Source of the DNA: Brevundimonas huaxiensis
GTDB lineage: Bacteria > Pseudomonadota > Alphaproteobacteria > Caulobacterales > Caulobacteraceae
DNA length: 64,000 nt
Assembly (NCBI RefSeq): GCF_014218725.1
Contig: NZ_JABBJE010000004.1
Coordinates: 62,001-126,000 of the forward strand
Reading direction: 5' to 3'
Shown here in pieces: positions 1 through 64,000 of the stretch. The stretch's first letter is position 1; each line of letters begins with the position of its first letter. The notes beneath the pieces are model-generated. The model saw only the letters and a list, made by a program, of their open reading frames with translations, did no database searches and was not told the DNA's origin. A program made the translations under genes and the position numbers.

Positions 1-2
1 CC

Positions 3-380
3 TTCGCTGACGGCTATGACGGAGCGGCCCTGCTGCAGCGCGCCGGGTTCGCCCTGCCGGTATCGGACGTGGACCGCTTCACTGTCCGCTACGCCGACCT
101 GTTCGCCCTGATCCGCGACCTGCGCGCCATGGGGGAGACCAATGTGCTGCACGGACCCGTTCGGCCGTTGAGCCGCCGCATCGTGGCGCGCGCCGCCGCC
201 CTCTATGCCGAGCGCTACGGTCTCGACGACGGCCGCATCCCGGCGACGTTCGAGATCATCCATCTGGCCGGATGGAAACCCCACGACAGCCAGCAGAAGC
301 CCCTGCCGCGCGGCTCGGCCAAGACGCGGCTGGCCGATGCCCTGGGCGTCAAGGAAATGACGGGCGAAGAGCCGGACTAG
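3..380 (+). CDS. SAM-dependent methyltransferase, C-terminal part (5' end outside window)
   Basis: This is the end of a gene that enters the window already open; the frame reads without a stop from base 3 to the TAG at 378-380, so the GTG at 69 is an internal codon. The visible 125 residues include a VDRFTVRYADLFALIRDLRA-type helix and a MGETNVL stretch. These are typical of the C-terminal half of BioC/NDUFAF5-like class I methyltransferases, where this part follows the SAM-binding Rossmann core. The catalytic core is not visible, so substrate cannot be inferred. Its stop overlaps by four bases the stop of the convergent pilin gene on the other strand. Family assignment is fairly secure; function within the family is not. 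Confidence 0.75.
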   Translation, partial: FADGYDGAALLQRAGFALPVSDVDRFTVRYADLFALIRDLRAMGETNVLHGPVRPLSRRIVARAAALYAERYGLDDGRIPATFEIIHLAGWKPHDSQQKPLPRGSAKTRLADALGVKEMTGEEPD

Positions 381-565
381 CTGATCGCAGCCTGTATGGC
401 GGCGCTCAACTTGTTCACCGTGGCGGCCAGGCCGCCGTTCTGGCTGTTCGCCAAGGCGCTGATCGAGGTCACGATCGCCAGGAAGATCAGGGCGCAGAGC
501 AGGCCGTATTCAATGGCTGTGGCCCCGCTCTCATTGCGCAGGAACCGGCCGATAAGACGTCGCAT
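377..565 (-). CDS. Flp/type IVb pilin-like protein
   Basis: A 62-residue protein with the hallmark Flp prepilin region: a short basic leader (MRRLIGRFLRNESG), then ATAIEYGLLCALIFLAIVT. This gives the Gly prepilin-peptidase site, Glu at mature position +5, and a hydrophobic helix. Flp pilins are exported, cleaved by a TadV/CpaA peptidase and polymerised by the Tad/Cpa machinery; none of that machinery is in this window. The ATG at 565 was chosen because GGGAGG sits about 8 bases upstream and because longer readings add a non-pilin leader. It lies 25 bases behind mutT on the same strand, so it may be read from the argJ-mutT transcript. The stop overlaps the end of the convergent methyltransferase gene. 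Confidence 0.85.
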   Translation of the reverse strand: MRRLIGRFLRNESGATAIEYGLLCALIFLAIVTSISALANSQNGGLAATVNKLSAAIQAAIS

Positions 566-590
566 GGCCGGCCTCCCTGGTCGGCGGTGG

Positions 591-1004
591 TCAGAGCAGG
601 TCGCGCAACCAGGCGACCAGAGGTTCGTCCGCCGGCGGCATGGGATAGTCCGAAAGCTTGCTCGGCTTAACCCAGGCCAGGCCGTCGTGTTCACGCGCCG
701 TGACCACGCCGTCCCACCGTCGGCATAGATACAATGGCATCAACAGGTGAAACGAATCGTAAGCGTGACTGGCGAAAACGAACGGCGACAGACAGTTTTC
801 GCTGACGTCGATGCCCAGCTCTTCCTTCAGCTCGCGGATCAGGGCCTGTTCCGGCCGCTCTCCGGGCTCCACCTTGCCGCCCGGAAACTCCCACAGGCCG
901 GCCAGCTTCTTGCCCTCGGGACGTTTGGCGATCAGGACCCGCCCATCCACATCGATCAGGGCGACGGCGACGACCAGGACGGTAGGAAGCGACGCAGCGG
1001 TCAC
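591..1004 (-). CDS. mutT: MutT-type Nudix hydrolase (8-oxo-dGTP diphosphatase)
   Basis: A 137-residue protein with a full Nudix box at about residues 41-64 (GGKVEPGER...RELKEELGI, matching GX5EX7REUXEEXGU). Length and flanking sequence fit the MutT (8-oxo-dGTP/8-oxo-GTP pyrophosphatase) subfamily, which removes oxidised guanine nucleotides from the pool. The start is a GTG at 1002-1004 whose last bases overlap the argJ stop (GTGA), implying translational coupling. Some neighbouring Nudix families share the box, so exact substrate is inferred from overall similarity and from the common alphaproteobacterial argJ-mutT arrangement. Confidence 0.9.
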   Translation of the reverse strand: MTAASLPTVLVVAVALIDVDGRVLIAKRPEGKKLAGLWEFPGGKVEPGERPEQALIRELKEELGIDVSENCLSPFVFASHAYDSFHLLMPLYLCRRWDGVVTAREHDGLAWVKPSKLSDYPMPPADEPLVAWLRDLL

Positions 1005-2392
1005 GAGCGATAATCGCCGTTGATCTCGATGTAGCCCTTGGTCAGATCGCAGGTCCACACGGTCGCCGACGCCCGGCCCGAACCGACATCGACGGTGATG
1101 TCGATCTCGGGGTTCTTCATATAGGCGGTCATCTTGGCCTCGTCGTAGGTCGGGGACGGGGCGCCGTCGACGGCGGCCTGGTGCGGCCCGAACTTGATGG
1201 CCAGGCGGTCGCGGTCGACCGGTTCCTCGGTCTTGCCCACCGCCATGACGACCCGGCCCCAGTTGGCGTCCTGACCGGCGATGGCGGTCTTGACCAGGGG
1301 GCTGTCGGCGATGGACTTGGCCAGCTTGCGGGCCGAGGCGGGGCTGGCGGCGCCGTCCACCGTCACCTTGACGAACTTGGTCGCGCCCTCGCCATCGCGC
1401 ACCAGCTGGTGCGCCAGGTCCAGCATCACCTTGTCCAGCGCGGCCGAGAAGCTCTTCAGCCGGCGATCGCCGACCCGCCCGATGCGCGGCGCGCCCGAGG
1501 TTCCGGTGGCGAACAGCAGGGCCGTGTCGTTGGTCGAGGTGTCGCCGTCCACCGTCACGCTGTTGAAGGTGGTGCGCACATGCAGACCCAGCAGCGCCTG
1601 CAGCACGTTCGGATGGATGTCCGCATCGGTGACGATGAAGGCCAGCATGGTCGCCATGTCCGGCGCGATCATGCCCGATCCTTTGGCGATGCCGGCGATC
1701 CGAACCTTGTAGCCCTCGATCTCGGCCTCGGCGTAAGAGCCCTTGGGGAAGGTGTCGGTGGTCATGATGCCGCGACCGGCTCGGGCCCAGGCGTCCGCCT
1801 CCAGCCCGGTCTCGATCTCGGGCAGTTTGGCGACGATCTTCTTGTCGTCCAGCACCACCCCGATCACCCCGGTCGAGGCCAGCATCACGTCGCGCTGACG
1901 ACAGCCGAACCGTTTGGCGACCTCCGAGGCCGTGCGCCGCGCGGCGTCCGCGCCGGCCTTGCCGGTGAAGGCGTTGGCGCAGCCGGCGTTGATCACCAGG
2001 GCGCGCACATCCTTGCCGCCCTCTGCCCCGGCCAGATGCTTCTTGCACCAATCGACGGGCGCCGAGCCGATCTTGTGGCGGGTGAAGACCCCGGCGCAGC
2101 TGGTTCCCCGCGCGAACCGGAACACCACCAGGTCGTCGCGCTCATGCTTGTAGAAGCCGGCGCGCGCGGTCGCGATCTCGACCCCGCCGATCGGCGGAAT
2201 GGTCGGGAACGGCACGGCCAGCGGCGAGATGGCCAGGCCCGGCTTGCCGGCGGCGGCGGGCGCAGGCGCGGCTGGCGCCGCATCCGATCCCGGCGTGCGG
2301 GTGGCGCGCTTCAGCGCCGTAGCGAACGGGTCCAGCGCCTTTTCGAACGCGTGCTCGATCTTCTGGCCGGTCGTGGAGGGAGGCTTGGTCAT
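1001..2392 (-). CDS. argJ: Bifunctional glutamate N-acetyltransferase / amino-acid acetyltransferase ArgJ
   Basis: ArgJ recycles the acetyl group between N-acetylornithine and glutamate in arginine synthesis. The 463-residue product has the family self-cleavage site: KGSGMIAPDMATML at about residues 238-251, with Thr248 the expected nucleophile that becomes the N-terminus of the beta chain. The oxyanion-hole region STGVIG and the DGDTSTND motif are also present. The first 55-60 residues are an Ala/Pro-rich extension not found in typical ArgJ proteins of about 400 residues. The start was placed at the ATG at 2392 because it lies one base after the parvulin stop. A GTG near residue 60 would give a conventional length. 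Confidence 0.95.
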   Translation of the reverse strand: MTKPPSTTGQKIEHAFEKALDPFATALKRATRTPGSDAAPAAPAPAAAGKPGLAISPLAVPFPTIPPIGGVEIATARAGFYKHERDDLVVFRFARGTSCAGVFTRHKIGSAPVDWCKKHLAGAEGGKDVRALVINAGCANAFTGKAGADAARRTASEVAKRFGCRQRDVMLASTGVIGVVLDDKKIVAKLPEIETGLEADAWARAGRGIMTTDTFPKGSYAEAEIEGYKVRIAGIAKGSGMIAPDMATMLAFIVTDADIHPNVLQALLGLHVRTTFNSVTVDGDTSTNDTALLFATGTSGAPRIGRVGDRRLKSFSAALDKVMLDLAHQLVRDGEGATKFVKVTVDGAASPASARKLAKSIADSPLVKTAIAGQDANWGRVVMAVGKTEEPVDRDRLAIKFGPHQAAVDGAPSPTYDEAKMTAYMKNPEIDITVDVGSGRASATVWTCDLTKGYIEINGDYRS

Positions 2393-2393
2393 G

Positions 2394-3290
2394 TCAGGCG
2401 CCCGGAGGAATGGAAGGGGCGGGCGATGCGGGCGGCGTCTGAGCGGGCAGGCGGACATCGACCTTGGCCTTGCCGCGCAGCTTTTCCAGCAACTGTCGCA
2501 CGCCCTCATAGGTCAGATAGCGCACGATCTGCGGTCGGACCTGCTCCAGCGTCGGCGGGTTTTCCTTGCGCCGGTCCTCGACCCTCAGAACGGCCCAGCC
2601 GCCCTCGGTCTGGAACGGCCCGACGGTCGCACCGGCCGGCTTGTCGCGCAGGGCGTCGGCATAGGCCTGGGGCATCACGTCCAGCGTCGAATAGCCCAGG
2701 TCCCCGCCGGAAAACCGCGTCGCCTCGTCGATCGACCGTTCCGCCGCCACCGCTTCGAAGCCGGCGCCCTGACCCAGAATGCCGATCACGGCGTCCGCCT
2801 CGGGCTTGGTGCGCGACAGGATCAGCCGCACGCGGATCTCTTCCGAGGTCTTCGCCAGCCGCAGCTGCTCATTATACAGGGTCTGCACCGCCTGGTCCGA
2901 GACGGCCTTGTTGACCACGCTCTCGACCAGCATGTCGCCCAGGATGCGTTCGCGCGTCGCTTCCAGCCGCCGCTGCGCCAGGGGCGAGGAATCCAGCCTC
3001 CGCCGCTGTGCCTCTCCGGCCAGCAGCTTTTGATCGATCACCTCGTCCAGCACCCGGCGGAAGAGATCCGACGTCGTATCCAGCGCCTCGTCCTCGCCGA
3101 TCAGGCCCTGCGCCACCGCCTCGCGCTTCACGTCCGAGGCCCAGATGGTCTCATCCTGCACCGTGGCCACGGCCTGGTCCCCCTGTTCGGGCGGCCGGTT
3201 GTCGCCGCTGCGCGAACAGGCGGCGGTCGAAAGCGTCGCCGTCAGCAAGACCGCTGTCAGGATGCGTGAAGATCGCCGGAATGGGGTCAA
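2394..3290 (-). CDS. Peptidyl-prolyl cis-trans isomerase lipoprotein (PpiC/parvulin type)
   Basis: A 298-residue protein with an N-terminal signal ending in a lipobox (LSTAAC, Cys25), so it is probably lipid-anchored in the envelope. A SurA/PrsA-like N-terminal helical region (about residues 40-140) is followed by a parvulin rotamase domain (about 150-240) with the recognisable RVRLILSRT..., FSGGDLGYS and PFQTEGGWAVLRVEDRR segments. The C-terminus is Pro/Ala-rich. Parvulins of this type assist folding of exported proteins. It is transcribed away from secA, with 244 bases between the two starts, and is followed by argJ after a one-base gap. Chaperone role is by family; specific clients are unknown. 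Confidence 0.9.
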   Translation of the reverse strand: MTPFRRSSRILTAVLLTATLSTAACSRSGDNRPPEQGDQAVATVQDETIWASDVKREAVAQGLIGEDEALDTTSDLFRRVLDEVIDQKLLAGEAQRRRLDSSPLAQRRLEATRERILGDMLVESVVNKAVSDQAVQTLYNEQLRLAKTSEEIRVRLILSRTKPEADAVIGILGQGAGFEAVAAERSIDEATRFSGGDLGYSTLDVMPQAYADALRDKPAGATVGPFQTEGGWAVLRVEDRRKENPPTLEQVRPQIVRYLTYEGVRQLLEKLRGKAKVDVRLPAQTPPASPAPSIPPGA

Positions 3291-3328
3291 GGGGGCGCTC
3301 CGTCGAAGGCGGCCGAAAGCCCCTCGCG

Positions 3329-3354
3329 TTGACAGGGGTTAGGCCGGTGCTTAA
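3329..3354 (+). promoter_or_regulatory. Candidate housekeeping promoter for secA
   Basis: TTGACA at 3329-3334, a 14-base spacer, then GCTTAA at 3349-3354 resembles the Caulobacter sigma-73 consensus (TTGAC-N11-14-GCTANAWC). It lies about 180 bases before the secA start, in the gap between the divergent parvulin and secA genes. No transcript data are available, so this is a motif match only. Confidence 0.4.
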
Positions 3355-3534
3355 GTCCCGCCTGCGCCCAAGTCGAGGGGTTTTGATCGTCTGCGCGGCC
3401 CTTCGCGCGCGCCTGATGCGGCGCTCCGGGGCTGCGGTCGGTCAGGGCCTCTCTCACGGCGTCCGTATCGCCGCCCCTCACGGGATTTCAGAGCCGCTCA
3501 GCTCGCAGACGCTCGACCGCTTACCGGATCCAAC

Positions 3535-6384
<2,850 letters not shown>

Positions 6385-6441
6385 ACCGCGCCGCTTGCCT
6401 CAAGGCGGTCTCTGGACGATCCTGATCGAAAGGAGACCGCG

Positions 6442-6723
6442 ATGGGCAGGCACGAACGGATATCGACAGATCTGCCAGCCTATATGGTCGGCGAACTGCG
6501 CGCGGCGGTGGACGCTGGAGAGTTCGCTTCGACCGACGAGGTGGTGCGAGAGGCCTTGATGCACTGGCTCATCGGCCGTTCCACAACGCCGATGGCCATG
6601 GATGAACTTCGCCATCGGCTGCAGACTGAGCGGGACGGTCCCGGAAACGACGCCGACGCGGTGTTCGACCGTCTCGAAGCCAAATACAGCGCCCTTGTCG
6701 CGGCGGATCAACTCAAGGGATGA
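6442..6723 (+). CDS. ParD-like ribbon-helix-helix antitoxin
   Basis: A 93-residue protein whose first half (RISTDLPAYMVGELRAAVDA, then FASTDEVVREALMHWL) is the ribbon-helix-helix pattern of ParD-type antitoxins, which bind their own promoter through the N-terminus and the toxin through the C-terminus. A good Shine-Dalgarno (AAGGAG) precedes the ATG by about 9 bases. The stop overlaps the toxin start as ATGA, the usual coupling in type II systems. In line with the family, autoregulation by binding just upstream (6385-6441) is expected but no clear operator repeat was identified. Confidence 0.85.
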   Translation: MGRHERISTDLPAYMVGELRAAVDAGEFASTDEVVREALMHWLIGRSTTPMAMDELRHRLQTERDGPGNDADAVFDRLEAKYSALVAADQLKG

Positions 6724-7019
6724 GGGTCGTCTTCTCGCGCGGCTGCGAGACCGATCTCGAACAGATCGCCGATCACATCGCAAAGGACAGCCCGCGCCGC
6801 GCCCTGAGTTTCGTCCGCGAACTTCGCGTCGCCGCCCGCGCCTTGGCGCCCGAGCCCGAAAGCCGTCCCAAGGCGACCTTCGATCCGCGTATCCGCCGCT
6901 CCGTCTATGGAGCCTATAACCTCTACTACGCCGTTCTTCCGGGCGAACTTCGCTTCCTTGCCATCATCCATGGCTCGCGCGCGGACGACGCCGTTCTGTT
7001 CGATCTGGTCAAGCGATGA
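6720..7019 (+). CDS. ParE/RelE-superfamily toxin
   Basis: A 99-residue protein with the ParE/RelE fold signature: N-terminal MRVVFSRGCETDLEQIADHIA, central RELRVAARAL, and a C-terminal RRSVYGAYNLYYAVLPGELRF-type beta hairpin ending in a conserved IIHGSRADD segment. ParE toxins of this branch usually poison DNA gyrase, while RelE members cut mRNA on the ribosome; the sequence alone does not decide. It starts inside the antitoxin stop (ATGA) and its own stop overlaps the start of the next gene (ATGA at 7016-7019), so three genes are translationally chained. Confidence 0.85.
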   Translation: MRVVFSRGCETDLEQIADHIAKDSPRRALSFVRELRVAARALAPEPESRPKATFDPRIRRSVYGAYNLYYAVLPGELRFLAIIHGSRADDAVLFDLVKR

Positions 7020-8185
7020 GCTACAAGCCCCTCTTCTCCCGCGCCCTGTCGGCGGCGCCCGGTCGGCTGCATTTCGCCGCGCATAGCCATCACCTGTGGC
7101 CCGACGCCAGTTTCGAGGCGCAGCAGCAGACCTGGCTCGACGCCAATCTTCATGCCGACCACAAGTGGGACCTCGTCTTCGGCCAGGTGATCCCCGAGGC
7201 CCAGGCCCATGTCGCGGCGGAGCTGAGACTGCCCTCGCCCGACAGCATCGTGTTTTCGTCCAACACCCACGACTTCCTGCTGCGCCTGTTTTCGGGCGTG
7301 GAGACCAGGCCGGTCCGCATTCTGGCGACCGACGGCGAATTCCACTCCTTCCGTCGTCAGGCCGAACGGTGGGAAGAGGTCGGGGCGGCGGTGGTCACAC
7401 GCGTTCCGCTGGCGCCCTTCGACACCTTCTCCGACCGCTTCGTCGCCGAGGCGTCCAGGGGCGGTTACGACTGGATCGTGGTCAGCCAGGTCTTCTTCCG
7501 CACCGGGGGCCTGTTCGACCGGATCGAGGAGCTCGCCGCCCTGGCGAGACCCGAAGGGCCCTGGGTGCTGATCGACGGCTATCACGGCTTCATGGCGACC
7601 CCGACCGACCTGTCGGCGGTGGCCGACCGGGTCTTCTATGTCTCCGGCGGCTACAAATACGCCATGTCGGGCGAGGGCGTCTGCTTCCTGCACGCCCCGC
7701 CCGGCTTCTGCCCGCGTCCTGTCGTCACCGGCTGGTTCGCGGAGTTCGGCGACCTGTCGGGTCCGCCCGGCGGCGTTCAGTATCGCAGCGACGGCGGTCG
7801 CTTCTGGGGCGCCACCTTCGACTGTGCGCCGCTGTATCGTTTCAACGCCGTGCGCCGAATGCTGGATCAGCAGGGGCTCGACACCGCCGCCATCGCCGCC
7901 CATGCGCGCGATCTGGCGACCAGGTTACAGCAGGCCGTTCAGGCCGTTCAGGCCGGACAGGCCGGAGTGCTGTCGCAGGCCGAAATCCTCAATCCCGTCG
8001 AGGGCCATGCGCCGCGCGCCCGTTTCCTTGCGCTGCGTCATCCCGACGCCCAGGCCTGGTGCGCGGGTCTGCGCGCGGCCAACATCGTCACTGACGTGCG
8101 CGAAGACGTGATCCGTTTCGGCTTCGGCCTTTACCAAGACGCCGAGGACGTCGATCGCCTGATCGCGGCCTGCCGATCCCTCTGA
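7016..8185 (+). CDS. PLP-dependent class V aminotransferase-fold enzyme (kynureninase-like)
   Basis: A 389-residue fold-type I PLP enzyme. The Schiff-base lysine is Lys214 in SGGYKYAMSGEG, and the cofactor-ring aspartate and neighbouring histidine are in IDGYHGF (Asp187, His190). The overall pattern (AAHSHHLWPD near the N-terminus, FSSNTHDFLLRL, C-terminal IRFGFGLYQDAEDVDRL) resembles kynureninase and related hydrolases. No other tryptophan-degradation genes are nearby, so kynureninase activity is not established. Near residues 305-316 there is a short Gln-Ala-Val/Gln-Ala-Gly repeat encoded by near-perfect 9-base DNA repeats. The ATG overlaps the toxin stop, so it is probably expressed from the toxin-antitoxin transcript. 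Confidence 0.85.
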   Translation: MSYKPLFSRALSAAPGRLHFAAHSHHLWPDASFEAQQQTWLDANLHADHKWDLVFGQVIPEAQAHVAAELRLPSPDSIVFSSNTHDFLLRLFSGVETRPVRILATDGEFHSFRRQAERWEEVGAAVVTRVPLAPFDTFSDRFVAEASRGGYDWIVVSQVFFRTGGLFDRIEELAALARPEGPWVLIDGYHGFMATPTDLSAVADRVFYVSGGYKYAMSGEGVCFLHAPPGFCPRPVVTGWFAEFGDLSGPPGGVQYRSDGGRFWGATFDCAPLYRFNAVRRMLDQQGLDTAAIAAHARDLATRLQQAVQAVQAGQAGVLSQAEILNPVEGHAPRARFLALRHPDAQAWCAGLRAANIVTDVREDVIRFGFGLYQDAEDVDRLIAACRSL

Positions 8186-8202
8186 ACAGAAGGGCTCTCT
8201 GA

Positions 8203-9099
8203 TCAGTAGAAGGTCGTGTCGTCCTGCTTGCTGGGCGCCGGGGCCGTGCGCGGCGACGGCGCCGGTCGGTTCGTTGCGGGCGGGGTCGCCGGGCGGGCTT
8301 GAGGCGAGGACGGTGTCGGCATGGTTCCGCCCGCCGGCGCATTGACCGGAGGGATCGCCGGCAGGTCCGGATAGGGCATGGCCGAAGGGCGGGCGTCCTG
8401 CGTGGGCGCCGCTTCTTCGGGCGGGATCGGTCCCGCGTCGGGCTGGCCCAATCGGTCGGGCGCGCCGACATCGTCCCGGATGAAGGCCCAGGCCTGACGG
8501 TCCGAGCAGCCGCAGGCCTTCAGGAAGCCCTGCTTGTCGCGCCACAGGATCAGCGGATAGCTGATGTCGACGCCGGATTCCTTGAGCAACTGGCTCAGCC
8601 GCTCGTTGAAGCGACGGCCGGCTTCCACCACGGCGGTGCGCGCCAGATTGCCGTCCGCCTGCGGCACGCCGGCGGCGGTCCAGCTGTTCGCCGGCGTCGC
8701 CATCCAGCGTTGATAGAGCGGCCAGTCGCGCGTCAGCCACAGCTCCGCGACCGTCGCCCGCTCCGCCGCCGTCGATTGCGCCGCACCCTCCAGATCGGGT
8801 CGGGCGAACAGGATGTAGCGCGTCTCGATCCCCGCCGCCTTCAGCTTGGGCGCTTCGTCGCGCGCGTAACGCAGGGCTGAAGCGCTGTCGCGATAGGTGA
8901 CGATGTACAGGGCCTGTCCCCCGCTGCCGTCCGACACCCAGGACGCCTCGTCCAGCAGTTGTTGCACCTCGGCCTGATTGCGGCTGATGGTGAACGGCTG
9001 GAACCGCGAGTAGAAGTTCCAATAGGCCCAGTATCCGGCGCCGGCGAGCAGCAGGCCGACCACGGCCGCCACGATCGAACCCATCAAAAAGCGACGCAT
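8203..9099 (-). CDS. Membrane-anchored protein of unknown function with proline-rich tail
   Basis: No known function recognised. The 298-residue product has one N-terminal transmembrane helix (about residues 6-28, SIVAAVVGLLLAGAGYWAYW) and a soluble region of about 180 residues. It contains a beta-alpha stretch (ALYIVTYRDSASALRYA), a second (ISYPLILWRDKQGFLKACGC) with a CxC pair, and an AWAFIRDDVG segment. These could suggest a thioredoxin-like fold, but this is weak. The last 70 residues are Pro/Ala-rich and probably disordered. The ATG at 9099 was preferred because upstream extension adds a leader that would put 62 unlikely residues before the membrane helix. It converges on the PLP enzyme gene. 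Confidence 0.7.
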   Translation of the reverse strand: MRRFLMGSIVAAVVGLLLAGAGYWAYWNFYSRFQPFTISRNQAEVQQLLDEASWVSDGSGGQALYIVTYRDSASALRYARDEAPKLKAAGIETRYILFARPDLEGAAQSTAAERATVAELWLTRDWPLYQRWMATPANSWTAAGVPQADGNLARTAVVEAGRRFNERLSQLLKESGVDISYPLILWRDKQGFLKACGCSDRQAWAFIRDDVGAPDRLGQPDAGPIPPEEAAPTQDARPSAMPYPDLPAIPPVNAPAGGTMPTPSSPQARPATPPATNRPAPSPRTAPAPSKQDDTTFY

Positions 9100-9234
9100 G
9101 TAATCGGGTGCTCCAGCTTCACCGTTGACCCTTCCTAACGCATAGCATCGGAATCCGTTGTCGCCCGCATTCGCCGACGTCTTCATCGTTGCTCGAGGCG
9201 CCAAAATGTCGCGAAAGATTCCGCCCGATGCGCT

Positions 9235-9262
9235 CTTGAACGCCGCAGGCGGCTTCCCATTT
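9235..9262 (+). promoter_or_regulatory. Candidate RpoH (heat-shock sigma) promoter for the small RNA
   Basis: CTTGAA at 9235-9240, a 15-base spacer, then CCCATTT at 9256-9262 closely matches the sigma-32/RpoH pattern (CTTGAA-N13-15-CCCCATNT). Transcription would begin near 9268-9270, just before the first stem-loop of the RNA candidate. This is a motif match only. Confidence 0.45.
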
Positions 9263-9267
9263 CCGAT

Positions 9268-9389
9268 TTCGACGCTGCGGGACACTCCCCCTCCGAACCG
9301 CAGCGAAGCGAAGCCGGCGCCCTCCCCTCCCCTCCAGGCGCCGCTCGCGCAGGCCGCCGGACTCCCCCAGTCCGGCGGCTTTCTGCTTT
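9268..9389 (+). ncRNA. Candidate small regulatory RNA with three C-rich stem-loops
   Basis: Three consecutive hairpins are visible. Stem-loop 1: CGCTGCGG (9273-9280) pairs with CCGCAGCG (9298-9305), a perfect 8-bp stem whose 17-base loop contains ACTCCCCCTCCG. Stem-loop 2: CGGCGCC (9315-9321) pairs with GGCGCCG (9337-9343); its 15-base loop is CTCCCCTCCCCTCCA. Stem-loop 3: GCCGCCGGACT (9353-9363) pairs with AGTCCGGCGGC (9369-9379) around CCCCC, and is followed by TTTCTGCTTT. C-rich loops of this kind can pair with Shine-Dalgarno sequences and are known from alphaproteobacterial small RNAs such as the CUCCUCCC-motif (cuckoo/CcsR) family and Caulobacter GsrN. Identity with any of these is not claimed. 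Alternative: a structured leader of gdhZ, but the terminator would then act as an attenuator. Confidence 0.5.
9353..9389 (+). terminator. Intrinsic terminator of the small RNA candidate
   Basis: A perfect 11-bp stem (9353-9363 with 9369-9379) and a 5-base C loop are followed directly by TTTCTGCTTT. The U-rich side exists only for + strand transcription. No + strand protein gene lies upstream for more than 1 kb, so the terminator must serve a non-coding transcript or act on gdhZ leader RNA. Confidence 0.6.
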
Positions 9390-9414
9390 GTGGCGCTGCA
9401 CAATAATTTCAACC

Positions 9415-9427
9415 TGATCACTGATCA
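9415..9427. promoter_or_regulatory. 13-base palindrome upstream of gdhZ
   Basis: TGATCA-C-TGATCA lies 120 bases before the gdhZ start, in an AT-richer pocket (9405-9437) that is unusual in this GC-rich sequence. Such a compact palindrome could be an operator for gdhZ or for the adjacent RNA. No regulator can be named from it. Confidence 0.35.
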
Positions 9428-9437
9428 TTACAATGAA

Positions 9438-9465
9438 CGGTCGCCGGGGGCTTCCCGAGCGACCG
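9438..9465. other. Strong hairpin in the gdhZ upstream region
   Basis: CGGTCGC-CGGG (9438-9448) pairs with CCCG-(A)-GCGACCG (9454-9465): 11 base pairs with one bulged A and a five-base loop. There is no U tract on the + strand side, so it is not an obvious terminator. It may structure the gdhZ 5' leader. Confidence 0.4.
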
Positions 9466-9547
9466 GACCTGGCCTAGTCAGCGGGGGTGGCGCCCCGTCG
9501 CGCCGCATCCCTTGCGGCCCTGCCGCGTCGTTCGAGACTGCTCGTCC

Positions 9548-12500
9548 ATGACCGCCCACGATCTGCGCCAACCCGTTCAGCCGATCACCAAGGCCGCGCT
9601 GGAGGCGGCCTTCGCCAAGATCGTGGGGACCGGGCCCGGCGCAGTCGAACAGACCTATCTGACTCAGGCGCACGAAGACTATTCCGCCGATGAGACGCCC
9701 GAGCTGAGCGGCGAGGATCTGGCCGCCCTGCTCGCCGCCTCCTGGACCGCCGCCAAGGCCTATCCTACCGACGCGGCCGCTCCCGCCATCACCGTCGGCC
9801 CGCTGCACGGCGCGTCGGAAAGGGTTCTGGATTACGATCTGGTGCGTATCGTCCAGTCCGACGCGCCCTTCCTGGTCGACAGCGTCATGGGCGCCCTGGC
9901 CGAGGCCGCCGTGTCCGTGCGCGCCCTGTTCCACCCGGTGGTCGAGCTGGACGGCCGGCGTCTGTCGATCATCATGCTGGTCATCGACAGCGTGCCGCAG
10001 GAGCGTCGCGACGCCCTGGGCGAAGGCCTGGCCCAGAGCCTGTCGGACGTCCACGCCGCCGTCGCCGATCACGACGCCATGACGTCCCTGATGCGCCAGG
10101 CCGTGCAGCGTCTGGAAGAGACCCCGCCCCCGGTCGATCCCGCCGTCCTGGCCGAGAACATCGCCTTCCTGAAATGGCTGAAGAGCGACCATTTCGTCTT
10201 CCTGGGCGCGCGCGACTACGACTATCCGCTGAACGCCGACGGCGACTATGAGGCCGAGGCGCCGCTGGGCCTGTCCACTGACGGCCTAGGCATCCTGGCC
10301 GACCCCGAGCGCACCGTGCTGCGCCGCGCGTCGGAACCCGCCGTCCTGACGCGCCAGATGCGCCGCCAGTTGGACCTCAGCGAACCGGTGACGGTGGCCA
10401 AGGCCAACGCCCGCTCGCGCGTCCATCGCCGCGCCTACATGGACTATGTCGGGGTCAAGCGTTACGGCCCGGACGGCAAGGCGACCGGCGAGACCCGTTT
10501 TGTCGGCCTGTTCACGTCGGAAGCCTACGACCAGCTGACGACCGAGGTGCCGTTGCTGCGTCGCAAGGTGGCCAACGCCCTGGCCCGCGCCGACAAGGCG
10601 CCCGGCAGCCACAACGAAAAACGCCTCAAGAACATCCTTGAGAATTATCCGCGCGACGAGCTGTTCCAGGTCAGCGAGGACGAGCTGCTGTCCATCGCCC
10701 TGGGCATCCTTCACCTCTATGACCGGCCGCGCATCCGTCTGTTCTCGCGCCAGGATCCGTTCGACCGCTTCGTTTCGGTCCTATGCTTCATCCCGCGCGA
10801 GAAGTTCGATTCCGCCGTGCGCGAACGCATCGGCCAGATCATCGCCCGCGCCTGGGGCGGCCGCATCTCGGCCTGGTATCCGGAGCTGTCCGACGCGCCC
10901 CTGGTGCGCATCCACTACATCATCGGCGTCGAGCCCGGCGCCCACCCGATCCCGGACGCCGCCCAGCTGGAAGCCGACGTCGCCGAGGCCGGTCGCGGCT
11001 GGGTCGATCGTTTCGAAGCCGCCCTGCGTCGCTCGGGCGTCGAGGAAGTCGCCGTCGGTCCGCTGAGCGCCCAGTGGGCCCGCGCCTTCGGCGCCGCCTA
11101 TCGCGATCGCTATGACGCCGACGAGGCCGCGACCGACCTGCAATACGTAAACCGGCTGAATGAGACGGGTCTGCCCGGCGAGGGTAAGGCCGTCGCCGTG
11201 CGCGCCTTCCGCACGCCGGACGACAGCCGACTGCAGTTCCGCTTCAAACTCTATCGTCGCGGCCCGGCCGTGCCCCTGTCCGACGTCCTGCCGATCCTGG
11301 CCGATATGGGTCTGAAGACGTTGGAGGAATACGGCTATCCGATCCGTCCGATGGGCGAGGAGGAGATCCACGTCCACGAGTTCCTGATGGAGGATCCCCG
11401 CGGCGAAGCGCTGGTCTTCGATGATGTAAAGGGCCCGTTCGAGGACGCCTTCGCCGCCGTCTGGACTGGCCGCAACGAAAGCGACGGCTTCAACCGCCTG
11501 GTGATCGAACTGGGCGTGGAATGGCGCGACGCCGCCCTGATCCGCACCCTGGCCCACTATCGCCAGCAGACGGGTCTCGACCCCTCCCAGACGGTGCAGG
11601 AAGAGGCCCTGCGCGAATATCCCGACGTGGCGCGCGCCCTGCTGTCGCTGTTCAAGGCCAAGTTCGCGCCGGAAGGGGGCTCCGCCGACGACCGCGCGCC
11701 GGCCGTCGCCGAGCTGGACGCCAAGATCGTCACCTTGCTGCAGGACGTGAAGAGCCTGGATCACGACCGGGCCCTGCGCCGCATCGCCGCCCTGATCGGC
11801 GCGATCAAGCGCACCAACTATTTCCAGCTGGACGCCGACGGTCAGCCCAAGCCGCACATCTCGATCAAGATCGCCTCGCGCGAGCTGGACGACCTGCCGC
11901 TGCCCAAACCCTATCGCGAGGTCTTCGTCTGGGCGCCCCACGTCGAGGGCGTGCACCTGCGCTTTGGTCCCGTCGCGCGCGGCGGTCTGCGCTGGTCGGA
12001 CCGTCGCGACGACTTCCGCACCGAGGTCCTGGGCCTGGTCAAGGCGCAGCAGGTCAAGAACGCGGTCATCGTGCCGGTCGGCTCCAAGGGCGGCTTCTAT
12101 CCCAAACAACTGCCCCGCACGACGGACCGCGAGGCTATTCAGGGCGAGGCCATCCGCGCCTATCGCACCTTCCTGTCCGGCCTTCTGGACATCACCGACA
12201 ACATCGCCGCCGACGGTTCGGTGACCCATCCAGCCAATGTCATCGCCTGGGAAGGCGACGACCCCTATCTGGTCGTGGCCGCCGACAAGGGCACGGCGAC
12301 CTTCTCCGACATCGCCAACGGCGTCTCGGCGTCCTACGGCTTCTGGCTGGGCGACGCCTTCGCCTCAGGCGGCTCCATCGGCTATGACCACAAGGCCATG
12401 GGCATCACCGCGCGTGGCGCGTGGGAGGCGGTCAAGCGCCACTTCCGCGAGATGGGCAAGGACATCCAGACTCAGCCCTTCACCATGGTCGGCGTCGGCG

Positions 12501-14404
12501 ACATGTCCGGCGACGTCTTCGGCAACGGCGTCCTTCTGTCCAAGGCGACGCGCCTGGTCGCCGCCTTCGATCACCGCGACATCTTCATTGATCCGAACCC
12601 GGATCATGTGACCAGTTGGACCGAACGCAAGCGTTTGTTCGACCTGCCGCGCTCGTCCTGGCAGGACTATGACAAGGCTCTGATCTCGGAGGGCGGCGGC
12701 GTCTTCTCGCGCTCGGCCAAGTCGATCCAGCTGACGCCGCAGATCAAGGCGGCCCTGGACATCGCCGAGGACGAGTTGGACCCGGTCAGCCTGATCCGCG
12801 CCATCCTGAAGGCGCCGGTCGAACTGCTCTATCTGGGCGGCATCGGCACCTATGTGAAATCGGCGGCCGAAACCGACGCTCAGGTCGGGGACAAGGGCAC
12901 CGAAGCCCTGCGCATCAACGCCGACGAACTGCGGGTCAAGGTGGTGGGCGAGGGCGCAAACCTGGGCTTCACCCAGGCCGGGCGCATCGCCTTCGGTCAG
13001 GCCGGCGGTCGCATCAACACCGACGCCATCGACAACTCCGCCGGGGTCGATACCTCCGACCACGAGGTCAACATCAAGATCCTGGTCGGCTCGGCCGTGA
13101 CCAACGGCGTCCTGCCGGCCGAGGAGCGCACACCGCTTCTGGCCTCCATGACCGACGAGGTCGGCCTGAAGGTGCTGGCCCACAACTACGACCAGACCCT
13201 AGCCCTGACCCTGCAACAGGCTGAGGGCGTCGGCGCCCTGGACGCCCAGCAGCGGTTCATGCAGAGCCTGTCGGCGCGCGGAAAGCTGGACCGCAAGGTC
13301 GAGGGCCTGCCCAACGACGCCCGCGTCAAGGAGCTGATGACGGCGGGCATCCCGCTGGCCCGGCCCGAGCTGGCCGTCCTGATGGCCTACGCCAAGCTGG
13401 AGCTGTCGGACGACATCGTCGCCTCGCAGGCGCCCGAGGATCCCTTCTTCGAACAGATCCTGGTCCGCTACTTCCCCGAGGCCCTGGCCCGGTTCGAGCC
13501 GGAGATGAAGAGCCACCGTCTGCGGCGCGAGATCATCGCCACCGTCATGGCCAACGAAGTCGTCAACATGTGCGGCCCGACCTTCCCCGACCGCCTGCGC
13601 GGCTCGGCGGAATGCGACACCACCGCCCTGATCATCGCCTTCGAGGCCGCGCGCCGCGTCTTCCGTCTGGACGAGGCCTGGGACGCCGTCTCGGCCCTGG
13701 ACCTGAAGATCTCGGCCGAGGCGCAGACGGCTCTGTATCAGGAGATCGCCGTCGTCCTGCGCCGCCAGACCTTCTGGCTGGCCCGCCGCGCCAAGGGCGG
13801 CCTGTCGGTCCAGGCCCTGATCGACCGCTACCGCCCGATCGCCGACGCCTTGCAGGCCGAGGGCGCGCCGGTCCTGTCGCGCTTCGAACAGGGGCGTCTG
13901 GATGCGCGCGTCAAACGCTTCGCCGACCACGGCGCGCCCGAGGATCTGACCCGCAGCATCGCCATCATGCGCCCCCTCGTCGCCGCCGCCGACATCGGGG
14001 ACCTGGCGCAGGAGGCGAACTGGCCGGTCGCGGCCATGGCGCGCCTGTATCACCAGGTCGGCGCCGCCTTCGACTTCGACCGTCTGCGCGCCGCCGCCGG
14101 CTCCATTCCGTCTGCGGATCATTTCGATCGTCTCGCCGTTCGTCGTCTGATCGAGGATCTGATGAACGAGCAGGCGGCCCTGACCCGCGCCGTCGCCCGC
14201 GCCTCCGATCCGTCGGTCGGCGTCAGCGAGGACGCGGCCGAGGCCGCCGTGGACGCCTGGATCGGCTCCAAACAGGCGACGGTCGAGGGCGTGCGCGCCT
14301 CGGTGGACGAGATCGAACAGTCCGGCTCGGGCTGGACCTTCGCCAAACTGACCATCGCCAACGCCACGATCCGCGATCTGGCGACGGCGGCGGTCAATTC
14401 CTGA
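9548..14404 (+). CDS. gdhZ: NAD-specific glutamate dehydrogenase, large (180-kDa) class
   Basis: Oxidatively deaminates glutamate to 2-oxoglutarate and ammonia with NAD, feeding the TCA cycle. The product is 1618 residues, the right size for the large bacterial class. It has a long N-terminal regulatory region with ACT-like segments (VRIVQSDAPFLVDSVMGALAE near residue 100), and a catalytic core at about residues 800-1220. The core contains GGLRWSDRRDDFRTEVLGLVKAQ and VKNAVIVPVGSKGGF, followed by the Rossmann part (VGVGDMSGDVFGNGVLLS, VGEGANLGFTQ). In Caulobacter the orthologue GdhZ also inhibits FtsZ assembly; whether that holds here is unknown. The ATG at 9548 (MTAHDLRQ) is preferred over an in-frame TTG 36 bases upstream. 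The upstream gap is rich in possible control elements. A repeated hairpin element sits five bases after the stop. Confidence 0.97.
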   Translation: MTAHDLRQPVQPITKAALEAAFAKIVGTGPGAVEQTYLTQAHEDYSADETPELSGEDLAALLAASWTAAKAYPTDAAAPAITVGPLHGASERVLDYDLVRIVQSDAPFLVDSVMGALAEAAVSVRALFHPVVELDGRRLSIIMLVIDSVPQERRDALGEGLAQSLSDVHAAVADHDAMTSLMRQAVQRLEETPPPVDPAVLAENIAFLKWLKSDHFVFLGARDYDYPLNADGDYEAEAPLGLSTDGLGILADPERTVLRRASEPAVLTRQMRRQLDLSEPVTVAKANARSRVHRRAYMDYVGVKRYGPDGKATGETRFVGLFTSEAYDQLTTEVPLLRRKVANALARADKAPGSHNEKRLKNILENYPRDELFQVSEDELLSIALGILHLYDRPRIRLFSRQDPFDRFVSVLCFIPREKFDSAVRERIGQIIARAWGGRISAWYPELSDAPLVRIHYIIGVEPGAHPIPDAAQLEADVAEAGRGWVDRFEAALRRSGVEEVAVGPLSAQWARAFGAAYRDRYDADEAATDLQYVNRLNETGLPGEGKAVAVRAFRTPDDSRLQFRFKLYRRGPAVPLSDVLPILADMGLKTLEEYGYPIRPMGEEEIHVHEFLMEDPRGEALVFDDVKGPFEDAFAAVWTGRNESDGFNRLVIELGVEWRDAALIRTLAHYRQQTGLDPSQTVQEEALREYPDVARALLSLFKAKFAPEGGSADDRAPAVAELDAKIVTLLQDVKSLDHDRALRRIAALIGAIKRTNYFQLDADGQPKPHISIKIASRELDDLPLPKPYREVFVWAPHVEGVHLRFGPVARGGLRWSDRRDDFRTEVLGLVKAQQVKNAVIVPVGSKGGFYPKQLPRTTDREAIQGEAIRAYRTFLSGLLDITDNIAADGSVTHPANVIAWEGDDPYLVVAADKGTATFSDIANGVSASYGFWLGDAFASGGSIGYDHKAMGITARGAWEAVKRHFREMGKDIQTQPFTMVGVGDMSGDVFGNGVLLSKATRLVAAFDHRDIFIDPNPDHVTSWTERKRLFDLPRSSWQDYDKALISEGGGVFSRSAKSIQLTPQIKAALDIAEDELDPVSLIRAILKAPVELLYLGGIGTYVKSAAETDAQVGDKGTEALRINADELRVKVVGEGANLGFTQAGRIAFGQAGGRINTDAIDNSAGVDTSDHEVNIKILVGSAVTNGVLPAEERTPLLASMTDEVGLKVLAHNYDQTLALTLQQAEGVGALDAQQRFMQSLSARGKLDRKVEGLPNDARVKELMTAGIPLARPELAVLMAYAKLELSDDIVASQAPEDPFFEQILVRYFPEALARFEPEMKSHRLRREIIATVMANEVVNMCGPTFPDRLRGSAECDTTALIIAFEAARRVFRLDEAWDAVSALDLKISAEAQTALYQEIAVVLRRQTFWLARRAKGGLSVQALIDRYRPIADALQAEGAPVLSRFEQGRLDARVKRFADHGAPEDLTRSIAIMRPLVAAADIGDLAQEANWPVAAMARLYHQVGAAFDFDRLRAAAGSIPSADHFDRLAVRRLIEDLMNEQAALTRAVARASDPSVGVSEDAAEAAVDAWIGSKQATVEGVRASVDEIEQSGSGWTFAKLTIANATIRDLATAAVNS

Positions 14405-14408
14405 GGTG

Positions 14409-14436
14409 TGCTATCGGCCGTCGGCCTGCTTGAGCA
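14409..14436. repeat. Covarying hairpin element, copy 1 (after gdhZ)
   Basis: Outer arms TGCT (14409-14412) and AGCA (14433-14436) pair, with possible G-U extension outward. The core reads ATC-GGCC-GTC-GGCC-TGCTTG, so the inner stem is GGCC/GGCC with a three-base loop. In the other three copies the inner stem is GCGC/GCGC: the sequence changed but pairing was kept. It lies between co-directional gdhZ and the universal stress gene. Confidence 0.55.
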
Positions 14437-14503
14437 TGTGATCGCTTGACGAAGCCGTCGTCTCACGGCCTCTTCAGCCGCTGATCAGGCTGGGGAGGCC
14501 GCA

Positions 14504-14971
14504 ATGCCGAGAAAGTTCCTCGTCGTCGTCGACGACAGTCCGGAGTTCGAGGCCGCCCTGCGGTTCGCCTCGCGCCGGGCGAAATCGACGGGCGGGCGCG
14601 TGGTCATGCTGCGCGTCCTGCCGACCGACAGCGACGCCCACTGGTCGGGCGTGCGCGAGGAAATCGAACGCCAGCAGCGCCAGGAGGCGGAAATCCTGCT
14701 CAACCGCCTGGGCGAGGAGGCGCAAACCCGTTCCGGCGCCGCGCCGGTCTTCCTGATCGAAAAGGGCGACGCCCAGGCCGCGATCAAGAAGGTGGTCGCC
14801 GCCGATCCTGAGATCAAGATCCTGGTCCTGGCCGCCGGAACCAGCTCGCGCGGCCCCGGCCCGCTGGTCTCGGCCATCATCAAACAGGGCGCGCAGATCG
14901 GCGGCCGCAAACTGCCCGTCACCATCGTCCCCGGCGAACTGACCGAAGACGAGATCGAAGACCTGGCCTAG
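14504..14971 (+). CDS. Universal stress protein (UspA family)
   Basis: A 155-residue single Usp domain: the first strand KFLVVVDDSPEF, a helix EAALRFASRRAKSTGGRVVMLRVL, and a C-terminal LVLAAGTSSRGPGPLVSAI stretch that corresponds to the ATP-binding loop (usually GxxGxxxxxxG(S/T)). The loop here is somewhat altered, so ATP binding is uncertain. Usp proteins accumulate under growth arrest and stress. A strong GGGGAGG precedes the ATG by about 7 bases. It follows gdhZ by 99 bases on the same strand, separated by the repeated hairpin. Confidence 0.9.
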   Translation: MPRKFLVVVDDSPEFEAALRFASRRAKSTGGRVVMLRVLPTDSDAHWSGVREEIERQQRQEAEILLNRLGEEAQTRSGAAPVFLIEKGDAQAAIKKVVAADPEIKILVLAAGTSSRGPGPLVSAIIKQGAQIGGRKLPVTIVPGELTEDEIEDLA

Positions 14972-14983
14972 CCGGGCAGGGGT

Positions 14984-16099
14984 CTAGCCCTTCGGGACCA
15001 GCCGCCACATTCGCAAGGGATGGCGCACGGTCCCGGCCTCGGCCCCCGCGCGGTCGCCGCGCCCCATATAGAGGTCCGCGCGCACCGGTCCGCGAATGGC
15101 CGATCCGGTGTCCAGCGCCATGGCCAGACCGCGATAGCTGGCCGTCGCGCCGCGCAGATTGCCCCCGTCGGCCTCCAGCCAGACCAGTTCGCCATAGCGC
15201 CAGTGCGCCGGATCGACCGCGATGGCCCGCCGCTCGGTCAGGGGCACGCCCGCCGCCCCCGCCGGGTGGCCGTCATCGTCCGGGTCCAGCCGGAAGAAGA
15301 TGTAGCGTGGGTTCAGCGCCATGACCGCCTGCGCCTCATAGCCCCGGTGGCTGGCCAGCCAGTCCCGGATCGCGTCGCCGGAGGTGCCGTTCTGCGGCAA
15401 CAGCCCCTGCTGCGCCATCGGTCGGGCGATGCCCACGAACGGCTTGCCGTTGTCGGCGGCGTAGGCGGCGCGGCCCCGCGTGCCGTCCTCGAACGTCAGA
15501 TACCCCGACCCCTGGATCTGAAGAAAGAACAGGTCCTCGGCCCGCATCCAGGCCAAGGCCTGCTCGGGTCGTGCGGCGGATTCGATATAGGCCCGGTCGC
15601 CGGCCGCGCGGGGATTGGCGGGCTTGGGCAGGACGGGAGCCGAGAACTCGGCGTCCGGCCGTCGCCGCGCCGGATACTCGGGCGCGAAATAGGAGGTCAG
15701 CAGCCCCGGTCGCCCGTCCGGCGTCTGGGCCGGGATCGCGCTGAAGCTGGCCTCGAAGAAGGCGCGCGCCTGCGACGGCGTGATCGTCATCGTCGTCGCC
15801 ATGGCCTTGGCGCGTCCGCAGACCCGACTTGCAACCGCCTCACGCGCCGCGCCGCACCCGTCCACATAGGCCCGGAAGGCGGCCAGGTGATCCTCCTGGC
15901 TCCAGCCCGGCAACACGGCGGGGCTCAGGGCGTCCGACGGCGCGGGAGGCGGGGTCGGATTGGGCGAGGGCGTATAGGGAACCGGCCCCGTCTGCGGCCC
16001 CGTCGCGCCCGTCGGCGTCATCGGCCCGGTCGAACAGGCGGCGACCGCCAGGGCGGCCGTCAGCGTCGCCAGTCCTCCCGACCGGCCGCGAACCGCCAT
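14984..16099 (-). CDS. mltA: Membrane-bound lytic murein transglycosylase A
   Basis: Cleaves peptidoglycan glycan strands with formation of anhydromuramyl ends. The 371-residue product has a lipobox (LAVAAC, Cys22), a Pro/Thr-rich linker, then the MltA barrel (about residues 110-270, with LLTSYFAPEYPARRR and FFLQIQGSGYL) and a C-terminal 3D domain (ALDTGSAIRGPVRADLYMG) carrying the catalytic-type aspartates. The ATG overlaps the timA stop by one base (TGATG), implying coupling. The timA-mltA order next to a divergent secB is a common alphaproteobacterial arrangement. Confidence 0.95.
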   Translation of the reverse strand: MAVRGRSGGLATLTAALAVAACSTGPMTPTGATGPQTGPVPYTPSPNPTPPPAPSDALSPAVLPGWSQEDHLAAFRAYVDGCGAAREAVASRVCGRAKAMATTMTITPSQARAFFEASFSAIPAQTPDGRPGLLTSYFAPEYPARRRPDAEFSAPVLPKPANPRAAGDRAYIESAARPEQALAWMRAEDLFFLQIQGSGYLTFEDGTRGRAAYAADNGKPFVGIARPMAQQGLLPQNGTSGDAIRDWLASHRGYEAQAVMALNPRYIFFRLDPDDDGHPAGAAGVPLTERRAIAVDPAHWRYGELVWLEADGGNLRGATASYRGLAMALDTGSAIRGPVRADLYMGRGDRAGAEAGTVRHPLRMWRLVPKG

Positions 16100-16737
16100 C
16101 AGGCGTTGGCCGGCTCGACGCGCGCCAGGACCCAGTTCGGGTCCGTCGCGCCCAGGGTGCGTTCGAAAGTCCAGTGTTCGGCCGTGCGGCGTTCCTCCAC
16201 CAGCGGCTCGCCCGTCGTCGCGTCCGACGTTTCGCCCGAAGCCTTGGTCACCCGGCTGCGCAGTTCGGCCAGGAAACGGACCTTGGCCACGGCCTTGTCG
16301 CCCTCGGCGACCGCGCCTTCCAGATCGGCCCGGGGCGGATACAGGAACTCGACGGTCTCGGTCTCGCCGCGCGTCTCCCGCGCCGCGATGCCGGTCTCGA
16401 ATGAGGCGAAGACGTTCGGCGTCAGCAGCGGCTTCAGTGCGGCCCGGTCGCCGGCGGCGTAGCCGCGCACGATGGTCTCATAGGCCTGACGCGCCCCGTC
16501 AAGGAAACGGGCCGGGTCGAACGCCGGATCGCGCGCCTTCAGGCTGGCGATGGAGGCCAGGGTCGCCGGGTCGATCGCCGCGACCTTGGGCGTCTCGGCC
16601 TGGGCCGGGCCGGGCGGCGCGATCTTGGCGTCTTCCTGCGGCTGACGGCCCACCCGCTTGCCCAGCACATTGTAGAGCTGGAACAGCACGAAGGCTGCGA
16701 TGAAGGCGAAGACGACGACCTGGAACTGAACCGGCAT
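16099..16737 (-). CDS. timA: Tim44/TimA-like membrane-anchored protein
   Basis: A 212-residue protein with one N-terminal transmembrane helix (about residues 5-24), a charged Pro/Ala linker and a C-terminal Tim44-like (NTF2-fold) domain (from about residue 70, FDPARFLDGARQAYETIVRGYAAGDRAALKPLLTP). The family is related to mitochondrial Tim44; in Caulobacter TimA is an inner-membrane protein of unclear function. The ATG at 16737 is used; an in-frame TTG two codons earlier is an alternative. It is transcribed divergently from secB and is upstream of mltA in the same operon. Confidence 0.88.
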   Translation of the reverse strand: MPVQFQVVVFAFIAAFVLFQLYNVLGKRVGRQPQEDAKIAPPGPAQAETPKVAAIDPATLASIASLKARDPAFDPARFLDGARQAYETIVRGYAAGDRAALKPLLTPNVFASFETGIAARETRGETETVEFLYPPRADLEGAVAEGDKAVAKVRFLAELRSRVTKASGETSDATTGEPLVEERRTAEHWTFERTLGATDPNWVLARVEPANA

Positions 16738-16935
16738 GTTCAAGAGGAGATTCCTGTAGCGAACGACGAGTGCGCCAAACCCTTAGTCTGGCGTGATTAC
16801 GGGCTCATATAGGGTGAGGCAAGGCGAAGCGCGCCCCCAATCGCGCGCGCGACGTTGCGGCCAAGCGTCCCGGCATGGTAGTCGCGGCGCCTCATTCCGG
16901 CCTCATCGGCCCCAAACTGCGCCAAAGACCGTTTC

Positions 16936-17448
16936 ATGACCGACGCCGCTCCTCCCGCCGAACAGCCCCAACAAGGCGACGCCCAGCAGGGCCAGCCCGC
17001 CGGTCCCGGCTTCCGCATCCTGGCGCAATACGTCCGCGACTTCTCGTTCGAGAACCCGCGCGCCCCGGAATCCCTGCGCATCGACGGCAAGCCCGCGATC
17101 GACCTCGGCGTCGAAATGGCCGCCCAGGGCCGCCCCGACGGCCTGTTCGAACTGGACCTCAAGCTGTCGATCAAGGCGACGCACGAGAACCAGCCCGTCT
17201 TCCACGTCGAACTGGTCTATGGCGGCCTGTTCCAGCTGGCCAACGTTCAGGAGCAGGACATCGAGCCCCTGCTGCTGATCGAATGCCCGCGCTATCTGTT
17301 CCCGTTCGCGCGCGAGATCATCTCGGGCGCCACGGCCGACGGCGGCTTCTATCCCCCGTTCCAGCTGGACCCAATCGACTTCGCCGCCATCTACATCGCG
17401 CGCCAGCAGCAGATCGCCCAGCAGCCGGTCGAAACCGGCCAGGCCTAA
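16936..17448 (+). CDS. secB: Protein-export chaperone SecB
   Basis: SecB keeps preproteins unfolded and hands them to SecA. The 170-residue product has the family core: [17 protein letters not shown] near residue 30, the central [29 protein letters not shown] and [18 protein letters not shown]. The first 25 residues are a Gln/Pro/Ala-rich leader, longer than in E. coli. SecA in this window keeps the C-terminal zinc site that binds SecB. It is divergent from timA with 198 bases between, and the transporter gene follows nine bases after its stop. Confidence 0.97.
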
Positions 17449-17457
17449 GCGCGCGAC

Positions 17458-18404
17458 ATGGCCGCCGCGCGGCCTTCGCCTGATCCATCGAAAGCCGCGG
17501 GCGAGGACGTCGTCCGCGGCATTCTTCTGCGCATCGCCGCGGCCGGCTGTTTCTCCATCATGACGGCGACGTTGAAGCTGGCGTCGCAGGACGGCGTGGC
17601 GGCGCCGGAAATGCTGTTCTACCGCGCCTTCTTCGGCCTTCCGGTCGTTGTGGCCTGGGTGCTGACCCAGCCGGGCGGGCTGTCGGCCCTGTCGACGCGC
17701 CGGCCCCTGGCCCATCTGGGACGCAGCGTCCTGGGCGTCGCGGCCATTCTGTGCCTGTTCCAAACGCTGACGCTGCTGCCGCTCGCCGACGCGACGACCC
17801 TCAGCTTCACCGCCCCGATCTTCGCCACCATCCTGTCCTTCTTCGTGCTGAAGGAGGCGGTCGGCCCGCGCCCTGGGCTGCCGTCGCGGTCGGCTTCATC
17901 GGCGTGATCGTCGTCATGCGGCCGGGCGTCGGCCATTCGGTCCTGCCGCTGGCCGGCGTGGCCTTCGCCCTGATCGGGGCGGTGCTGACGGCCGGCGTGA
18001 CCATCACCCTGCGTCAGCTGCGCGACACAGAGCACGTCGCCGCCATCGTCTTCTGGTTCTTCGTCGCCTGCTCGGTCGTGGGGGCGATCCTGTTGCCCTT
18101 CGTCGGCCATTGGCACGCGCTCGGCACCTTCGGCCTGCTGATCGGATCGGGCGTCGCCGGCGGCCTGGCCCAGCTGTTCATGACCGCCTCGCTGCAAAAG
18201 GCCCCGGTCGCCGTGGTGGCGCCCTTCGACTATCTCCAGATCGTCGGCGCCATCGTCTTCGGCTGGTGGCTGATGGCCGCGACGCCCACCCTCACCACCC
18301 TGGCCGGCGCCGCCCTGATCGCGAGCAGCGGTCTCTACACCGCCTGGCGCGAACACATCCGCCGCAAGGCCAGCCTGATCCAGCCGACCGCGCCGCTGGT
18401 TTAG
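17458..18404 (+). pseudogene. DMT-family (EamA) transporter, broken by one-base frameshift
   Basis: The two halves of one EamA-type drug/metabolite transporter lie in different frames. The first frame runs from the ATG at 17458 (five hydrophobic helices, ending FFVLKEAVGPR) and goes off the rails near 17871; the second frame continues as WAAVAVGFIGVIVVMRPG through five more helices to the TAG at 18402-18404. Total length is 947 bases; adding one base gives 948, or 315 codons, the normal size for the family. The missing base is in the CCGCGCCCTGGG region at about 17871-17873. Either a sequencing error or a real recent inactivation. If intact it would be an inner-membrane exporter of unknown substrate, probably co-transcribed with secB. 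Confidence 0.85.
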
Positions 18405-18408
18405 GGCG

Positions 18409-18864
18409 TCAGCGGCCCGTCGAACCAAATCCGTTCGTCCCGCGTGCGGTTTCGTCCAGCGTTTCGACCTCGATCCAGTCCGCCCGCTCATGCCGGGCGA
18501 TCACCAGCTGGGCGATGCGTTCGCCGCGGCGGATGACGAAGGGCTCGGCGCCGATGTTGGCCAGGACCACGCCGCACTCGCCGCGATAGTCGCTGTCGAT
18601 CGTGCCCGGCGCATTGGGGCAAATGATGCCGTGTTTGAGCGCCAATCCCGAGCGCGCCCGCACCTGGGCCTCATACCCCAGCGGCAGGGCGATCTTCAGC
18701 CCCGTGGGGACCAGGGCCCGTTGACCCGGCGCCAGGGTCATAGGCTGGTCCTCGGGCACGGCGGCGCGCAGGTCCATGCCTGCCGATCCGGCCGTCTCAT
18801 AGGCGGGCAGGGGCAGACCTTCGGAATGCGGCAGGCGCAGGATCTGGATCGGGGTCTGGGTCAT
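18409..18864 (-). CDS. dut: Deoxyuridine 5'-triphosphate nucleotidohydrolase
   Basis: Hydrolyses dUTP to dUMP, keeping uracil out of DNA and supplying thymidylate synthesis. The 151-residue product carries the five trimeric dUTPase motifs: AGMDLRA (I), RARSGLAL (II), [13 protein letters not shown] (III), [10 protein letters not shown] (IV) and the C-terminal [11 protein letters not shown] arm (V). The ATG overlaps the coaBC stop (ATGA), the usual dfp-dut coupling. It converges on the broken transporter gene with a four-base gap. Confidence 0.97.
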
Positions 18865-20090
18865 TCGGCAGCCTTGAAATGATCGGCGATGCGGGCGGCG
18901 ACGGCCCGGGCGATGGCGGTCTTGGACTGGCGCGGCCAGGTCTCGGTCCGATCGGCGGTGACCAGCAGCACGGCGTTGCCGTCAGAGCCGAACACGTCGT
19001 CGGATACGTCATTGCCCAGGATCCAGTCGCAGCCCTTTCGAGACAGCTTGGCGCGCGCATTGGCCTCCAGGTCCGTCGTCTCGGCGGCGAAGCCGATGAC
19101 CAGGTCCGGGCGGTTCGGACCGGGCGCGGCGACGCCGGCCAGAATGTCGGGGTTCTCGATCAGGGCCAGGGTCGGCGGGCCGCCGGGTCCCTTCTTGATC
19201 TTGCCGCCGGCGATGGTGTCGATGCGCCAGTCGGCGACGGCGGCCGAAAGCACGGCGATGTCGGCGGGAAGGGCGCCCTGCGTCGCCGCCTGCATCTCCA
19301 GCGCGCTCTCCACATCGATCCGCGTCACGCCGGTCGGGGCAGCCAGCGCCGTCGGCCCCGACACCAGCGTCACCTCGGCGCCCAGCTCGGCCAGGGCGGC
19401 GGCGATGGCGTAGCCCTGTTTGCCGCTGGAGCGATTGGTCAGGCCGCGCACCGGATCGATCGGTTCGAATGTCGGCCCGGCGGTGACTACAGCCTTACGC
19501 CCGGCCAGTGGTCGTCCGGCCGCACCCGCCAGCAGCCCTTCGATAGCCTCCAGGATCGCGGCGGGTTCCGCCATACGCCCCGGCCCGTATTCGCCGCAGG
19601 CCATCTCGCCGTCATCCGGCCCCACCACCGCCACGCCATGGAAGCCGGGAAAGGTCTTCAATCGCTCCATATTGGCCTGGACCGCCGGATGCTCCCACAT
19701 CCGCACATTCATCGCCGGCGCCAACAGCACCCGCTTGTCCGTGGCGATCAGGGTGGTCGAGGCCAAGTCGTCGGCCAAACCATTCGCCGCCTTGGCGATC
19801 AGCCCCGCCGTCGCCGGCGCCACCACCACCAGATCGGCCCAGCGGGACAGCTCGATATGGCCCATGCTGGTCTCGTCGTCCGGGTGGAACAGGCCCGACC
19901 GCACCGGATGGCCGCTCAGCGCCGCCAGCGACAGGGGCGTCACGAACTCGGCCCCGGATTCCGTCAGGATGACCCGCGTCCGCCCGCCCGCCTTGGCGAT
20001 CAGCCGCACCAGCTCCAGCGCCTTATAGGCCGCGATGCCGCCGCCCACGATCAGCAGGATCTTGCGGTTCGAAAGGAGGCGATTGTCCAT
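18861..20090 (-). CDS. coaBC: Bifunctional phosphopantothenoylcysteine decarboxylase / phosphopantothenate-cysteine ligase
   Basis: Two consecutive steps of coenzyme A synthesis in one 409-residue protein. The flavin-dependent decarboxylase half has catalytic His78 ([19 protein letters not shown]), the PAMN motif at 125-128 and the cysteine of the flexible lid (Cys165 in [13 protein letters not shown]). The ligase half begins near residue 190 ([28 protein letters not shown]) and contains the KIKK segment. The start is ambiguous: ATG at 20090 is preferred over an in-frame GTG two codons upstream. It is followed by dut with a four-base overlap. Confidence 0.96.
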
Positions 20091-20192
20091 GCCCACGGTC
20101 TAGCCGCCGCGCGTGACGCCGTCGAGACGAGAACATTGCACGAACAATAAAGTTGTGCTTTCGTCGCGTCCAGCGGGTATCTGGAGGGAAGA

Positions 20193-20705
20193 ATGAGAAC
20201 GCTGACGAGGGGAGGGGCCGCGCTGGTTCTGTGCGGTCTGCTGGCGCTTGCTGGCTGCGACAACAGCTCGGCGGTCGAGACGCGAGAAAGAACCACGACC
20301 ACGCCCATCACTTCGGCTGGTCCGGTGGACGTCTCGGTCTCCACAACGACGACCGAGGAGGTCAAACCCGTCCTGACCGCCAATCGGCGCGAAACCGTCG
20401 ACGCCAAGATCGCCCGTCTCTATGACCGCAACGGCGCAGACTTCGGCGCACGCTCGGCCGAGGATTATCTGACCAAAGTCACGGCTTTCACGACAAAGCC
20501 TCCACACGACGCCGAGACCGTCAAACGGCCCAACGGCGACACCCTGATCTATCAGGCCTCGACCAACACCTTCGCCGTCGTGGCCCGCAACGGGTCGCCC
20601 CGCACCATGTTCAAGCCGACGACGGGCGCCGACTACTGGGCTGAGCAGAAGGCGGCGGCGCCCACCTTCGGCCAGCGGCGCCAATCGACGGGCGCGGCGG
20701 GCTGA
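20193..20705 (+). CDS. Small lipoprotein of unknown function
   Basis: A 170-residue protein with a clear lipoprotein signal (MRTLTRGGAALVLCGLLALAGC, Cys22). A Thr/Val-rich spacer (about residues 30-58) is followed by a conserved-looking domain: TVDAKIARLYDRNGADFGARSAEDYLTKV, then GDTLIYQASTNTFAVVARNG and TMFKP. This GDTLIYQASTNTFAVV pattern resembles the pre-toxin/DUF4157-adjacent hydrolase motif seen in secreted phage-like proteins, but it is too short to assign. A GGAGGGAAG ribosome-binding site lies just before the ATG. Its promoter must lie in the 102-base gap shared with divergent coaBC. Confidence 0.75.
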   Translation: MRTLTRGGAALVLCGLLALAGCDNSSAVETRERTTTTPITSAGPVDVSVSTTTTEEVKPVLTANRRETVDAKIARLYDRNGADFGARSAEDYLTKVTAFTTKPPHDAETVKRPNGDTLIYQASTNTFAVVARNGSPRTMFKPTTGADYWAEQKAAAPTFGQRRQSTGAAG

Positions 20706-20740
20706 TATAGAGGGCGGGTTCCACCAAGGATCTCGCCCCC

Positions 20741-21610
20741 ATGTCCGATACGGCCGAACCCAAGACCCCCTTGCTGAAGACCGCCCTGATCTATGATTTC
20801 GACGGCACCCTGGCGCGCGGCAATATGCAGGAGGTGTCCTTCATCCCCTCCGTCGGCATGGACATCGGCGCCTTCTGGGAAGAGGCCGAGCGCCTGACCA
20901 AGGACGCCGACGGCGACGGCATCCTGATGTACATGCAGCTGATGCTGCATCATGCGCGGCAGAACGGCGCCCCGGTGACGCGCGAGACCCTGCGCCAGCA
21001 CGGCGAGGCCGTGGCCCTGTTCGAGGGGCTGAAGGACCTCAGCTGGTTCGACCGGATGAACGCCTTCGGGGCCAAATACGGGCTGGAGATCGAGCATTAC
21101 ATCATCTCCGCCGGACTGGAGGAGATGATCGACGGCACGCCGATCCGCCCCGCCCTGACCCACGTCTTCGCCTCCCACTACGTCTATGACGACAAGGGCG
21201 AGGCCGCCTGGCCGGCGGTCGGCGTCAACTACACGACCAAGACGCAGTATCTGTTCCGCATCAACAAGGGCGTGAAGAACCACTGGGAGCACGAGCGCAT
21301 CAACCACTTCATCCCCGACGACGAGCGCGCCGTGCCCTTCGACCGGATGATCTTCATCGGCGACGGCGACACCGACGTGCCGACCATGAAGATGATGCAC
21401 ACCAAGGGCGGCTTCTCGATCGCCGTCTATGACCCGCGCTCGAACGAGCGGGATCAGAAGAAGGTCTATTCCCTAATCTCGGAGGATCGGGTGAACTTCG
21501 TCGCCGCCGCCGACTATCGCGAGGGCTCGGCCCTGGACCTGATCGTCAAGGGGCTGGTGGGCCGCATCGCCATCAACGCCGGCTCCATGCCCGCCGACAC
21601 GGCGGACTAG
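20741..21610 (+). CDS. HAD-superfamily hydrolase (phosphoserine-phosphatase-like)
   Basis: A 289-residue HAD phosphatase. Motif I is YDFDGTL (Asp19, Asp21) and motif IV is IGDGDTDVPTM with the Mg-binding aspartates. A helical cap lies between them (about residues 30-150), and the segment IISAGLEEMIDGT provides motif II (the Ser in SAG). The arrangement is of the PSP/SerB type, but length and cap sequence differ from SerB, so the substrate is unknown. It follows the lipoprotein gene by 35 bases on the same strand and converges on the PilZ gene. Confidence 0.85.
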   Translation: MSDTAEPKTPLLKTALIYDFDGTLARGNMQEVSFIPSVGMDIGAFWEEAERLTKDADGDGILMYMQLMLHHARQNGAPVTRETLRQHGEAVALFEGLKDLSWFDRMNAFGAKYGLEIEHYIISAGLEEMIDGTPIRPALTHVFASHYVYDDKGEAAWPAVGVNYTTKTQYLFRINKGVKNHWEHERINHFIPDDERAVPFDRMIFIGDGDTDVPTMKMMHTKGGFSIAVYDPRSNERDQKKVYSLISEDRVNFVAAADYREGSALDLIVKGLVGRIAINAGSMPADTAD

Positions 21611-21619
21611 GCCGGTCGA

Positions 21620-21967
21620 TCAGCGCCCGCCGGCCCTCAGCCAGGCGTCGCGCGCGGGGATCAGCCTCGCCGGCGCCAAGCCTCTCAGCGACTTGGCCCC
21701 GGTCTGCTTCAGCCCGGCCTCCTGCCCGCGCTGCCACACCACGGTGGCGGGATAGGCGACGCCTGCGGCCACATCGACCACCACCACCTCGCGCGGCAAG
21801 GCCCCGGCCCGGTCCAGCCGCAGTTTCATCCCCGCGTCCGACAGATCGACGATCAGACACGCCGTCTCCAGGCCGGGCGCGGAGATGACGCCGCGTACAT
21901 TGGCGGGCCGGCGCGCGCCCATGCGGCGGTCGGGCTCGACGGCGGGCTTGGATCCAAACAGGCTCAT
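21620..21967 (-). CDS. PilZ-domain protein (putative c-di-GMP receptor)
   Basis: A 115-residue single PilZ domain. Near the N-terminus is DRRMGARRPANVRG, giving the arginine cluster of the RxxxR motif, followed about 20 residues later by IVDLSDAGMKLRLD, the (D/N)xSxxG motif. These bind cyclic di-GMP in characterised members. No effector domain is fused, so it probably acts through a partner. The ATG at 21967 (MSLFGSKP) is preferred to a longer frame that adds five residues. In Caulobacterales such single-domain proteins influence motility and cell cycle, but the specific role here is unknown. Confidence 0.85.
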   Translation of the reverse strand: MSLFGSKPAVEPDRRMGARRPANVRGVISAPGLETACLIVDLSDAGMKLRLDRAGALPREVVVVDVAAGVAYPATVVWQRGQEAGLKQTGAKSLRGLAPARLIPARDAWLRAGGR

Positions 21968-21991
21968 GGTCCGATAACGCACAGATGCGGC

Positions 21992-22806
21992 TCAGGCGCC
22001 AAGCCCGCCTTCAAGGCTGCGAACCCCGCGGTCCCGGTCCAGGGCGACGATCAGGTCCGCCTCCACGCCGCCCGTCATCATATGCCGGCTCAGGCGCTCA
22101 TAATGCTGGATGAAGACCGCCAGGGCCGCGCGTCGCTCGGGTGATACGGCGTCCTGCCCCATCAATCCCGCCTCCTGCTCGCAGCGCCAGTCCAGCACCA
22201 CATCGAACCCCGGCGCTTTCAGAAAGATCAGGGCGTCCAGCCGCGCGCGCAGGCGGGCGTAGGGCTGGCCCAGCGGCGCATTGACCGCCTTGCGCCATTC
22301 GGCCCCGACGTCCTGCCGGCCTTCCAGGGCGTTGATCGGCGCAATCAGGTCCGCCTCGGCCTGAGGCGTCGCGCCGAGGCACCATCCCTCCAGCACGATG
22401 ACCCGCGGCCGACCCTTCACGACAGGCCAGTCCGCCTCGGCCGCGCGGTCGTCGGCCAGCTTGTCGAAACGCGGCAGAGGCGTCAGATCGTCGGCCCCGC
22501 TGCCTGTAACCGATCCAGCAGACGGTTCAGAAGGCCCAGGTCATGCGTCCCCGGCGGCCCGCGCGTGGCGAACAGCGGATGCGCCCGCGCCGCCATGGCC
22601 GCCCGCTCCGCCTTCGTCAGATAGACGTCGTCCAGCGACAGGCTCTCCCCGCCGAACCGCTCGGCGACGGCCTTGGCCAGTGTGGATTTTCCCGATCCCT
22701 GCAAGCCCGCGATCCCCAGGATCGGCGGCGGACCGTCCCGGCCTATCGCCTCGGCGCGCTGCTCGATCCATCGGCCGATCCTGTCGATCAGCCGCGCGTC
22801 GATCAT
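21992..22806 (-). pseudogene. D-glycerate 3-kinase-like P-loop kinase, broken by one-base frameshift
   Basis: The N-terminal part (22483-22806) reads ILGIAGLQGSGKSTLAKAVA (Walker A), SLDDVYLTKAER, RGPPGTHDLGLLNRLLDRL and then hits TGA. The C-terminal part continues in the next frame from about 22497 as LPRFDKLADDRAAEADWP, then VIVLEGWCLGA and onward to 21992. The order Walker A, SLDDxYLT, GxPGTHD, PRxDK and LEGW is that of the GLYK/Tda10 glycerate-kinase family. The gene is 815 bases, one short of 272 codons. The missing base is a G in the run of four at 22495-22498 (CCCC on the + strand), a typical homopolymer error or slippage site. The start lies one base after the ferredoxin stop. Confidence 0.85.
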
Positions 22807-22807
22807 T

Positions 22808-23128
22808 TCAGTGCTGGTTTTCCGGCAACCGCACGATCAGGCCGTTCAGGGCGTCCGACACCCGGATCTGGCACGACAGGCGGCTGTTCGGCTCGACCTC
22901 TTCGGCGAAGTCCAGCATCGACTCTTCCATCGCCGACGGCTTGCCCGTCGCCTCGCGCCAGGCCTCATCGACATAGACATGGCAGGTGGCGCAGGCGCAG
23001 GCCCCGCCGCAGTCCGCGTCGATGCCCGGCACATTGTTGCGGATCGCGCCTTCCATGACGCTCAGCCCCGACTTCACGTCGACGACGTGCTCGGTTCCGT
23101 CATGCTCGATATAGGTGATGCTGGCCAT
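22808..23128 (-). CDS. Adrenodoxin-type 2Fe-2S ferredoxin
   Basis: A 106-residue ferredoxin with the vertebrate-type (adrenodoxin/Fdx) spacing: Cys40-x5-Cys46-x2-Cys49 and Cys86. It also has the surface acidic stretch near residues 53-80 and an LSCQI segment around the last ligand. Such ferredoxins pass single electrons to cytochrome P450s or to iron-sulfur cluster assembly. It sits 53 bases after sdhB and is followed after one base by the glycerate-kinase-like gene. A hairpin just upstream (23149-23175) may limit read-through from sdhB, so it may have its own promoter. Confidence 0.95.
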
Positions 23129-23137
23129 GCGCCGCTC

Positions 23138-23175
23138 TTAAACGAGGGGGCGCCGGAGGCAAGGCCCCCGGCGCC
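23138..23175 (-). terminator. Possible terminator after sdhB
   Basis: On the minus strand, GGCGCCGG (23168-23175) pairs with CCGGCGCC (23149-23156) to give an 8-bp GC stem with an 11-base loop. It is followed by CCCTCGTTTAAG, a weak U tract. It lies six bases after the sdhB stop and ends about 10 bases before the ferredoxin start, so termination is probably partial. Confidence 0.45.
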
Positions 23176-23181
23176 GGATAC

Positions 23182-23976
23182 TCAGGCCGCCTTCTTGCGG
23201 CTGGGCGCGACCATCAGCTTCTTGGTCTCGGCGATGGCCTTGGCCGGGTTCAGACCCTTGGGGCAGACCTGGGCGCAGTTCATGATCGTGTGGCAACGAT
23301 ACAGTTTGAACGGGTCTTCCAGGTCGTCCAGACGCTTCTGGGTCGCGTCGTCGCGGCTGTCAGAAATCCAGCGATAGGATTGCAGCAGGGCCGCCGGGCC
23401 AAGGTACTCTTCCTGGTTCCACCAGTAGCTGGGGCACGAGGTCGAGCAGCAGGCGCACAGGATGCACTCGTACAGGCCGTCCAGCTTCTCGCGCTCGGCC
23501 GGGGTCTGCAGACGTTCCTTCTCGGGGTCCGGCTCGTCCGATTGCAGATACGGCTGGATCGAGTCGTACTGGGCGTAGAACAGGCTCAGATCCGTCACCA
23601 GGTCCTTGACCACCGGCTGGTGGGGCAGGGGGGAGATGGTGATGGTGTTGGACGCGCACTCGTCCCAGCCCTTGGTGCAGGCCAGGGCGTTGCGCCCGTC
23701 AATATTCATCGAGCACGAGCCGCAGATGCCCTCGCGGCACGAGCGCCGGAACGACAGGGTCGGATCGATGGTGTTCTTGATGTGGATCAGGGCGTCCAGC
23801 AACATCGGGCCGTGGTCGCCGGTCGGCACCTCATAGGTGTCCCAGCGCGGATCGGCGTCGGTTTCCGGATCGTAGCGATAGACCTTGTAGGTCTTCACGT
23901 CCTTGGATCCCGGCGCGGCCTTGTGGACCTTGCCGGTCGTCGGCTTGGAGCCTCGGGGGAGAGTCAGCTGGACCAT
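23182..23976 (-). CDS. sdhB: Succinate dehydrogenase iron-sulfur subunit
   Basis: Electron-transfer subunit of complex II. The 264-residue product contains the N-terminal 2Fe-2S ligand region ([16 protein letters not shown] and ALAC at about 78-103), and the C-terminal ferredoxin-like domain with [16 protein letters not shown] and [17 protein letters not shown] for the 4Fe-4S and 3Fe-4S clusters. It starts two bases after the sdhA stop and is last in the sdhCDAB operon. Confidence 0.99.
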
Positions 23977-23977
23977 C

Positions 23978-25762
23978 TTAGTAAACCCGCGCCTTCGGTT
24001 CGATATACGCGATGTCGTCGGACATGGTGTAGTTGTGGACCGGACGATAATCGATCTGGACCTGCTCGCCCGGACGCTTCCACGCCAGGGTGTGCTTCAT
24101 CCAGTTGACGTCGTCGCGATCGGGATAGTCTTCGCGGGCATGGGCGCCGCGCGATTCCGTGCGGTTCAGACCGCCCTCGATCGTCACCAGCGCCTGGGCG
24201 ATCAGGTTGTCGTACTCCAGCGTCTCGACCAGGTCCGTATTCCAGATCAGGCCGCGATCGGTGGTCTTGATGTCGGCGCCGGCCGCCTCGATGGCGCGCA
24301 GCTTGTCGGTGCCCTGTTGCAGGGTCTCGCCGGTGCGGAACACCGCGGCATCGGCCTGCATCGCGCGCTGCATCGACAGACGCAGTTCGGCGGTCGGGGT
24401 CGAGCCGTCGGCGTAGCGGAAGCGATCCAGGCGGGCCAGGTGCTGGTCGGTCTGGCTCTTGGAGGCCGACGGCACGGCCGAGGCCTTGTCGACGACTTCA
24501 CCGCAGCGCAGGCCGACGGCGCGGCCGAACACCACCAGGTCGGTCAGGGAGTTGGAGCCCAGGCGGTTGGCGCCGTGCACCGAAACGCACGCCGCCTCGC
24601 CCACGGCCATCAGGCCCGGAACCACGCTGTCGGGGTTGCCGTCGCGCAGCGTCAGGACTTCGCCGTGATAGTTCGTGGGGATGCCGCCCATGTTGTAGTG
24701 GACGGTCGGCAGGACCGGGATCGGCTCCTTGGTCACATCCACGCCGGCGAAGATCTTGGCGCTTTCAGAAATGCCCGGCAGGCGCTGGTGCAGGATCTTC
24801 GGATCCAGGTGATCCAGGTGCAGGAAGATGTGGTCCTTGTTCGGGCCCACGCCGCGACCCTCGCGGATTTCGATGGTCATGGAGCGCGAGACCATGTCGC
24901 GCGGCGCCAGGTCCTTCACGGTCGGCGCATAGCGCTCCATGAAGCGCTCGCCTTCCGAGTTGGTCAGATAGCCGCCCTCGCCGCGTGCGCCCTCGGTGAT
25001 CAGGCAGCCGGCGCCATAGATGCCGGTCGGGTGGAACTGCACGAACTCCATGTCCTGCAACGGCAGGCCGGCGCGCAGCACCATCGCATTGCCGTCGCCG
25101 GTGCAGGTGTGGGCCGAGGTGGCGCTGAAGTAGGCGCGGCCGTATCCGCCGGTCGCCAGAACCACCATCTTGGCGCGGAACTGGTGAAGCTGACCGTTGT
25201 CGAGTTGCAGGGCCGTCACGCCGGTGCAGGCGCCGTCCTGCATGATCAGGTCCAGCGCGAAATATTCGACGAAGAACTTCACCTCGCGGCGCACCGACTG
25301 GCCGTACAGGGTGTGCAGGATGGCGTGGCCGGTGCGGTCGGCGGCGGCGCAGGTGCGCTGCACCGGGCCTTCGCCGAAGTTGCGGGTCATGCCGCCGAAG
25401 GCGCGCTGATAGATCTTGCCTTCTTCGGTGCGGCTGAAGGGCACGCCCCAGTGTTCCAGCTCATAGACGGCCTTGGGCGCGTTACGGACCAGATATTCGA
25501 TCGAGTCCTGGTCGCCCAGCCAGTCCGACCCCTTGACGGTGTCGTACATGTGCCACTGCCAGCTGTCCTCGCCCATGTTGCCGAGCGAGGCGGAGATGCC
25601 GCCCTGGGCCGCGACGGTGTGCGAGCGCGTGGGGAAGACCTTGGTCACGCAGGCGACCTTCAGCCCCTGCTGGGCGGCACCGAGTGCGGCGCGAAGGCCC
25701 GAGCCCCCGGCGCCGACGACGACGACGTCGTATTCGTGATCGATCAGTTCGTAAGCGGCCAT
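23978..25762 (-). CDS. sdhA: Succinate dehydrogenase flavoprotein subunit
   Basis: Catalytic subunit oxidising succinate to fumarate. The 594-residue product has the N-terminal FAD motif [18 protein letters not shown], the covalent-FAD histidine segment ([20 protein letters not shown]), the substrate region [11 protein letters not shown] followed by EGARGEGG, and the C-terminal helical domain ([19 protein letters not shown]). The start is seven bases after the sdhD stop. It works with SdhB and the membrane anchors SdhC/SdhD, delivering electrons to ubiquinone. Confidence 0.99.
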
Positions 25763-25769
25763 CAGTTGA

Positions 25770-26174
25770 TCAGGCTCCGAAACCAGCGGGCAGCGGCGCC
25801 GAGCCCAGCGCCAGCCGCACGATGAAGAAGACGCTGGCGGCGGCCAGCACCAGGAAGACGACGTTCAGCAGCAGGACCAGAAGACCGCGCGTTCCGACGT
25901 TGGGCACGTAGTCTTCCAGAACGACTTTCCAAGCCAGGCTGACATAGCCGAAGAAGATCACCGCGGTGATCGCCATCAGGGCGGCGTTCAGCGGATTGGC
26001 GAACCAGGCCATCGCCGCGTCATAGCCGGCGCCCGCCAGGGTAAAGCCGGTCGAGGCGACCCACAGGCCCAGCGGCAACAGGGCCACCAGCAGGATGCGC
26101 TCGATCAGCCATTCGCCGGCGCCGTGGCGCTCGGAAACCTTGACGTTGTTCTTGAACTTTGCGGCGCCGCTCAC
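25770..26174 (-). CDS. sdhD: Succinate dehydrogenase membrane anchor subunit SdhD
   Basis: A 134-residue hydrophobic protein with three transmembrane helices (about residues 23-48, 60-82 and 100-124). The segment [21 protein letters not shown] and the following [16 protein letters not shown] fit the alphaproteobacterial SdhD anchor. It helps bind haem b and ubiquinone. The ATG overlaps the sdhC stop (ATGA). Identification rests on position in the operon plus topology, since these subunits are poorly conserved. Confidence 0.93.
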
Positions 26175-26635
26175 AGCGAAACCCTCCCCGTGGCGAACAG
26201 CACGACCCAGAACAGCACGGCCAGCGGGATCGGCCCCCAGACGGCGATGTTCGACAGCGCAGTCGCCGACTTCACCGTCAGCCCGTTGCCGGTGTCGTTA
26301 TAGGTGTGGCGCGCGCCGTTCAGGATGAAGGAGAACAGCACCACCGTCAGACCGAAGAAGACCAGCAGGCCCAGCGGCGATCCGGCCAGATCGAGCGCGC
26401 TCTGGAACGCCTCGGGCCCGAACGCCAGGGCGCCCAGCCAGGCCAGGACGAACAGCACGCCGACCGTGGCGGCGATGATGGTCGCGCGGAACAGGATCGA
26501 GGCCGCCATTGTGACGTGCCAGCGCCACACGCCCATGTGGGGCGACAGCGGCGCGATATGTCCGTTCGGTTGAGTGACGAAGCGACCCGTCCGGTCGCTT
26601 GAGGCGCCACCCGGCGTCGGGTTGGGCTGGTTCAT
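26171..26635 (-). CDS. sdhC: Succinate dehydrogenase cytochrome b556 subunit SdhC
   Basis: A 154-residue protein with three transmembrane helices and the family features SPHMGVWRWHVTMAASILFRAT near residue 30 (usually HLxIY-like in SdhC) and FILNGARHTYNDTGNG, where the histidine is the expected haem ligand. The ATG at 26635 (MNQPNP) is preferred; the frame extends five codons upstream. It is first in sdhCDAB. Upstream on the minus strand there is a TTGACA (26712-26717) but no convincing -10 box at proper spacing. Confidence 0.94.
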   Translation of the reverse strand: MNQPNPTPGGASSDRTGRFVTQPNGHIAPLSPHMGVWRWHVTMAASILFRATIIAATVGVLFVLAWLGALAFGPEAFQSALDLAGSPLGLLVFFGLTVVLFSFILNGARHTYNDTGNGLTVKSATALSNIAVWGPIPLAVLFWVVLFATGRVSL

Positions 26636-26841
26636 GCGAATGGTTCTCAAAAGCGAATGAATTCAATCGCCGTGTGCGGTTGCGAAGGCTTTTGTGACCC
26701 TGTGGGGCCGGTGTCAACGCACAGACCCCCAGATCGACGGATTGTGCGGATTACGTCGGTTCCATCACGACGGATCACGATTGCGTTCCGCGCCCGTTCG
26801 ACGGCTAGGCGACGCGCCGGACGATTTGGCAGGGTGGGCTC

Positions 26842-27435
26842 ATGTTGCTGCTCGCCCTGATGTCCGCCGTCGCCCTGGAGCCCGCCATCCAGACGACAGG
26901 GCTTCTGGACGCGACGCCTGAAACCTATCGCGCGCCGGCCGTCCGTCCCTATCAGCCGCCGTCCCGTTTCGGACGCGAAACGGCCGAGGGGGACGGCGAA
27001 ATCGACCTGCATCGTCGCCCTCTGACGGCTCCGGTCGCGGTCGACGACTACGCCGGCGACTATGAGTTCAGCCCCTCCGACAGCCAGACGACCTATGATC
27101 AGGGCGTCGCCCAAGCCGCGATCGACGCCGAAGCCGCGATGGGCCCGCTGGACGGCCGTTGGCGCATCACCCAGCCGGACGGAACACCCTTGCTGTCGCT
27201 GTCCCTGACCGACCGGGGCGAGGGCCGTCGGGTCGAGGGCGCCTGGCGAAGTCTGGACGCGCCGCCCGGGATCGACCGAATGGGCTTCGCCGGCCCGGTC
27301 TCGACCCAGGGCGAGGTCGTTGTCATTCCCCTGTCGGAGGGCGAACTGCATCTGCATCCGGCGTTGAATGGCTGGGCCGGCGAATGGATCCGGGACGGCC
27401 GCGCCCGTCCCGTCACGGCGACCCGTTCAGGCTGA
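26842..27435 (+). CDS. Exported protein of unknown function
   Basis: No family recognised. The 197-residue product has a very short hydrophobic start (MLLLALMSAVALEPAIQ) that could be a cleaved signal peptide. A Pro/Asp-rich region (about residues 30-75) is followed by a compact domain with DYEFSPSDSQTTYDQGVAQA, GRWRITQPDGTPLLSLSLTD, and a beta-rich end (LHPALNGWAGEWIRDG). The GxWRI...LSLTD...GxW and GEW repeats suggest a small beta-barrel or lipocalin-like fold, which is speculation. It is divergent from sdhC across 206 bases and precedes the pirin gene by 52 bases. Confidence 0.7.
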   Translation: MLLLALMSAVALEPAIQTTGLLDATPETYRAPAVRPYQPPSRFGRETAEGDGEIDLHRRPLTAPVAVDDYAGDYEFSPSDSQTTYDQGVAQAAIDAEAAMGPLDGRWRITQPDGTPLLSLSLTDRGEGRRVEGAWRSLDAPPGIDRMGFAGPVSTQGEVVVIPLSEGELHLHPALNGWAGEWIRDGRARPVTATRSG

Positions 27436-27487
27436 TCTCGGCGCCCGTGATCTCGCCACCGCCGATCCGCCACCCTATATGTAGCGA

Positions 27488-28348
27488 ATGACCCAGACCC
27501 GTTCCGTCCTTCGCCTGCATCCCGCCCATCGCGACGACATCGGCGACCTGACCACCCGCCGTCCGGTGCCGGGCCCCGGCGTGGACCAGATCGATCCCTT
27601 CCTGTTCCTGAACCACCATGGGCCCCAGACCTATGCGCCGGGCAACGCCGGCCTGCCGTTCGGTCCGCATCCGCACCGGGGCTTAGAGACCGTCACCTTC
27701 ATTCTGGATGGCGAGCTGGCCCACAACGATTCCGGCGGCGGCGAGAGCATCATCAAGGCGGGCGGCATCCAGTGGATGACCGCCGGCTCGGGCCTGATCC
27801 ACGCCGAATTGTCGCCGGCCGCCTTCAAGCGCGACGGCGGGCCGATGGAAATCCTGCAGCTGTGGGTCAACCTGCCCTCGCGGCTGAAGATGACCAGGCC
27901 GGATTATGTGGGCCTGCAGAAATCCGACATCCCGACCTTCACGACCGAGGCTGGCGTCACGGTCGAGCCGGTCTCCGGCGACTGGCTGGGCGTCAAGGCG
28001 CCCATCCAGTCTTTGATCGACATCCATCTGGCCGTCGTGCGCCTGCCTGCCGGCGCGACGTTCGAGACGTCCGTCGCGCCCGGCCGCAACGTCTTCCTGT
28101 ATGGCGTCAAGGGCGAGATCGCCGTCGCCGGAACGCCGGTGCCGCAATGGAACCTCGCCGCCCTGTCCGACGGCGATGCGGTCCGGATCACGGCGACCAC
28201 CGACGCCGTCGTCCTGCTGGGCCACGCCGATCCCATCGGCGAGCCGGTCTTTAGCCATGGCCCCTTCGTCATGAACACGCGCGACGAGATCATCCAGGCG
28301 ATCCAGGACTACCAGTCCGGCAAGTTCGGCCCGCCGCCGAGGGTGTAA
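27488..28348 (+). CDS. Pirin family protein
   Basis: A 286-residue bicupin. The N-terminal cupin has the metal-binding set of pirins: FGPHPHRGLETVTFILDGEL (His residues), then the distal MTAGSGLIHAE. The ILQLWVNLP and C-terminal FLYGVKGEIAVAG segments complete the pattern. Bacterial pirins show quercetinase activity or modulate metabolic enzymes, but roles vary. A composite inverted repeat lies immediately after the stop (28352) and may end transcription. Confidence 0.93.
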   Translation: MTQTRSVLRLHPAHRDDIGDLTTRRPVPGPGVDQIDPFLFLNHHGPQTYAPGNAGLPFGPHPHRGLETVTFILDGELAHNDSGGGESIIKAGGIQWMTAGSGLIHAELSPAAFKRDGGPMEILQLWVNLPSRLKMTRPDYVGLQKSDIPTFTTEAGVTVEPVSGDWLGVKAPIQSLIDIHLAVVRLPAGATFETSVAPGRNVFLYGVKGEIAVAGTPVPQWNLAALSDGDAVRITATTDAVVLLGHADPIGEPVFSHGPFVMNTRDEIIQAIQDYQSGKFGPPPRV

Positions 28349-28351
28349 GGC

Positions 28352-28516
28352 GATCCTCCCCCGCCCAGCGGGGGAGGGGGACCGCGAAGCGGTGGAGGGG
28401 GCGACCGCATCATCGATGTTGAAAGTCTCATTCAGGCACCGTGGGATTTTCGCCCCCTCCACCACGCTACGCGCGGTCCCCCTCCCCCTTTCCGCTGCGC
28501 TCCTAGGGGGAGGATC
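28352..28516. repeat. Composite intergenic inverted repeat, copy A
   Basis: Begins GATCCTCCCCC and ends GGGGGAGGATC. The left arm carries CTCCCCC-GCCCAG-CGGGGGAG-type and ACCGC-GAA-GCGGT-type small hairpins followed by GGAGGGGGCGA; the right arm repeats the same modules in reverse. A 45-base unrelated centre separates the arms. Related copies are at 33001, 44506 and 59656. It lies between pirin and alaS and could act as a bidirectional transcription barrier or mRNA stabiliser. Confidence 0.8.
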
Positions 28517-28613
28517 TTATGCGCACGCCTCTCCCCGCGCAGATGATGCGCTCCCCGCCAAAACCCTATATGACGCCGGTTCCTAGCGACCGCCCCAGCC
28601 GAAGACACGCCGA

Positions 28614-31274
<2,661 letters not shown>

Positions 31275-31696
31275 TCACCGCGCTGTCGTCATCCTCCGGT
31301 CCGCGCAGCGGAACCGGGGGACCCAGCGGCGCGCGGGAGCGCGACACTGTCGCGGCATGGTTGGCTGACCGTCAGCGCCCCGGAAAGATCGCCTTCGGCG
31401 CCGCTGGGTCCCCCGGTCTGCGCCGCAAGCGGCTTGCCGGAGGATGACGAAAGATCCTGGCGACGAGGCTCGTCCCGTCACAATCTTCATTGGCATGCCA
31501 AGCGATATCAAACGCTTATCCGGTCGCAGCGTCCGCTTCCTGAGCATGCCGTAGGGACGGCCTATACTCCGCGCTCACCACAGAGGAGGCCGCACCCAAG
31601 GCAAAGTGCACCAATTGCACTCACTTTCTGATCGGCCCCCCGCCGTCCAATCAGACGAATTAGACACTTTAGACGGTGTTTTTGTGCCCGACCGTC
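31275..31696. other. Intergenic region between alaS and the DUF2939 genes
   Basis: A 422-base gap holding the inverted repeat at 31287-31449 and then about 245 bases without a recognisable gene. In the latter part AGTGCA-CCAAT-TGCACT (around 31605) is a short perfect hairpin. AGACGGT (31671-31677) pairs with ACCGTCT (31691-31697) across a T-rich loop, overlapping the end of the minus-strand DUF2939 gene. A possible CxxC-containing reading near 31600-31660 has no start codon. Confidence 0.6.
31287..31449. repeat. Inverted repeat of a second type after alaS
   Basis: Termini CGTCATCCTCCGG (31287-31299) and CCGGAGGATGACG (31437-31449) are perfect inverted repeats. Inside them GGGGGACCCAGCGGCGC on the left is mirrored by GCGCCGCTGGGTCCCCC on the right, leaving a centre of about 65 bases. 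The sequence differs from the composite repeats elsewhere in the window. It starts 13 bases after the alaS stop and could terminate alaS transcripts. Confidence 0.75.
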
Positions 31697-32251
31697 TCAA
31701 CCCATCGGGTCGGGCGTCAGGTCCACCCCGGCCAGCTTCCAGGTAAACGGCGTCCGGCGTTCCATGATCAGCACCAGCGCATCGTCCGGCCGGTCGTCAC
31801 GCGTCAGGGTGACGGCGAAGGTGTTGAGCCCGCGATAGGCCCAGGACTGGCGGATCTTGTCCTTGTCTGCGGCTGGCGTGTCGTCTGCGGGCACGGGCCG
31901 TTCCGGCTCGGGCGTCTCGCCGGAGCGGACCATGGCGGCGATGCCTTGCGGCGTGACGAAGTTGTCGACTGCGCCCTCGACCAGCGATGGGGCCAGCAGC
32001 ATGCCCAGCGCCGCCAGGCCCGTGTCGCCCTTGGTCCGGTTGCGGATTTCCAGGGCGGCGCGCGCGTTCAGCTCGCTCTTCAGGCTGGTGCGGAACGCCG
32101 GGAAGTCCACCTGCCGCTCCAGTCCGGCCGCATCCCCGGTCCGCGCGGCCCGCACCAGCGCCTGGGCGGCGATGAAGGGCGAGACGAACAGGGCGACGAC
32201 CACGCCGATGACGATGGCGATCAGGGCTCCGGTGATGATCTTGCGGCTCAT
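31697..32251 (-). CDS. DUF2939 family protein, paralog 1
   Basis: A 184-residue protein with an N-terminal transmembrane or signal helix (MSRKIITGALIAIVIGVVVALF) and the DUF2939 pattern: AAQALVRAARTGDAAGLERQVDFPAFRTSLKSEL, then a C-terminal LVLIMERRTPFTWKLAGVDL. Function of the family is unknown. The ATG at 32251 has GGAGACGAC upstream. It is 50 bases downstream of a second DUF2939 gene in the same direction; the two align along their length, so they arose by tandem duplication. Confidence 0.82.
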   Translation of the reverse strand: MSRKIITGALIAIVIGVVVALFVSPFIAAQALVRAARTGDAAGLERQVDFPAFRTSLKSELNARAALEIRNRTKGDTGLAALGMLLAPSLVEGAVDNFVTPQGIAAMVRSGETPEPERPVPADDTPAADKDKIRQSWAYRGLNTFAVTLTRDDRPDDALVLIMERRTPFTWKLAGVDLTPDPMG

Positions 32252-32301
32252 GTCGTCTCCTTGGAACGCCAACGCAGGCTGGGCGGCGTCGGTTGCCGGG
32301 T

Positions 32302-32874
32302 TTATCGCGGGGTGACGGTGACGGCCGGGGCCGTCCCGTCGGGCAGGCCGATGTGAACCAGCTTCCACTCGAACGGCCCGCGCCGCTCGAAGGTGAACAG
32401 GGTGCGCGACCCGCCCTGATCCGTCACCGCCATGCGCGCCCGGTTGACGCTCCAGTAGGCGGGGTTGGGCCAGGGCTTGCGGCTGCGCTCCGAGGCCGGC
32501 GCTATCCCCGCTGAGGTGCGCTGGCTGGCGTATCGGCCCTCGCCCTTCAGCAAGGCGCCGAGGGCGGCGGGCGTCAGATAGGCGTCGACGTCCGGCTGGC
32601 GCAGGATCGGGTTCTGCTCGATCTGACGCCGGAAGGCGCCGATGGGGTCTTCCAGGAAGGACGGCGCCGGCGCCATCGCCTCGGGCCGTCCCGCCAGCTG
32701 CGGCCGCAACGACTGGCGCACCGCGTTGAAGTCGATCAGCCGCGCCAGCCCCGCCACGTCGTTCGCCTCGGCCGCCGACCGAATGGCGAAGAAGGCCACC
32801 GCGGGCGCCGCGAAGAAGGACAGCACCGCCACGACCACCGCCGCCAGCACCAGGTTTCCGAACAGCCGCTTCAC
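32302..32874 (-). CDS. DUF2939 family protein, paralog 2
   Basis: A 190-residue paralog of the neighbouring gene: AIRSAAEANDVAGLARLIDF aligns with the same block there, and the C-terminal TFERRGPFEWKLVHIGL aligns with its last strand. One N-terminal membrane helix is present. The GTG at 32874 is chosen because GAGGAT lies nine bases upstream and because it aligns with the paralog start; an ATG nine codons upstream is an alternative. It is downstream of icd, beyond a terminator at 32927-32956. Confidence 0.8.
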   Translation of the reverse strand: MKRLFGNLVLAAVVVAVLSFFAAPAVAFFAIRSAAEANDVAGLARLIDFNAVRQSLRPQLAGRPEAMAPAPSFLEDPIGAFRRQIEQNPILRQPDVDAYLTPAALGALLKGEGRYASQRTSAGIAPASERSRKPWPNPAYWSVNRARMAVTDQGGSRTLFTFERRGPFEWKLVHIGLPDGTAPAVTVTPR

Positions 32875-32926
32875 GAACGCATCCTCATTACCGCCGATCA
32901 TGCACGCCCCGGCCCTTCGCACAACG

Positions 32927-32956
32927 AAAAGCCCCGCCGGAGCGATCCGACGGGGC
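32927..32956 (-). terminator. Intrinsic terminator downstream of icd
   Basis: On the minus strand GCCCCGTCGGA pairs with TCCGGCGGGGC (11 bp including one G-U) around a TCGC loop, and TTTTC follows directly. It is about 125 bases after the icd stop; a repeat half-copy and a covarying hairpin lie between the stop and the terminator. Confidence 0.8.
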
Positions 32957-32966
32957 CATTCTTGTT

Positions 32967-32998
32967 TGTCCTATCGCGCTTCGCGCTGCTTGAGGACA
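32967..32998. repeat. Covarying hairpin element, copy 2 (after icd)
   Basis: Outer arms TGTCCT (32967-32972) and AGGACA (32993-32998) form 6 bp. The core reads ATC-GCGC-TTC-GCGC-TGCTTG. It lies between icd and the DUF2939 genes (all minus strand), directly abutting a half-copy of the composite repeat. The core as written is on the strand opposite to the flanking genes. Confidence 0.6.
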
Positions 32999-33000
32999 TT

Positions 33001-33053
33001 CCTCCCCAGCGAAGCGGGGGAGGGGGACCACGCGCAGCGTGGTGGAGGGGGCG
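33001..33053. repeat. Composite intergenic repeat, half copy B
   Basis: Only one arm of the composite repeat is present: CCTCCCC-AGCGAAG-CGGGGGAGG followed by GGACCACG-CGCAG-CGTGGTGGAGGGGGCGGA. The mirrored second arm seen in copies A, C and D is missing. It starts three bases after the covarying hairpin and ends 30 bases before the icd stop codon. Confidence 0.75.
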
Positions 33054-33082
33054 GACGCCGCACGGACGTCCGCCGCCTAGCC

Positions 33083-34303
33083 TCAGCCCACGTCCGGCAG
33101 AGCGGTCTTCAGGTTCTCGGCGACCTTGTCGAGGAAGCCCTCGGTGGTCAGCCAGCCCTGCTGATCGCCGACCAGCAGCGCCAGGTCCTTGGTCATGAAG
33201 CCGGCTTCGACGGTGTCCACGACCACCTTCTCCAGGGTGTCGGCGAACTGGTCCAGGGCGGCGTTGCCGTCCAGCTTGGCGCGGTGCTTGAAGCCGCGCG
33301 TCCAGGCGAAGATCGAGGCGATCGAGTTGGTCGAGGTGGCCTCGCCCTTCTGATGTTGGCGATAGTGGCGGGTCACGGTGCCGTGGGCGGCTTCTGTCTC
33401 CAGCACCTTGCCGTCCGGCGTCATCAGGACCGAGGTCATCAGGCCCAGCGAGCCGAAGCCCTGGGCCACGACGTCCGACTGCACGTCGCCGTCGTAGTTC
33501 TTGCACGCCCAGACGAAGCCGCCGGACCACTTCATCGCAGCGGCGACCATGTCGTCGATCAGGCGGTGCTCATAGGTCAGGCCGCGCGCCTTGAACTCGG
33601 CGGCGTAGTGTTCGTCGAACACTTCCTGGAACAGGTCCTTGAAGCGGCCGTCATAGGCTTTCAGGATCGTGTTCTTGGTCGACAGATAGACCGGGTAGTT
33701 GCGCTGCAGGCCATAGGCGAAGCTGGCGTGGGCGAACTCGCGGATCGAGGCGTCCTGGTTGTACATGGCCATGGCCACGCCGGCGCCCGGGGCCTTGTAG
33801 ACCTCGTGCTCGATCACTTCGCCGTCCTCGCCGACGAACTTGATCGTCAGGGTGCCGGGGCCAGGCATCAGGAAGTCGGTGGCCTTGTACTGGTCGCCGA
33901 AGGCGTGACGGCCGACGACGATCGGCTGGGTCCAGCCCGGAACCAGGCGCGGCACGTTCGAGCAGATGATCGGCTCGCGGAAGACCACGCCGCCCAGGAT
34001 GTTGCGGATGGTGCCGTTCGGCGACTTCCACATCTTCTTCAGGCCGAACTCCTTCACCCGCGCCTCGTCCGGGGTGATGGTGGCGCACTTCACGCCGACG
34101 CCGTGCTTCTGGATCGCGTGGGCCGCGTCGATCGTCACCTGATCGTCGGTGGCGTCGCGGTGCTCCATGCCCAGGTCGTAGTAGTCCAGCTCCAGATCTA
34201 GGAACGGGAAGACCAGCTTGTCCTTGATCATCTGCCAGATGATGCGGGTCATTTCGTCGCCGTCGATGTCGACGATGGGGTTTTCGACCTTGATCTTGGC
34301 CAT
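33083..34303 (-). CDS. icd: NADP-dependent isocitrate dehydrogenase (eukaryote-like type)
   Basis: Converts isocitrate to 2-oxoglutarate with NADP reduction. The 406-residue length and sequence ([62 protein letters not shown]) place it in the homodimeric type II subfamily shared with eukaryotes and many alphaproteobacteria rather than the E. coli type. The conserved Arg, Tyr, Lys and Asp active-site segments are present. An intrinsic terminator lies downstream beyond two repeat elements. Confidence 0.98.
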
Positions 34304-34480
34304 GCGTGCGGTCCGCCTGTGACTGTGGGGAAGGGAATGTCGTGGCGGCGGTATAGCGAGGCCGCGCGCCCGCGCAAACCCCGCCGCCCGTCGTCACCGC
34401 CAGGAATAACGCAGATCGTTCCTGAACCCTTTGCCGCCCCCGGACTTCTCTTGAACCCAGCAACAGAGACGGACGGCAGG

Positions 34481-34648
34481 ATGACGGAGGAAGAGCGCCA
34501 GCTGGTGGATCGCTGGATCGTCACCTTCTGCGAGGCGCCGCCCGTGATCGATGCGGAACTGATGCGCAGGCTGATCGCTGAACAGGAAGCGAAACAGCAG
34601 GAAGCACAGTCATGTCAGAAAAGACGTTCAAGGCCGGCGACAAGGTGA
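34481..34648 (+). CDS. Small protein of unknown function (55 residues)
   Basis: ATG at 34481 is preceded by a good ribosome-binding site (GGCAGG). It opens a 55-residue frame: MTEEERQLVDRWIVTFCEAP, then PVIDAELMRRLIAEQEAKQQ and a basic end. The first 45 residues are acidic and helix-like. Its end overlaps the DUF2945 gene by 37 bases in a different frame, so translation of the two may be coupled. It is divergent from icd. A real gene is likely because of the start signals and composition, but no family was recognised. Confidence 0.55.
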   Translation: MTEEERQLVDRWIVTFCEAPPVIDAELMRRLIAEQEAKQQEAQSCQKRRSRPATR

Positions 34649-34824
34649 AGTGGGACCACAGCCAGGGCACAACGACCGGCAAGGTGGTCAAGAAGGTCAC
34701 CTCGGAGACCAAGATCAAGGGCCACAAGGTTGCGGCCTCCAAGGATAATCCGGAGTATATCGTCGAGAGCGCCAAGACCGGCGCACGCGCGGCGCACAAG
34801 CCGTCGGAGTTGAAGAAGGCATGA
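34612..34824 (+). CDS. DUF2945 (hypervirulence-associated TUDOR-domain) small protein
   Basis: A 70-residue basic protein: KAGDKVKWDHSQGTTTGKVVKK, then KGHKVAASKDNPEYIVESAKTGARAAHKPSEL. This is the complete DUF2945 pattern, a small SH3-like/TUDOR barrel. Function is unknown; the family is often found with stress-related genes. AGGAAG lies ahead of the ATG inside the preceding small gene. The stop overlaps the next start (ATGA). Confidence 0.9.
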   Translation: MSEKTFKAGDKVKWDHSQGTTTGKVVKKVTSETKIKGHKVAASKDNPEYIVESAKTGARAAHKPSELKKA

Positions 34825-35969
34825 CCCTGAACGGCCTGTCGCGCGGCGTCGCCCTTTCGGCCCTTGTCCTGTCTGCGCTGTCCATCGCTGGATGCGGTGA
34901 CAAGGATGTGGGCAAGACGCCTGCCGCGACCAAGGCCGCCAACCCATCTGCACCGGCCGCTGCTGCGCCGGTGCTGCAGATCCGCCCTGAAACCAAGACC
35001 TTCCGCGACTGGAGCGCCACCTGCGGCAATGATGGGACCTGCTGGGCCTTCGGCTTTGCGCCAGAGTTCGCCGCCGGCTGGGTTCGTATCACCCTGGCGC
35101 CGGGCCCTGACGCCCAGCCCCAAATCCTCTTCGGCTATTGGCCCGACGGCGAGGCCAAGGGCGCCGGCCCCCTCAGCCTGACCATCGACGGCCGCGCCTA
35201 TCCGGCCGTCTTGGGCGCAACGAGTGACGCCGAGGCGCCCGTCGGTGAAATCCGCAACGGCGCCCGTACCGCCCTCGACGCCTTGGCCCAGGGCAAGGTC
35301 ATGATCATTCGCGGCGCCTCGACCCAGGAGGTGTCGCTGCACGGCGCCGCCGCCGCCCTGTTGTGGATCGACGAGAAGCAGGGACGTCTGGATACGCCAA
35401 CTGCCCTGATCCGACGCGGCGACCGTCCGGCCGCCCTTGTGCCGGTCGCGCCGTCGCTGCCGACCGTCACCCCCGCCCCGGCCGTCGATCAGGCCGGGTT
35501 CGGCGATCAGAACCAGCGCCTGCCCGCCGCGCTGCGCGCCCGCACCGAGGTCGGCGATTGCCTAAAGGAATCCGCCACGCCCGACATCAGCGACATGGTC
35601 ATGTCCGCTCGCTTGGACGCCCGCACCGAGCTGTGGGCCGTGCCCTGCGGCGCCGGCGCCTATAACCTGACTCATAACTGGTATCTGACGGGGCCGGGCG
35701 GTCGTGACCCGCGACCTGCGGTCCTCGCCGGATCGGAAGGGTCGGGATCCGATCCGGTCATGCCCGACAATTCGACCATCAACGGCGCCTATGATCCCAA
35801 GACCCGCACCCTGTCGGCCTTCGCCAAGGCGCGCGGCCTCGGCGATTGCGGCGCGGCGCAGACCTGGGCTTGGACAGGCCAAGGCTTCACCCTGACGCAG
35901 GAAAGCGTGATGGGCGAATGCGCCGGCGTGCCGTCCGACCTGTGGCCTGTCAGTTGGCGCACGCGGTGA
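34821..35969 (+). CDS. DUF1176 domain lipoprotein
   Basis: A 382-residue envelope protein with a lipobox (LSIAGC, Cys25) and an Ala/Pro-rich linker. The DUF1176 region has TFRDWSATCGNDGTCWAFGF near residue 60 and, in the second half, DCLKESATP, ELWAVPCGAGAYNLTHNWYL and the C-terminal GDCGAAQTWAWTGQGFTLTQE block. Paired cysteines suggest disulfides in the periplasm. The biochemical role of DUF1176 is unknown. It overlaps DUF2945 (ATGA) and the following flavoprotein (GTGA), so all three are coupled. Confidence 0.87.
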   Translation: MTLNGLSRGVALSALVLSALSIAGCGDKDVGKTPAATKAANPSAPAAAAPVLQIRPETKTFRDWSATCGNDGTCWAFGFAPEFAAGWVRITLAPGPDAQPQILFGYWPDGEAKGAGPLSLTIDGRAYPAVLGATSDAEAPVGEIRNGARTALDALAQGKVMIIRGASTQEVSLHGAAAALLWIDEKQGRLDTPTALIRRGDRPAALVPVAPSLPTVTPAPAVDQAGFGDQNQRLPAALRARTEVGDCLKESATPDISDMVMSARLDARTELWAVPCGAGAYNLTHNWYLTGPGGRDPRPAVLAGSEGSGSDPVMPDNSTINGAYDPKTRTLSAFAKARGLGDCGAAQTWAWTGQGFTLTQESVMGECAGVPSDLWPVSWRTR

Positions 35970-36874
35970 CCGATCCGGAGGTTCTGATCATCGGCGCCGG
36001 CCCGGCCGGCCTGACGGCGGCGACGTATCTGGGTCGCTTTCGTCGGCGGACCCTGGTGGTGGATGGCGGCGCGCCGCGCGCCTGCTGGATTCCGCTCAGC
36101 CACAATATGCCGGGCTTTCCCGCCGGCGTCACCGGCGCGGACATCCTCAAGCGGATGCGCGAACAGGCCGAGGAGTATGGCGCGGTCGTCGAACCGGGTC
36201 GCGTCCAGCGGCTGACCCAGGACGGAGACGTCTTCGTCGCCGATATGGATGGCCGCGCCGTTCGCGCTCGCGTCGTCCTGCTGGCGACCGGCGTCGTCGA
36301 TCATCATCCCGACTTGCCGGGCGTCGAGGACGCGGTGCGCAAGGCGTTGGTCCGCATCTGTCCGATCTGCGACGGCTATGAGGCGACCGACAAGGCCGTC
36401 GCCATCATCGGCCAGAGCGACAAGGGGGCGCGAGAGGCCGCCTTCATGCGCACCTATTCCGACCGTGTGACCCTGATCCATATTGGCGCGCCCGACGCGC
36501 TCAGCCGGCGTGACGAACTGGAACGGCTCGGCGTCGAACTGATTCTGGCGCCGCTGGACGCGATCGACATCGAGAACGACCGGGTGACGGCGCTGAGCTA
36601 CGCCGGCCAGAGTCGCGCATTTGATTTGGTCTATTCGGCGCTGGGCACATCGCCGAACGCCGAACTGGCCCGGGGGCTGGGCGCGCGTCTGGCCGACGAC
36701 GGCCGGTTGGAGGTCGATCTGCATCAGGCCACCAGCGTGCTGGGCCTGTATGCCGCCGGCGACGTCGTGCGCGGCCTCAACCAGATCGCCGTTGCGACCG
36801 CCGAAGCCGCCGTCGCCGCCACCGACATCCACAACCGCCTGCGCCAGGCCGACGGCCTGACCGTCGCCGACTAG
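35966..36874 (+). CDS. Thioredoxin-reductase-like FAD oxidoreductase with CxxC
   Basis: A 302-residue two-domain flavoprotein of the TrxB family. The N-terminal FAD motif is LIIGAGPAGLTAATYL, the redox-active pair is Cys132/Cys135 in CPICDGYE, and the C-terminal FAD motif is GLYAAGDVVRGLNQIAVATA. The region where TrxB binds NADPH reads AIIGQSDKGAREAAF, lacking the usual GxGxxA, and no HRRxxxR follows, so the electron donor may differ. The GTG start at 35966 is set by overlap with the DUF1176 stop (GTGA) and gives a normal N-terminus. Its end overlaps the convergent DUF885 gene by four bases. Confidence 0.88.
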   Translation: MTDPEVLIIGAGPAGLTAATYLGRFRRRTLVVDGGAPRACWIPLSHNMPGFPAGVTGADILKRMREQAEEYGAVVEPGRVQRLTQDGDVFVADMDGRAVRARVVLLATGVVDHHPDLPGVEDAVRKALVRICPICDGYEATDKAVAIIGQSDKGAREAAFMRTYSDRVTLIHIGAPDALSRRDELERLGVELILAPLDAIDIENDRVTALSYAGQSRAFDLVYSALGTSPNAELARGLGARLADDGRLEVDLHQATSVLGLYAAGDVVRGLNQIAVATAEAAVAATDIHNRLRQADGLTVAD

Positions 36875-38691
36875 GCCTGTCCTCGGACCACGCGTTCGAG
36901 GACGGCCAAGGGCAAGGATCCGTTCTCCAGCACCTTGTCGTGGAAGGCCCGCAGGTCGAAGCCGGGCCGGCCTTCGGCCTCCTTGCGCAGGCGCGCGATG
37001 ACGGTGTGGCCGACCTTGTACGCGCAGGCCTGGCCGGGCCAGACGCAGTATCGGTTGATCTCGCTGTTGGACGCGTCCAACGGCTTGACGCCCGAGGCCG
37101 CCATATAGTCGACCGCCTGTTCACGGCTCCAGCGCTCGGAATGCAGGCCCGTGTCCACCACCAATCGCACGGCCCGGAACAGATAGGACATCAGGAAGCC
37201 GACCCGGCCCAATGGATTGCCAGCATAGACATCCAGATCGTCAGCCGCCACCGCTTCGGCATACAGAGCCCAGCCTTCGTTATAGGCCGAGAAGCCGCCC
37301 GCCCGTCGCCACTGGGGCAGTTCGCCGGACTCGCGCTGCAGCGCCACCTGAAGGTGATGCCCCGGCGACGCCTCGTGATAGGTCAAGGTCGGCAAGGCGA
37401 AGCGCGGCCAATTTCCGCTGTCGCGCAGGTTGATGTAATAGGCCCCCGGCCGCGATCCATCCAGCGGCGGTCCCTGATAGTAGCCGCCCGGCGCGCCCGA
37501 CTGGATCGAGACCGGCACGCGCCGGATCTCGACGTGGGACCTGGGCAGACGGCCGAACACCTGGGGCAGTTTCGGCTCCAGATCGGCGACCAGCATGTTC
37601 AGCCAGGCCAGCAGTTCGGCCTTGCCTGCATCGGTATTGGCGAACAGCTGGGCCGGTTCTTTATTCAGAGCCTGGATGCGTTCGCCGACCGTGCCCTGCG
37701 TATAGCCCTGCGCCTTCAGGATGGCGTCGATCTCGGCGCTGATCTCGGCGACCTGTTCGCGGCCCAGAGCGTGGATTTCCTTGGCCGTCAAAGTGGTGGT
37801 CGTGTTGGCCTTCAGCCCGGCGGCGTAGAAGGCCTCGCCGTCCGGCAGGCGCCAGACCCCGGCGTCGTGAGTGGCGCGCGGGCGCAGAGCCTCCAGCGCT
37901 TCGATCTGGGCGGCTAGGGCCGGCTTGACCTTCTGATCGACAATAGCGGCGGCGCGGGCGTCATAACCGGTCAGGTTCAGTCCGGCGTTCTTGCGCGCCA
38001 AAGACTTCAGCATGGCCAGATCGGCGGCGGGCGTGTCGTGCAGGGTGCGAATCTGCGGCAGCATCCGGTCGATGATGAAGTCCGGCGGAATGACGCCCAG
38101 ACCCGCGTCCTCCTGAATCTTGGCCGTCTCGCCCTCCAGCACGCTGGAGAAGGACTCGAGCCGCGACAGGAAGGCGTCGGCGCCCGCCGAGTCTTCGATC
38201 CGGTGCTGGTTATCGAGGAAGTCGGGCGTGCTGAAATAGGCGCCCGACAGCTGGGTCACGATATAGGGCGACGGCCGTCCCGGTCCCGATCCGTAGTCGA
38301 AGCGCGCCGTCTGGGCCGCCGTTTCGGCCCCGAAAGCGGCGATGGCGTAGTTCAGCGCCCCGGCCGGCGACAAGCCGCTCTGATCGAAGGCGTCCAACTG
38401 CGCCCAGCGGCTCACAGCCTTCTGACGATCCTTGCGGATGGCGGCCGGTCCGGCTTCGCTGAGTTTCGCCGAAAGCCCCGCCCGCGCGCCGCGGTCCAGG
38501 CCAAGGTTGGTCGCACCCTCCGGATTTTCGTCGATGTCCGCTTCGAACCAGCCGTCCAGCAGGCTGTTCAGGCGCGCATCTGCATCGGCGGCGGTCGTCT
38601 GGGTCTGGGTCTGGGCTTGGGCCTGCGCTGCGGCGGGGGCGACCGCAGCCGTGGCGGCGGCGGTCAGCAGAAGTCGGCGACGATCGAGCAT
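36871..38691 (-). CDS. DUF885 family putative metallopeptidase, paralog 1
   Basis: A 606-residue exported protein. The N-terminus (MLDRRRLLLTAAATAAVAPAAAQA) is a twin-arginine-like signal. The C-terminal half holds TYHEASPGHHLQ with His439 and Glu440, a HExxxGH arrangement resembling zinc carboxypeptidases, and downstream NEGWALYAE and CVWPGQACAYKVGH blocks typical of DUF885. Substrate is unknown. A Gln-Ala-Gln-Thr run follows the signal. It is 77 bases downstream of a second DUF885 gene in the same direction; the two are clearly related. Confidence 0.9.
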   Translation of the reverse strand: MLDRRRLLLTAAATAAVAPAAAQAQAQTQTQTTAADADARLNSLLDGWFEADIDENPEGATNLGLDRGARAGLSAKLSEAGPAAIRKDRQKAVSRWAQLDAFDQSGLSPAGALNYAIAAFGAETAAQTARFDYGSGPGRPSPYIVTQLSGAYFSTPDFLDNQHRIEDSAGADAFLSRLESFSSVLEGETAKIQEDAGLGVIPPDFIIDRMLPQIRTLHDTPAADLAMLKSLARKNAGLNLTGYDARAAAIVDQKVKPALAAQIEALEALRPRATHDAGVWRLPDGEAFYAAGLKANTTTTLTAKEIHALGREQVAEISAEIDAILKAQGYTQGTVGERIQALNKEPAQLFANTDAGKAELLAWLNMLVADLEPKLPQVFGRLPRSHVEIRRVPVSIQSGAPGGYYQGPPLDGSRPGAYYINLRDSGNWPRFALPTLTYHEASPGHHLQVALQRESGELPQWRRAGGFSAYNEGWALYAEAVAADDLDVYAGNPLGRVGFLMSYLFRAVRLVVDTGLHSERWSREQAVDYMAASGVKPLDASNSEINRYCVWPGQACAYKVGHTVIARLRKEAEGRPGFDLRAFHDKVLENGSLPLAVLERVVRGQA

Positions 38692-38768
38692 GCGGCAACT
38701 CTCAAAGGGCGGACGCGTCGCGCCGACGCATCCCGATCCTCTTTGTCGGCCCGGCGCGGCCGCGGGGC

Positions 38769-40601
38769 TCAGGCCTGGGTCGCGACCCAGCCGTCGACGA
38801 TCCGTTCCAGCACCGACAGGGGCACGCCGCCGGCGGCGAGGGCGGTGTCATGGAAGCCCTTGATATCAAACTTGAACCCCAGGCTGGTCTTGGCCTTTTC
38901 GCGCAGGCGGACCCATTCGTTGTGACCGACCTTGTAGGCGCAGGCCTGGCCCGGCCAGCCGCAATAGCGTTCGACCTCGGACGTCGCCGCGCCCTCCTGA
39001 TCGCCATAGGCCTCCATCATGTAGCGGATGCCCTCTTCGCGGCTCCAGCCCTTGGAATGGATGCCGGTGTCGACGACCAGGCGCGCGGCACGGAACATCA
39101 GCGATTGCAGGTAGCCGATCTGACCGACCGGGTCGTTCTCATAGGCGCCCAGTTCGTCGGCCAGCTGTTCGGCGTATAGCCCCCAGCCCTCGACGTAGGA
39201 CGAGAAGCCCAGCAGGTTCATCAGCAGCGGCGCCGACTCGCTCTCCTGCTGCAGGCTGATCTGCAAGTGGTGGCCCGGCGTCGCCTCGTGATAGGTCAGG
39301 GTCGGCAGGGTCCAGGACGGCCATTCCGCCGTGTCCTTCAGATTGATCCAGTAGATGCCGGGCCGCGTGCCATCCAGGCTGGGCGAGTTGTAATAGCCCA
39401 TCGGCGCGCCGGCCTCGATCTCGGGCGGGACGCGCTTGATCTCGACCTTGGCCTTGGGCAGGCGGCCGAAGGCGTTGGGCAGACGGGCCTGCATGTCGGC
39501 CATCTGGGCGTTCAGCTTGGCGATCAGCTCGGCCTTGCCGGCGTCTGTGTTGGCGTAGACGTATTTGGGATCGTCCCCCAGGGCCTTGATCCGCTCGGCG
39601 ACGGAACCCTGTGTCAGGCCTTGCGCCTTCAGCAGGACATCGGCGCGCGCCGTCAGATCCGCCATCTGTTCCACGCCGACGCGGTGGATCTCGTCGGCGG
39701 TCAACCGGGTCGTGGTGATGTAGCGCAGGCTGTTGGCGTAATACTGCTCGCCCTGCGGCAGGCGGCGCACCGAGGCCTCGTGCACGGCGTTAGGTTGGGC
39801 GGCCTTGAGCACGGCGTTCTGGGCGGCCAGGGCCGGATAGACCCGCTCGGTCACAAGCCGTTCGACCTGGGCGCCCCAGTCGCCGGTCAGGCCCTTGGCG
39901 CGGGCGCGGTCGACAACCGACTGGGTCAGGGGCGAGGTCGCCGCCGGCGTCGCCAGGACGCCGTCCTGCTGGCGGATGGCCTTAGCCAGGATGAAGTCGG
40001 GCGGGATGACGCCCAGCGCATAGTCTTCCTTCAGTCGATCCGTCTCGGCCAGCAGAACGTCGGCGAAGGCGTTGACGCGGGCGACATAGGCGTCGGCGTC
40101 GGCGGCCGTCTCGATGGTGTGCTGGTTGGCCAGGAAGTCGGGCGTGGACTGATAGGCTCCGCCCTGCTGGCTGACGCGGTACGGATTGGGCCAGCCGCCC
40201 TGGCCGTAAGGGATGTCGTAAGTGGCGATCACCCCGTCCAGATTCTGGGTCAGGCTGTCGTAGTAGTTGGCGTTGCGTGCATCGAGTTTGGAGCGGTCGA
40301 TGCGGGCCAGTTCGGCGCGTTGGCGACGGGTGAAGGCGCGCTGGTCGTCTTCTTCGGCGCGGGTCGGAACAGTCAGCTTGGACTTGGCGGCGGCGCGGTC
40401 GCCCTTGTCCAGGCCGAACATGGTGACGACCTCGGGGCTCTTGTCCAGCGTCTGCTCGAACGTGGCGTCCATGAAGGTCTTCAACTGGGCGGCGGCGTCG
40501 CCCTGAGACGCCCCGGCCTGACGCGCGAAGGTAGGTCCGCCCACGGCGACGAGACCGGCGCCCAGGGCGGCGGACTGAAGAAGACGACGACGATCGAACA
40601 T
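38769..40601 (-). CDS. DUF885 family putative metallopeptidase, paralog 2
   Basis: A 610-residue paralog of the adjacent gene. The signal MFDRRRLLQSAALGAGLVAVGG is twin-arginine-like. The core TYHEATPGHHLQ (His438, Glu439), the VEGWGLYAEQL and CGWPGQACAYKVGH motifs match those of paralog 1. The start at 40601 is chosen because longer readings add 30 residues before the Tat signal. Both may act in the periplasm as peptidases. It lies just downstream of the pnp terminator, so it has its own promoter. Confidence 0.9.
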   Translation of the reverse strand: MFDRRRLLQSAALGAGLVAVGGPTFARQAGASQGDAAAQLKTFMDATFEQTLDKSPEVVTMFGLDKGDRAAAKSKLTVPTRAEEDDQRAFTRRQRAELARIDRSKLDARNANYYDSLTQNLDGVIATYDIPYGQGGWPNPYRVSQQGGAYQSTPDFLANQHTIETAADADAYVARVNAFADVLLAETDRLKEDYALGVIPPDFILAKAIRQQDGVLATPAATSPLTQSVVDRARAKGLTGDWGAQVERLVTERVYPALAAQNAVLKAAQPNAVHEASVRRLPQGEQYYANSLRYITTTRLTADEIHRVGVEQMADLTARADVLLKAQGLTQGSVAERIKALGDDPKYVYANTDAGKAELIAKLNAQMADMQARLPNAFGRLPKAKVEIKRVPPEIEAGAPMGYYNSPSLDGTRPGIYWINLKDTAEWPSWTLPTLTYHEATPGHHLQISLQQESESAPLLMNLLGFSSYVEGWGLYAEQLADELGAYENDPVGQIGYLQSLMFRAARLVVDTGIHSKGWSREEGIRYMMEAYGDQEGAATSEVERYCGWPGQACAYKVGHNEWVRLREKAKTSLGFKFDIKGFHDTALAAGGVPLSVLERIVDGWVATQA

Positions 40602-40693
40602 GGAACGGCCCCTCGAAACTGGATGCGGCAATGGAAACCGCATGGGCCGAAGCGGCAAGTGAAATCGCGGACAGTCTGTGCGCCGGTCCAAAG

Positions 40694-40725
40694 AAAAAGG
40701 CCCGGCGGATCGCTCCGCCGGGCCT
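40694..40725 (-). terminator. Strong intrinsic terminator of pnp
   Basis: AGGCCCGGCGGA (40698-40709) and TCCGCCGGGCCT (40714-40725) form a perfect 12-bp stem around a four-base loop. On the minus strand it is followed by TTTTT (A run at 40694-40698 on the + strand). It lies 25 bases after the pnp stop. Confidence 0.9.
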
Positions 40726-40749
40726 CATCAGTCTTGGATGCGAAGTCGC

Positions 40750-42981
40750 TTAGTCGCGACGACGACGTCCGCGATCGCCGCCGCGATCACCGTCGCGCTT
40801 GGGACGACCGCCGGTGTCTTCCGACAGCGGGGCTTCGCCGCGCTCGGCGCGCTCGGCGTTGATCTTGTCCGTCAGATCTTCGCCGGTTTCCTGATCGACG
40901 ACCTTCATCGACAGCTTGGTCTTGCCGCGATCGTCGAAGCCCAGGAACTTGACCTTGACCTCTTGACCTTCCGACAGGACGTCGGCCGGGTTGGCGACGC
41001 GTTCCAGAGCGATCTGGGACACGTGGACCAGGCCGTCCTTGGCGCCGAAGAAGTTCACGAAGGCGCCGAAATCGACGACCTTCACGACCTTGCCGGAGTA
41101 GATGGTTCCGACTTCCGGCTCCGAGGCGATGGACTGGATCCAGGCCTTGGCGGCGTCGATCTTCTCCTGGTCGTTGGCGGCGACCTTGATGGTGCCGTCA
41201 TCGCCGATGTCGATCTTGGCGCCGGTCTTCTCGACGATTTCGCGAATGACCTTGCCGCCCGAACCGATGACTTCACGGATCTTGTCGACCGGGATCTTGA
41301 CCGTTTCGATCTTCGGTGCGTGTTCGCCCAGTTCGGCGCGCGGCGCATCCATGGCCTTGGACATCTCGTCCAGGATGTGCAGGCGACCGGCCGAAGCCTG
41401 CGTCAGGGCCTGCTGCATGATCTCCTTGGTGATGCCGGCGACCTTGATGTCCATCTGCAGGCTGGTGATGCCTTCCGACGTGCCGGCGACCTTGAAGTCC
41501 ATGTCGCCCAGGTGATCTTCGTCACCCAGAATGTCCGACAGGATGGCGAACTCGCCCGACGGCTCCAGGATCAGACCCATGGCGATGCCCGAGACCGGAC
41601 GGACCAGCGGCACGCCGGCGTCCATCAGGGCCAGCGACGAACCGCAGACCGTGGCCATCGAGGACGAGCCGTTCGACTCGGTGATCTCGGAGACCAGACG
41701 GATGGTGTAGGGGAAATCTTCCTTGGTCGGCAGCATCGGACGGATCGCGCGCCAGGCCAGCTTGCCGTGACCGATTTCGCGACGGCCGGGCGAACCCATG
41801 CGGCCCGCTTCACCCACCGAATAGGGGGGGAAGTTGTAGTGCAGCAGGAAGTTCTCTTTGTAGGTGCCCTGCAGGCTGTCGATGTACTGCTCGTCCTCGC
41901 CGGTGCCCAGGGTGGCGACGACCAGGGCCTGGGTTTCCCCACGCGTGAACAGGGCCGAACCGTGGGTGCGCGGCAGGACGCCGACTTCCGACACGATGGC
42001 GCGGACCTTGTCGAGGGCGCGGCCGTCGACGCGGTGCGCGTTCTCGATGATGTCGCGACGCAGGACTTCGGCTTCGCACTCCTTGAAGGCGGCCGAGAAC
42101 TTGGAACCGTCGACGCCGTCGGGGTTCTCGTCGGTCTTCACCAGCTTGGCGGCAGCGGCCTTCTTGGCGGCGTCGACGCCCGAACGGCGCTCGTATTTGC
42201 CGGCGTGGGTGTAGGCGCTCTTGATGTCTTCGCCGACCAGCGACTTGATCGAGGCGACGACGTCGGAGTGATCTTCGGCCTGGAAGTCGAAGGGCTCCTT
42301 GGCGGCGTGTTCAGCCAGTTCGATGATGGCGTCGATCACCGGCTGCATGCCCGCATGCGCGAACATCAGGGCCTCGAGCATCTTCTCTTCCGACAGCTCC
42401 TTGGCTTCGGATTCGACCATCATCAGGGCGTCTTGCGTGCCGGCGACCACCAGGTCGAGGTCCGAAGACGGCATCTGGTCGATGGCCGGGTTCAGCACCA
42501 GCTCGCCGTCGATCAGGCCGACGCGCGCGGCGCCGATGGGGCCCATGAAGGGCACGCCCGAAATGGTCAGGGCGGCCGAAGCGGCGACCATGCCCAGAAC
42601 GTCGGGATCGTTTTCCATGTCGTGCTGCAGCACGGTCACGACGACCTGGGTCTCGTTCTTGAAGCCCTTGACGAACAGCGGGCGGATCGGACGGTCGATC
42701 AGGCGGGAAACCAGGGTTTCCTTCTCGGACGGACGGCCTTCACGCTTGAAGTAGCCGCCCGGAATCTTGCCGGCGGCGAAGGTCTTTTCCTGATAGTTGA
42801 CCGTCAGGGGGAAGAAATCCAGGCCGGGCTTAGGCGCGCGGCCATAGACGACGGTGGCCAGAACCACGGTCTCGCCGTAGGTCGCCAGCACGGCGCCGTC
42901 GGCCTGGCGGGCGATGCGGCCCGTTTCCAGGGTCAGCGGGCGGCCGGCCCAGTCGATCGTCTTGCGTTTGATGTCGAACAT
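40750..42981 (-). CDS. pnp: Polyribonucleotide nucleotidyltransferase (PNPase)
   Basis: 3'-5' phosphorolytic exoribonuclease and degradosome partner. The 743-residue product contains two RNase PH domains: the first near residues 15-145, with [21 protein letters not shown], and the second near residues 325-460, with [15 protein letters not shown]. These are followed by a KH domain (GSGG near residue 572) and an S1 domain ([19 protein letters not shown] from about 623). The end is a basic RGG/RRRR tail ([10 protein letters not shown]), which in relatives binds RNA. rpsO is upstream by 243 bases, and the leader has hairpins that could serve RNase III autoregulation. Confidence 0.99.
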
Positions 42982-43166
42982 ATTTCGTCTTTCGTATCCC
43001 GGACGGCGTATTCCGTGCGGGGTCCCATCATGGGGCGGATGCGTCGGCGTTCAGTCCTTCGATCCAGAGGCCGCCGCGCCATCGCGACGACCGGAAGAGG
43101 ACCGTCATGGCCCTCGCAGCTGCGCCGGTAAGTCCTGCGGCGCACAGGTCGTCTCTAGTCGCACAA

Positions 43167-43196
43167 CGAGGCGCGGACGTGACCGCCCGCGCCTCG
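43167..43196 (-). other. Hairpin between rpsO and pnp
   Basis: On the minus strand CGAGGCGCGG pairs perfectly with CCGCGCCTCG (10 bp, 10-base loop), 28 bases after the rpsO stop. There is no U tract. In E. coli an RNase III-cut hairpin sits in the pnp leader; this one is in the equivalent place and could function similarly or as a weak terminator. A second imperfect hairpin (around 43095-43115) is nearer to pnp. Confidence 0.45.
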
Positions 43197-43224
43197 AAAG
43201 CGTATTCTACACTGATCCGACGCC

Positions 43225-43494
43225 TTAGCGGCGCAGGCCCAGTTTGGAGATGAGCGCCTGGTAGCGACCGGCGTCGACCTTGTTCAGGTGGTCGAGCAGG
43301 CGGCGACGTTGCGACACCATCTTCAGAAGGCCACGACGCGAGTGGTTGTCCTTCTTGTGGGTCTTGAAGTGTTCGGTGAGGTTGGCGATGCGTTCCGACA
43401 GGATCGCGACCTGAACCTCGGCCGAGCCGGTGTCGCCGGCGGAGCGGGCGTTATCGGCAATGATCTCGTGCTTGCGTTCAGCAGTAACCGACAT
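43225..43494 (-). CDS. rpsO: 30S ribosomal protein S15
   Basis: The 89-residue product is a complete S15: [27 protein letters not shown], then [20 protein letters not shown] and the C-terminal [13 protein letters not shown]. It binds 16S rRNA centrally. GGGAG precedes the ATG by about 8 bases. A repeated hairpin element (43512-43542) lies in the leader, ending 18 bases before the start codon. Confidence 0.99.
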
Positions 43495-43511
43495 CGTAGT
43501 TCTCCCTTGGT

Positions 43512-43542
43512 GGCCTACCGCGCTTTCGCGCTACTTGAGGCC
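43512..43542. repeat. Covarying hairpin element, copy 3 (rpsO leader)
   Basis: Outer arms GGCCT (43512-43516) and AGGCC (43538-43542) form 5 bp. The core reads ACC-GCGC-TTTC-GCGC-TACTTG on the + strand. Genes here are on the minus strand, where the inner loop would read GAAA closed by GCGC, a GNRA-type tetraloop. It sits between the truB stop and the rpsO ribosome-binding site. Confidence 0.6.
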
Positions 43543-43567
43543 GGGTTGGAGTCTCCTGATCAGGCGA

Positions 43568-44500
43568 TCAGGAAAGATTGAAAACGCGGTCGGGTTCTAG
43601 CCGGCCGGCCCGCAACTGACACAGCGCGACGAGGGTCTGGCCCTGAAAGGCTGAAACCGTGCGCGAACCGCCCGTGAGGCGATCCTTTAGGGTTTCCACC
43701 TGACGGGGGAGCAGAACGATCGGGCGTCCCTGCCGAAGCGAGAAGGCGTCCTGTTCGTTCACGGCCAGTTCCGGGATGTCGTCCAGAGCGGTCGCGACGG
43801 CAAGCAAGCCTTCCGAGGCGGCGCCCCTATGCACCATTTCCTCCAGAGAATCCAGAGTGACGGCGTTTTGCGTGCTGAACGGCCCCACGCGCTCGCGTCT
43901 CAGGGCGCTGACATGACCCTCGGCGCCGAGGGCGGCGGCCAGGTCGCGGGCCAGCGAGCGGACATAGACGCCCTTGCCGGTGCGGATGGTCAGCTCCACG
44001 TGGTCGGCGTCGGGCGCATCCGTCACCTCGGCCGAATGGATCGTCACCCGGCGGGCCTGAAGCTCGAACTCCACCCCGTCGCGGGCCAGGTCATAGGCGC
44101 GGGCTCCGTCCACCTTGATCGCGGAAAAGCGCGGCGGCGTCTGATCGATCTCGCCGATGAAGGCGGGCAGGGCGGCCTTTACCTGATCGACCGTGGGGCG
44201 CACGTCGGAGCGGCCGATGATCTCGCCCTCGCGGTCCACGCTGTCGGTCGAGACGCCCCAGTTGATGGTGAAGCGATAGACCTTCTGCGCCTCCATCATC
44301 ATCGGCACGGTCTTTGTCGCCTCGCCTAGCGCGATGGGCAGGATGCCGCTGGCCAGCGGGTCCAGCGTTCCGGCGTGACCGGCCTTCTGGGCGTTGAACA
44401 GGCGACGGATGCGGCTGACGGCCTCGGTCGATCCCATCTCGAACGGCTTGTCCAGGCAGACCCAGCCGTCGACGATGTCGCCCTTCTTCTTGCGGGCCAT
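43568..44500 (-). CDS. truB: tRNA pseudouridine-55 synthase
   Basis: Makes pseudouridine 55 in the T-loop of tRNAs. The 310-residue product contains [19 protein letters not shown], the catalytic [17 protein letters not shown] (Asp in GTLDP), [19 protein letters not shown] and [16 protein letters not shown]. The ATG at 44500 gives the standard N-terminus; longer reading runs into the repeat. It is between rbfA and rpsO in the expected order. An 8-bp stem (43554-43561 with 43566-43573) overlaps its stop codon. Confidence 0.98.
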
Positions 44501-44505
44501 CCTCA

Positions 44506-44638
44506 GATCCTCCCCTGCGAAGCGGGGGAGGGGGACCACGAAGTGGTGGAGGGGGCGGACGCAAGGCCGGTGTCTGGAGTCGCCCCCTCCACCACGCTGC
44601 GCGCGGTCCCCCTCCCCCGTGAAGGACGGGAGAGGATC
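44506..44638. repeat. Composite intergenic inverted repeat, copy C
   Basis: Begins GATCCTCCCCTGCGAAGCGGG and ends GGGAGAGGATC. It includes the ACCACGAAGTGGT mini-palindrome, GGAGGGGGCGGA, a short centre, and the mirrored right arm with CCGCGCGCAGC-type hairpin. It fills almost the entire 145-base gap between rbfA and truB, inside what should be one operon. Confidence 0.8.
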
Positions 44639-44645
44639 GCCAGCA

Positions 44646-45098
44646 TCAGTCTTCGTCCTCGTCGTCGCGGCGCTCCAGGTCGGCGCGGACGCGGGGGTCG
44701 TCGAACAGGCGGTCGATGTGGCTGGCGGCGTCGAAGCTTTCGTCGTGGCGGAAGCGCAGATCGGGGGTGAACTTCATGTCCAGACGACGGCCCAGCTGGC
44801 CGCGCAGGAACTTGGCGTGGGCGTTCAGCGCCTTGATGATCTCGCTCTCGTGCCCAGCCGTCGGCGCGGTCTCGACGCCGGCGCCCAGCGGCTCGACGAA
44901 ACAGGTGGCGTGCTTCAGGTCGGGCGACAGCCGCACCTCGGTCACGGTCACGGATACGCCGACCAGGGCCGGGTCGTGGATATCCTCTTCGCGCAGGATG
45001 TCGACCAGGGCGTGCCGGATCAGCTCGCCTGCGCGCAGCTGGCGCTGGCTCGGTCCAGCAGGACCGGAGGCGTTGCGGGTGTGTTGCTTGTGGGCCAT
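44646..45098 (-). CDS. rbfA: Ribosome-binding factor A
   Basis: Assists 30S maturation and cold adaptation. The 150-residue product has [19 protein letters not shown], the KH-type core ([25 protein letters not shown]) and [19 protein letters not shown], with an acidic tail. AAGGAGAGG lies just ahead of the ATG. infB and nusA, its usual upstream neighbours, are not here; the gene upstream is a DUF2459 relic. Confidence 0.96.
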
Positions 45099-45163
45099 CG
45101 GCCTCTCCTTCTTGTTCGCCCGCTGGGGATCGGACCCGGCCGGATAGGCGAAAGTCGGGCGGT

Positions 45164-45847
45164 CTAGTCCCGCAGCGGGGGTCTGTCCAGTTTTCGCGCC
45201 CGTTCGGCGGCCCGAACCGAGCGCATCACCTCGCCTGAGGTGATCGCCGGAACCGGACGGATCGCCACGCCGCCGGCGTTCAGCACGCCGGCCGTCCAGT
45301 GATTGCACAGATGCAGGATGGAGAAGGTCTCGCGACTGGCGAAGAAGCGCGCGTCGTCGCCGGGCCGCAGGGCTGCGATGCGCGGCCGGCCGTTCGACAG
45401 ATCGAGCGAGGCCTCGACCCGCGCGGCCAGACGCTCGAACCGGGCGCGGCTCAGGGTCAGGGCGGCGCTGTCTTCGCCATAGGCCAGCCGCGGATCCTCT
45501 CGACGAGGGGCCAGCATCAGCACCGATCGATTGCCGGGATGCAGAAAGGCGCGCGCCCCGTCCGGCAACCGATCCGAAATCGGGCGCTGATCGACGTAGA
45601 ATTTCGCATCGCCTCAGCCGATCAGGATCCAATCGCCTGGCGCCAAGGATTGGACCGCAAGCGCCAGAGAGCCGCCGAGGCGTTCCAGCGCGGCGCGCGG
45701 GACGGCGATATCGGTGTGAAAGCCGTTGTCGAGCACAAGAATGGCGACAGTATCCGTCGCTTCACGATCCTCCGCGCCCGGCCGGGTCCAGGTCAGAAGC
45801 GCGGCGACCAGTCCGATCAGCGCCGCCAGCACCAGAGCTCGCATCAT
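45164..45847 (-). pseudogene. DUF2459 (TIGR02117-like) membrane-anchored protein, interrupted by in-frame TGA
   Basis: One continuous frame of 228 codons with a single stop. The N-terminal half has a membrane helix (MMRALVLAALIGLVAALL) and LVLDNGFHTDIAVPRAALE. It then reads DWILIG-stop-GDAKFYVDQRPISDR and on through RAFLHPGNRSVLML to TSGEVMRS. DUF2459 proteins have a GWGD..FY motif exactly here, so TGA at 45614-45616 replaces Trp TGG by a single base. The start is set by ATGA overlap with the upstream gene. The function of the family is unknown. It may be a nonsense mutant or a base-call error. Confidence 0.85.
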
Positions 45848-46395
45848 CGGCTGAGGTCCAGGACGGCGCACAGGCGGTCGTCGGCCAACAGGGCGCCCGG
45901 CGGCGGCCCCTGTCGCACCGGCATCAGAACGAAACCGTCGCGCCGCACGGCCAGGGCCAGCCATCCGACGGCATGTCCGGCGCACAGTCGCGTGTCTTCG
46001 TCAGACGTAACGCGCCGCACCTCGATCTGGACCATCGGCGGCACGGCCATGGCGTCGGTGAAACTTCTGGAGACGCTGGCCGGTTGATCCGCCTGCACCA
46101 GCCGATGCGGCGCCGAGTTCAGGCGGCCGCCCGTGGTCGTGCTCAGCGCGCCGCCGTCCACGTCCAGCGCCATATCGGAATTGGTCGCGGCGTAGCGCCC
46201 GGACAGCACGACTTCCCCGACCTCGAGCTGTCCGGACACGCGAGGTCTAACCGGGGCGTCGATCGGTGCGATCAGGCGGTTCAGGGCCGGTTCGACTACC
46301 AGGGCGCCCAGCATGAACAGGGCAAAGGCGCCCGCGCCGACCGCCGCGATCCATTTCAGCGATGGGACGCCGGATGGCGGGGCGGTCGCGCTCAT
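45844..46395 (-). CDS. Membrane-anchored protein of unknown function
   Basis: A 183-residue protein with one transmembrane helix (about residues 14-38). A mostly beta-looking soluble part contains GQLEVGEVVLSGRYAATNSD, LSTTTGGRLNSAPHRLVQAD and VGWLALAVRRDGFVLMPVRQG. No known family was recognised. Its stop overlaps the DUF2459 start (ATGA), so the two are probably a functional pair at the membrane. The ATG at 46395 is the first reasonable start. Confidence 0.7.
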   Translation of the reverse strand: MSATAPPSGVPSLKWIAAVGAGAFALFMLGALVVEPALNRLIAPIDAPVRPRVSGQLEVGEVVLSGRYAATNSDMALDVDGGALSTTTGGRLNSAPHRLVQADQPASVSRSFTDAMAVPPMVQIEVRRVTSDEDTRLCAGHAVGWLALAVRRDGFVLMPVRQGPPPGALLADDRLCAVLDLSR

Positions 46396-46465
46396 GCGGC
46401 CAGTCTAGGGGAACAGGGGTTGAGGAATGGTCACCCGCCCCCATAACACCCTAGACTGAAAGCCC

Positions 46466-47149
46466 TTAGTTGCGGCCGGGACGACGGGTCGGATCGCTGA
46501 GCTGGAACAGGCGCGCCGACAGGCCGGACGCTGGTTGCAGCGAGGTCAGTTGGGTCCGGGTGCGGGCGCCCTGCGGATCGGTGATGGTCCATTCCTGAAG
46601 ACGCATCGGATTGCCGGCGAAGGCCAGCACGACCTGGCCGTCGTTCGGGCGGTTGGAATCCCGCGCCGTGATGGCGAAGGCGCCCGAGGCCATCCGGGTG
46701 ACGCGCTCGATGCGCACGCCCTGATCCAGTCGCACATTGCGCGCCAGGAAGGTGGACAGCGGCGTGCGACCCAGCGGCACCTGCTGGAAGCTGTTCAGAC
46801 GCGGGTCGTAGCGTTTGACGTTATAGCCGTCCGACACCACCAGCAGCCCGGCCGGGTTGGTGTATTCGAACCGCATCTTGCCCGGACGCTGCAAATAGAA
46901 GCGGCCCTGGCGCGTCTGGCCGTTCGGACCCGTTTCGGTGAAGGTCCCTTGCGCCGAGGTCAGGGCCTGCAAATACCGCTGCGCCTGTTGCACCACGGCG
47001 CGATCCTCGGCCGACAGGTTGGACTGGGCGTGGGCGGCGTCGAAAGCGCCCAGCGCGATCAGGCCGGTCGTCAGGCCGGCGCCCAGCAGCAGGCTGCGGC
47101 GTTGCAGGTCGGGGGTGACCAATGCCACGGTCTTGGCGCGCGAGGTCAT
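46466..47149 (-). CDS. lolA: Outer-membrane lipoprotein carrier protein LolA
   Basis: Periplasmic shuttle that takes lipoproteins from LolCDE to the outer membrane. The 227-residue product has a twin-arginine-like leader (RRSLLLGAGLTTGLIALG, cleavage near AHA) and the LolA core: RYLQALTSAQGTFTETGPNGQTRQGRFYLQRPGKMRFEYTNP split over strands, then VVSDGYNVKRYDPRLN and PMRLQEWTITDPQGARTRTQL. It lies 187 bases downstream of ftsK, the common alphaproteobacterial order. Confidence 0.94.
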   Translation of the reverse strand: MTSRAKTVALVTPDLQRRSLLLGAGLTTGLIALGAFDAAHAQSNLSAEDRAVVQQAQRYLQALTSAQGTFTETGPNGQTRQGRFYLQRPGKMRFEYTNPAGLLVVSDGYNVKRYDPRLNSFQQVPLGRTPLSTFLARNVRLDQGVRIERVTRMASGAFAITARDSNRPNDGQVVLAFAGNPMRLQEWTITDPQGARTRTQLTSLQPASGLSARLFQLSDPTRRPGRN

Positions 47150-47336
47150 GAAGTTCGTCTCCCGTTCGGGATGGTTGTCGATCCTGCCGTCTTGCCCGGT
47201 CGGCTTGGCGTCGGAATGACGCGAGCCTGACCATATTCCGGCGCTGCGATGAAGCCCTGTTCATCGAAATGCTGAAGCTTGGACGCGATAGCGGGTCAGA
47301 CAACGGCTCCGAGCCGCAGCCGTTCCTCGATTTTCG

Positions 47337-49748
47337 TCACACCATCGGCGGCGGGCCGGCCAGGACATCGCGCTTGCCGGCGTGGTTGGCGGGGCTGACC
47401 ACGCCTTCCTGCTCCATTCGCTCGATCAGGGAGGCGGCGCGGTTATAGCCGATCTGGAGACGGCGCTGGACATAGCTGGTCGAGGCCTTGCGGTCGCGGG
47501 TGACCACGGCGACGGCGCGGTCGTACAGGTCGTCGCCGGATCCGCCGCCGCCGCCTTCGTCGAAACCGTTGTCTCCGTCGCCGTCCGGCTCGTCGGTGAT
47601 CAGATCCAGATAGTCGGGCTCGGCCTGGGCCTTCAGGTGTTTGCAGACGTCCTCGACTTCCTTGTCGTCGACGAACGGGCCGTGCAGGCGCGTGATCCGC
47701 CCGCCGCCGGCCATGTAGAGCATGTCGCCCTGGCCCAGCAGCTGTTCGCCGCCCTGTTCGCCCAGGATGGTCCGACTGTCGATCTTGGACGTGACCTGGA
47801 AGGAGATGCGGGTCGGGAAGTTGGCCTTGATGGTGCCGGTGATGACGTCCACCGACGGGCGCTGGGTGGCCATGATCAGGTGGATGCCGGCGGCGCGGGC
47901 CATCTGGGCCAGACGCTGAACCGCGCCCTCGACGTCCTTGCCGGCGACCAGCATCAGGTCGGCCATTTCGTCCATGACCACGACCAGGAAGGGCAGGGGC
48001 TCGGGCCGGATCTTCTCGGACTCATAGACCGGGCGGCCCTGGTCGTCGAAGCCGGTCTGGACCGTGCGTTCGAAATGCTCGCCCTTGGCCTGGGCTTCGC
48101 GAGCGCGCTCGTTGTAGCTGGCGATGTTGCGCACCCCCAGTTTGGACATGCGGCGATAGCGATCCTCCATCTCGCGCACCGTCCATTTCAGGGCGACGAC
48201 GGCCTTCTTTGGATCGGTCACGACCGGCGCCAGCAGGTGCGGGATGCCGTCATAGACCGACAGCTCCAGCATCTTGGGGTCGATCATGATGAAGCGGCAT
48301 TCGGCCGGGCTGTGGCGATACAGGATCGACAGGATCATGGCGTTGACCCCGACCGACTTGCCCGAGCCCGTGGTGCCCGCGATCAAGAGGTGCGGCATCC
48401 GCGCCAGGTCGGCGACATAGGGTTCGCCGCCGATGGTCTCGCCCAGGGCCAGGGGCAGCAGATGGCCCTTCTTGTCGTATTCGGCGCTGGCCAGAAGGTC
48501 GCGCAGATAGACGGTCTCGCGCTTGGCGTTGGGCAGTTCGATGCCGATGGCGTTGCGGCCCTGGACCACGGAAATCCGACAGGCGCGGGCGGACATCGAC
48601 CGGGCGATATCGTCGGCCAGAGCGACCACACGGCCGTGCTTCACGCCTGGCGCGGGCACCAGTTCATAGAGCGTCACGACAGGGCCGGGGCGGATCTGGT
48701 CGATCACGCCGCGCACGCCGAACTCCTGCAGCACGCCTTCCAGCATCTTGGCGTTCTGCTTCAGAGACTCCTCGTCGACCGAGGCGGTGCGCTGACCGGG
48801 TTTGCTCAATATGCCCAGCGGCGGCAGGTCGAAATCACCCTCGGGCCGAGTGAAGTCGAAGGCCTGCTGGTCCACGTCGTCCTTCCTGGCCTTGGGCGCC
48901 TTGACCGCGGCGACGCGCGGCTCGACCGGGCGGGCGGCCGAGGGGCGGGGCGCGGGCTGGACGGCGTCGTCCTCCCACGGCGGCAGGTCGTCATAGGCGG
49001 TCTGAGGCGGCTCTTCGGCATAGGTCGGGGCCAGCGGCGTCTCTTCCGGTGGCGCGGCGCGGGGCGCTCTAGCCTTGGCGGGCGCCTTTTCGCGGGCGGC
49101 CTGGGGCTTCGGCTGAGCCGCCGCGGGTGCGCGCAACGACTTGCCCCAGTTCAGGGCGTCCAGGAAATCCATGGCCCGCAGGCCGATGGCGAAACCGACC
49201 AGCCACAACCCGGCGATCAGGAAGACGAGGCCCGCGATTATGCGGCCGCCGGGGATATGCAGGGCGCCGAGACCGCGCGCCGCTAAGCCTGTCACCGCAT
49301 CGCCCCACAGACCGCCCAGACCGGCGGCGAGCGGCCAGGCGGCGGGCGCGGCCAGGGCGGCCAGCGCGCTGGACAGCAGCAGCACCCCGCCGGTCGCGGC
49401 CAGGGCCTTCAACGGCGTAGGCTTGAGCCTTTGCTGGATCGCATCGCCGACCGCGCGCGCCAGGCCGAAGGCGACCAGCAGCAGGGCGGCGGGCCAGGCC
49501 GCAAGGCCCAGAGACTGCATGAACAGGTCGGCGAACAGGGCGCCGTTCGCCCCAAGCCAGTTGGTCGTCGGTAGGCTGGAGGCCGCATTAAGGCTGGCGT
49601 CCGCCGGGTTCCACGACATCAAGGCGATCAGCAGCAGGGTCGCCAGCAGGGCCTGCAAGACGCCCCTGAACCGCACCACGAAGGGCGCGTCCCACAGGAT
49701 GCGGGCGCTGATCCAGGCCTGACGGCCGATGACGAGGGCGGTGGACAT
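47337..49748 (-). CDS. ftsK: DNA translocase FtsK
   Basis: Hexameric motor that moves chromosome termini through the division septum. The 803-residue product has N-terminal transmembrane helices (four or so within residues 20-200), a Pro/Ala-rich linker (about 215-320), the motor with Walker [10 protein letters not shown] near 457-465 and Walker [11 protein letters not shown], and a C-terminal gamma winged helix ([20 protein letters not shown] and the [15 protein letters not shown] segment). The ATG at 49748 (MSTALVIG) is chosen over a start 17 codons upstream. It is divergent from the hydroxylase gene. Confidence 0.98.
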
Positions 49749-49887
49749 GAAGGATCGAACCTTCCGGCGGCTGACGTTCGACGCCTTTGTCGCACCCACA
49801 GGGTTAAGGGGCTATTTACCAGCTTGGCCTTGGCGATGGACAAACCGTCCTCTGGACCTTTGGCCGCGACGGCGCGACAAGCCTTCC

Positions 49888-51144
49888 ATGGCTGACACCG
49901 AACGCTACGACATCGTCATCGCCGGCGCGGGGCTGACCGGGGCGGCCTTCGCCCTGGCGGCGGCGCAAGCGCAGTTGAAGGTCGTGATGGTCGATCCGCA
50001 GCCGTTCAGCGCCCAGTTGGCGCCGACCTTCGACGGACGATCGACCGCCGTCGCCTTTTCGACGTTCCGCATGCTGGACGCGCTGGGCCTGGGCGAAACC
50101 CTGCGTCCCCACGCCTGCCGGATGGACCATATTCTGGTGACGGACGGGCGTCGGCCGGGCGCGGCCAGCCGGTCCGCCTCGCGCACCTTCCTGCGCTTCG
50201 ACGCCGACGAAATCGGCGGGCGTACCGGGGGCGAACCGCTGGGCTACATGGTCGAGAACCGCCGCATCCGTGCGGCCCTGGCCGAGGCCGTCACGCGGGC
50301 GGGTGTCGCGGTGCGGGCGCCAGCGTCCGTGACGAAAGTCGAGACGGATGCGGGCAAGGCGACCGTGACCCTGGCCGATGGATCGACCCTGATCGCGCCC
50401 CTGGCCGTCGGCGCCGAGGGGCGAGGCTCGGCCGTGCGTCGTGCGGCAGGGATCGAGACTGTCGGCTGGGGCTATGGCCAGAGCGGCGTCGTGGCCACGG
50501 TGCGGCTGGGTCGCGACCACGGCAATGTCGCCCACGAATATTTTCTGCCCAGCGGCCCCTTCGCCATCCTGCCTCTGACGGCCCAGCGCGCCAGCCTGGT
50601 CTGGACCGAGACGACGCGGCGGGGCGAGGCCCTGCGCGACGCGTCGGACGAGGCTTTCCACGCCCATCTGATGCGGCGGTTCGGGGAGTTTCTTGATGGA
50701 GCGACCGTCGAGGGTCCGCGCTTCGTCTATCCGCTGTCGCTGAGCCTGGCGGAAAAACTGATCGCGCCGCGCATCGCTTTGATCGGGGATGCGGCGCACG
50801 GCGTTCACCCCGTCGCCGGCCAGGGTCTGAACATGGGGCTGAAGGACGCGGCGGCTCTGGCCGAGGTTTTGGCCGAGGCCGCGCGTCTGGGTGAGGATAT
50901 CGGGTCGGAAACCGTTCTGGGGCGTTACGCCCGCTGGCGCCGGTTCGATACGGCGGCCCTGGCGGCGGGTTTCGACGCCTTTGTACGCCTGTTCTCCAAC
51001 GACATCGCGCCGGTGCGTCTGGCGCGCGACCTGGGCATGGCCGCGGTCAATCGCATCGGACCTCTACGCCGCGCCTTCATGCAGGAGGCGGGCGGGGCGA
51101 CAGGCGACTTGCCCCGGCTTTTGCGCGGCGAGGCCGTCGTCTAG
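49888..51144 (+). CDS. UbiH/UbiF/VisC-family FAD-dependent hydroxylase
   Basis: A 418-residue flavin monooxygenase. It has IVIAGAGLTGAAFALAAAQ at the N-terminus (FAD), the DG motif region (VGAEGRGSAVRRAAGI) and the C-terminal IALIGDAAHGVHPVAGQGLNMGLKDAAAL. This set is diagnostic for ubiquinone-ring hydroxylases, which act on C-1, C-5 or C-6; which carbon is modified here cannot be decided from sequence. The ATG at 49888 gives a normal N-terminus. Ends with a four-base overlap with the convergent SirB1-like gene. Confidence 0.92.
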   Translation: MADTERYDIVIAGAGLTGAAFALAAAQAQLKVVMVDPQPFSAQLAPTFDGRSTAVAFSTFRMLDALGLGETLRPHACRMDHILVTDGRRPGAASRSASRTFLRFDADEIGGRTGGEPLGYMVENRRIRAALAEAVTRAGVAVRAPASVTKVETDAGKATVTLADGSTLIAPLAVGAEGRGSAVRRAAGIETVGWGYGQSGVVATVRLGRDHGNVAHEYFLPSGPFAILPLTAQRASLVWTETTRRGEALRDASDEAFHAHLMRRFGEFLDGATVEGPRFVYPLSLSLAEKLIAPRIALIGDAAHGVHPVAGQGLNMGLKDAAALAEVLAEAARLGEDIGSETVLGRYARWRRFDTAALAAGFDAFVRLFSNDIAPVRLARDLGMAAVNRIGPLRRAFMQEAGGATGDLPRLLRGEAVV

Positions 51145-51956
51145 TTCAACTGCATCCGCACGCGCTCGAAGGTCGTGAACCGCCGCGCCTCCTCGACGCC
51201 GTCCAGACCCTGGGCGCGCGCCAGGGCTTGCAACGAGCCGGCGAGCGCCCCCTGTTTCTCGCGCGCCGAGGCGACATCGAGCCACGGCCGGTGGTCCTCG
51301 GGGTCCAGCAGGGCGCGACGCAGCGCCGACCGCTCGGCGCCCTCATAGTCCCGACCGCGAATGGCGCGGCTGAACAGCACATTCTGCAGCCGGATCAGCG
51401 ACTGACGATCCGTCACCGGCGCCATCAGAAGATCCAGCCGATCCGCGACGTGCGGCATCAGACCGGCACGAAGCGCGCGCCGGGTCAGTTCGCTGGGCAG
51501 GATCAGCCGCCCCTGGCTGAACGGGTCCAGGGCGACGGGTCCTTCCGGCGTTTCGACGCGAACCATGAAATGGCCGGGAAAATCGACGCCGGCCGCCGTG
51601 ATCCCGGCCGCGCGCGCCGCGTGCAGATAGAAGACCGCCAGCACGGCGGACAGGCCGCGCCGCCGCTCGGCGACCGCGATGATGTCGGTGTTGTCGGGAT
51701 GGTCGTAATGGATCAGGTCGCCGTTCAGCCGCAGGTCGGCGCACAGGGTTTCGGCCAGGGCCTCGTCGGGACCTTCGCCGCCGATCCGCTCCTTCAGCCG
51801 CTCGCAGGCGTTGCGGGCCAGGGCGCGCACAGGCTCGGGATCGCGCAACGGATGGTCATGAATGGCGCAGGCGATCGCCGCCTCCAGCAAGGGAAAGGCG
51901 TCGTCTTCGGCCTGACCGGCGGCGGTCAGGACGGCCTCGGCCTCCTCGCGCGTCAT
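51141..51956 (-). CDS. SirB1-like transglutaminase-core/TPR protein
   Basis: A 271-residue protein of the SirB1 family: a transglutaminase-like core with AVAERRRGLSAVLAVFYLHA, GVDFPGHFMVRVETPEGP and DPFSQGRLI, and a TPR-like C-terminus (about residues 195-265). The catalytic cysteine of true transglutaminases is not evident: the position before the helix is Arg/Gly-rich. It may therefore be a protein-binding scaffold. Function unknown in this group. It is downstream of yraN by 12 bases in the opposite sense of reading order, both on the minus strand. Confidence 0.82.
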   Translation of the reverse strand: MTREEAEAVLTAAGQAEDDAFPLLEAAIACAIHDHPLRDPEPVRALARNACERLKERIGGEGPDEALAETLCADLRLNGDLIHYDHPDNTDIIAVAERRRGLSAVLAVFYLHAARAAGITAAGVDFPGHFMVRVETPEGPVALDPFSQGRLILPSELTRRALRAGLMPHVADRLDLLMAPVTDRQSLIRLQNVLFSRAIRGRDYEGAERSALRRALLDPEDHRPWLDVASAREKQGALAGSLQALARAQGLDGVEEARRFTTFERVRMQLN

Positions 51957-51968
51957 GCGATCCCCTCG

Positions 51969-52379
51969 TCAGCGCCTCTCGACGCCGCGAAGATGACGTG
52001 GAACGCGCCAGGGAGCCAGCGCCACCATATCAATTCTCAATTCTAGACGTTGCAGGCCCGGCCGATTGCGCCGGATCGCCTCGCCCGCTGCGACCAGTCG
52101 ATCGTACTGGGCCGGCTTCAGCGCCAGCAGGGCCGCCTCCATCGTCGCGCGGCGCTTGACCTCGACGACCGCCAGCACCGGACCGCGACAGACCAGCAGG
52201 TCGATCTCGCCGGCCCGGCTCTTCAGACGGAACCCCAGCACGCGATAGCCGCGCAGGATCAGCCAGAAGGCCGCGATCCATTCGGCGGCATGACCGGACT
52301 TGAACGCCGTCCCGCCCTTCGCCTGACGCCACGCCGCCTTGGGGCGACGGACCGGCGCGGGACGAGACAGGCGTTTCAC
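51969..52379 (-). CDS. yraN: YraN-family putative endonuclease
   Basis: A 136-residue UPF0102 protein with the PD-(D/E)xK-like core: KSGHAAEWIAAFWLILRGYRVLG, then SRAGEIDLLVCRGPVLAVVEVKRR, giving the Asp and the ExK of the nuclease fold. Biochemical role is uncertain; the gene is almost always next to rsmI. GTG at 52379 overlaps the rsmI stop (GTGA). The 25 residues before the core are basic. Confidence 0.92.
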   Translation of the reverse strand: MKRLSRPAPVRRPKAAWRQAKGGTAFKSGHAAEWIAAFWLILRGYRVLGFRLKSRAGEIDLLVCRGPVLAVVEVKRRATMEAALLALKPAQYDRLVAAGEAIRRNRPGLQRLELRIDMVALAPWRVPRHLRGVERR

Positions 52380-53244
52380 TTGCCCTTTAGCTCCAGCGCC
52401 CGGCGATACAGGGTCTTTCGGTTCAGACCCAAGGCCTTGGCCACCTCGGAGGCGGCGTCGCCGGTCGATAAGGTCCGAAGAGCGTCGATCAGGGCGGCTT
52501 CCGCGTCGGCCTCGGTCGCCTGGACCTCTTCGCCGGGGCCGACGACCACGACGATCTCGCCCTTGGGGCTGTCCAGACGCGGATCGACGGCCAAGTCGTC
52601 CAGCGGCCCGCGCACGCACTCTTCATAGAGTTTGGTCAGCTCGCGGGCTACGGCGGCAGGGCGCGGCCCCAGCACGGCGGCCATGTCGGTCAAACTGTCC
52701 TTCAGACGCGGCCCGCTTTCGAAGAAGACCAGCGTCTGGCGATGGCTCTTCAAAGCTTCCAGTGCGGCGGTGCGGCCGGCCGTCTTGGGCGGCAGGAAGC
52801 CGGCGAACAGCACCCGGTCGGCGGGCAGGCCGGCAATGCACAGGGCAGCCAACAAACTCGAGGCGCCGGGGATCGGATGGACGGGCAGGCCCTCGGCGAT
52901 CACCGCGCGGGCGACGACGAAGCCGGGGTCGCTGACCAACGGCGTGCCCGCATCCGACACCAGGGCCACGACTTGCCCTTCGCGCAGCCGTTCGATCGCC
53001 TGTTCGGCGGCGCGACCGGACGCGTGGTCGTCGCAGCGTTCCAGCCTGGCCTTCAGACCATAGGCGCTCAGCAGTTTGGCGGTGACGCGGGTGTCCTCTG
53101 CCAGCACCAGGTCGGCGGCGGCCAGCACGTCCAGCGCCCTCAGCGTCATGTCGCGCAGGTTCCCGATCGGGGTGGCGACCAGATAGAGGCCCGGCTCCAC
53201 CCGCCGGGGCGGCGGGGCGGCGGGGGGAAAGGGCGAGGGTTCGC

Positions 53245-53248
<4 letters not shown>
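52376..53248 (-). CDS. rsmI: 16S rRNA (cytidine-1402-2'-O)-methyltransferase RsmI
   Basis: A tetrapyrrole-methylase-fold enzyme: GLYLVATPIGNLRDMTLRAL, AEDTRVTAKLL, LVSDAGTPLVSDPGF and the long FFESGPRLKDSLTDMAAVLG block. The extra C-terminal part (LSTGDAASEVAKALGLNRKTLYRRAL) is a helix-turn-helix-like tail seen in many members. The 290-residue length is usual. It overlaps maeB upstream by ATGA and yraN downstream by GTGA. Confidence 0.97.
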
Positions 53249-55575
<2,327 letters not shown>

Positions 55576-55708
55576 CGGTCGTCCAGGGCGTCGGCGTGGC
55601 TGTAACCGTTCGTGTCCTAGAGGCTGGGACGGGCCGCGCCAACCCTTGACGCGGAGGAAGCCTGAGCAATCGGTCCCGAGCTTGACCTGCGCGTCAGCGT
55701 CAACGCCG

Positions 55709-56539
55709 TCAGATCGACAGCACGCCCGTCCGTTCGATCTCGACCGGCCCGGTCATCAGGACGTGATCGGTCGCGGCGTCCCAGTCGATGACCAGTTCGC
55801 CGCCATCGACGACGACTGTCGCCTTGCGGTCGGTCAGGCCGCGCCGCGCGGTGGCGACCAGGGCGGCGCAGGCGCCGGTGCCGCAGGCCTTGGTCAGGCC
55901 GGCGCCCCGCTCCCACACCCGCAGGCGGATGTGATCGCGGTCCAGCACATTGGCGAAGCCGACATTGACCCCTTGCGGAAACAAGGGGTGATGCTCGACC
56001 AGCGAGCCGGATCCCGTGACGAAGCCGTCGTCCTGGCGGTCGGTGAAGAAGACCACGTGCGGATTGCCCATGGAGACGGCGCCGGGCGTGTGCAGGATCG
56101 GCGCGTCGATCGGCCCGACCTGAAGCTCGATCCCGCGGGTATCCATTTCTTCGGCCAGCGGCACCTGGGTCCAGTCCAGGCGAGGCTGGCCCATGTCCAC
56201 GGTCACGCGGTGGTCGCCGGCGCGGGTGGCGGTGGTCGGGCCGCCCGCCGTGTCGATGACGACGCGGTCCGAGCCGTTCGCCTGCATCAACAGCCAGCCG
56301 ACGCAGCGCAGGGCGTTGCCGCAGGTCTCGACCATCGATCCATCGGCGTTCCACACCCGCATGAAGGCGTCGGCCGTGTCCGACGGTTCGATGGCGATCA
56401 GCTGATCGAAGCCTTCGCCCGTGTGCCGGTCGCCCAGCGCACGAATCTGGTCCTCGCTGGGAGCGAACGGCTGTTCCAGCGCATTGACAACGACGAAGTC
56501 ATTGCCGGCGCCGTTCATCTTGACGAAAGGACGGGTCAT
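55709..56539 (-). CDS. dapF: Diaminopimelate epimerase
   Basis: Converts LL- to meso-diaminopimelate for lysine and peptidoglycan. The 276-residue product has both active cysteines: GSMVETCGNALRCVGW and ACGTGACAALVATAR, and the N-terminal FVKMNGAGNDFVVV. The ATG at 56539 gives the standard N-terminus. It is separated from maeB by 133 bases and divergent from the ion-channel gene by only 40. Confidence 0.98.
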   Translation of the reverse strand: MTRPFVKMNGAGNDFVVVNALEQPFAPSEDQIRALGDRHTGEGFDQLIAIEPSDTADAFMRVWNADGSMVETCGNALRCVGWLLMQANGSDRVVIDTAGGPTTATRAGDHRVTVDMGQPRLDWTQVPLAEEMDTRGIELQVGPIDAPILHTPGAVSMGNPHVVFFTDRQDDGFVTGSGSLVEHHPLFPQGVNVGFANVLDRDHIRLRVWERGAGLTKACGTGACAALVATARRGLTDRKATVVVDGGELVIDWDAATDHVLMTGPVEIERTGVLSI

Positions 56540-56579
56540 GCAGGCCATATAGGCCCAACCCAGCGTCGCGGAAACCAGC

Positions 56580-57374
56580 GTGTCCCAGACCGAAACCGAC
56601 CTCAAGGACAACGGCCTGCGACTGCGCGCCCGACTGCGATACCTGTATCACGGCAGCCAGCCGGCGGCGGTGAAGTTCCGCTTGACCGTCATCGTCATCG
56701 ACCTGGCGATCATCGGCTTTTTCCTGGCGGCGCCCATCCTGAAGAACATGGGCTGGGCCTTCTATGCACTGGACTATTTCATCGCCGCCATCCTGGCCCT
56801 GGACCTGGCCGCGCGGGCCTATGCCTATGCGAACATCAAGGACTGGCTGAAGCGGCCGATCGTCTGGGTCGACCTGTTCGTGCTGGCGACCCTGCTGTTC
56901 CCGGCCTGGCTGTTCAATCTCGGCTTCCTGCGGATGCTGCGGCTGTGGACCCTGCTGAACTCGGACTTCTTCTGGCGCACCGTGGGGGCGCGGTTCGACG
57001 ATACGCGGGTGGAGGGGATCGCGCGGGCCCTGGCCAATCTGATCACCTTCGTCTTTGTGGCGACCGGCTTCGTCTATGCGACCTTCAGGGGGCATGACGG
57101 CATCGCCGGCTATGTGGATGCGCTGTATTTCACAGTGGCCACCCTGACGACGACGGGGTTCGGCGACGTCACCCTGCCGGGGCCATGGGGGCGGTTGCTG
57201 TCCATCGCGGTCATGCTGGTCGGCATCACCCTGTTCCTGCGCCTGGCCCAGGCCCTGATCCGACCGCACAAGGTGCATTTCCCCTGCGACCGCTGCGGCC
57301 TCCAGAACCACGACCCCGACGCCGTCCACTGCAAGGCGTGCGGCAAGCTGCTCTGCATTCCCGACGAGGGTTGA
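56580..57374 (+). CDS. Voltage-gated-type potassium channel with C-terminal zinc ribbon
   Basis: A 264-residue six-transmembrane channel. Helices lie at about 33-52, 60-80, 93-112, 115-128, 150-168 and 205-225. The selectivity filter is TLTTTGFGDVTLP (GFGD at 193-196). The S4-like segment (LRMLRLWTLL) has only two arginines, so voltage sensing is doubtful. After the last helix, a cytoplasmic zinc ribbon has Cys236, Cys239, Cys251 and Cys254, a tail not usual for bacterial Kv-like channels. It probably passes potassium; gating by metal or redox state is a guess. The GTG start at 56580 is inferred from the reading frame; no clear ribosome-binding site was seen. Confidence 0.85.
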   Translation: MSQTETDLKDNGLRLRARLRYLYHGSQPAAVKFRLTVIVIDLAIIGFFLAAPILKNMGWAFYALDYFIAAILALDLAARAYAYANIKDWLKRPIVWVDLFVLATLLFPAWLFNLGFLRMLRLWTLLNSDFFWRTVGARFDDTRVEGIARALANLITFVFVATGFVYATFRGHDGIAGYVDALYFTVATLTTTGFGDVTLPGPWGRLLSIAVMLVGITLFLRLAQALIRPHKVHFPCDRCGLQNHDPDAVHCKACGKLLCIPDEG

Positions 57375-57474
57375 GGCGGCGCGTCCCACCGGTGTGACAA
57401 AACGGTAAGGTCGCACGGCTTGCCGCACGGGAAGGCGTCGTTAAGGTGCCGGCTTCGTTTTCGGGGACCTGTCC

Positions 57475-59649
57475 ATGATCCGTGCTTCTGCCGTCGCGCT
57501 TGCGACGCTTCTCGCCTCCACCAGCCTGACCTCGGTATCCATGGCCCAGACCCCCGCCTCCTCTCCCGCTCCAGCCTCCGGCGGCTTCGCGACCAGTGAC
57601 GCGACCGATCCCTATCTGTGGCTTGAAGAGGTCGAGGGCGAGCGGGCGATGGAGTGGGTCAAGGCCCACAACGAACGCACCTTCGCCGTCCTGCAGGGCG
57701 ATCCCCGTTACGAAACCCTGCATCAGCAGGCGCTGGAGATCGTCCAGGCCCAGGACCGCATCCCGTCGCCCGGCTTCACCCATGACGGCCATATCGACAA
57801 CTTCTGGCAGGACGCCCAGCATGTGCGCGGGCTGTGGCGCCGCACGACGCTGGACAGCTATCGCTCCGCCACGCCCGAGTGGCAGACCATCCTCGACATC
57901 GACGCCCTGGCGGCGGCCGAGGGCCAGAACTGGGTCTACAAGGGCTCGACCTGCCTTCAGCCCGAAGAGCGCTACTGCCTGATCAGCCTGTCGAACGGCG
58001 GCAAGGACGCGGTGACCCTGCGCGAGTTCGACACGGTCGAGCGCAAGTTTGTCGACGGCGGCATCACCCTGCCGGAATCCAAGGGCGGCGCATCCTGGAT
58101 CGACAAGGACACCCTGCTGATCTCGCGCGATTTCGGTCCCGGCACCCTGACCAACTCGGGCTATCCGATGGTGGTCAAGCGGATGAAGCGCGGCCAGACA
58201 CCCGACGAGGCCGAGACCCTGTTCACCGGCCAACCGACCGACGTCTCGGTGTCAGGCTATACGCTGCGCGACGCCGACGGGGTGGTGAAGGCGACCCTGA
58301 TCAACCGTTCGGTGGACTTCTATTCGTCCGAGACCTGGCGGCTGGGCGACGACGGCGCCCTGACCCAGCTTCAACTGCCGGCCAAGTCCGACATCACCGG
58401 CCTGGTCCAGGGCCAGCTTCTGGTGTCGCTGAAACAGGACTGGACCGCGCCGTCGGGTCAGGATTTCAAGACCGGCGACCTGATCGCCTGGCCGCTGGAG
58501 GCCTGGCTGGCCGATCAGGCGACCCCGGCCCAGCTGGTGCTGCGTCCGACCGAGCGTCAGGCCATCGAGGGCGTCAACGTCACGCGCAACCGTCTGGTCG
58601 TCGCCCTATATGACAATGTGCGCGGGTCAGTGCGGATCTATACCCCTGGTCAGGACGAATGGGCGCACACGACGCTGGATCTGCCGCAAAATGTCTCGGT
58701 CGGCGTCGGCTCGGCCTCGGAGAAGGACGACAAGGTCTTTGTCAGCGTCACCGGCTATCTGAACCCGTCCAGCCTGTGGCTGGCCGATGCGGCGACGGGC
58801 GCGGTCGATCAGGTCAAGTCGATGCCGGCCAAGTTCGACGCCGCCGGCATGACGGTCGATCAGCACGAGGCCCGCTCGGCCGATGGGACGATGATCCCCT
58901 ATTTCGTGGTGCATAAGGCGGACATGCCGCTGGACGGCTCCAACCCCACGCTTCTGTACGGCTATGGCGGGTTCGAAAGCTCGCTGCTGCCCGGCTATTC
59001 GGCGACGGTCGGCAAGCTGTGGCTGGAGCGGGGCGGCGTCTATGTCATCGCCAATACGCGCGGCGGCGGCGAATTCGGACCCCGCTGGCACGAGGCGGCC
59101 CTGCAACAGAACCGCCAGCGCGCGCATGAGGATTTCCAGGCCGTGGCCCTGGACCTGATCGCCCGCGACATCACCAGCCAGCCCAAGCTGGGCATCATGG
59201 GCGGTTCGCAAGGCGGGCTGTTCATGGGCGCGATGCTGACCCAGCGGCCGGACCTGATCAACGCCGCCGTCATCCAGGTGCCGCTGTTCGACATGCTGCG
59301 CTTCCACAAGCTGCTGGCCGGCGCCTCGTGGATCGGCGAATACGGCAACCCCGACATCCCCGAGCAGCGCGCTTGGATCGAGCAGTATTCGCCGTATCAG
59401 AATCTGCGTGCGGGCCAGCCCTATCCCGAAGTCTTCATCCATACCTCGACCAAGGACGACCGCGTCCATCCGGGCCATGCCCGCAAGGCGGCGGCGCGGC
59501 TGGAGGAGCTGGGCTATCCGGTGCTGTTCTACGAGAATGTCGACGGCGGCCACGCGGCCGGGGCGAACCTGCGCGAGACCGCACGTCGCCTGGCGCTGGA
59601 ATACACCTATCTGTCGCGCCGCCTGATGGACACGCCGGCGCAGGAATAG
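57475..59649 (+). CDS. Prolyl oligopeptidase family serine peptidase, paralog 1
   Basis: A 724-residue S9A-type peptidase with a cleavable signal (MIRASAVALATLLASTSLTSVSMAQ). Beta-propeller strands (about 90-430) are followed by the alpha/beta-hydrolase domain: PTLLYGYGGFESSL, NTRGGGEFGPRWHEAAL, nucleophile Ser578 in GIMGGSQGG, the acid in the Asp661/Asp662 DDRVHPGHARK segment, and His693 in DGGHAAGAN. Such enzymes cut after proline in short peptides. It has a close paralog 165 bases downstream, on the other side of an inverted repeat. Confidence 0.94.
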   Translation: MIRASAVALATLLASTSLTSVSMAQTPASSPAPASGGFATSDATDPYLWLEEVEGERAMEWVKAHNERTFAVLQGDPRYETLHQQALEIVQAQDRIPSPGFTHDGHIDNFWQDAQHVRGLWRRTTLDSYRSATPEWQTILDIDALAAAEGQNWVYKGSTCLQPEERYCLISLSNGGKDAVTLREFDTVERKFVDGGITLPESKGGASWIDKDTLLISRDFGPGTLTNSGYPMVVKRMKRGQTPDEAETLFTGQPTDVSVSGYTLRDADGVVKATLINRSVDFYSSETWRLGDDGALTQLQLPAKSDITGLVQGQLLVSLKQDWTAPSGQDFKTGDLIAWPLEAWLADQATPAQLVLRPTERQAIEGVNVTRNRLVVALYDNVRGSVRIYTPGQDEWAHTTLDLPQNVSVGVGSASEKDDKVFVSVTGYLNPSSLWLADAATGAVDQVKSMPAKFDAAGMTVDQHEARSADGTMIPYFVVHKADMPLDGSNPTLLYGYGGFESSLLPGYSATVGKLWLERGGVYVIANTRGGGEFGPRWHEAALQQNRQRAHEDFQAVALDLIARDITSQPKLGIMGGSQGGLFMGAMLTQRPDLINAAVIQVPLFDMLRFHKLLAGASWIGEYGNPDIPEQRAWIEQYSPYQNLRAGQPYPEVFIHTSTKDDRVHPGHARKAAARLEELGYPVLFYENVDGGHAAGANLRETARRLALEYTYLSRRLMDTPAQE

Positions 59650-59655
59650 CACTCA

Positions 59656-59792
59656 ATCCTCCCCCGTGAGCGCTTGCGAACGGGGGAGGGGGACCACGAA
59701 GTGGTGGAGGGGGCGACCCCGCGCACCGTGTCTGGTTCCGCCCCCTCCACCGCCTGACGGCGGTCCCCCTCCCCCGCGACGCGGGGGAGGAT
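59656..59792. repeat. Composite intergenic inverted repeat, copy D
   Basis: Starts ATCCTCCCCCGTGAG and ends CGGGGGAGGAT. It carries the ACCACGAAGTGGT module and GGAGGGGGCGAC on the left, a short centre (CCGCGCACCGTGTCTGG), and the mirrored GCCCCCTCCACCGCC on the right. It lies between the two prolyl oligopeptidase paralogs and begins seven bases after the first stop. Confidence 0.8.
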
Positions 59793-59813
59793 CAGATTTG
59801 CGGAGTTCAAGCC

Positions 59814-62024
59814 ATGCGTCACCTGATCCTGTCCGCCGCCATTCCGGCACTTCTGCTGGGCGCCTGCGCGAGCACGCCGGTCGCGACCGGCGGCGACGAA
59901 ATCGTCATGACGACCAACGACAGCCCTCCGCCCCACTTCCCCCGCGATCTGACCCCGGCGGGCGTCGCGGCCGCGGACGATAATCTGGCGCTGGAGCAGG
60001 TGGACGGGGCCGAGGCGATGGCCTTCGTCGCCGAAGAGAACCGAAAGTCCCTCGCCGCCCTGACCGGCGATCCGCGCTATGAGACCTTCCGCGCCGAGGC
60101 CCAGGCGATCCTGACCGCCACCGACCGCATCCCCAGCCCATCCTTCCTGGGCGACGGGATCGGCAACTTCTGGCAGGACGCGACCAATCCCAAGGGCGTC
60201 TGGCGCCGCACGACGCTGGCCAGCTACCGGACCGCGACGCCGCAGTGGGAGACGCTGCTGGACATCGACGCCTTGTCCAAGGCGGAGGGCAAGGACTGGG
60301 TGTTCAAGGGCGCCGATTGCCTGGCGCCGGACGACACGCGCTGCCTGATCAATCTGTCCGACGGCGGCAAGGACGCGGTGGTCGTGCGCGAGTTCGACCT
60401 GACCACCAAACGTTTCGTGGATGGTGGTTTCAACCTGCCCGAAGGCAAGCACCGCATCGAATGGCTGGACCGCGACACGCTTCTGGTCGCCACCGACTTC
60501 GGCGCCGGAACCATGACGGAGTCCGGCTATCCCTTCATCGTCAAGACGCTGAAGCGTGGCCAGACCCTGAACCAGGCGACCGAGGTCTATCGCGGCGACC
60601 AGGGCGACGGCGGCTATGGCGTCAGCCCAGCCGTCTATCGCGACAAGGACGGCAAGGTGACGGCGGTGATCATCACCCGCCCGCTGGACACCTTCCGCTC
60701 GGAGACGTGGCAGTTGGCGCATGACGGCAAGACGACGCAGCTTCGCCTGCCCGCCCGCGTGTCCGTCTATGGCGTCCTGAACGACGCCCTGATCTTCTCG
60801 CCGGAAGAGAACTGGAGTCCGCCCGGCGGAGGGGCGTTCAAGGGTGGCGACCTGCTGTCGATAGCGCTCGAGGTGCTGCAAGCGCAGGAAGATCAGGTCA
60901 TCATCAGCAACGCTGCGCCGCTGATTTTTTCGCCCAATGCGCGCCAAGCGGTGGGCGATGTCCGCGTTCTGTCGGACCGTGTAGTCGTTTCTTACACAGA
61001 CAACGTTCGCGGCCGCGCGGCCGTCTTCCTGGATCGTGGCGAATGGGGCTGGCCACGGACGGACATCTCCGTCCCCGACAACCTCGCGGTCGGTCTGGGC
61101 GACTCGTCCAAATCACGCGGCGAGGTCTTCGTCTCAACCCAGGGCTTCCTCGTTCCACCGACTCTCAGCCTGGCCGATGCGGACGCCGCGACCCTGACCA
61201 CGCTGAAATCCGCGCCGGCCAAGTTCGACGCGTCGCGTGACGTGACCGAACAGTTCGAGGCGACCTCGATCGACGGGACCAAGATTCCCTATTTCGTCAC
61301 CCGTCCGCGCGACATGAAGCTGGACGGGTCGAACCCGACCGTCATGCTGGGCTACGGCGGTTTCCAAGTCAGCCTGAACCCGGCCTACAAGCCCGAGATG
61401 GGCAAGCTGTGGCTGGAGCGGGGCGCGGTCTTCGTGCAGGCCAATATCCGCGGCGGGGGCGAGTTCGGGCCCGACTGGCACCAGGCTGCGCTGGACGGTA
61501 ATCGCCAGAAGGCCTTTGACGACTTCGCCGCCGTGGCGCGCGATCTGGAACAACGCGGGATCACCAGCCCGCGTCGGCTGGGCATCTATGGTCGGTCGAA
61601 CGGCGGGGTCCTGACCTCGGTGTCGATCACCCAGCACCCGGAGCTGTTCAATGCGGCGGTGATCGAGAGCCCGCTGGTGGACATGCTGCGCTATCACGAA
61701 CTGCCGGCCGGGGCGTCGTGGATCGGCGAATACGGCGACCCGCGCATCCCGGAAGAAGCCGCGTGGATCTCGAAATATTCCGCCTATCAGCAGCTCCGTC
61801 CGGGCCAGTCCTATCCGCGCGTCTATCTGACCACCAATACGCGTGACGACCGGGTCCACCCCGGCCATGCGCGCAAGTTCGCCGCGCGCCTGGGCGATAT
61901 GGGCTATGACCACCTCTATTATGAGGACACGGCCGGCGGTCACTCCAACGACGCCGACCCAGTCGCCAACGCCCGTCGCTGGGCCCGCCACTATGTCTAT
62001 CTGTCGCAACAGCTGATGGATTGA
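59814..62024 (+). CDS. Prolyl oligopeptidase family serine peptidase, paralog 2 (lipoprotein)
   Basis: A 736-residue relative of the upstream gene, but with a lipobox (LLLGAC, Cys17) instead of a plain signal, so it should be membrane-anchored. Catalytic residues: Ser595 in GIYGRSNGG, Asp678/Asp679 in RDDRVHPGHARK, and His710 in AGGHSNDAD. The propeller region (about 100-430) matches paralog 1 in order of blocks (WRRTTLASYRTATPQWETLLDIDAL is shared in type). Localisation may be the main difference between the two copies. Confidence 0.94.
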   Translation: MRHLILSAAIPALLLGACASTPVATGGDEIVMTTNDSPPPHFPRDLTPAGVAAADDNLALEQVDGAEAMAFVAEENRKSLAALTGDPRYETFRAEAQAILTATDRIPSPSFLGDGIGNFWQDATNPKGVWRRTTLASYRTATPQWETLLDIDALSKAEGKDWVFKGADCLAPDDTRCLINLSDGGKDAVVVREFDLTTKRFVDGGFNLPEGKHRIEWLDRDTLLVATDFGAGTMTESGYPFIVKTLKRGQTLNQATEVYRGDQGDGGYGVSPAVYRDKDGKVTAVIITRPLDTFRSETWQLAHDGKTTQLRLPARVSVYGVLNDALIFSPEENWSPPGGGAFKGGDLLSIALEVLQAQEDQVIISNAAPLIFSPNARQAVGDVRVLSDRVVVSYTDNVRGRAAVFLDRGEWGWPRTDISVPDNLAVGLGDSSKSRGEVFVSTQGFLVPPTLSLADADAATLTTLKSAPAKFDASRDVTEQFEATSIDGTKIPYFVTRPRDMKLDGSNPTVMLGYGGFQVSLNPAYKPEMGKLWLERGAVFVQANIRGGGEFGPDWHQAALDGNRQKAFDDFAAVARDLEQRGITSPRRLGIYGRSNGGVLTSVSITQHPELFNAAVIESPLVDMLRYHELPAGASWIGEYGDPRIPEEAAWISKYSAYQQLRPGQSYPRVYLTTNTRDDRVHPGHARKFAARLGDMGYDHLYYEDTAGGHSNDADPVANARRWARHYVYLSQQLMD

Positions 62025-62036
62025 GGCTTGTTCCTG

Positions 62037-62068
62037 GGGGCTATCGCGCTTTGCGCTGCTTGAGCCCC
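62037..62068. repeat. Covarying hairpin element, copy 4 (after prolyl oligopeptidase 2)
   Basis: Outer arms GGGGCT (62037-62042) and AGCCCC (62063-62068) form 6 bp. The core reads ATC-GCGC-TTT-GCGC-TGCTTG. It lies between two + strand genes, 13 bases after the peptidase stop. Confidence 0.6.
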
Positions 62069-62126
62069 GATTGGCTCACGCGATTATGAGGCGCGACAAG
62101 AAAGGCCGAGGGTTAAAGACGACGGC

Positions 62127-62882
62127 ATGAACACCAAGGGCTGGATCATCGCGGGCACGATCATGGCGGGCGCCCTCATGTCCGTCGCCTCGGCGGCCCA
62201 GCCGGCGGCGGGGCGTCCGCCGCTTGGGCCGCGTCATGCGACGGCGAGCGGCCCGCCGGTGGTCGTCGAACTGTTTACCGCTCAGGGCTGCGGCGGCTGC
62301 ATCGAAGCCAATGCGGCGGTGGAGAAGGCGGCGGCCCAGCCGGGCGTGATCGCCCTGACCTATGGCGTCGACTACTGGGATTACCTCGGCTGGACCGACA
62401 CCTTCGCCCGGCCCGAGTTCGTTCAGCGCCAGCGCGCCTATCGCGCCGCCTTGCGCCAGCGCGGCGTCTCGACGCCCCAGGTCGTGATCGACGGCCGACG
62501 TCAGGTGTCGGGGGCCCGCAGCGTCGAGCTTGAAACCGCCATCGGTCAGGAGGCGGTGCGTCAGGCCTGGCCGCCCGAGATCGAATTCCGCGAGAACGGA
62601 GCCGGCGTCGGCGTCGGTTCCGGCCGCGCGCCAGTGGGCGGCGCTGAGGTGGTGGCTGTGACCTATACGCCAGGCCCTCAGGTGGTCGAGGTCCGCCAGG
62701 GCGAGAACCGGGGTCAGGCCGTGCGTCACATGAACGTCGTGCGCGGCGTGACGCGCCTTGGCGAATGGCGCGGCCGACCGATGCTTTACGCTCTGCCTTC
62801 CGCCCGGCCCGGCGAGGCCGTGGCGGTGCTGGTGCAAGGCAAGGCCGACAAGCGCATCCTGGGCGCCGCAGTCCGGGACTAG
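62127..62882 (+). CDS. DUF1223 family thioredoxin-fold protein
   Basis: A 251-residue exported protein with a signal peptide (MNTKGWIIAGTIMAGALMSVASA). The core VVVELFTAQGCGGCIEANAA has the CxxC (CGGC) typical of DUF1223, where it is usually CSSC. It is followed by VDYWDYLGWTDTFARPEFVQRQ and TPQVVIDGRRQVSG. The family has a thioredoxin-like fold but unknown function. The first long DUF1223 helix and C-terminal beta region are complete. It overlaps the convergent phosphotransferase gene by four bases. Confidence 0.88.
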   Translation: MNTKGWIIAGTIMAGALMSVASAAQPAAGRPPLGPRHATASGPPVVVELFTAQGCGGCIEANAAVEKAAAQPGVIALTYGVDYWDYLGWTDTFARPEFVQRQRAYRAALRQRGVSTPQVVIDGRRQVSGARSVELETAIGQEAVRQAWPPEIEFRENGAGVGVGSGRAPVGGAEVVAVTYTPGPQVVEVRQGENRGQAVRHMNVVRGVTRLGEWRGRPMLYALPSARPGEAVAVLVQGKADKRILGAAVRD

Positions 62883-63955
62883 GCGCCGGCCTTTTTCGCA
62901 AATCCCCACGCCGCGTCGCTGAGCGGACCGACCTGGGCGGCCATGGTCTTGGCGTGGGCGCTGGCGGCGGTGCCGTCGCGAACCCGGCCGGCGATGCCCT
63001 GACAGATGGCGGCCAGGCGGAACAGGTTGTAGGCGTAGAGCCAGTCGAGGTTGGCGGGCCGCATTCCCGTCGCGGCGGCGTAACGTTCGACGGTCTCCTC
63101 GACGGACGGGATGCCCAGGGCCTCCAGATCGGCGCCGGCGAGGCCGTTGCGCAGCGAAGCCGGAATGGCCCAGGCGATCAGCAGATAGGAGAAGTCGGCC
63201 ATAGGATCGCCGAGGGTCGACAGCTCCCAATCCAGCACGGCGCGAACCTCTGCTCGATCCGGCGCAAGGATCATGTTGTCGAGACGAAAGTCGCCGTGGA
63301 CGATGCGGCTGGGTCCCTCGGCCGGGAGGCTTTCGGGCAGGAAGGCGATCAGCCGGTCCATCGCCGGAACTGGCTCGGTCTCAGACGCCCGATACTGTTT
63401 GGTCCAGCGGCCGACCTGACGCGCAAAATAGTTGCCGGCCTTGCCGTAGTCGCCCAGGCCGATGGCGGCCGGATCGAAGGCGTGCAGCCGAGCCAGCGTG
63501 TCCGTCTGGGCCTCATAGACGGCGCGACGCTCCGCGGGCGTCAGGCCGGGCAGTTTCAAATCCCAGAAAATCCGACCCTCGACCTTGTCCATCACATAGA
63601 AGATCGAGCCGATGACGCTTTCATCCAGGCATAGGGCATGCGGCTTGGCGACGGGGAAGCCTTGCGCGGCCAGGGCCGAGATGACCCGAAACTCGCGGTC
63701 GACGGCATGGGCGCTGGGCAGCAGGACGCCGGGCGGTTTCCGCCGCAGCACATAGGCGGCCGAGGGCGTGACCAGTTCATAGGTCGGGTTCGACTGGCCG
63801 CCCTTGAACTGGCGCACCGTCAGCGGGCCGGCGTAGCCCGAAACATGGGCGCGCATCCAGGCGTCCAGCGCCGCCTCGTCCAGGCGATAGCGTGGATCGA
63901 CCTCGCGCGTGCCGGAAAAGGCGCTCTGGGCGTCCAGCGGGGCGGCGTCGGTCAT
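62879..63955 (-). CDS. APH-type phosphotransferase (ACAD10/11-like)
   Basis: A 358-residue aminoglycoside-phosphotransferase-fold kinase. It has TVRQFKGGQSNPTYEL and YVLRRKPPG (nucleotide-binding lysine), IVHGDFRLDNMIL with the catalytic Asp, and AVLDWELSTLGDPMADFSYLL with the Mg-binding Asp. This is the bacterial relative of the mammalian ACAD10/11 kinase domain, usually linked to acyl-CoA dehydrogenases and fatty-acid degradation; no such gene is visible yet, and only 45 bases precede its start before the window edge. Substrate unknown. Confidence 0.9.
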   Translation of the reverse strand: MTDAAPLDAQSAFSGTREVDPRYRLDEAALDAWMRAHVSGYAGPLTVRQFKGGQSNPTYELVTPSAAYVLRRKPPGVLLPSAHAVDREFRVISALAAQGFPVAKPHALCLDESVIGSIFYVMDKVEGRIFWDLKLPGLTPAERRAVYEAQTDTLARLHAFDPAAIGLGDYGKAGNYFARQVGRWTKQYRASETEPVPAMDRLIAFLPESLPAEGPSRIVHGDFRLDNMILAPDRAEVRAVLDWELSTLGDPMADFSYLLIAWAIPASLRNGLAGADLEALGIPSVEETVERYAAATGMRPANLDWLYAYNLFRLAAICQGIAGRVRDGTAASAHAKTMAAQVGPLSDAAWGFAKKAGA

Positions 63956-64000
63956 GCGGCGGTCCTTGTCGTTTCCTTGAGCCGTCCGGATCTCACGCCC

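Follow-up and report, generated by a model that had tools for sequence, protein, structure and literature searches.

A candidate small RNA with an RpoH-type promoter and two conserved C-rich loops upstream of gdhZ in Brevundimonas

The region upstream of gdhZ and its promoter

In the window (the whole 64,000-nucleotide stretch of Brevundimonas huaxiensis DNA that we analysed), a gene-free gap separates the start of a divergent gene at 9099 from the ATG of gdhZ at 9548, in agreement with the roughly 450 bases claimed in the original prediction. The divergent upstream gene (8203..9099, minus strand) encodes 298 amino acids without a Pfam or NCBIfam family at E 0.001, and the same gene is present in 8 of the 100 Brevundimonas loci aligned below. 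gdhZ (9548..14404, plus strand; Pfam PF05088) encodes the large NAD-glutamate dehydrogenase; compared with named genomes, GdhZ agreed at 98-99% over the matched part and lay near that of B. vesicularis. We regard gdhZ as a conserved neighbour of the small RNA gene described here, and it is not thought to be part of that gene.

Re-reading of the sequence confirmed the letters and positions originally reported for 9235-9389. On the plus strand, the -35 element CTTGAA (9235..9240) and the -10 element CCCATTT (9256..9262), which begins 17 bases after CTTG, were both present as described. They precede a predicted small RNA of ~118 nt (9268..9385, plus strand), with its start placed by promoter spacing and its end by the terminator. 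Hairpin 1 (9273..9305) has a stem of 8 pairs (9273-9280/9298-9305) and the loop GACACUCCCCCUCCGAA (9281-9297); hairpin 2 (9315..9343) has a stem of 7 pairs (9315-9321/9337-9343) and the loop CUCCCCUCCCCUCCA (9322-9336). Hairpin 3 (9353..9384), with 11 pairs (9353-9363/9369-9379), a short CCCCC loop and a weak T tract (TTTCT), is an intrinsic terminator. All three lie on the plus strand.

The fold of RNA 9268-9386 (-62.7 kcal/mol) was stronger than that of its shuffled versions (-45.2 +/- 3.5 kcal/mol; z -5.0), and 0 of 200 shuffles was as good. By a counting rule that hairpin 1 itself does not pass, C-rich hairpins occurred at a mean of 2.85 per strand in 20 random first-order 64-kb sequences, and the window had two such places on the plus strand and a few on the minus strand. 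Because C-rich hairpins alone are common in such DNA, conservation must bear the argument. A coding role for the small ORFs across 9119-9428 was not favoured, since loop lengths vary by single bases among relatives and the stems covary.

The promoter had been called RpoH-like, and this was borne out: the motif is common to heat-shock genes of the same genome. The genome contains the pattern CTTG-N17-CYYATNT 14 times, with a single copy in the window, and its backward reading 5 times. Of the 13 copies elsewhere, seven stand before folE, an osmC-like gene, dnaJ, dnaK, hsp20, a DegP-like protease gene (its fragment scored 0.4 bits below the Pfam cut-off) and a thioredoxin-domain gene; the remaining six comprise one before a DUF6481 gene, one before an ORF without a family and four without a clear gene start. 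There is good evidence, at the level of sequence, that CTTG-N17-CYYATNT represents the heat-shock promoter of B. huaxiensis, and a promoter of this type suggests that the small RNA is heat-shock-controlled. A good RpoH-type motif elsewhere in the genome (L254, G000:C5:81368-81395) is not followed by a clear gene start and could control a further untranslated RNA.

Conservation and covariation in Brevundimonas and its relatives

A blastn search of 61 genomes located the stretch in 17 of them, at 22 places. Eight of these (L013, L016-L022) showed no tandem C-rich hairpins by eye and were kept out of the model; from the fourteen full-length homologues we built alignment A1 and covariance model R1. 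Of 131 genus genomes, 121 had an R1 match with an E-value of 0.001 or lower, and 112 of the 131 scored at least 50 bits, as counted from the match table. Alignment A2 consists of 100 of these 112 genomes; absent from it are nine near-identical loci (L028-L034, L036, L037), G022 and G025 (both in A1), and G098. A downstream gdhZ on the same strand was identified in 99 of the 100 A2 loci at E 1e-6 and in all 100 at E 1e-4. The conservation upstream of gdhZ that the original prediction had proposed as a check was thereby established by both model and synteny. In the vesicularis group, another gene lies upstream of the RNA.

The promoter is largely preserved in A2. CTTG-N17-CYYAYNY precedes 77 of the 100 loci, and the exact spacing or letters are missing in 23; of the stricter forms, CTTG-N17-CCCATNT was found in 31 loci and CTTG-N17-CYTATNT, which we take to be the published alphaproteobacterial heat-shock consensus, in 40. 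Stem partners pair in 98.4% of cells, a figure favoured by the fitting of A2 to R1, and pairing fell to 31-56% when partners were slid by 1-3 columns. Two-sided changes were seen at 16 of 24 model pairs (7 of 7 in hairpin 1, 4 of 5 in hairpin 2 and 5 of 12 in hairpin 3) and in 162 cells, well above the 29.7 +/- 9.3 in shuffles, so that the expected covariation of the stems was recovered.

Loops 1 and 2 each contain the heptamer CCCCUCC in 97 of 100 loci, compared with 0.8% of background 18-base windows containing CCCUCC or CCUCCC. Loop 3 is not conserved: CCCC was found in 30 of 100 loci and CCUCC in 0 of 100, with GCAA, GAAA, UCCCCC and others as variants. Therefore, the RNA has two conserved regulatory loops and a terminator, not three such loops; of the original description, all three stems stood, but the C-rich loop is kept in hairpins 1 and 2 only. 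Clearly, the conservation of the promoter, the stems and loops 1 and 2 is far beyond chance.

Among genus genomes with a weak R1 match or none, gdhZ was sought in 19 and its stretch obtained from 17. The promoter or two long C-rich runs were present in 9 of the 17, and neither was found upstream of gdhZ in the other 8, for which the upstream sequence amounted to none (one genome), 259 bases (one), ~1.2 kb (two) or at least 1.4 kb (four); the search for a promoter and long C-rich loops was negative even in these last four. Where R1 matched at ~30-50 bits outside the gdhZ region, as with the second match in the B. huaxiensis genome (G000:C1:992283), the match leans on the terminator, and score alone was not taken as grounds for membership. 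A clear C-rich loop pair was absent from five of six alignments of weak R1 matches, and the sixth (L137) proved to be a locus preceding gdhZ. A further R1 match of 32.7 bits adjoins L132.

Outside Brevundimonas, we examined 46 gdhZ loci of Caulobacter, Phenylobacterium and other Caulobacteraceae genera, about 40 of them distinct because six pairs are identical upstream. R1 matched upstream of gdhZ at E 0.1 or better in 42 of the 46, with matches that lean on the terminator. On reading, many of the loci showed several consecutive hairpins (often four) with C-rich loops, together with a CCTATCT -10 element and a terminator, and related RNAs with C-rich loops lie upstream of gdhZ in Caulobacter and Phenylobacterium; in L163 and L164, none of these features was seen. 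In an explicit test with the gdhZ start located by tblastn, and with the -35 element loosened to CTTN as in all tests outside the genus, promoter, three C-rich runs and terminator were found together in 23 of 46 loci and the promoter in 30 of 46. A cruder test with an assumed gdhZ start gave 22 of 46 and 29 of 46, respectively, and 0 of 1130 control windows. The -35 element outside the genus is often CTTC, CTTA or CTTT (CTTC or CTTA in the Phenylobacterium loci that passed the promoter test), and for this reason the RpoH reading is weaker there.

In other families of the order (L280, L286, L291, L292, L295), a different two-hairpin element with a terminator was seen upstream of gdhZ; it has the conserved loop GUGCGUCCCCCCA, contains a GUCCCCCCA loop and gave no Rfam match above cut-off. 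A class-wide pattern of promoter plus C-rich stretch, which misses the window's own locus, had matches in 6 of 289 genomes, including one Brevundimonas genome. In three other alphaproteobacterial families (L260, L262, L265, L267), C-rich stretches that partly form hairpins come after an RpoH-like motif and may be further stress RNAs. If the reading of the Brevundimonas RNA proposed below is right, it would hint that anti-Shine-Dalgarno RNAs driven by RpoH are widespread in Alphaproteobacteria.

Relation to known alphaproteobacterial small RNAs

The small RNA matched no Rfam family above cut-off. The search with Infernal did return full-length matches to alphaproteobacterial small RNAs, all of them sub-threshold: ar14 at 31.3 bits (E 3.9e-4) and ar7 at 24.6 bits. 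Alphar7 (RF02342) likewise has three hairpins with C-rich loops, but its cut-off is 60 bits and the locus lies far below it. The alphaR8 RNAs (MmgR, SisA-D) share the anti-Shine-Dalgarno signature; they differ in having, according to the part of the source available, a single 10-mer UUUCCUCCCU stretch and often a place beside an FGase gene (PMC12559287), and alphar8 is absent among the three Rfam matches listed for the locus. None of the entries listed by our searches of open-licence literature showed a small RNA gene ahead of gdhZ in Caulobacter or Brevundimonas.

The closest counterpart is alphar14/cuckoo (NfeR1, SmelA075; RF02344), which has the same tandem hairpins with anti-Shine-Dalgarno loops, variable covarying stems and a terminator hairpin. 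It is possible, though we think it rather unlikely, that the Brevundimonas RNA is a diverged true member of this family by descent, in which case only the family's range would be extended. The full-length ar14 match points in this direction, and when 61 genus genomes were searched for ar14, the 22 top-scoring matches were all at the RNA locus upstream of gdhZ. The CcsR RNAs of Rhodobacter, too, have an RpoHI/RpoHII promoter, as given in the accessible portion of the report (PMC10253847). However, the alphar14 cut-off of 58.8 bits was reached in 0 of 61 genus genomes (best 46 bits), the ar14 search of the B. huaxiensis genome itself listed another place instead, and a sub-cut-off ar14 match also occurred in 1 of 14 control genomes.

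The loops differ as well. Alphar14/cuckoo RNAs carry CCUCCUCCC in every hairpin loop, as far as the consulted parts of the sources go (PMC3927594, PMC10746234), whereas the Brevundimonas RNA has CCCCUCC instead, in two of three loops only and without the motif in the third. One convincing copy was seen in the B. huaxiensis genome, compared with six NfeR1-type copies in S. meliloti (PMC7143759, in the excerpt available), and the Brevundimonas RNA has a promoter of RpoH instead of sigma-70 type and a place in the neighbourhood of gdhZ.

CcsR1-4 of Rhodobacter sphaeroides resemble the Brevundimonas RNA as stress RNAs with an RpoH-type promoter, a likeness that is drawn here from sequence. The CcsRs are processed from a ccaF1 (DUF1127) transcript, whereas the Brevundimonas hairpins directly follow the promoter; the interval between the -10 element, which ends at 9262, and hairpin 1, which begins at 9273, is too short for a DUF1127 gene or any other protein gene. 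Because no genome passes the cut-off and the motif differs, we did not file the RNA as alphar14; it appears to work like alphar14 and CcsR RNAs without being listed as an alphar14 member. The original comparison with the CcsR/cuckoo group and GsrN needs correction in that the alphar14 cut-off and motif were not matched and GsrN has a separate candidate (see below).

Candidate targets and proposed mode of action

The loop heptamer CCCCUCC is the complement of GGAGGGG. An ATG follows GGAGGGG at a distance of 3-10 bases at 49 sites of the genome, compared with 8 sites for the reversed pattern. (For GGAGGGGAGG, which is identical to its own reversal, such a control is uninformative.) We read 30 of the 49 start sites; 10 of the 30 head open frames that are probably not genes, because they are shorter than 60 amino acids. 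An ABC-ATPase gene of the iron/heme/corrinoid group, assigned from NCBIfam matches that are all below cut-off, has a GGAGGGG start site with ten bases complementary to loop 2, and its start region gave predicted duplexes of -23 to -24 kcal/mol with the loops, as good as the best 0.3% of 3000 random windows. GGAGGGG starts were also seen at a gene with a weak match of FecA type and at another that encodes a carboxypeptidase-regulatory-like domain. The start sites also include ctrA (NCBIfam equivalog, above cut-off), with a predicted duplex of -16 to -17 kcal/mol, ordinary for a GGAGG start; it is equalled by ~4% of random windows and by about half of the GGAGG-ATG windows, the median of the latter being about -17 kcal/mol with the loops (n=49). 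Since these sites were found by searching for such Shine-Dalgarno sequences, strong duplexes are not independent evidence. At ctrA, GGAGGGG lies five bases before the ATG (L333, G000:C1:8844-8858) and is complementary to both loops.

The gdhZ-linked conservation, the covariation, the RpoH-type promoter and the full-length sub-threshold Rfam matches together support the original proposal of a small RNA. We consider it likely that it is a stand-alone, RpoH-driven, anti-Shine-Dalgarno RNA that represses mRNAs in trans, and we infer its transcription, induction, pairing, targets and effect as follows. RpoH (sigma 32) would transcribe the gene in heat or protein-folding stress, and the transcript would stop at the intrinsic terminator to give ~118 nt. 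Two stable hairpins would then expose single-stranded loops with CCCCUCC, which may pair in trans with purine-rich Shine-Dalgarno sequences of the GGAGGGG type; masking of start sites would keep ribosomes off and lower the translation of a gene set, probably transport and envelope genes, during stress. Alphar14/cuckoo RNAs silence several mRNAs through anti-Shine-Dalgarno loops; for the Brevundimonas RNA, duplex predictions give candidate targets for such silencing. NfeR1, an RNA of similar build, is described in the available part of one report as silencing transporter mRNAs and ntrB via such loops (PMC10746234). We favour repression in trans by start-site masking under heat because of the loop complementarity, the duplex energies and this precedent. 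If this is right, Caulobacteraceae, including the cell-cycle model Caulobacter, would have a post-transcriptional arm of the heat-shock response, an RNA arm that we did not find for the family in the open-licence literature searched. The fixed place upstream of gdhZ and the two loops make the RNA simple to delete and mutate.

Alternatively, the RpoH promoter could make a leader of gdhZ mRNA, with the terminator as a regulated stop in cis. The same-strand position upstream of gdhZ, in 99 of 100 A2 loci and in other genera, fits such a leader, and so does Phenylobacterium, in which the terminator is often within ~35 bases of the extrapolated gdhZ start and in several loci ends ~10-34 bases before it. 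We nevertheless consider it improbable. gdhZ lies 84-281 bases from the RNA in 64 of 100 Brevundimonas loci but 1100-1244 bases away in the other 36 (L072, L073 and L079 among them), and each of the 13 distant loci that we read has a same-strand gene in between; the intervening gene looked outer-membrane-like by eye and gave no Pfam match in the one case tested. Pairing of the loops with the start of gdhZ in the window is also predicted to be poor (-3 to -5 kcal/mol). The C. crescentus gene CC0088 is presumably gdhZ. In the available excerpt of a study of metal stress, CC0088 was a constant qPCR control (PMC3511200), which also speaks against a regulated leader.

It is about equally improbable that the C-rich loops act as a sponge, binding a G-rich small RNA or a protein instead of mRNA start sites. 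A sponge RNA is known from C. crescentus, CrfA, whose G/A-rich loop pairs with the UUUCCUCCCU motif according to the part of the source consulted (PMC12559287); against a sponge here, the kept heptamer complements GGAGGGG, which is enriched before ATG. We give similarly little weight to a broader scheme, in which the two loops of the RNA would mimic the anti-Shine-Dalgarno end of 16S rRNA and put a general brake on translation in Caulobacteraceae, ctrA being one of the targets; if that were true, heat stress would directly lower the master cell-cycle regulator.

Identity with GsrN of the general stress response is hardly credible: although GsrN is likewise a Caulobacteraceae stress RNA with a C-rich loop and occurs in Brevundimonas, it has an EcfG promoter (GGAAC-N16-CGTT) and usually lies near phyR/ecfG, though not in C. 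crescentus, as stated in the part of the report available (PMC5869019), whereas the RNA adjoining gdhZ is without this promoter. None of the 35 EcfG-pattern matches in the genome (versus 32 for the reversed pattern) is at the RNA locus. A separate GsrN candidate (L310) lies beside phyR, near 97.7 kb of G000:C2, and by eye has an EcfG-type promoter, a CCCCCC loop and a terminator-like end.
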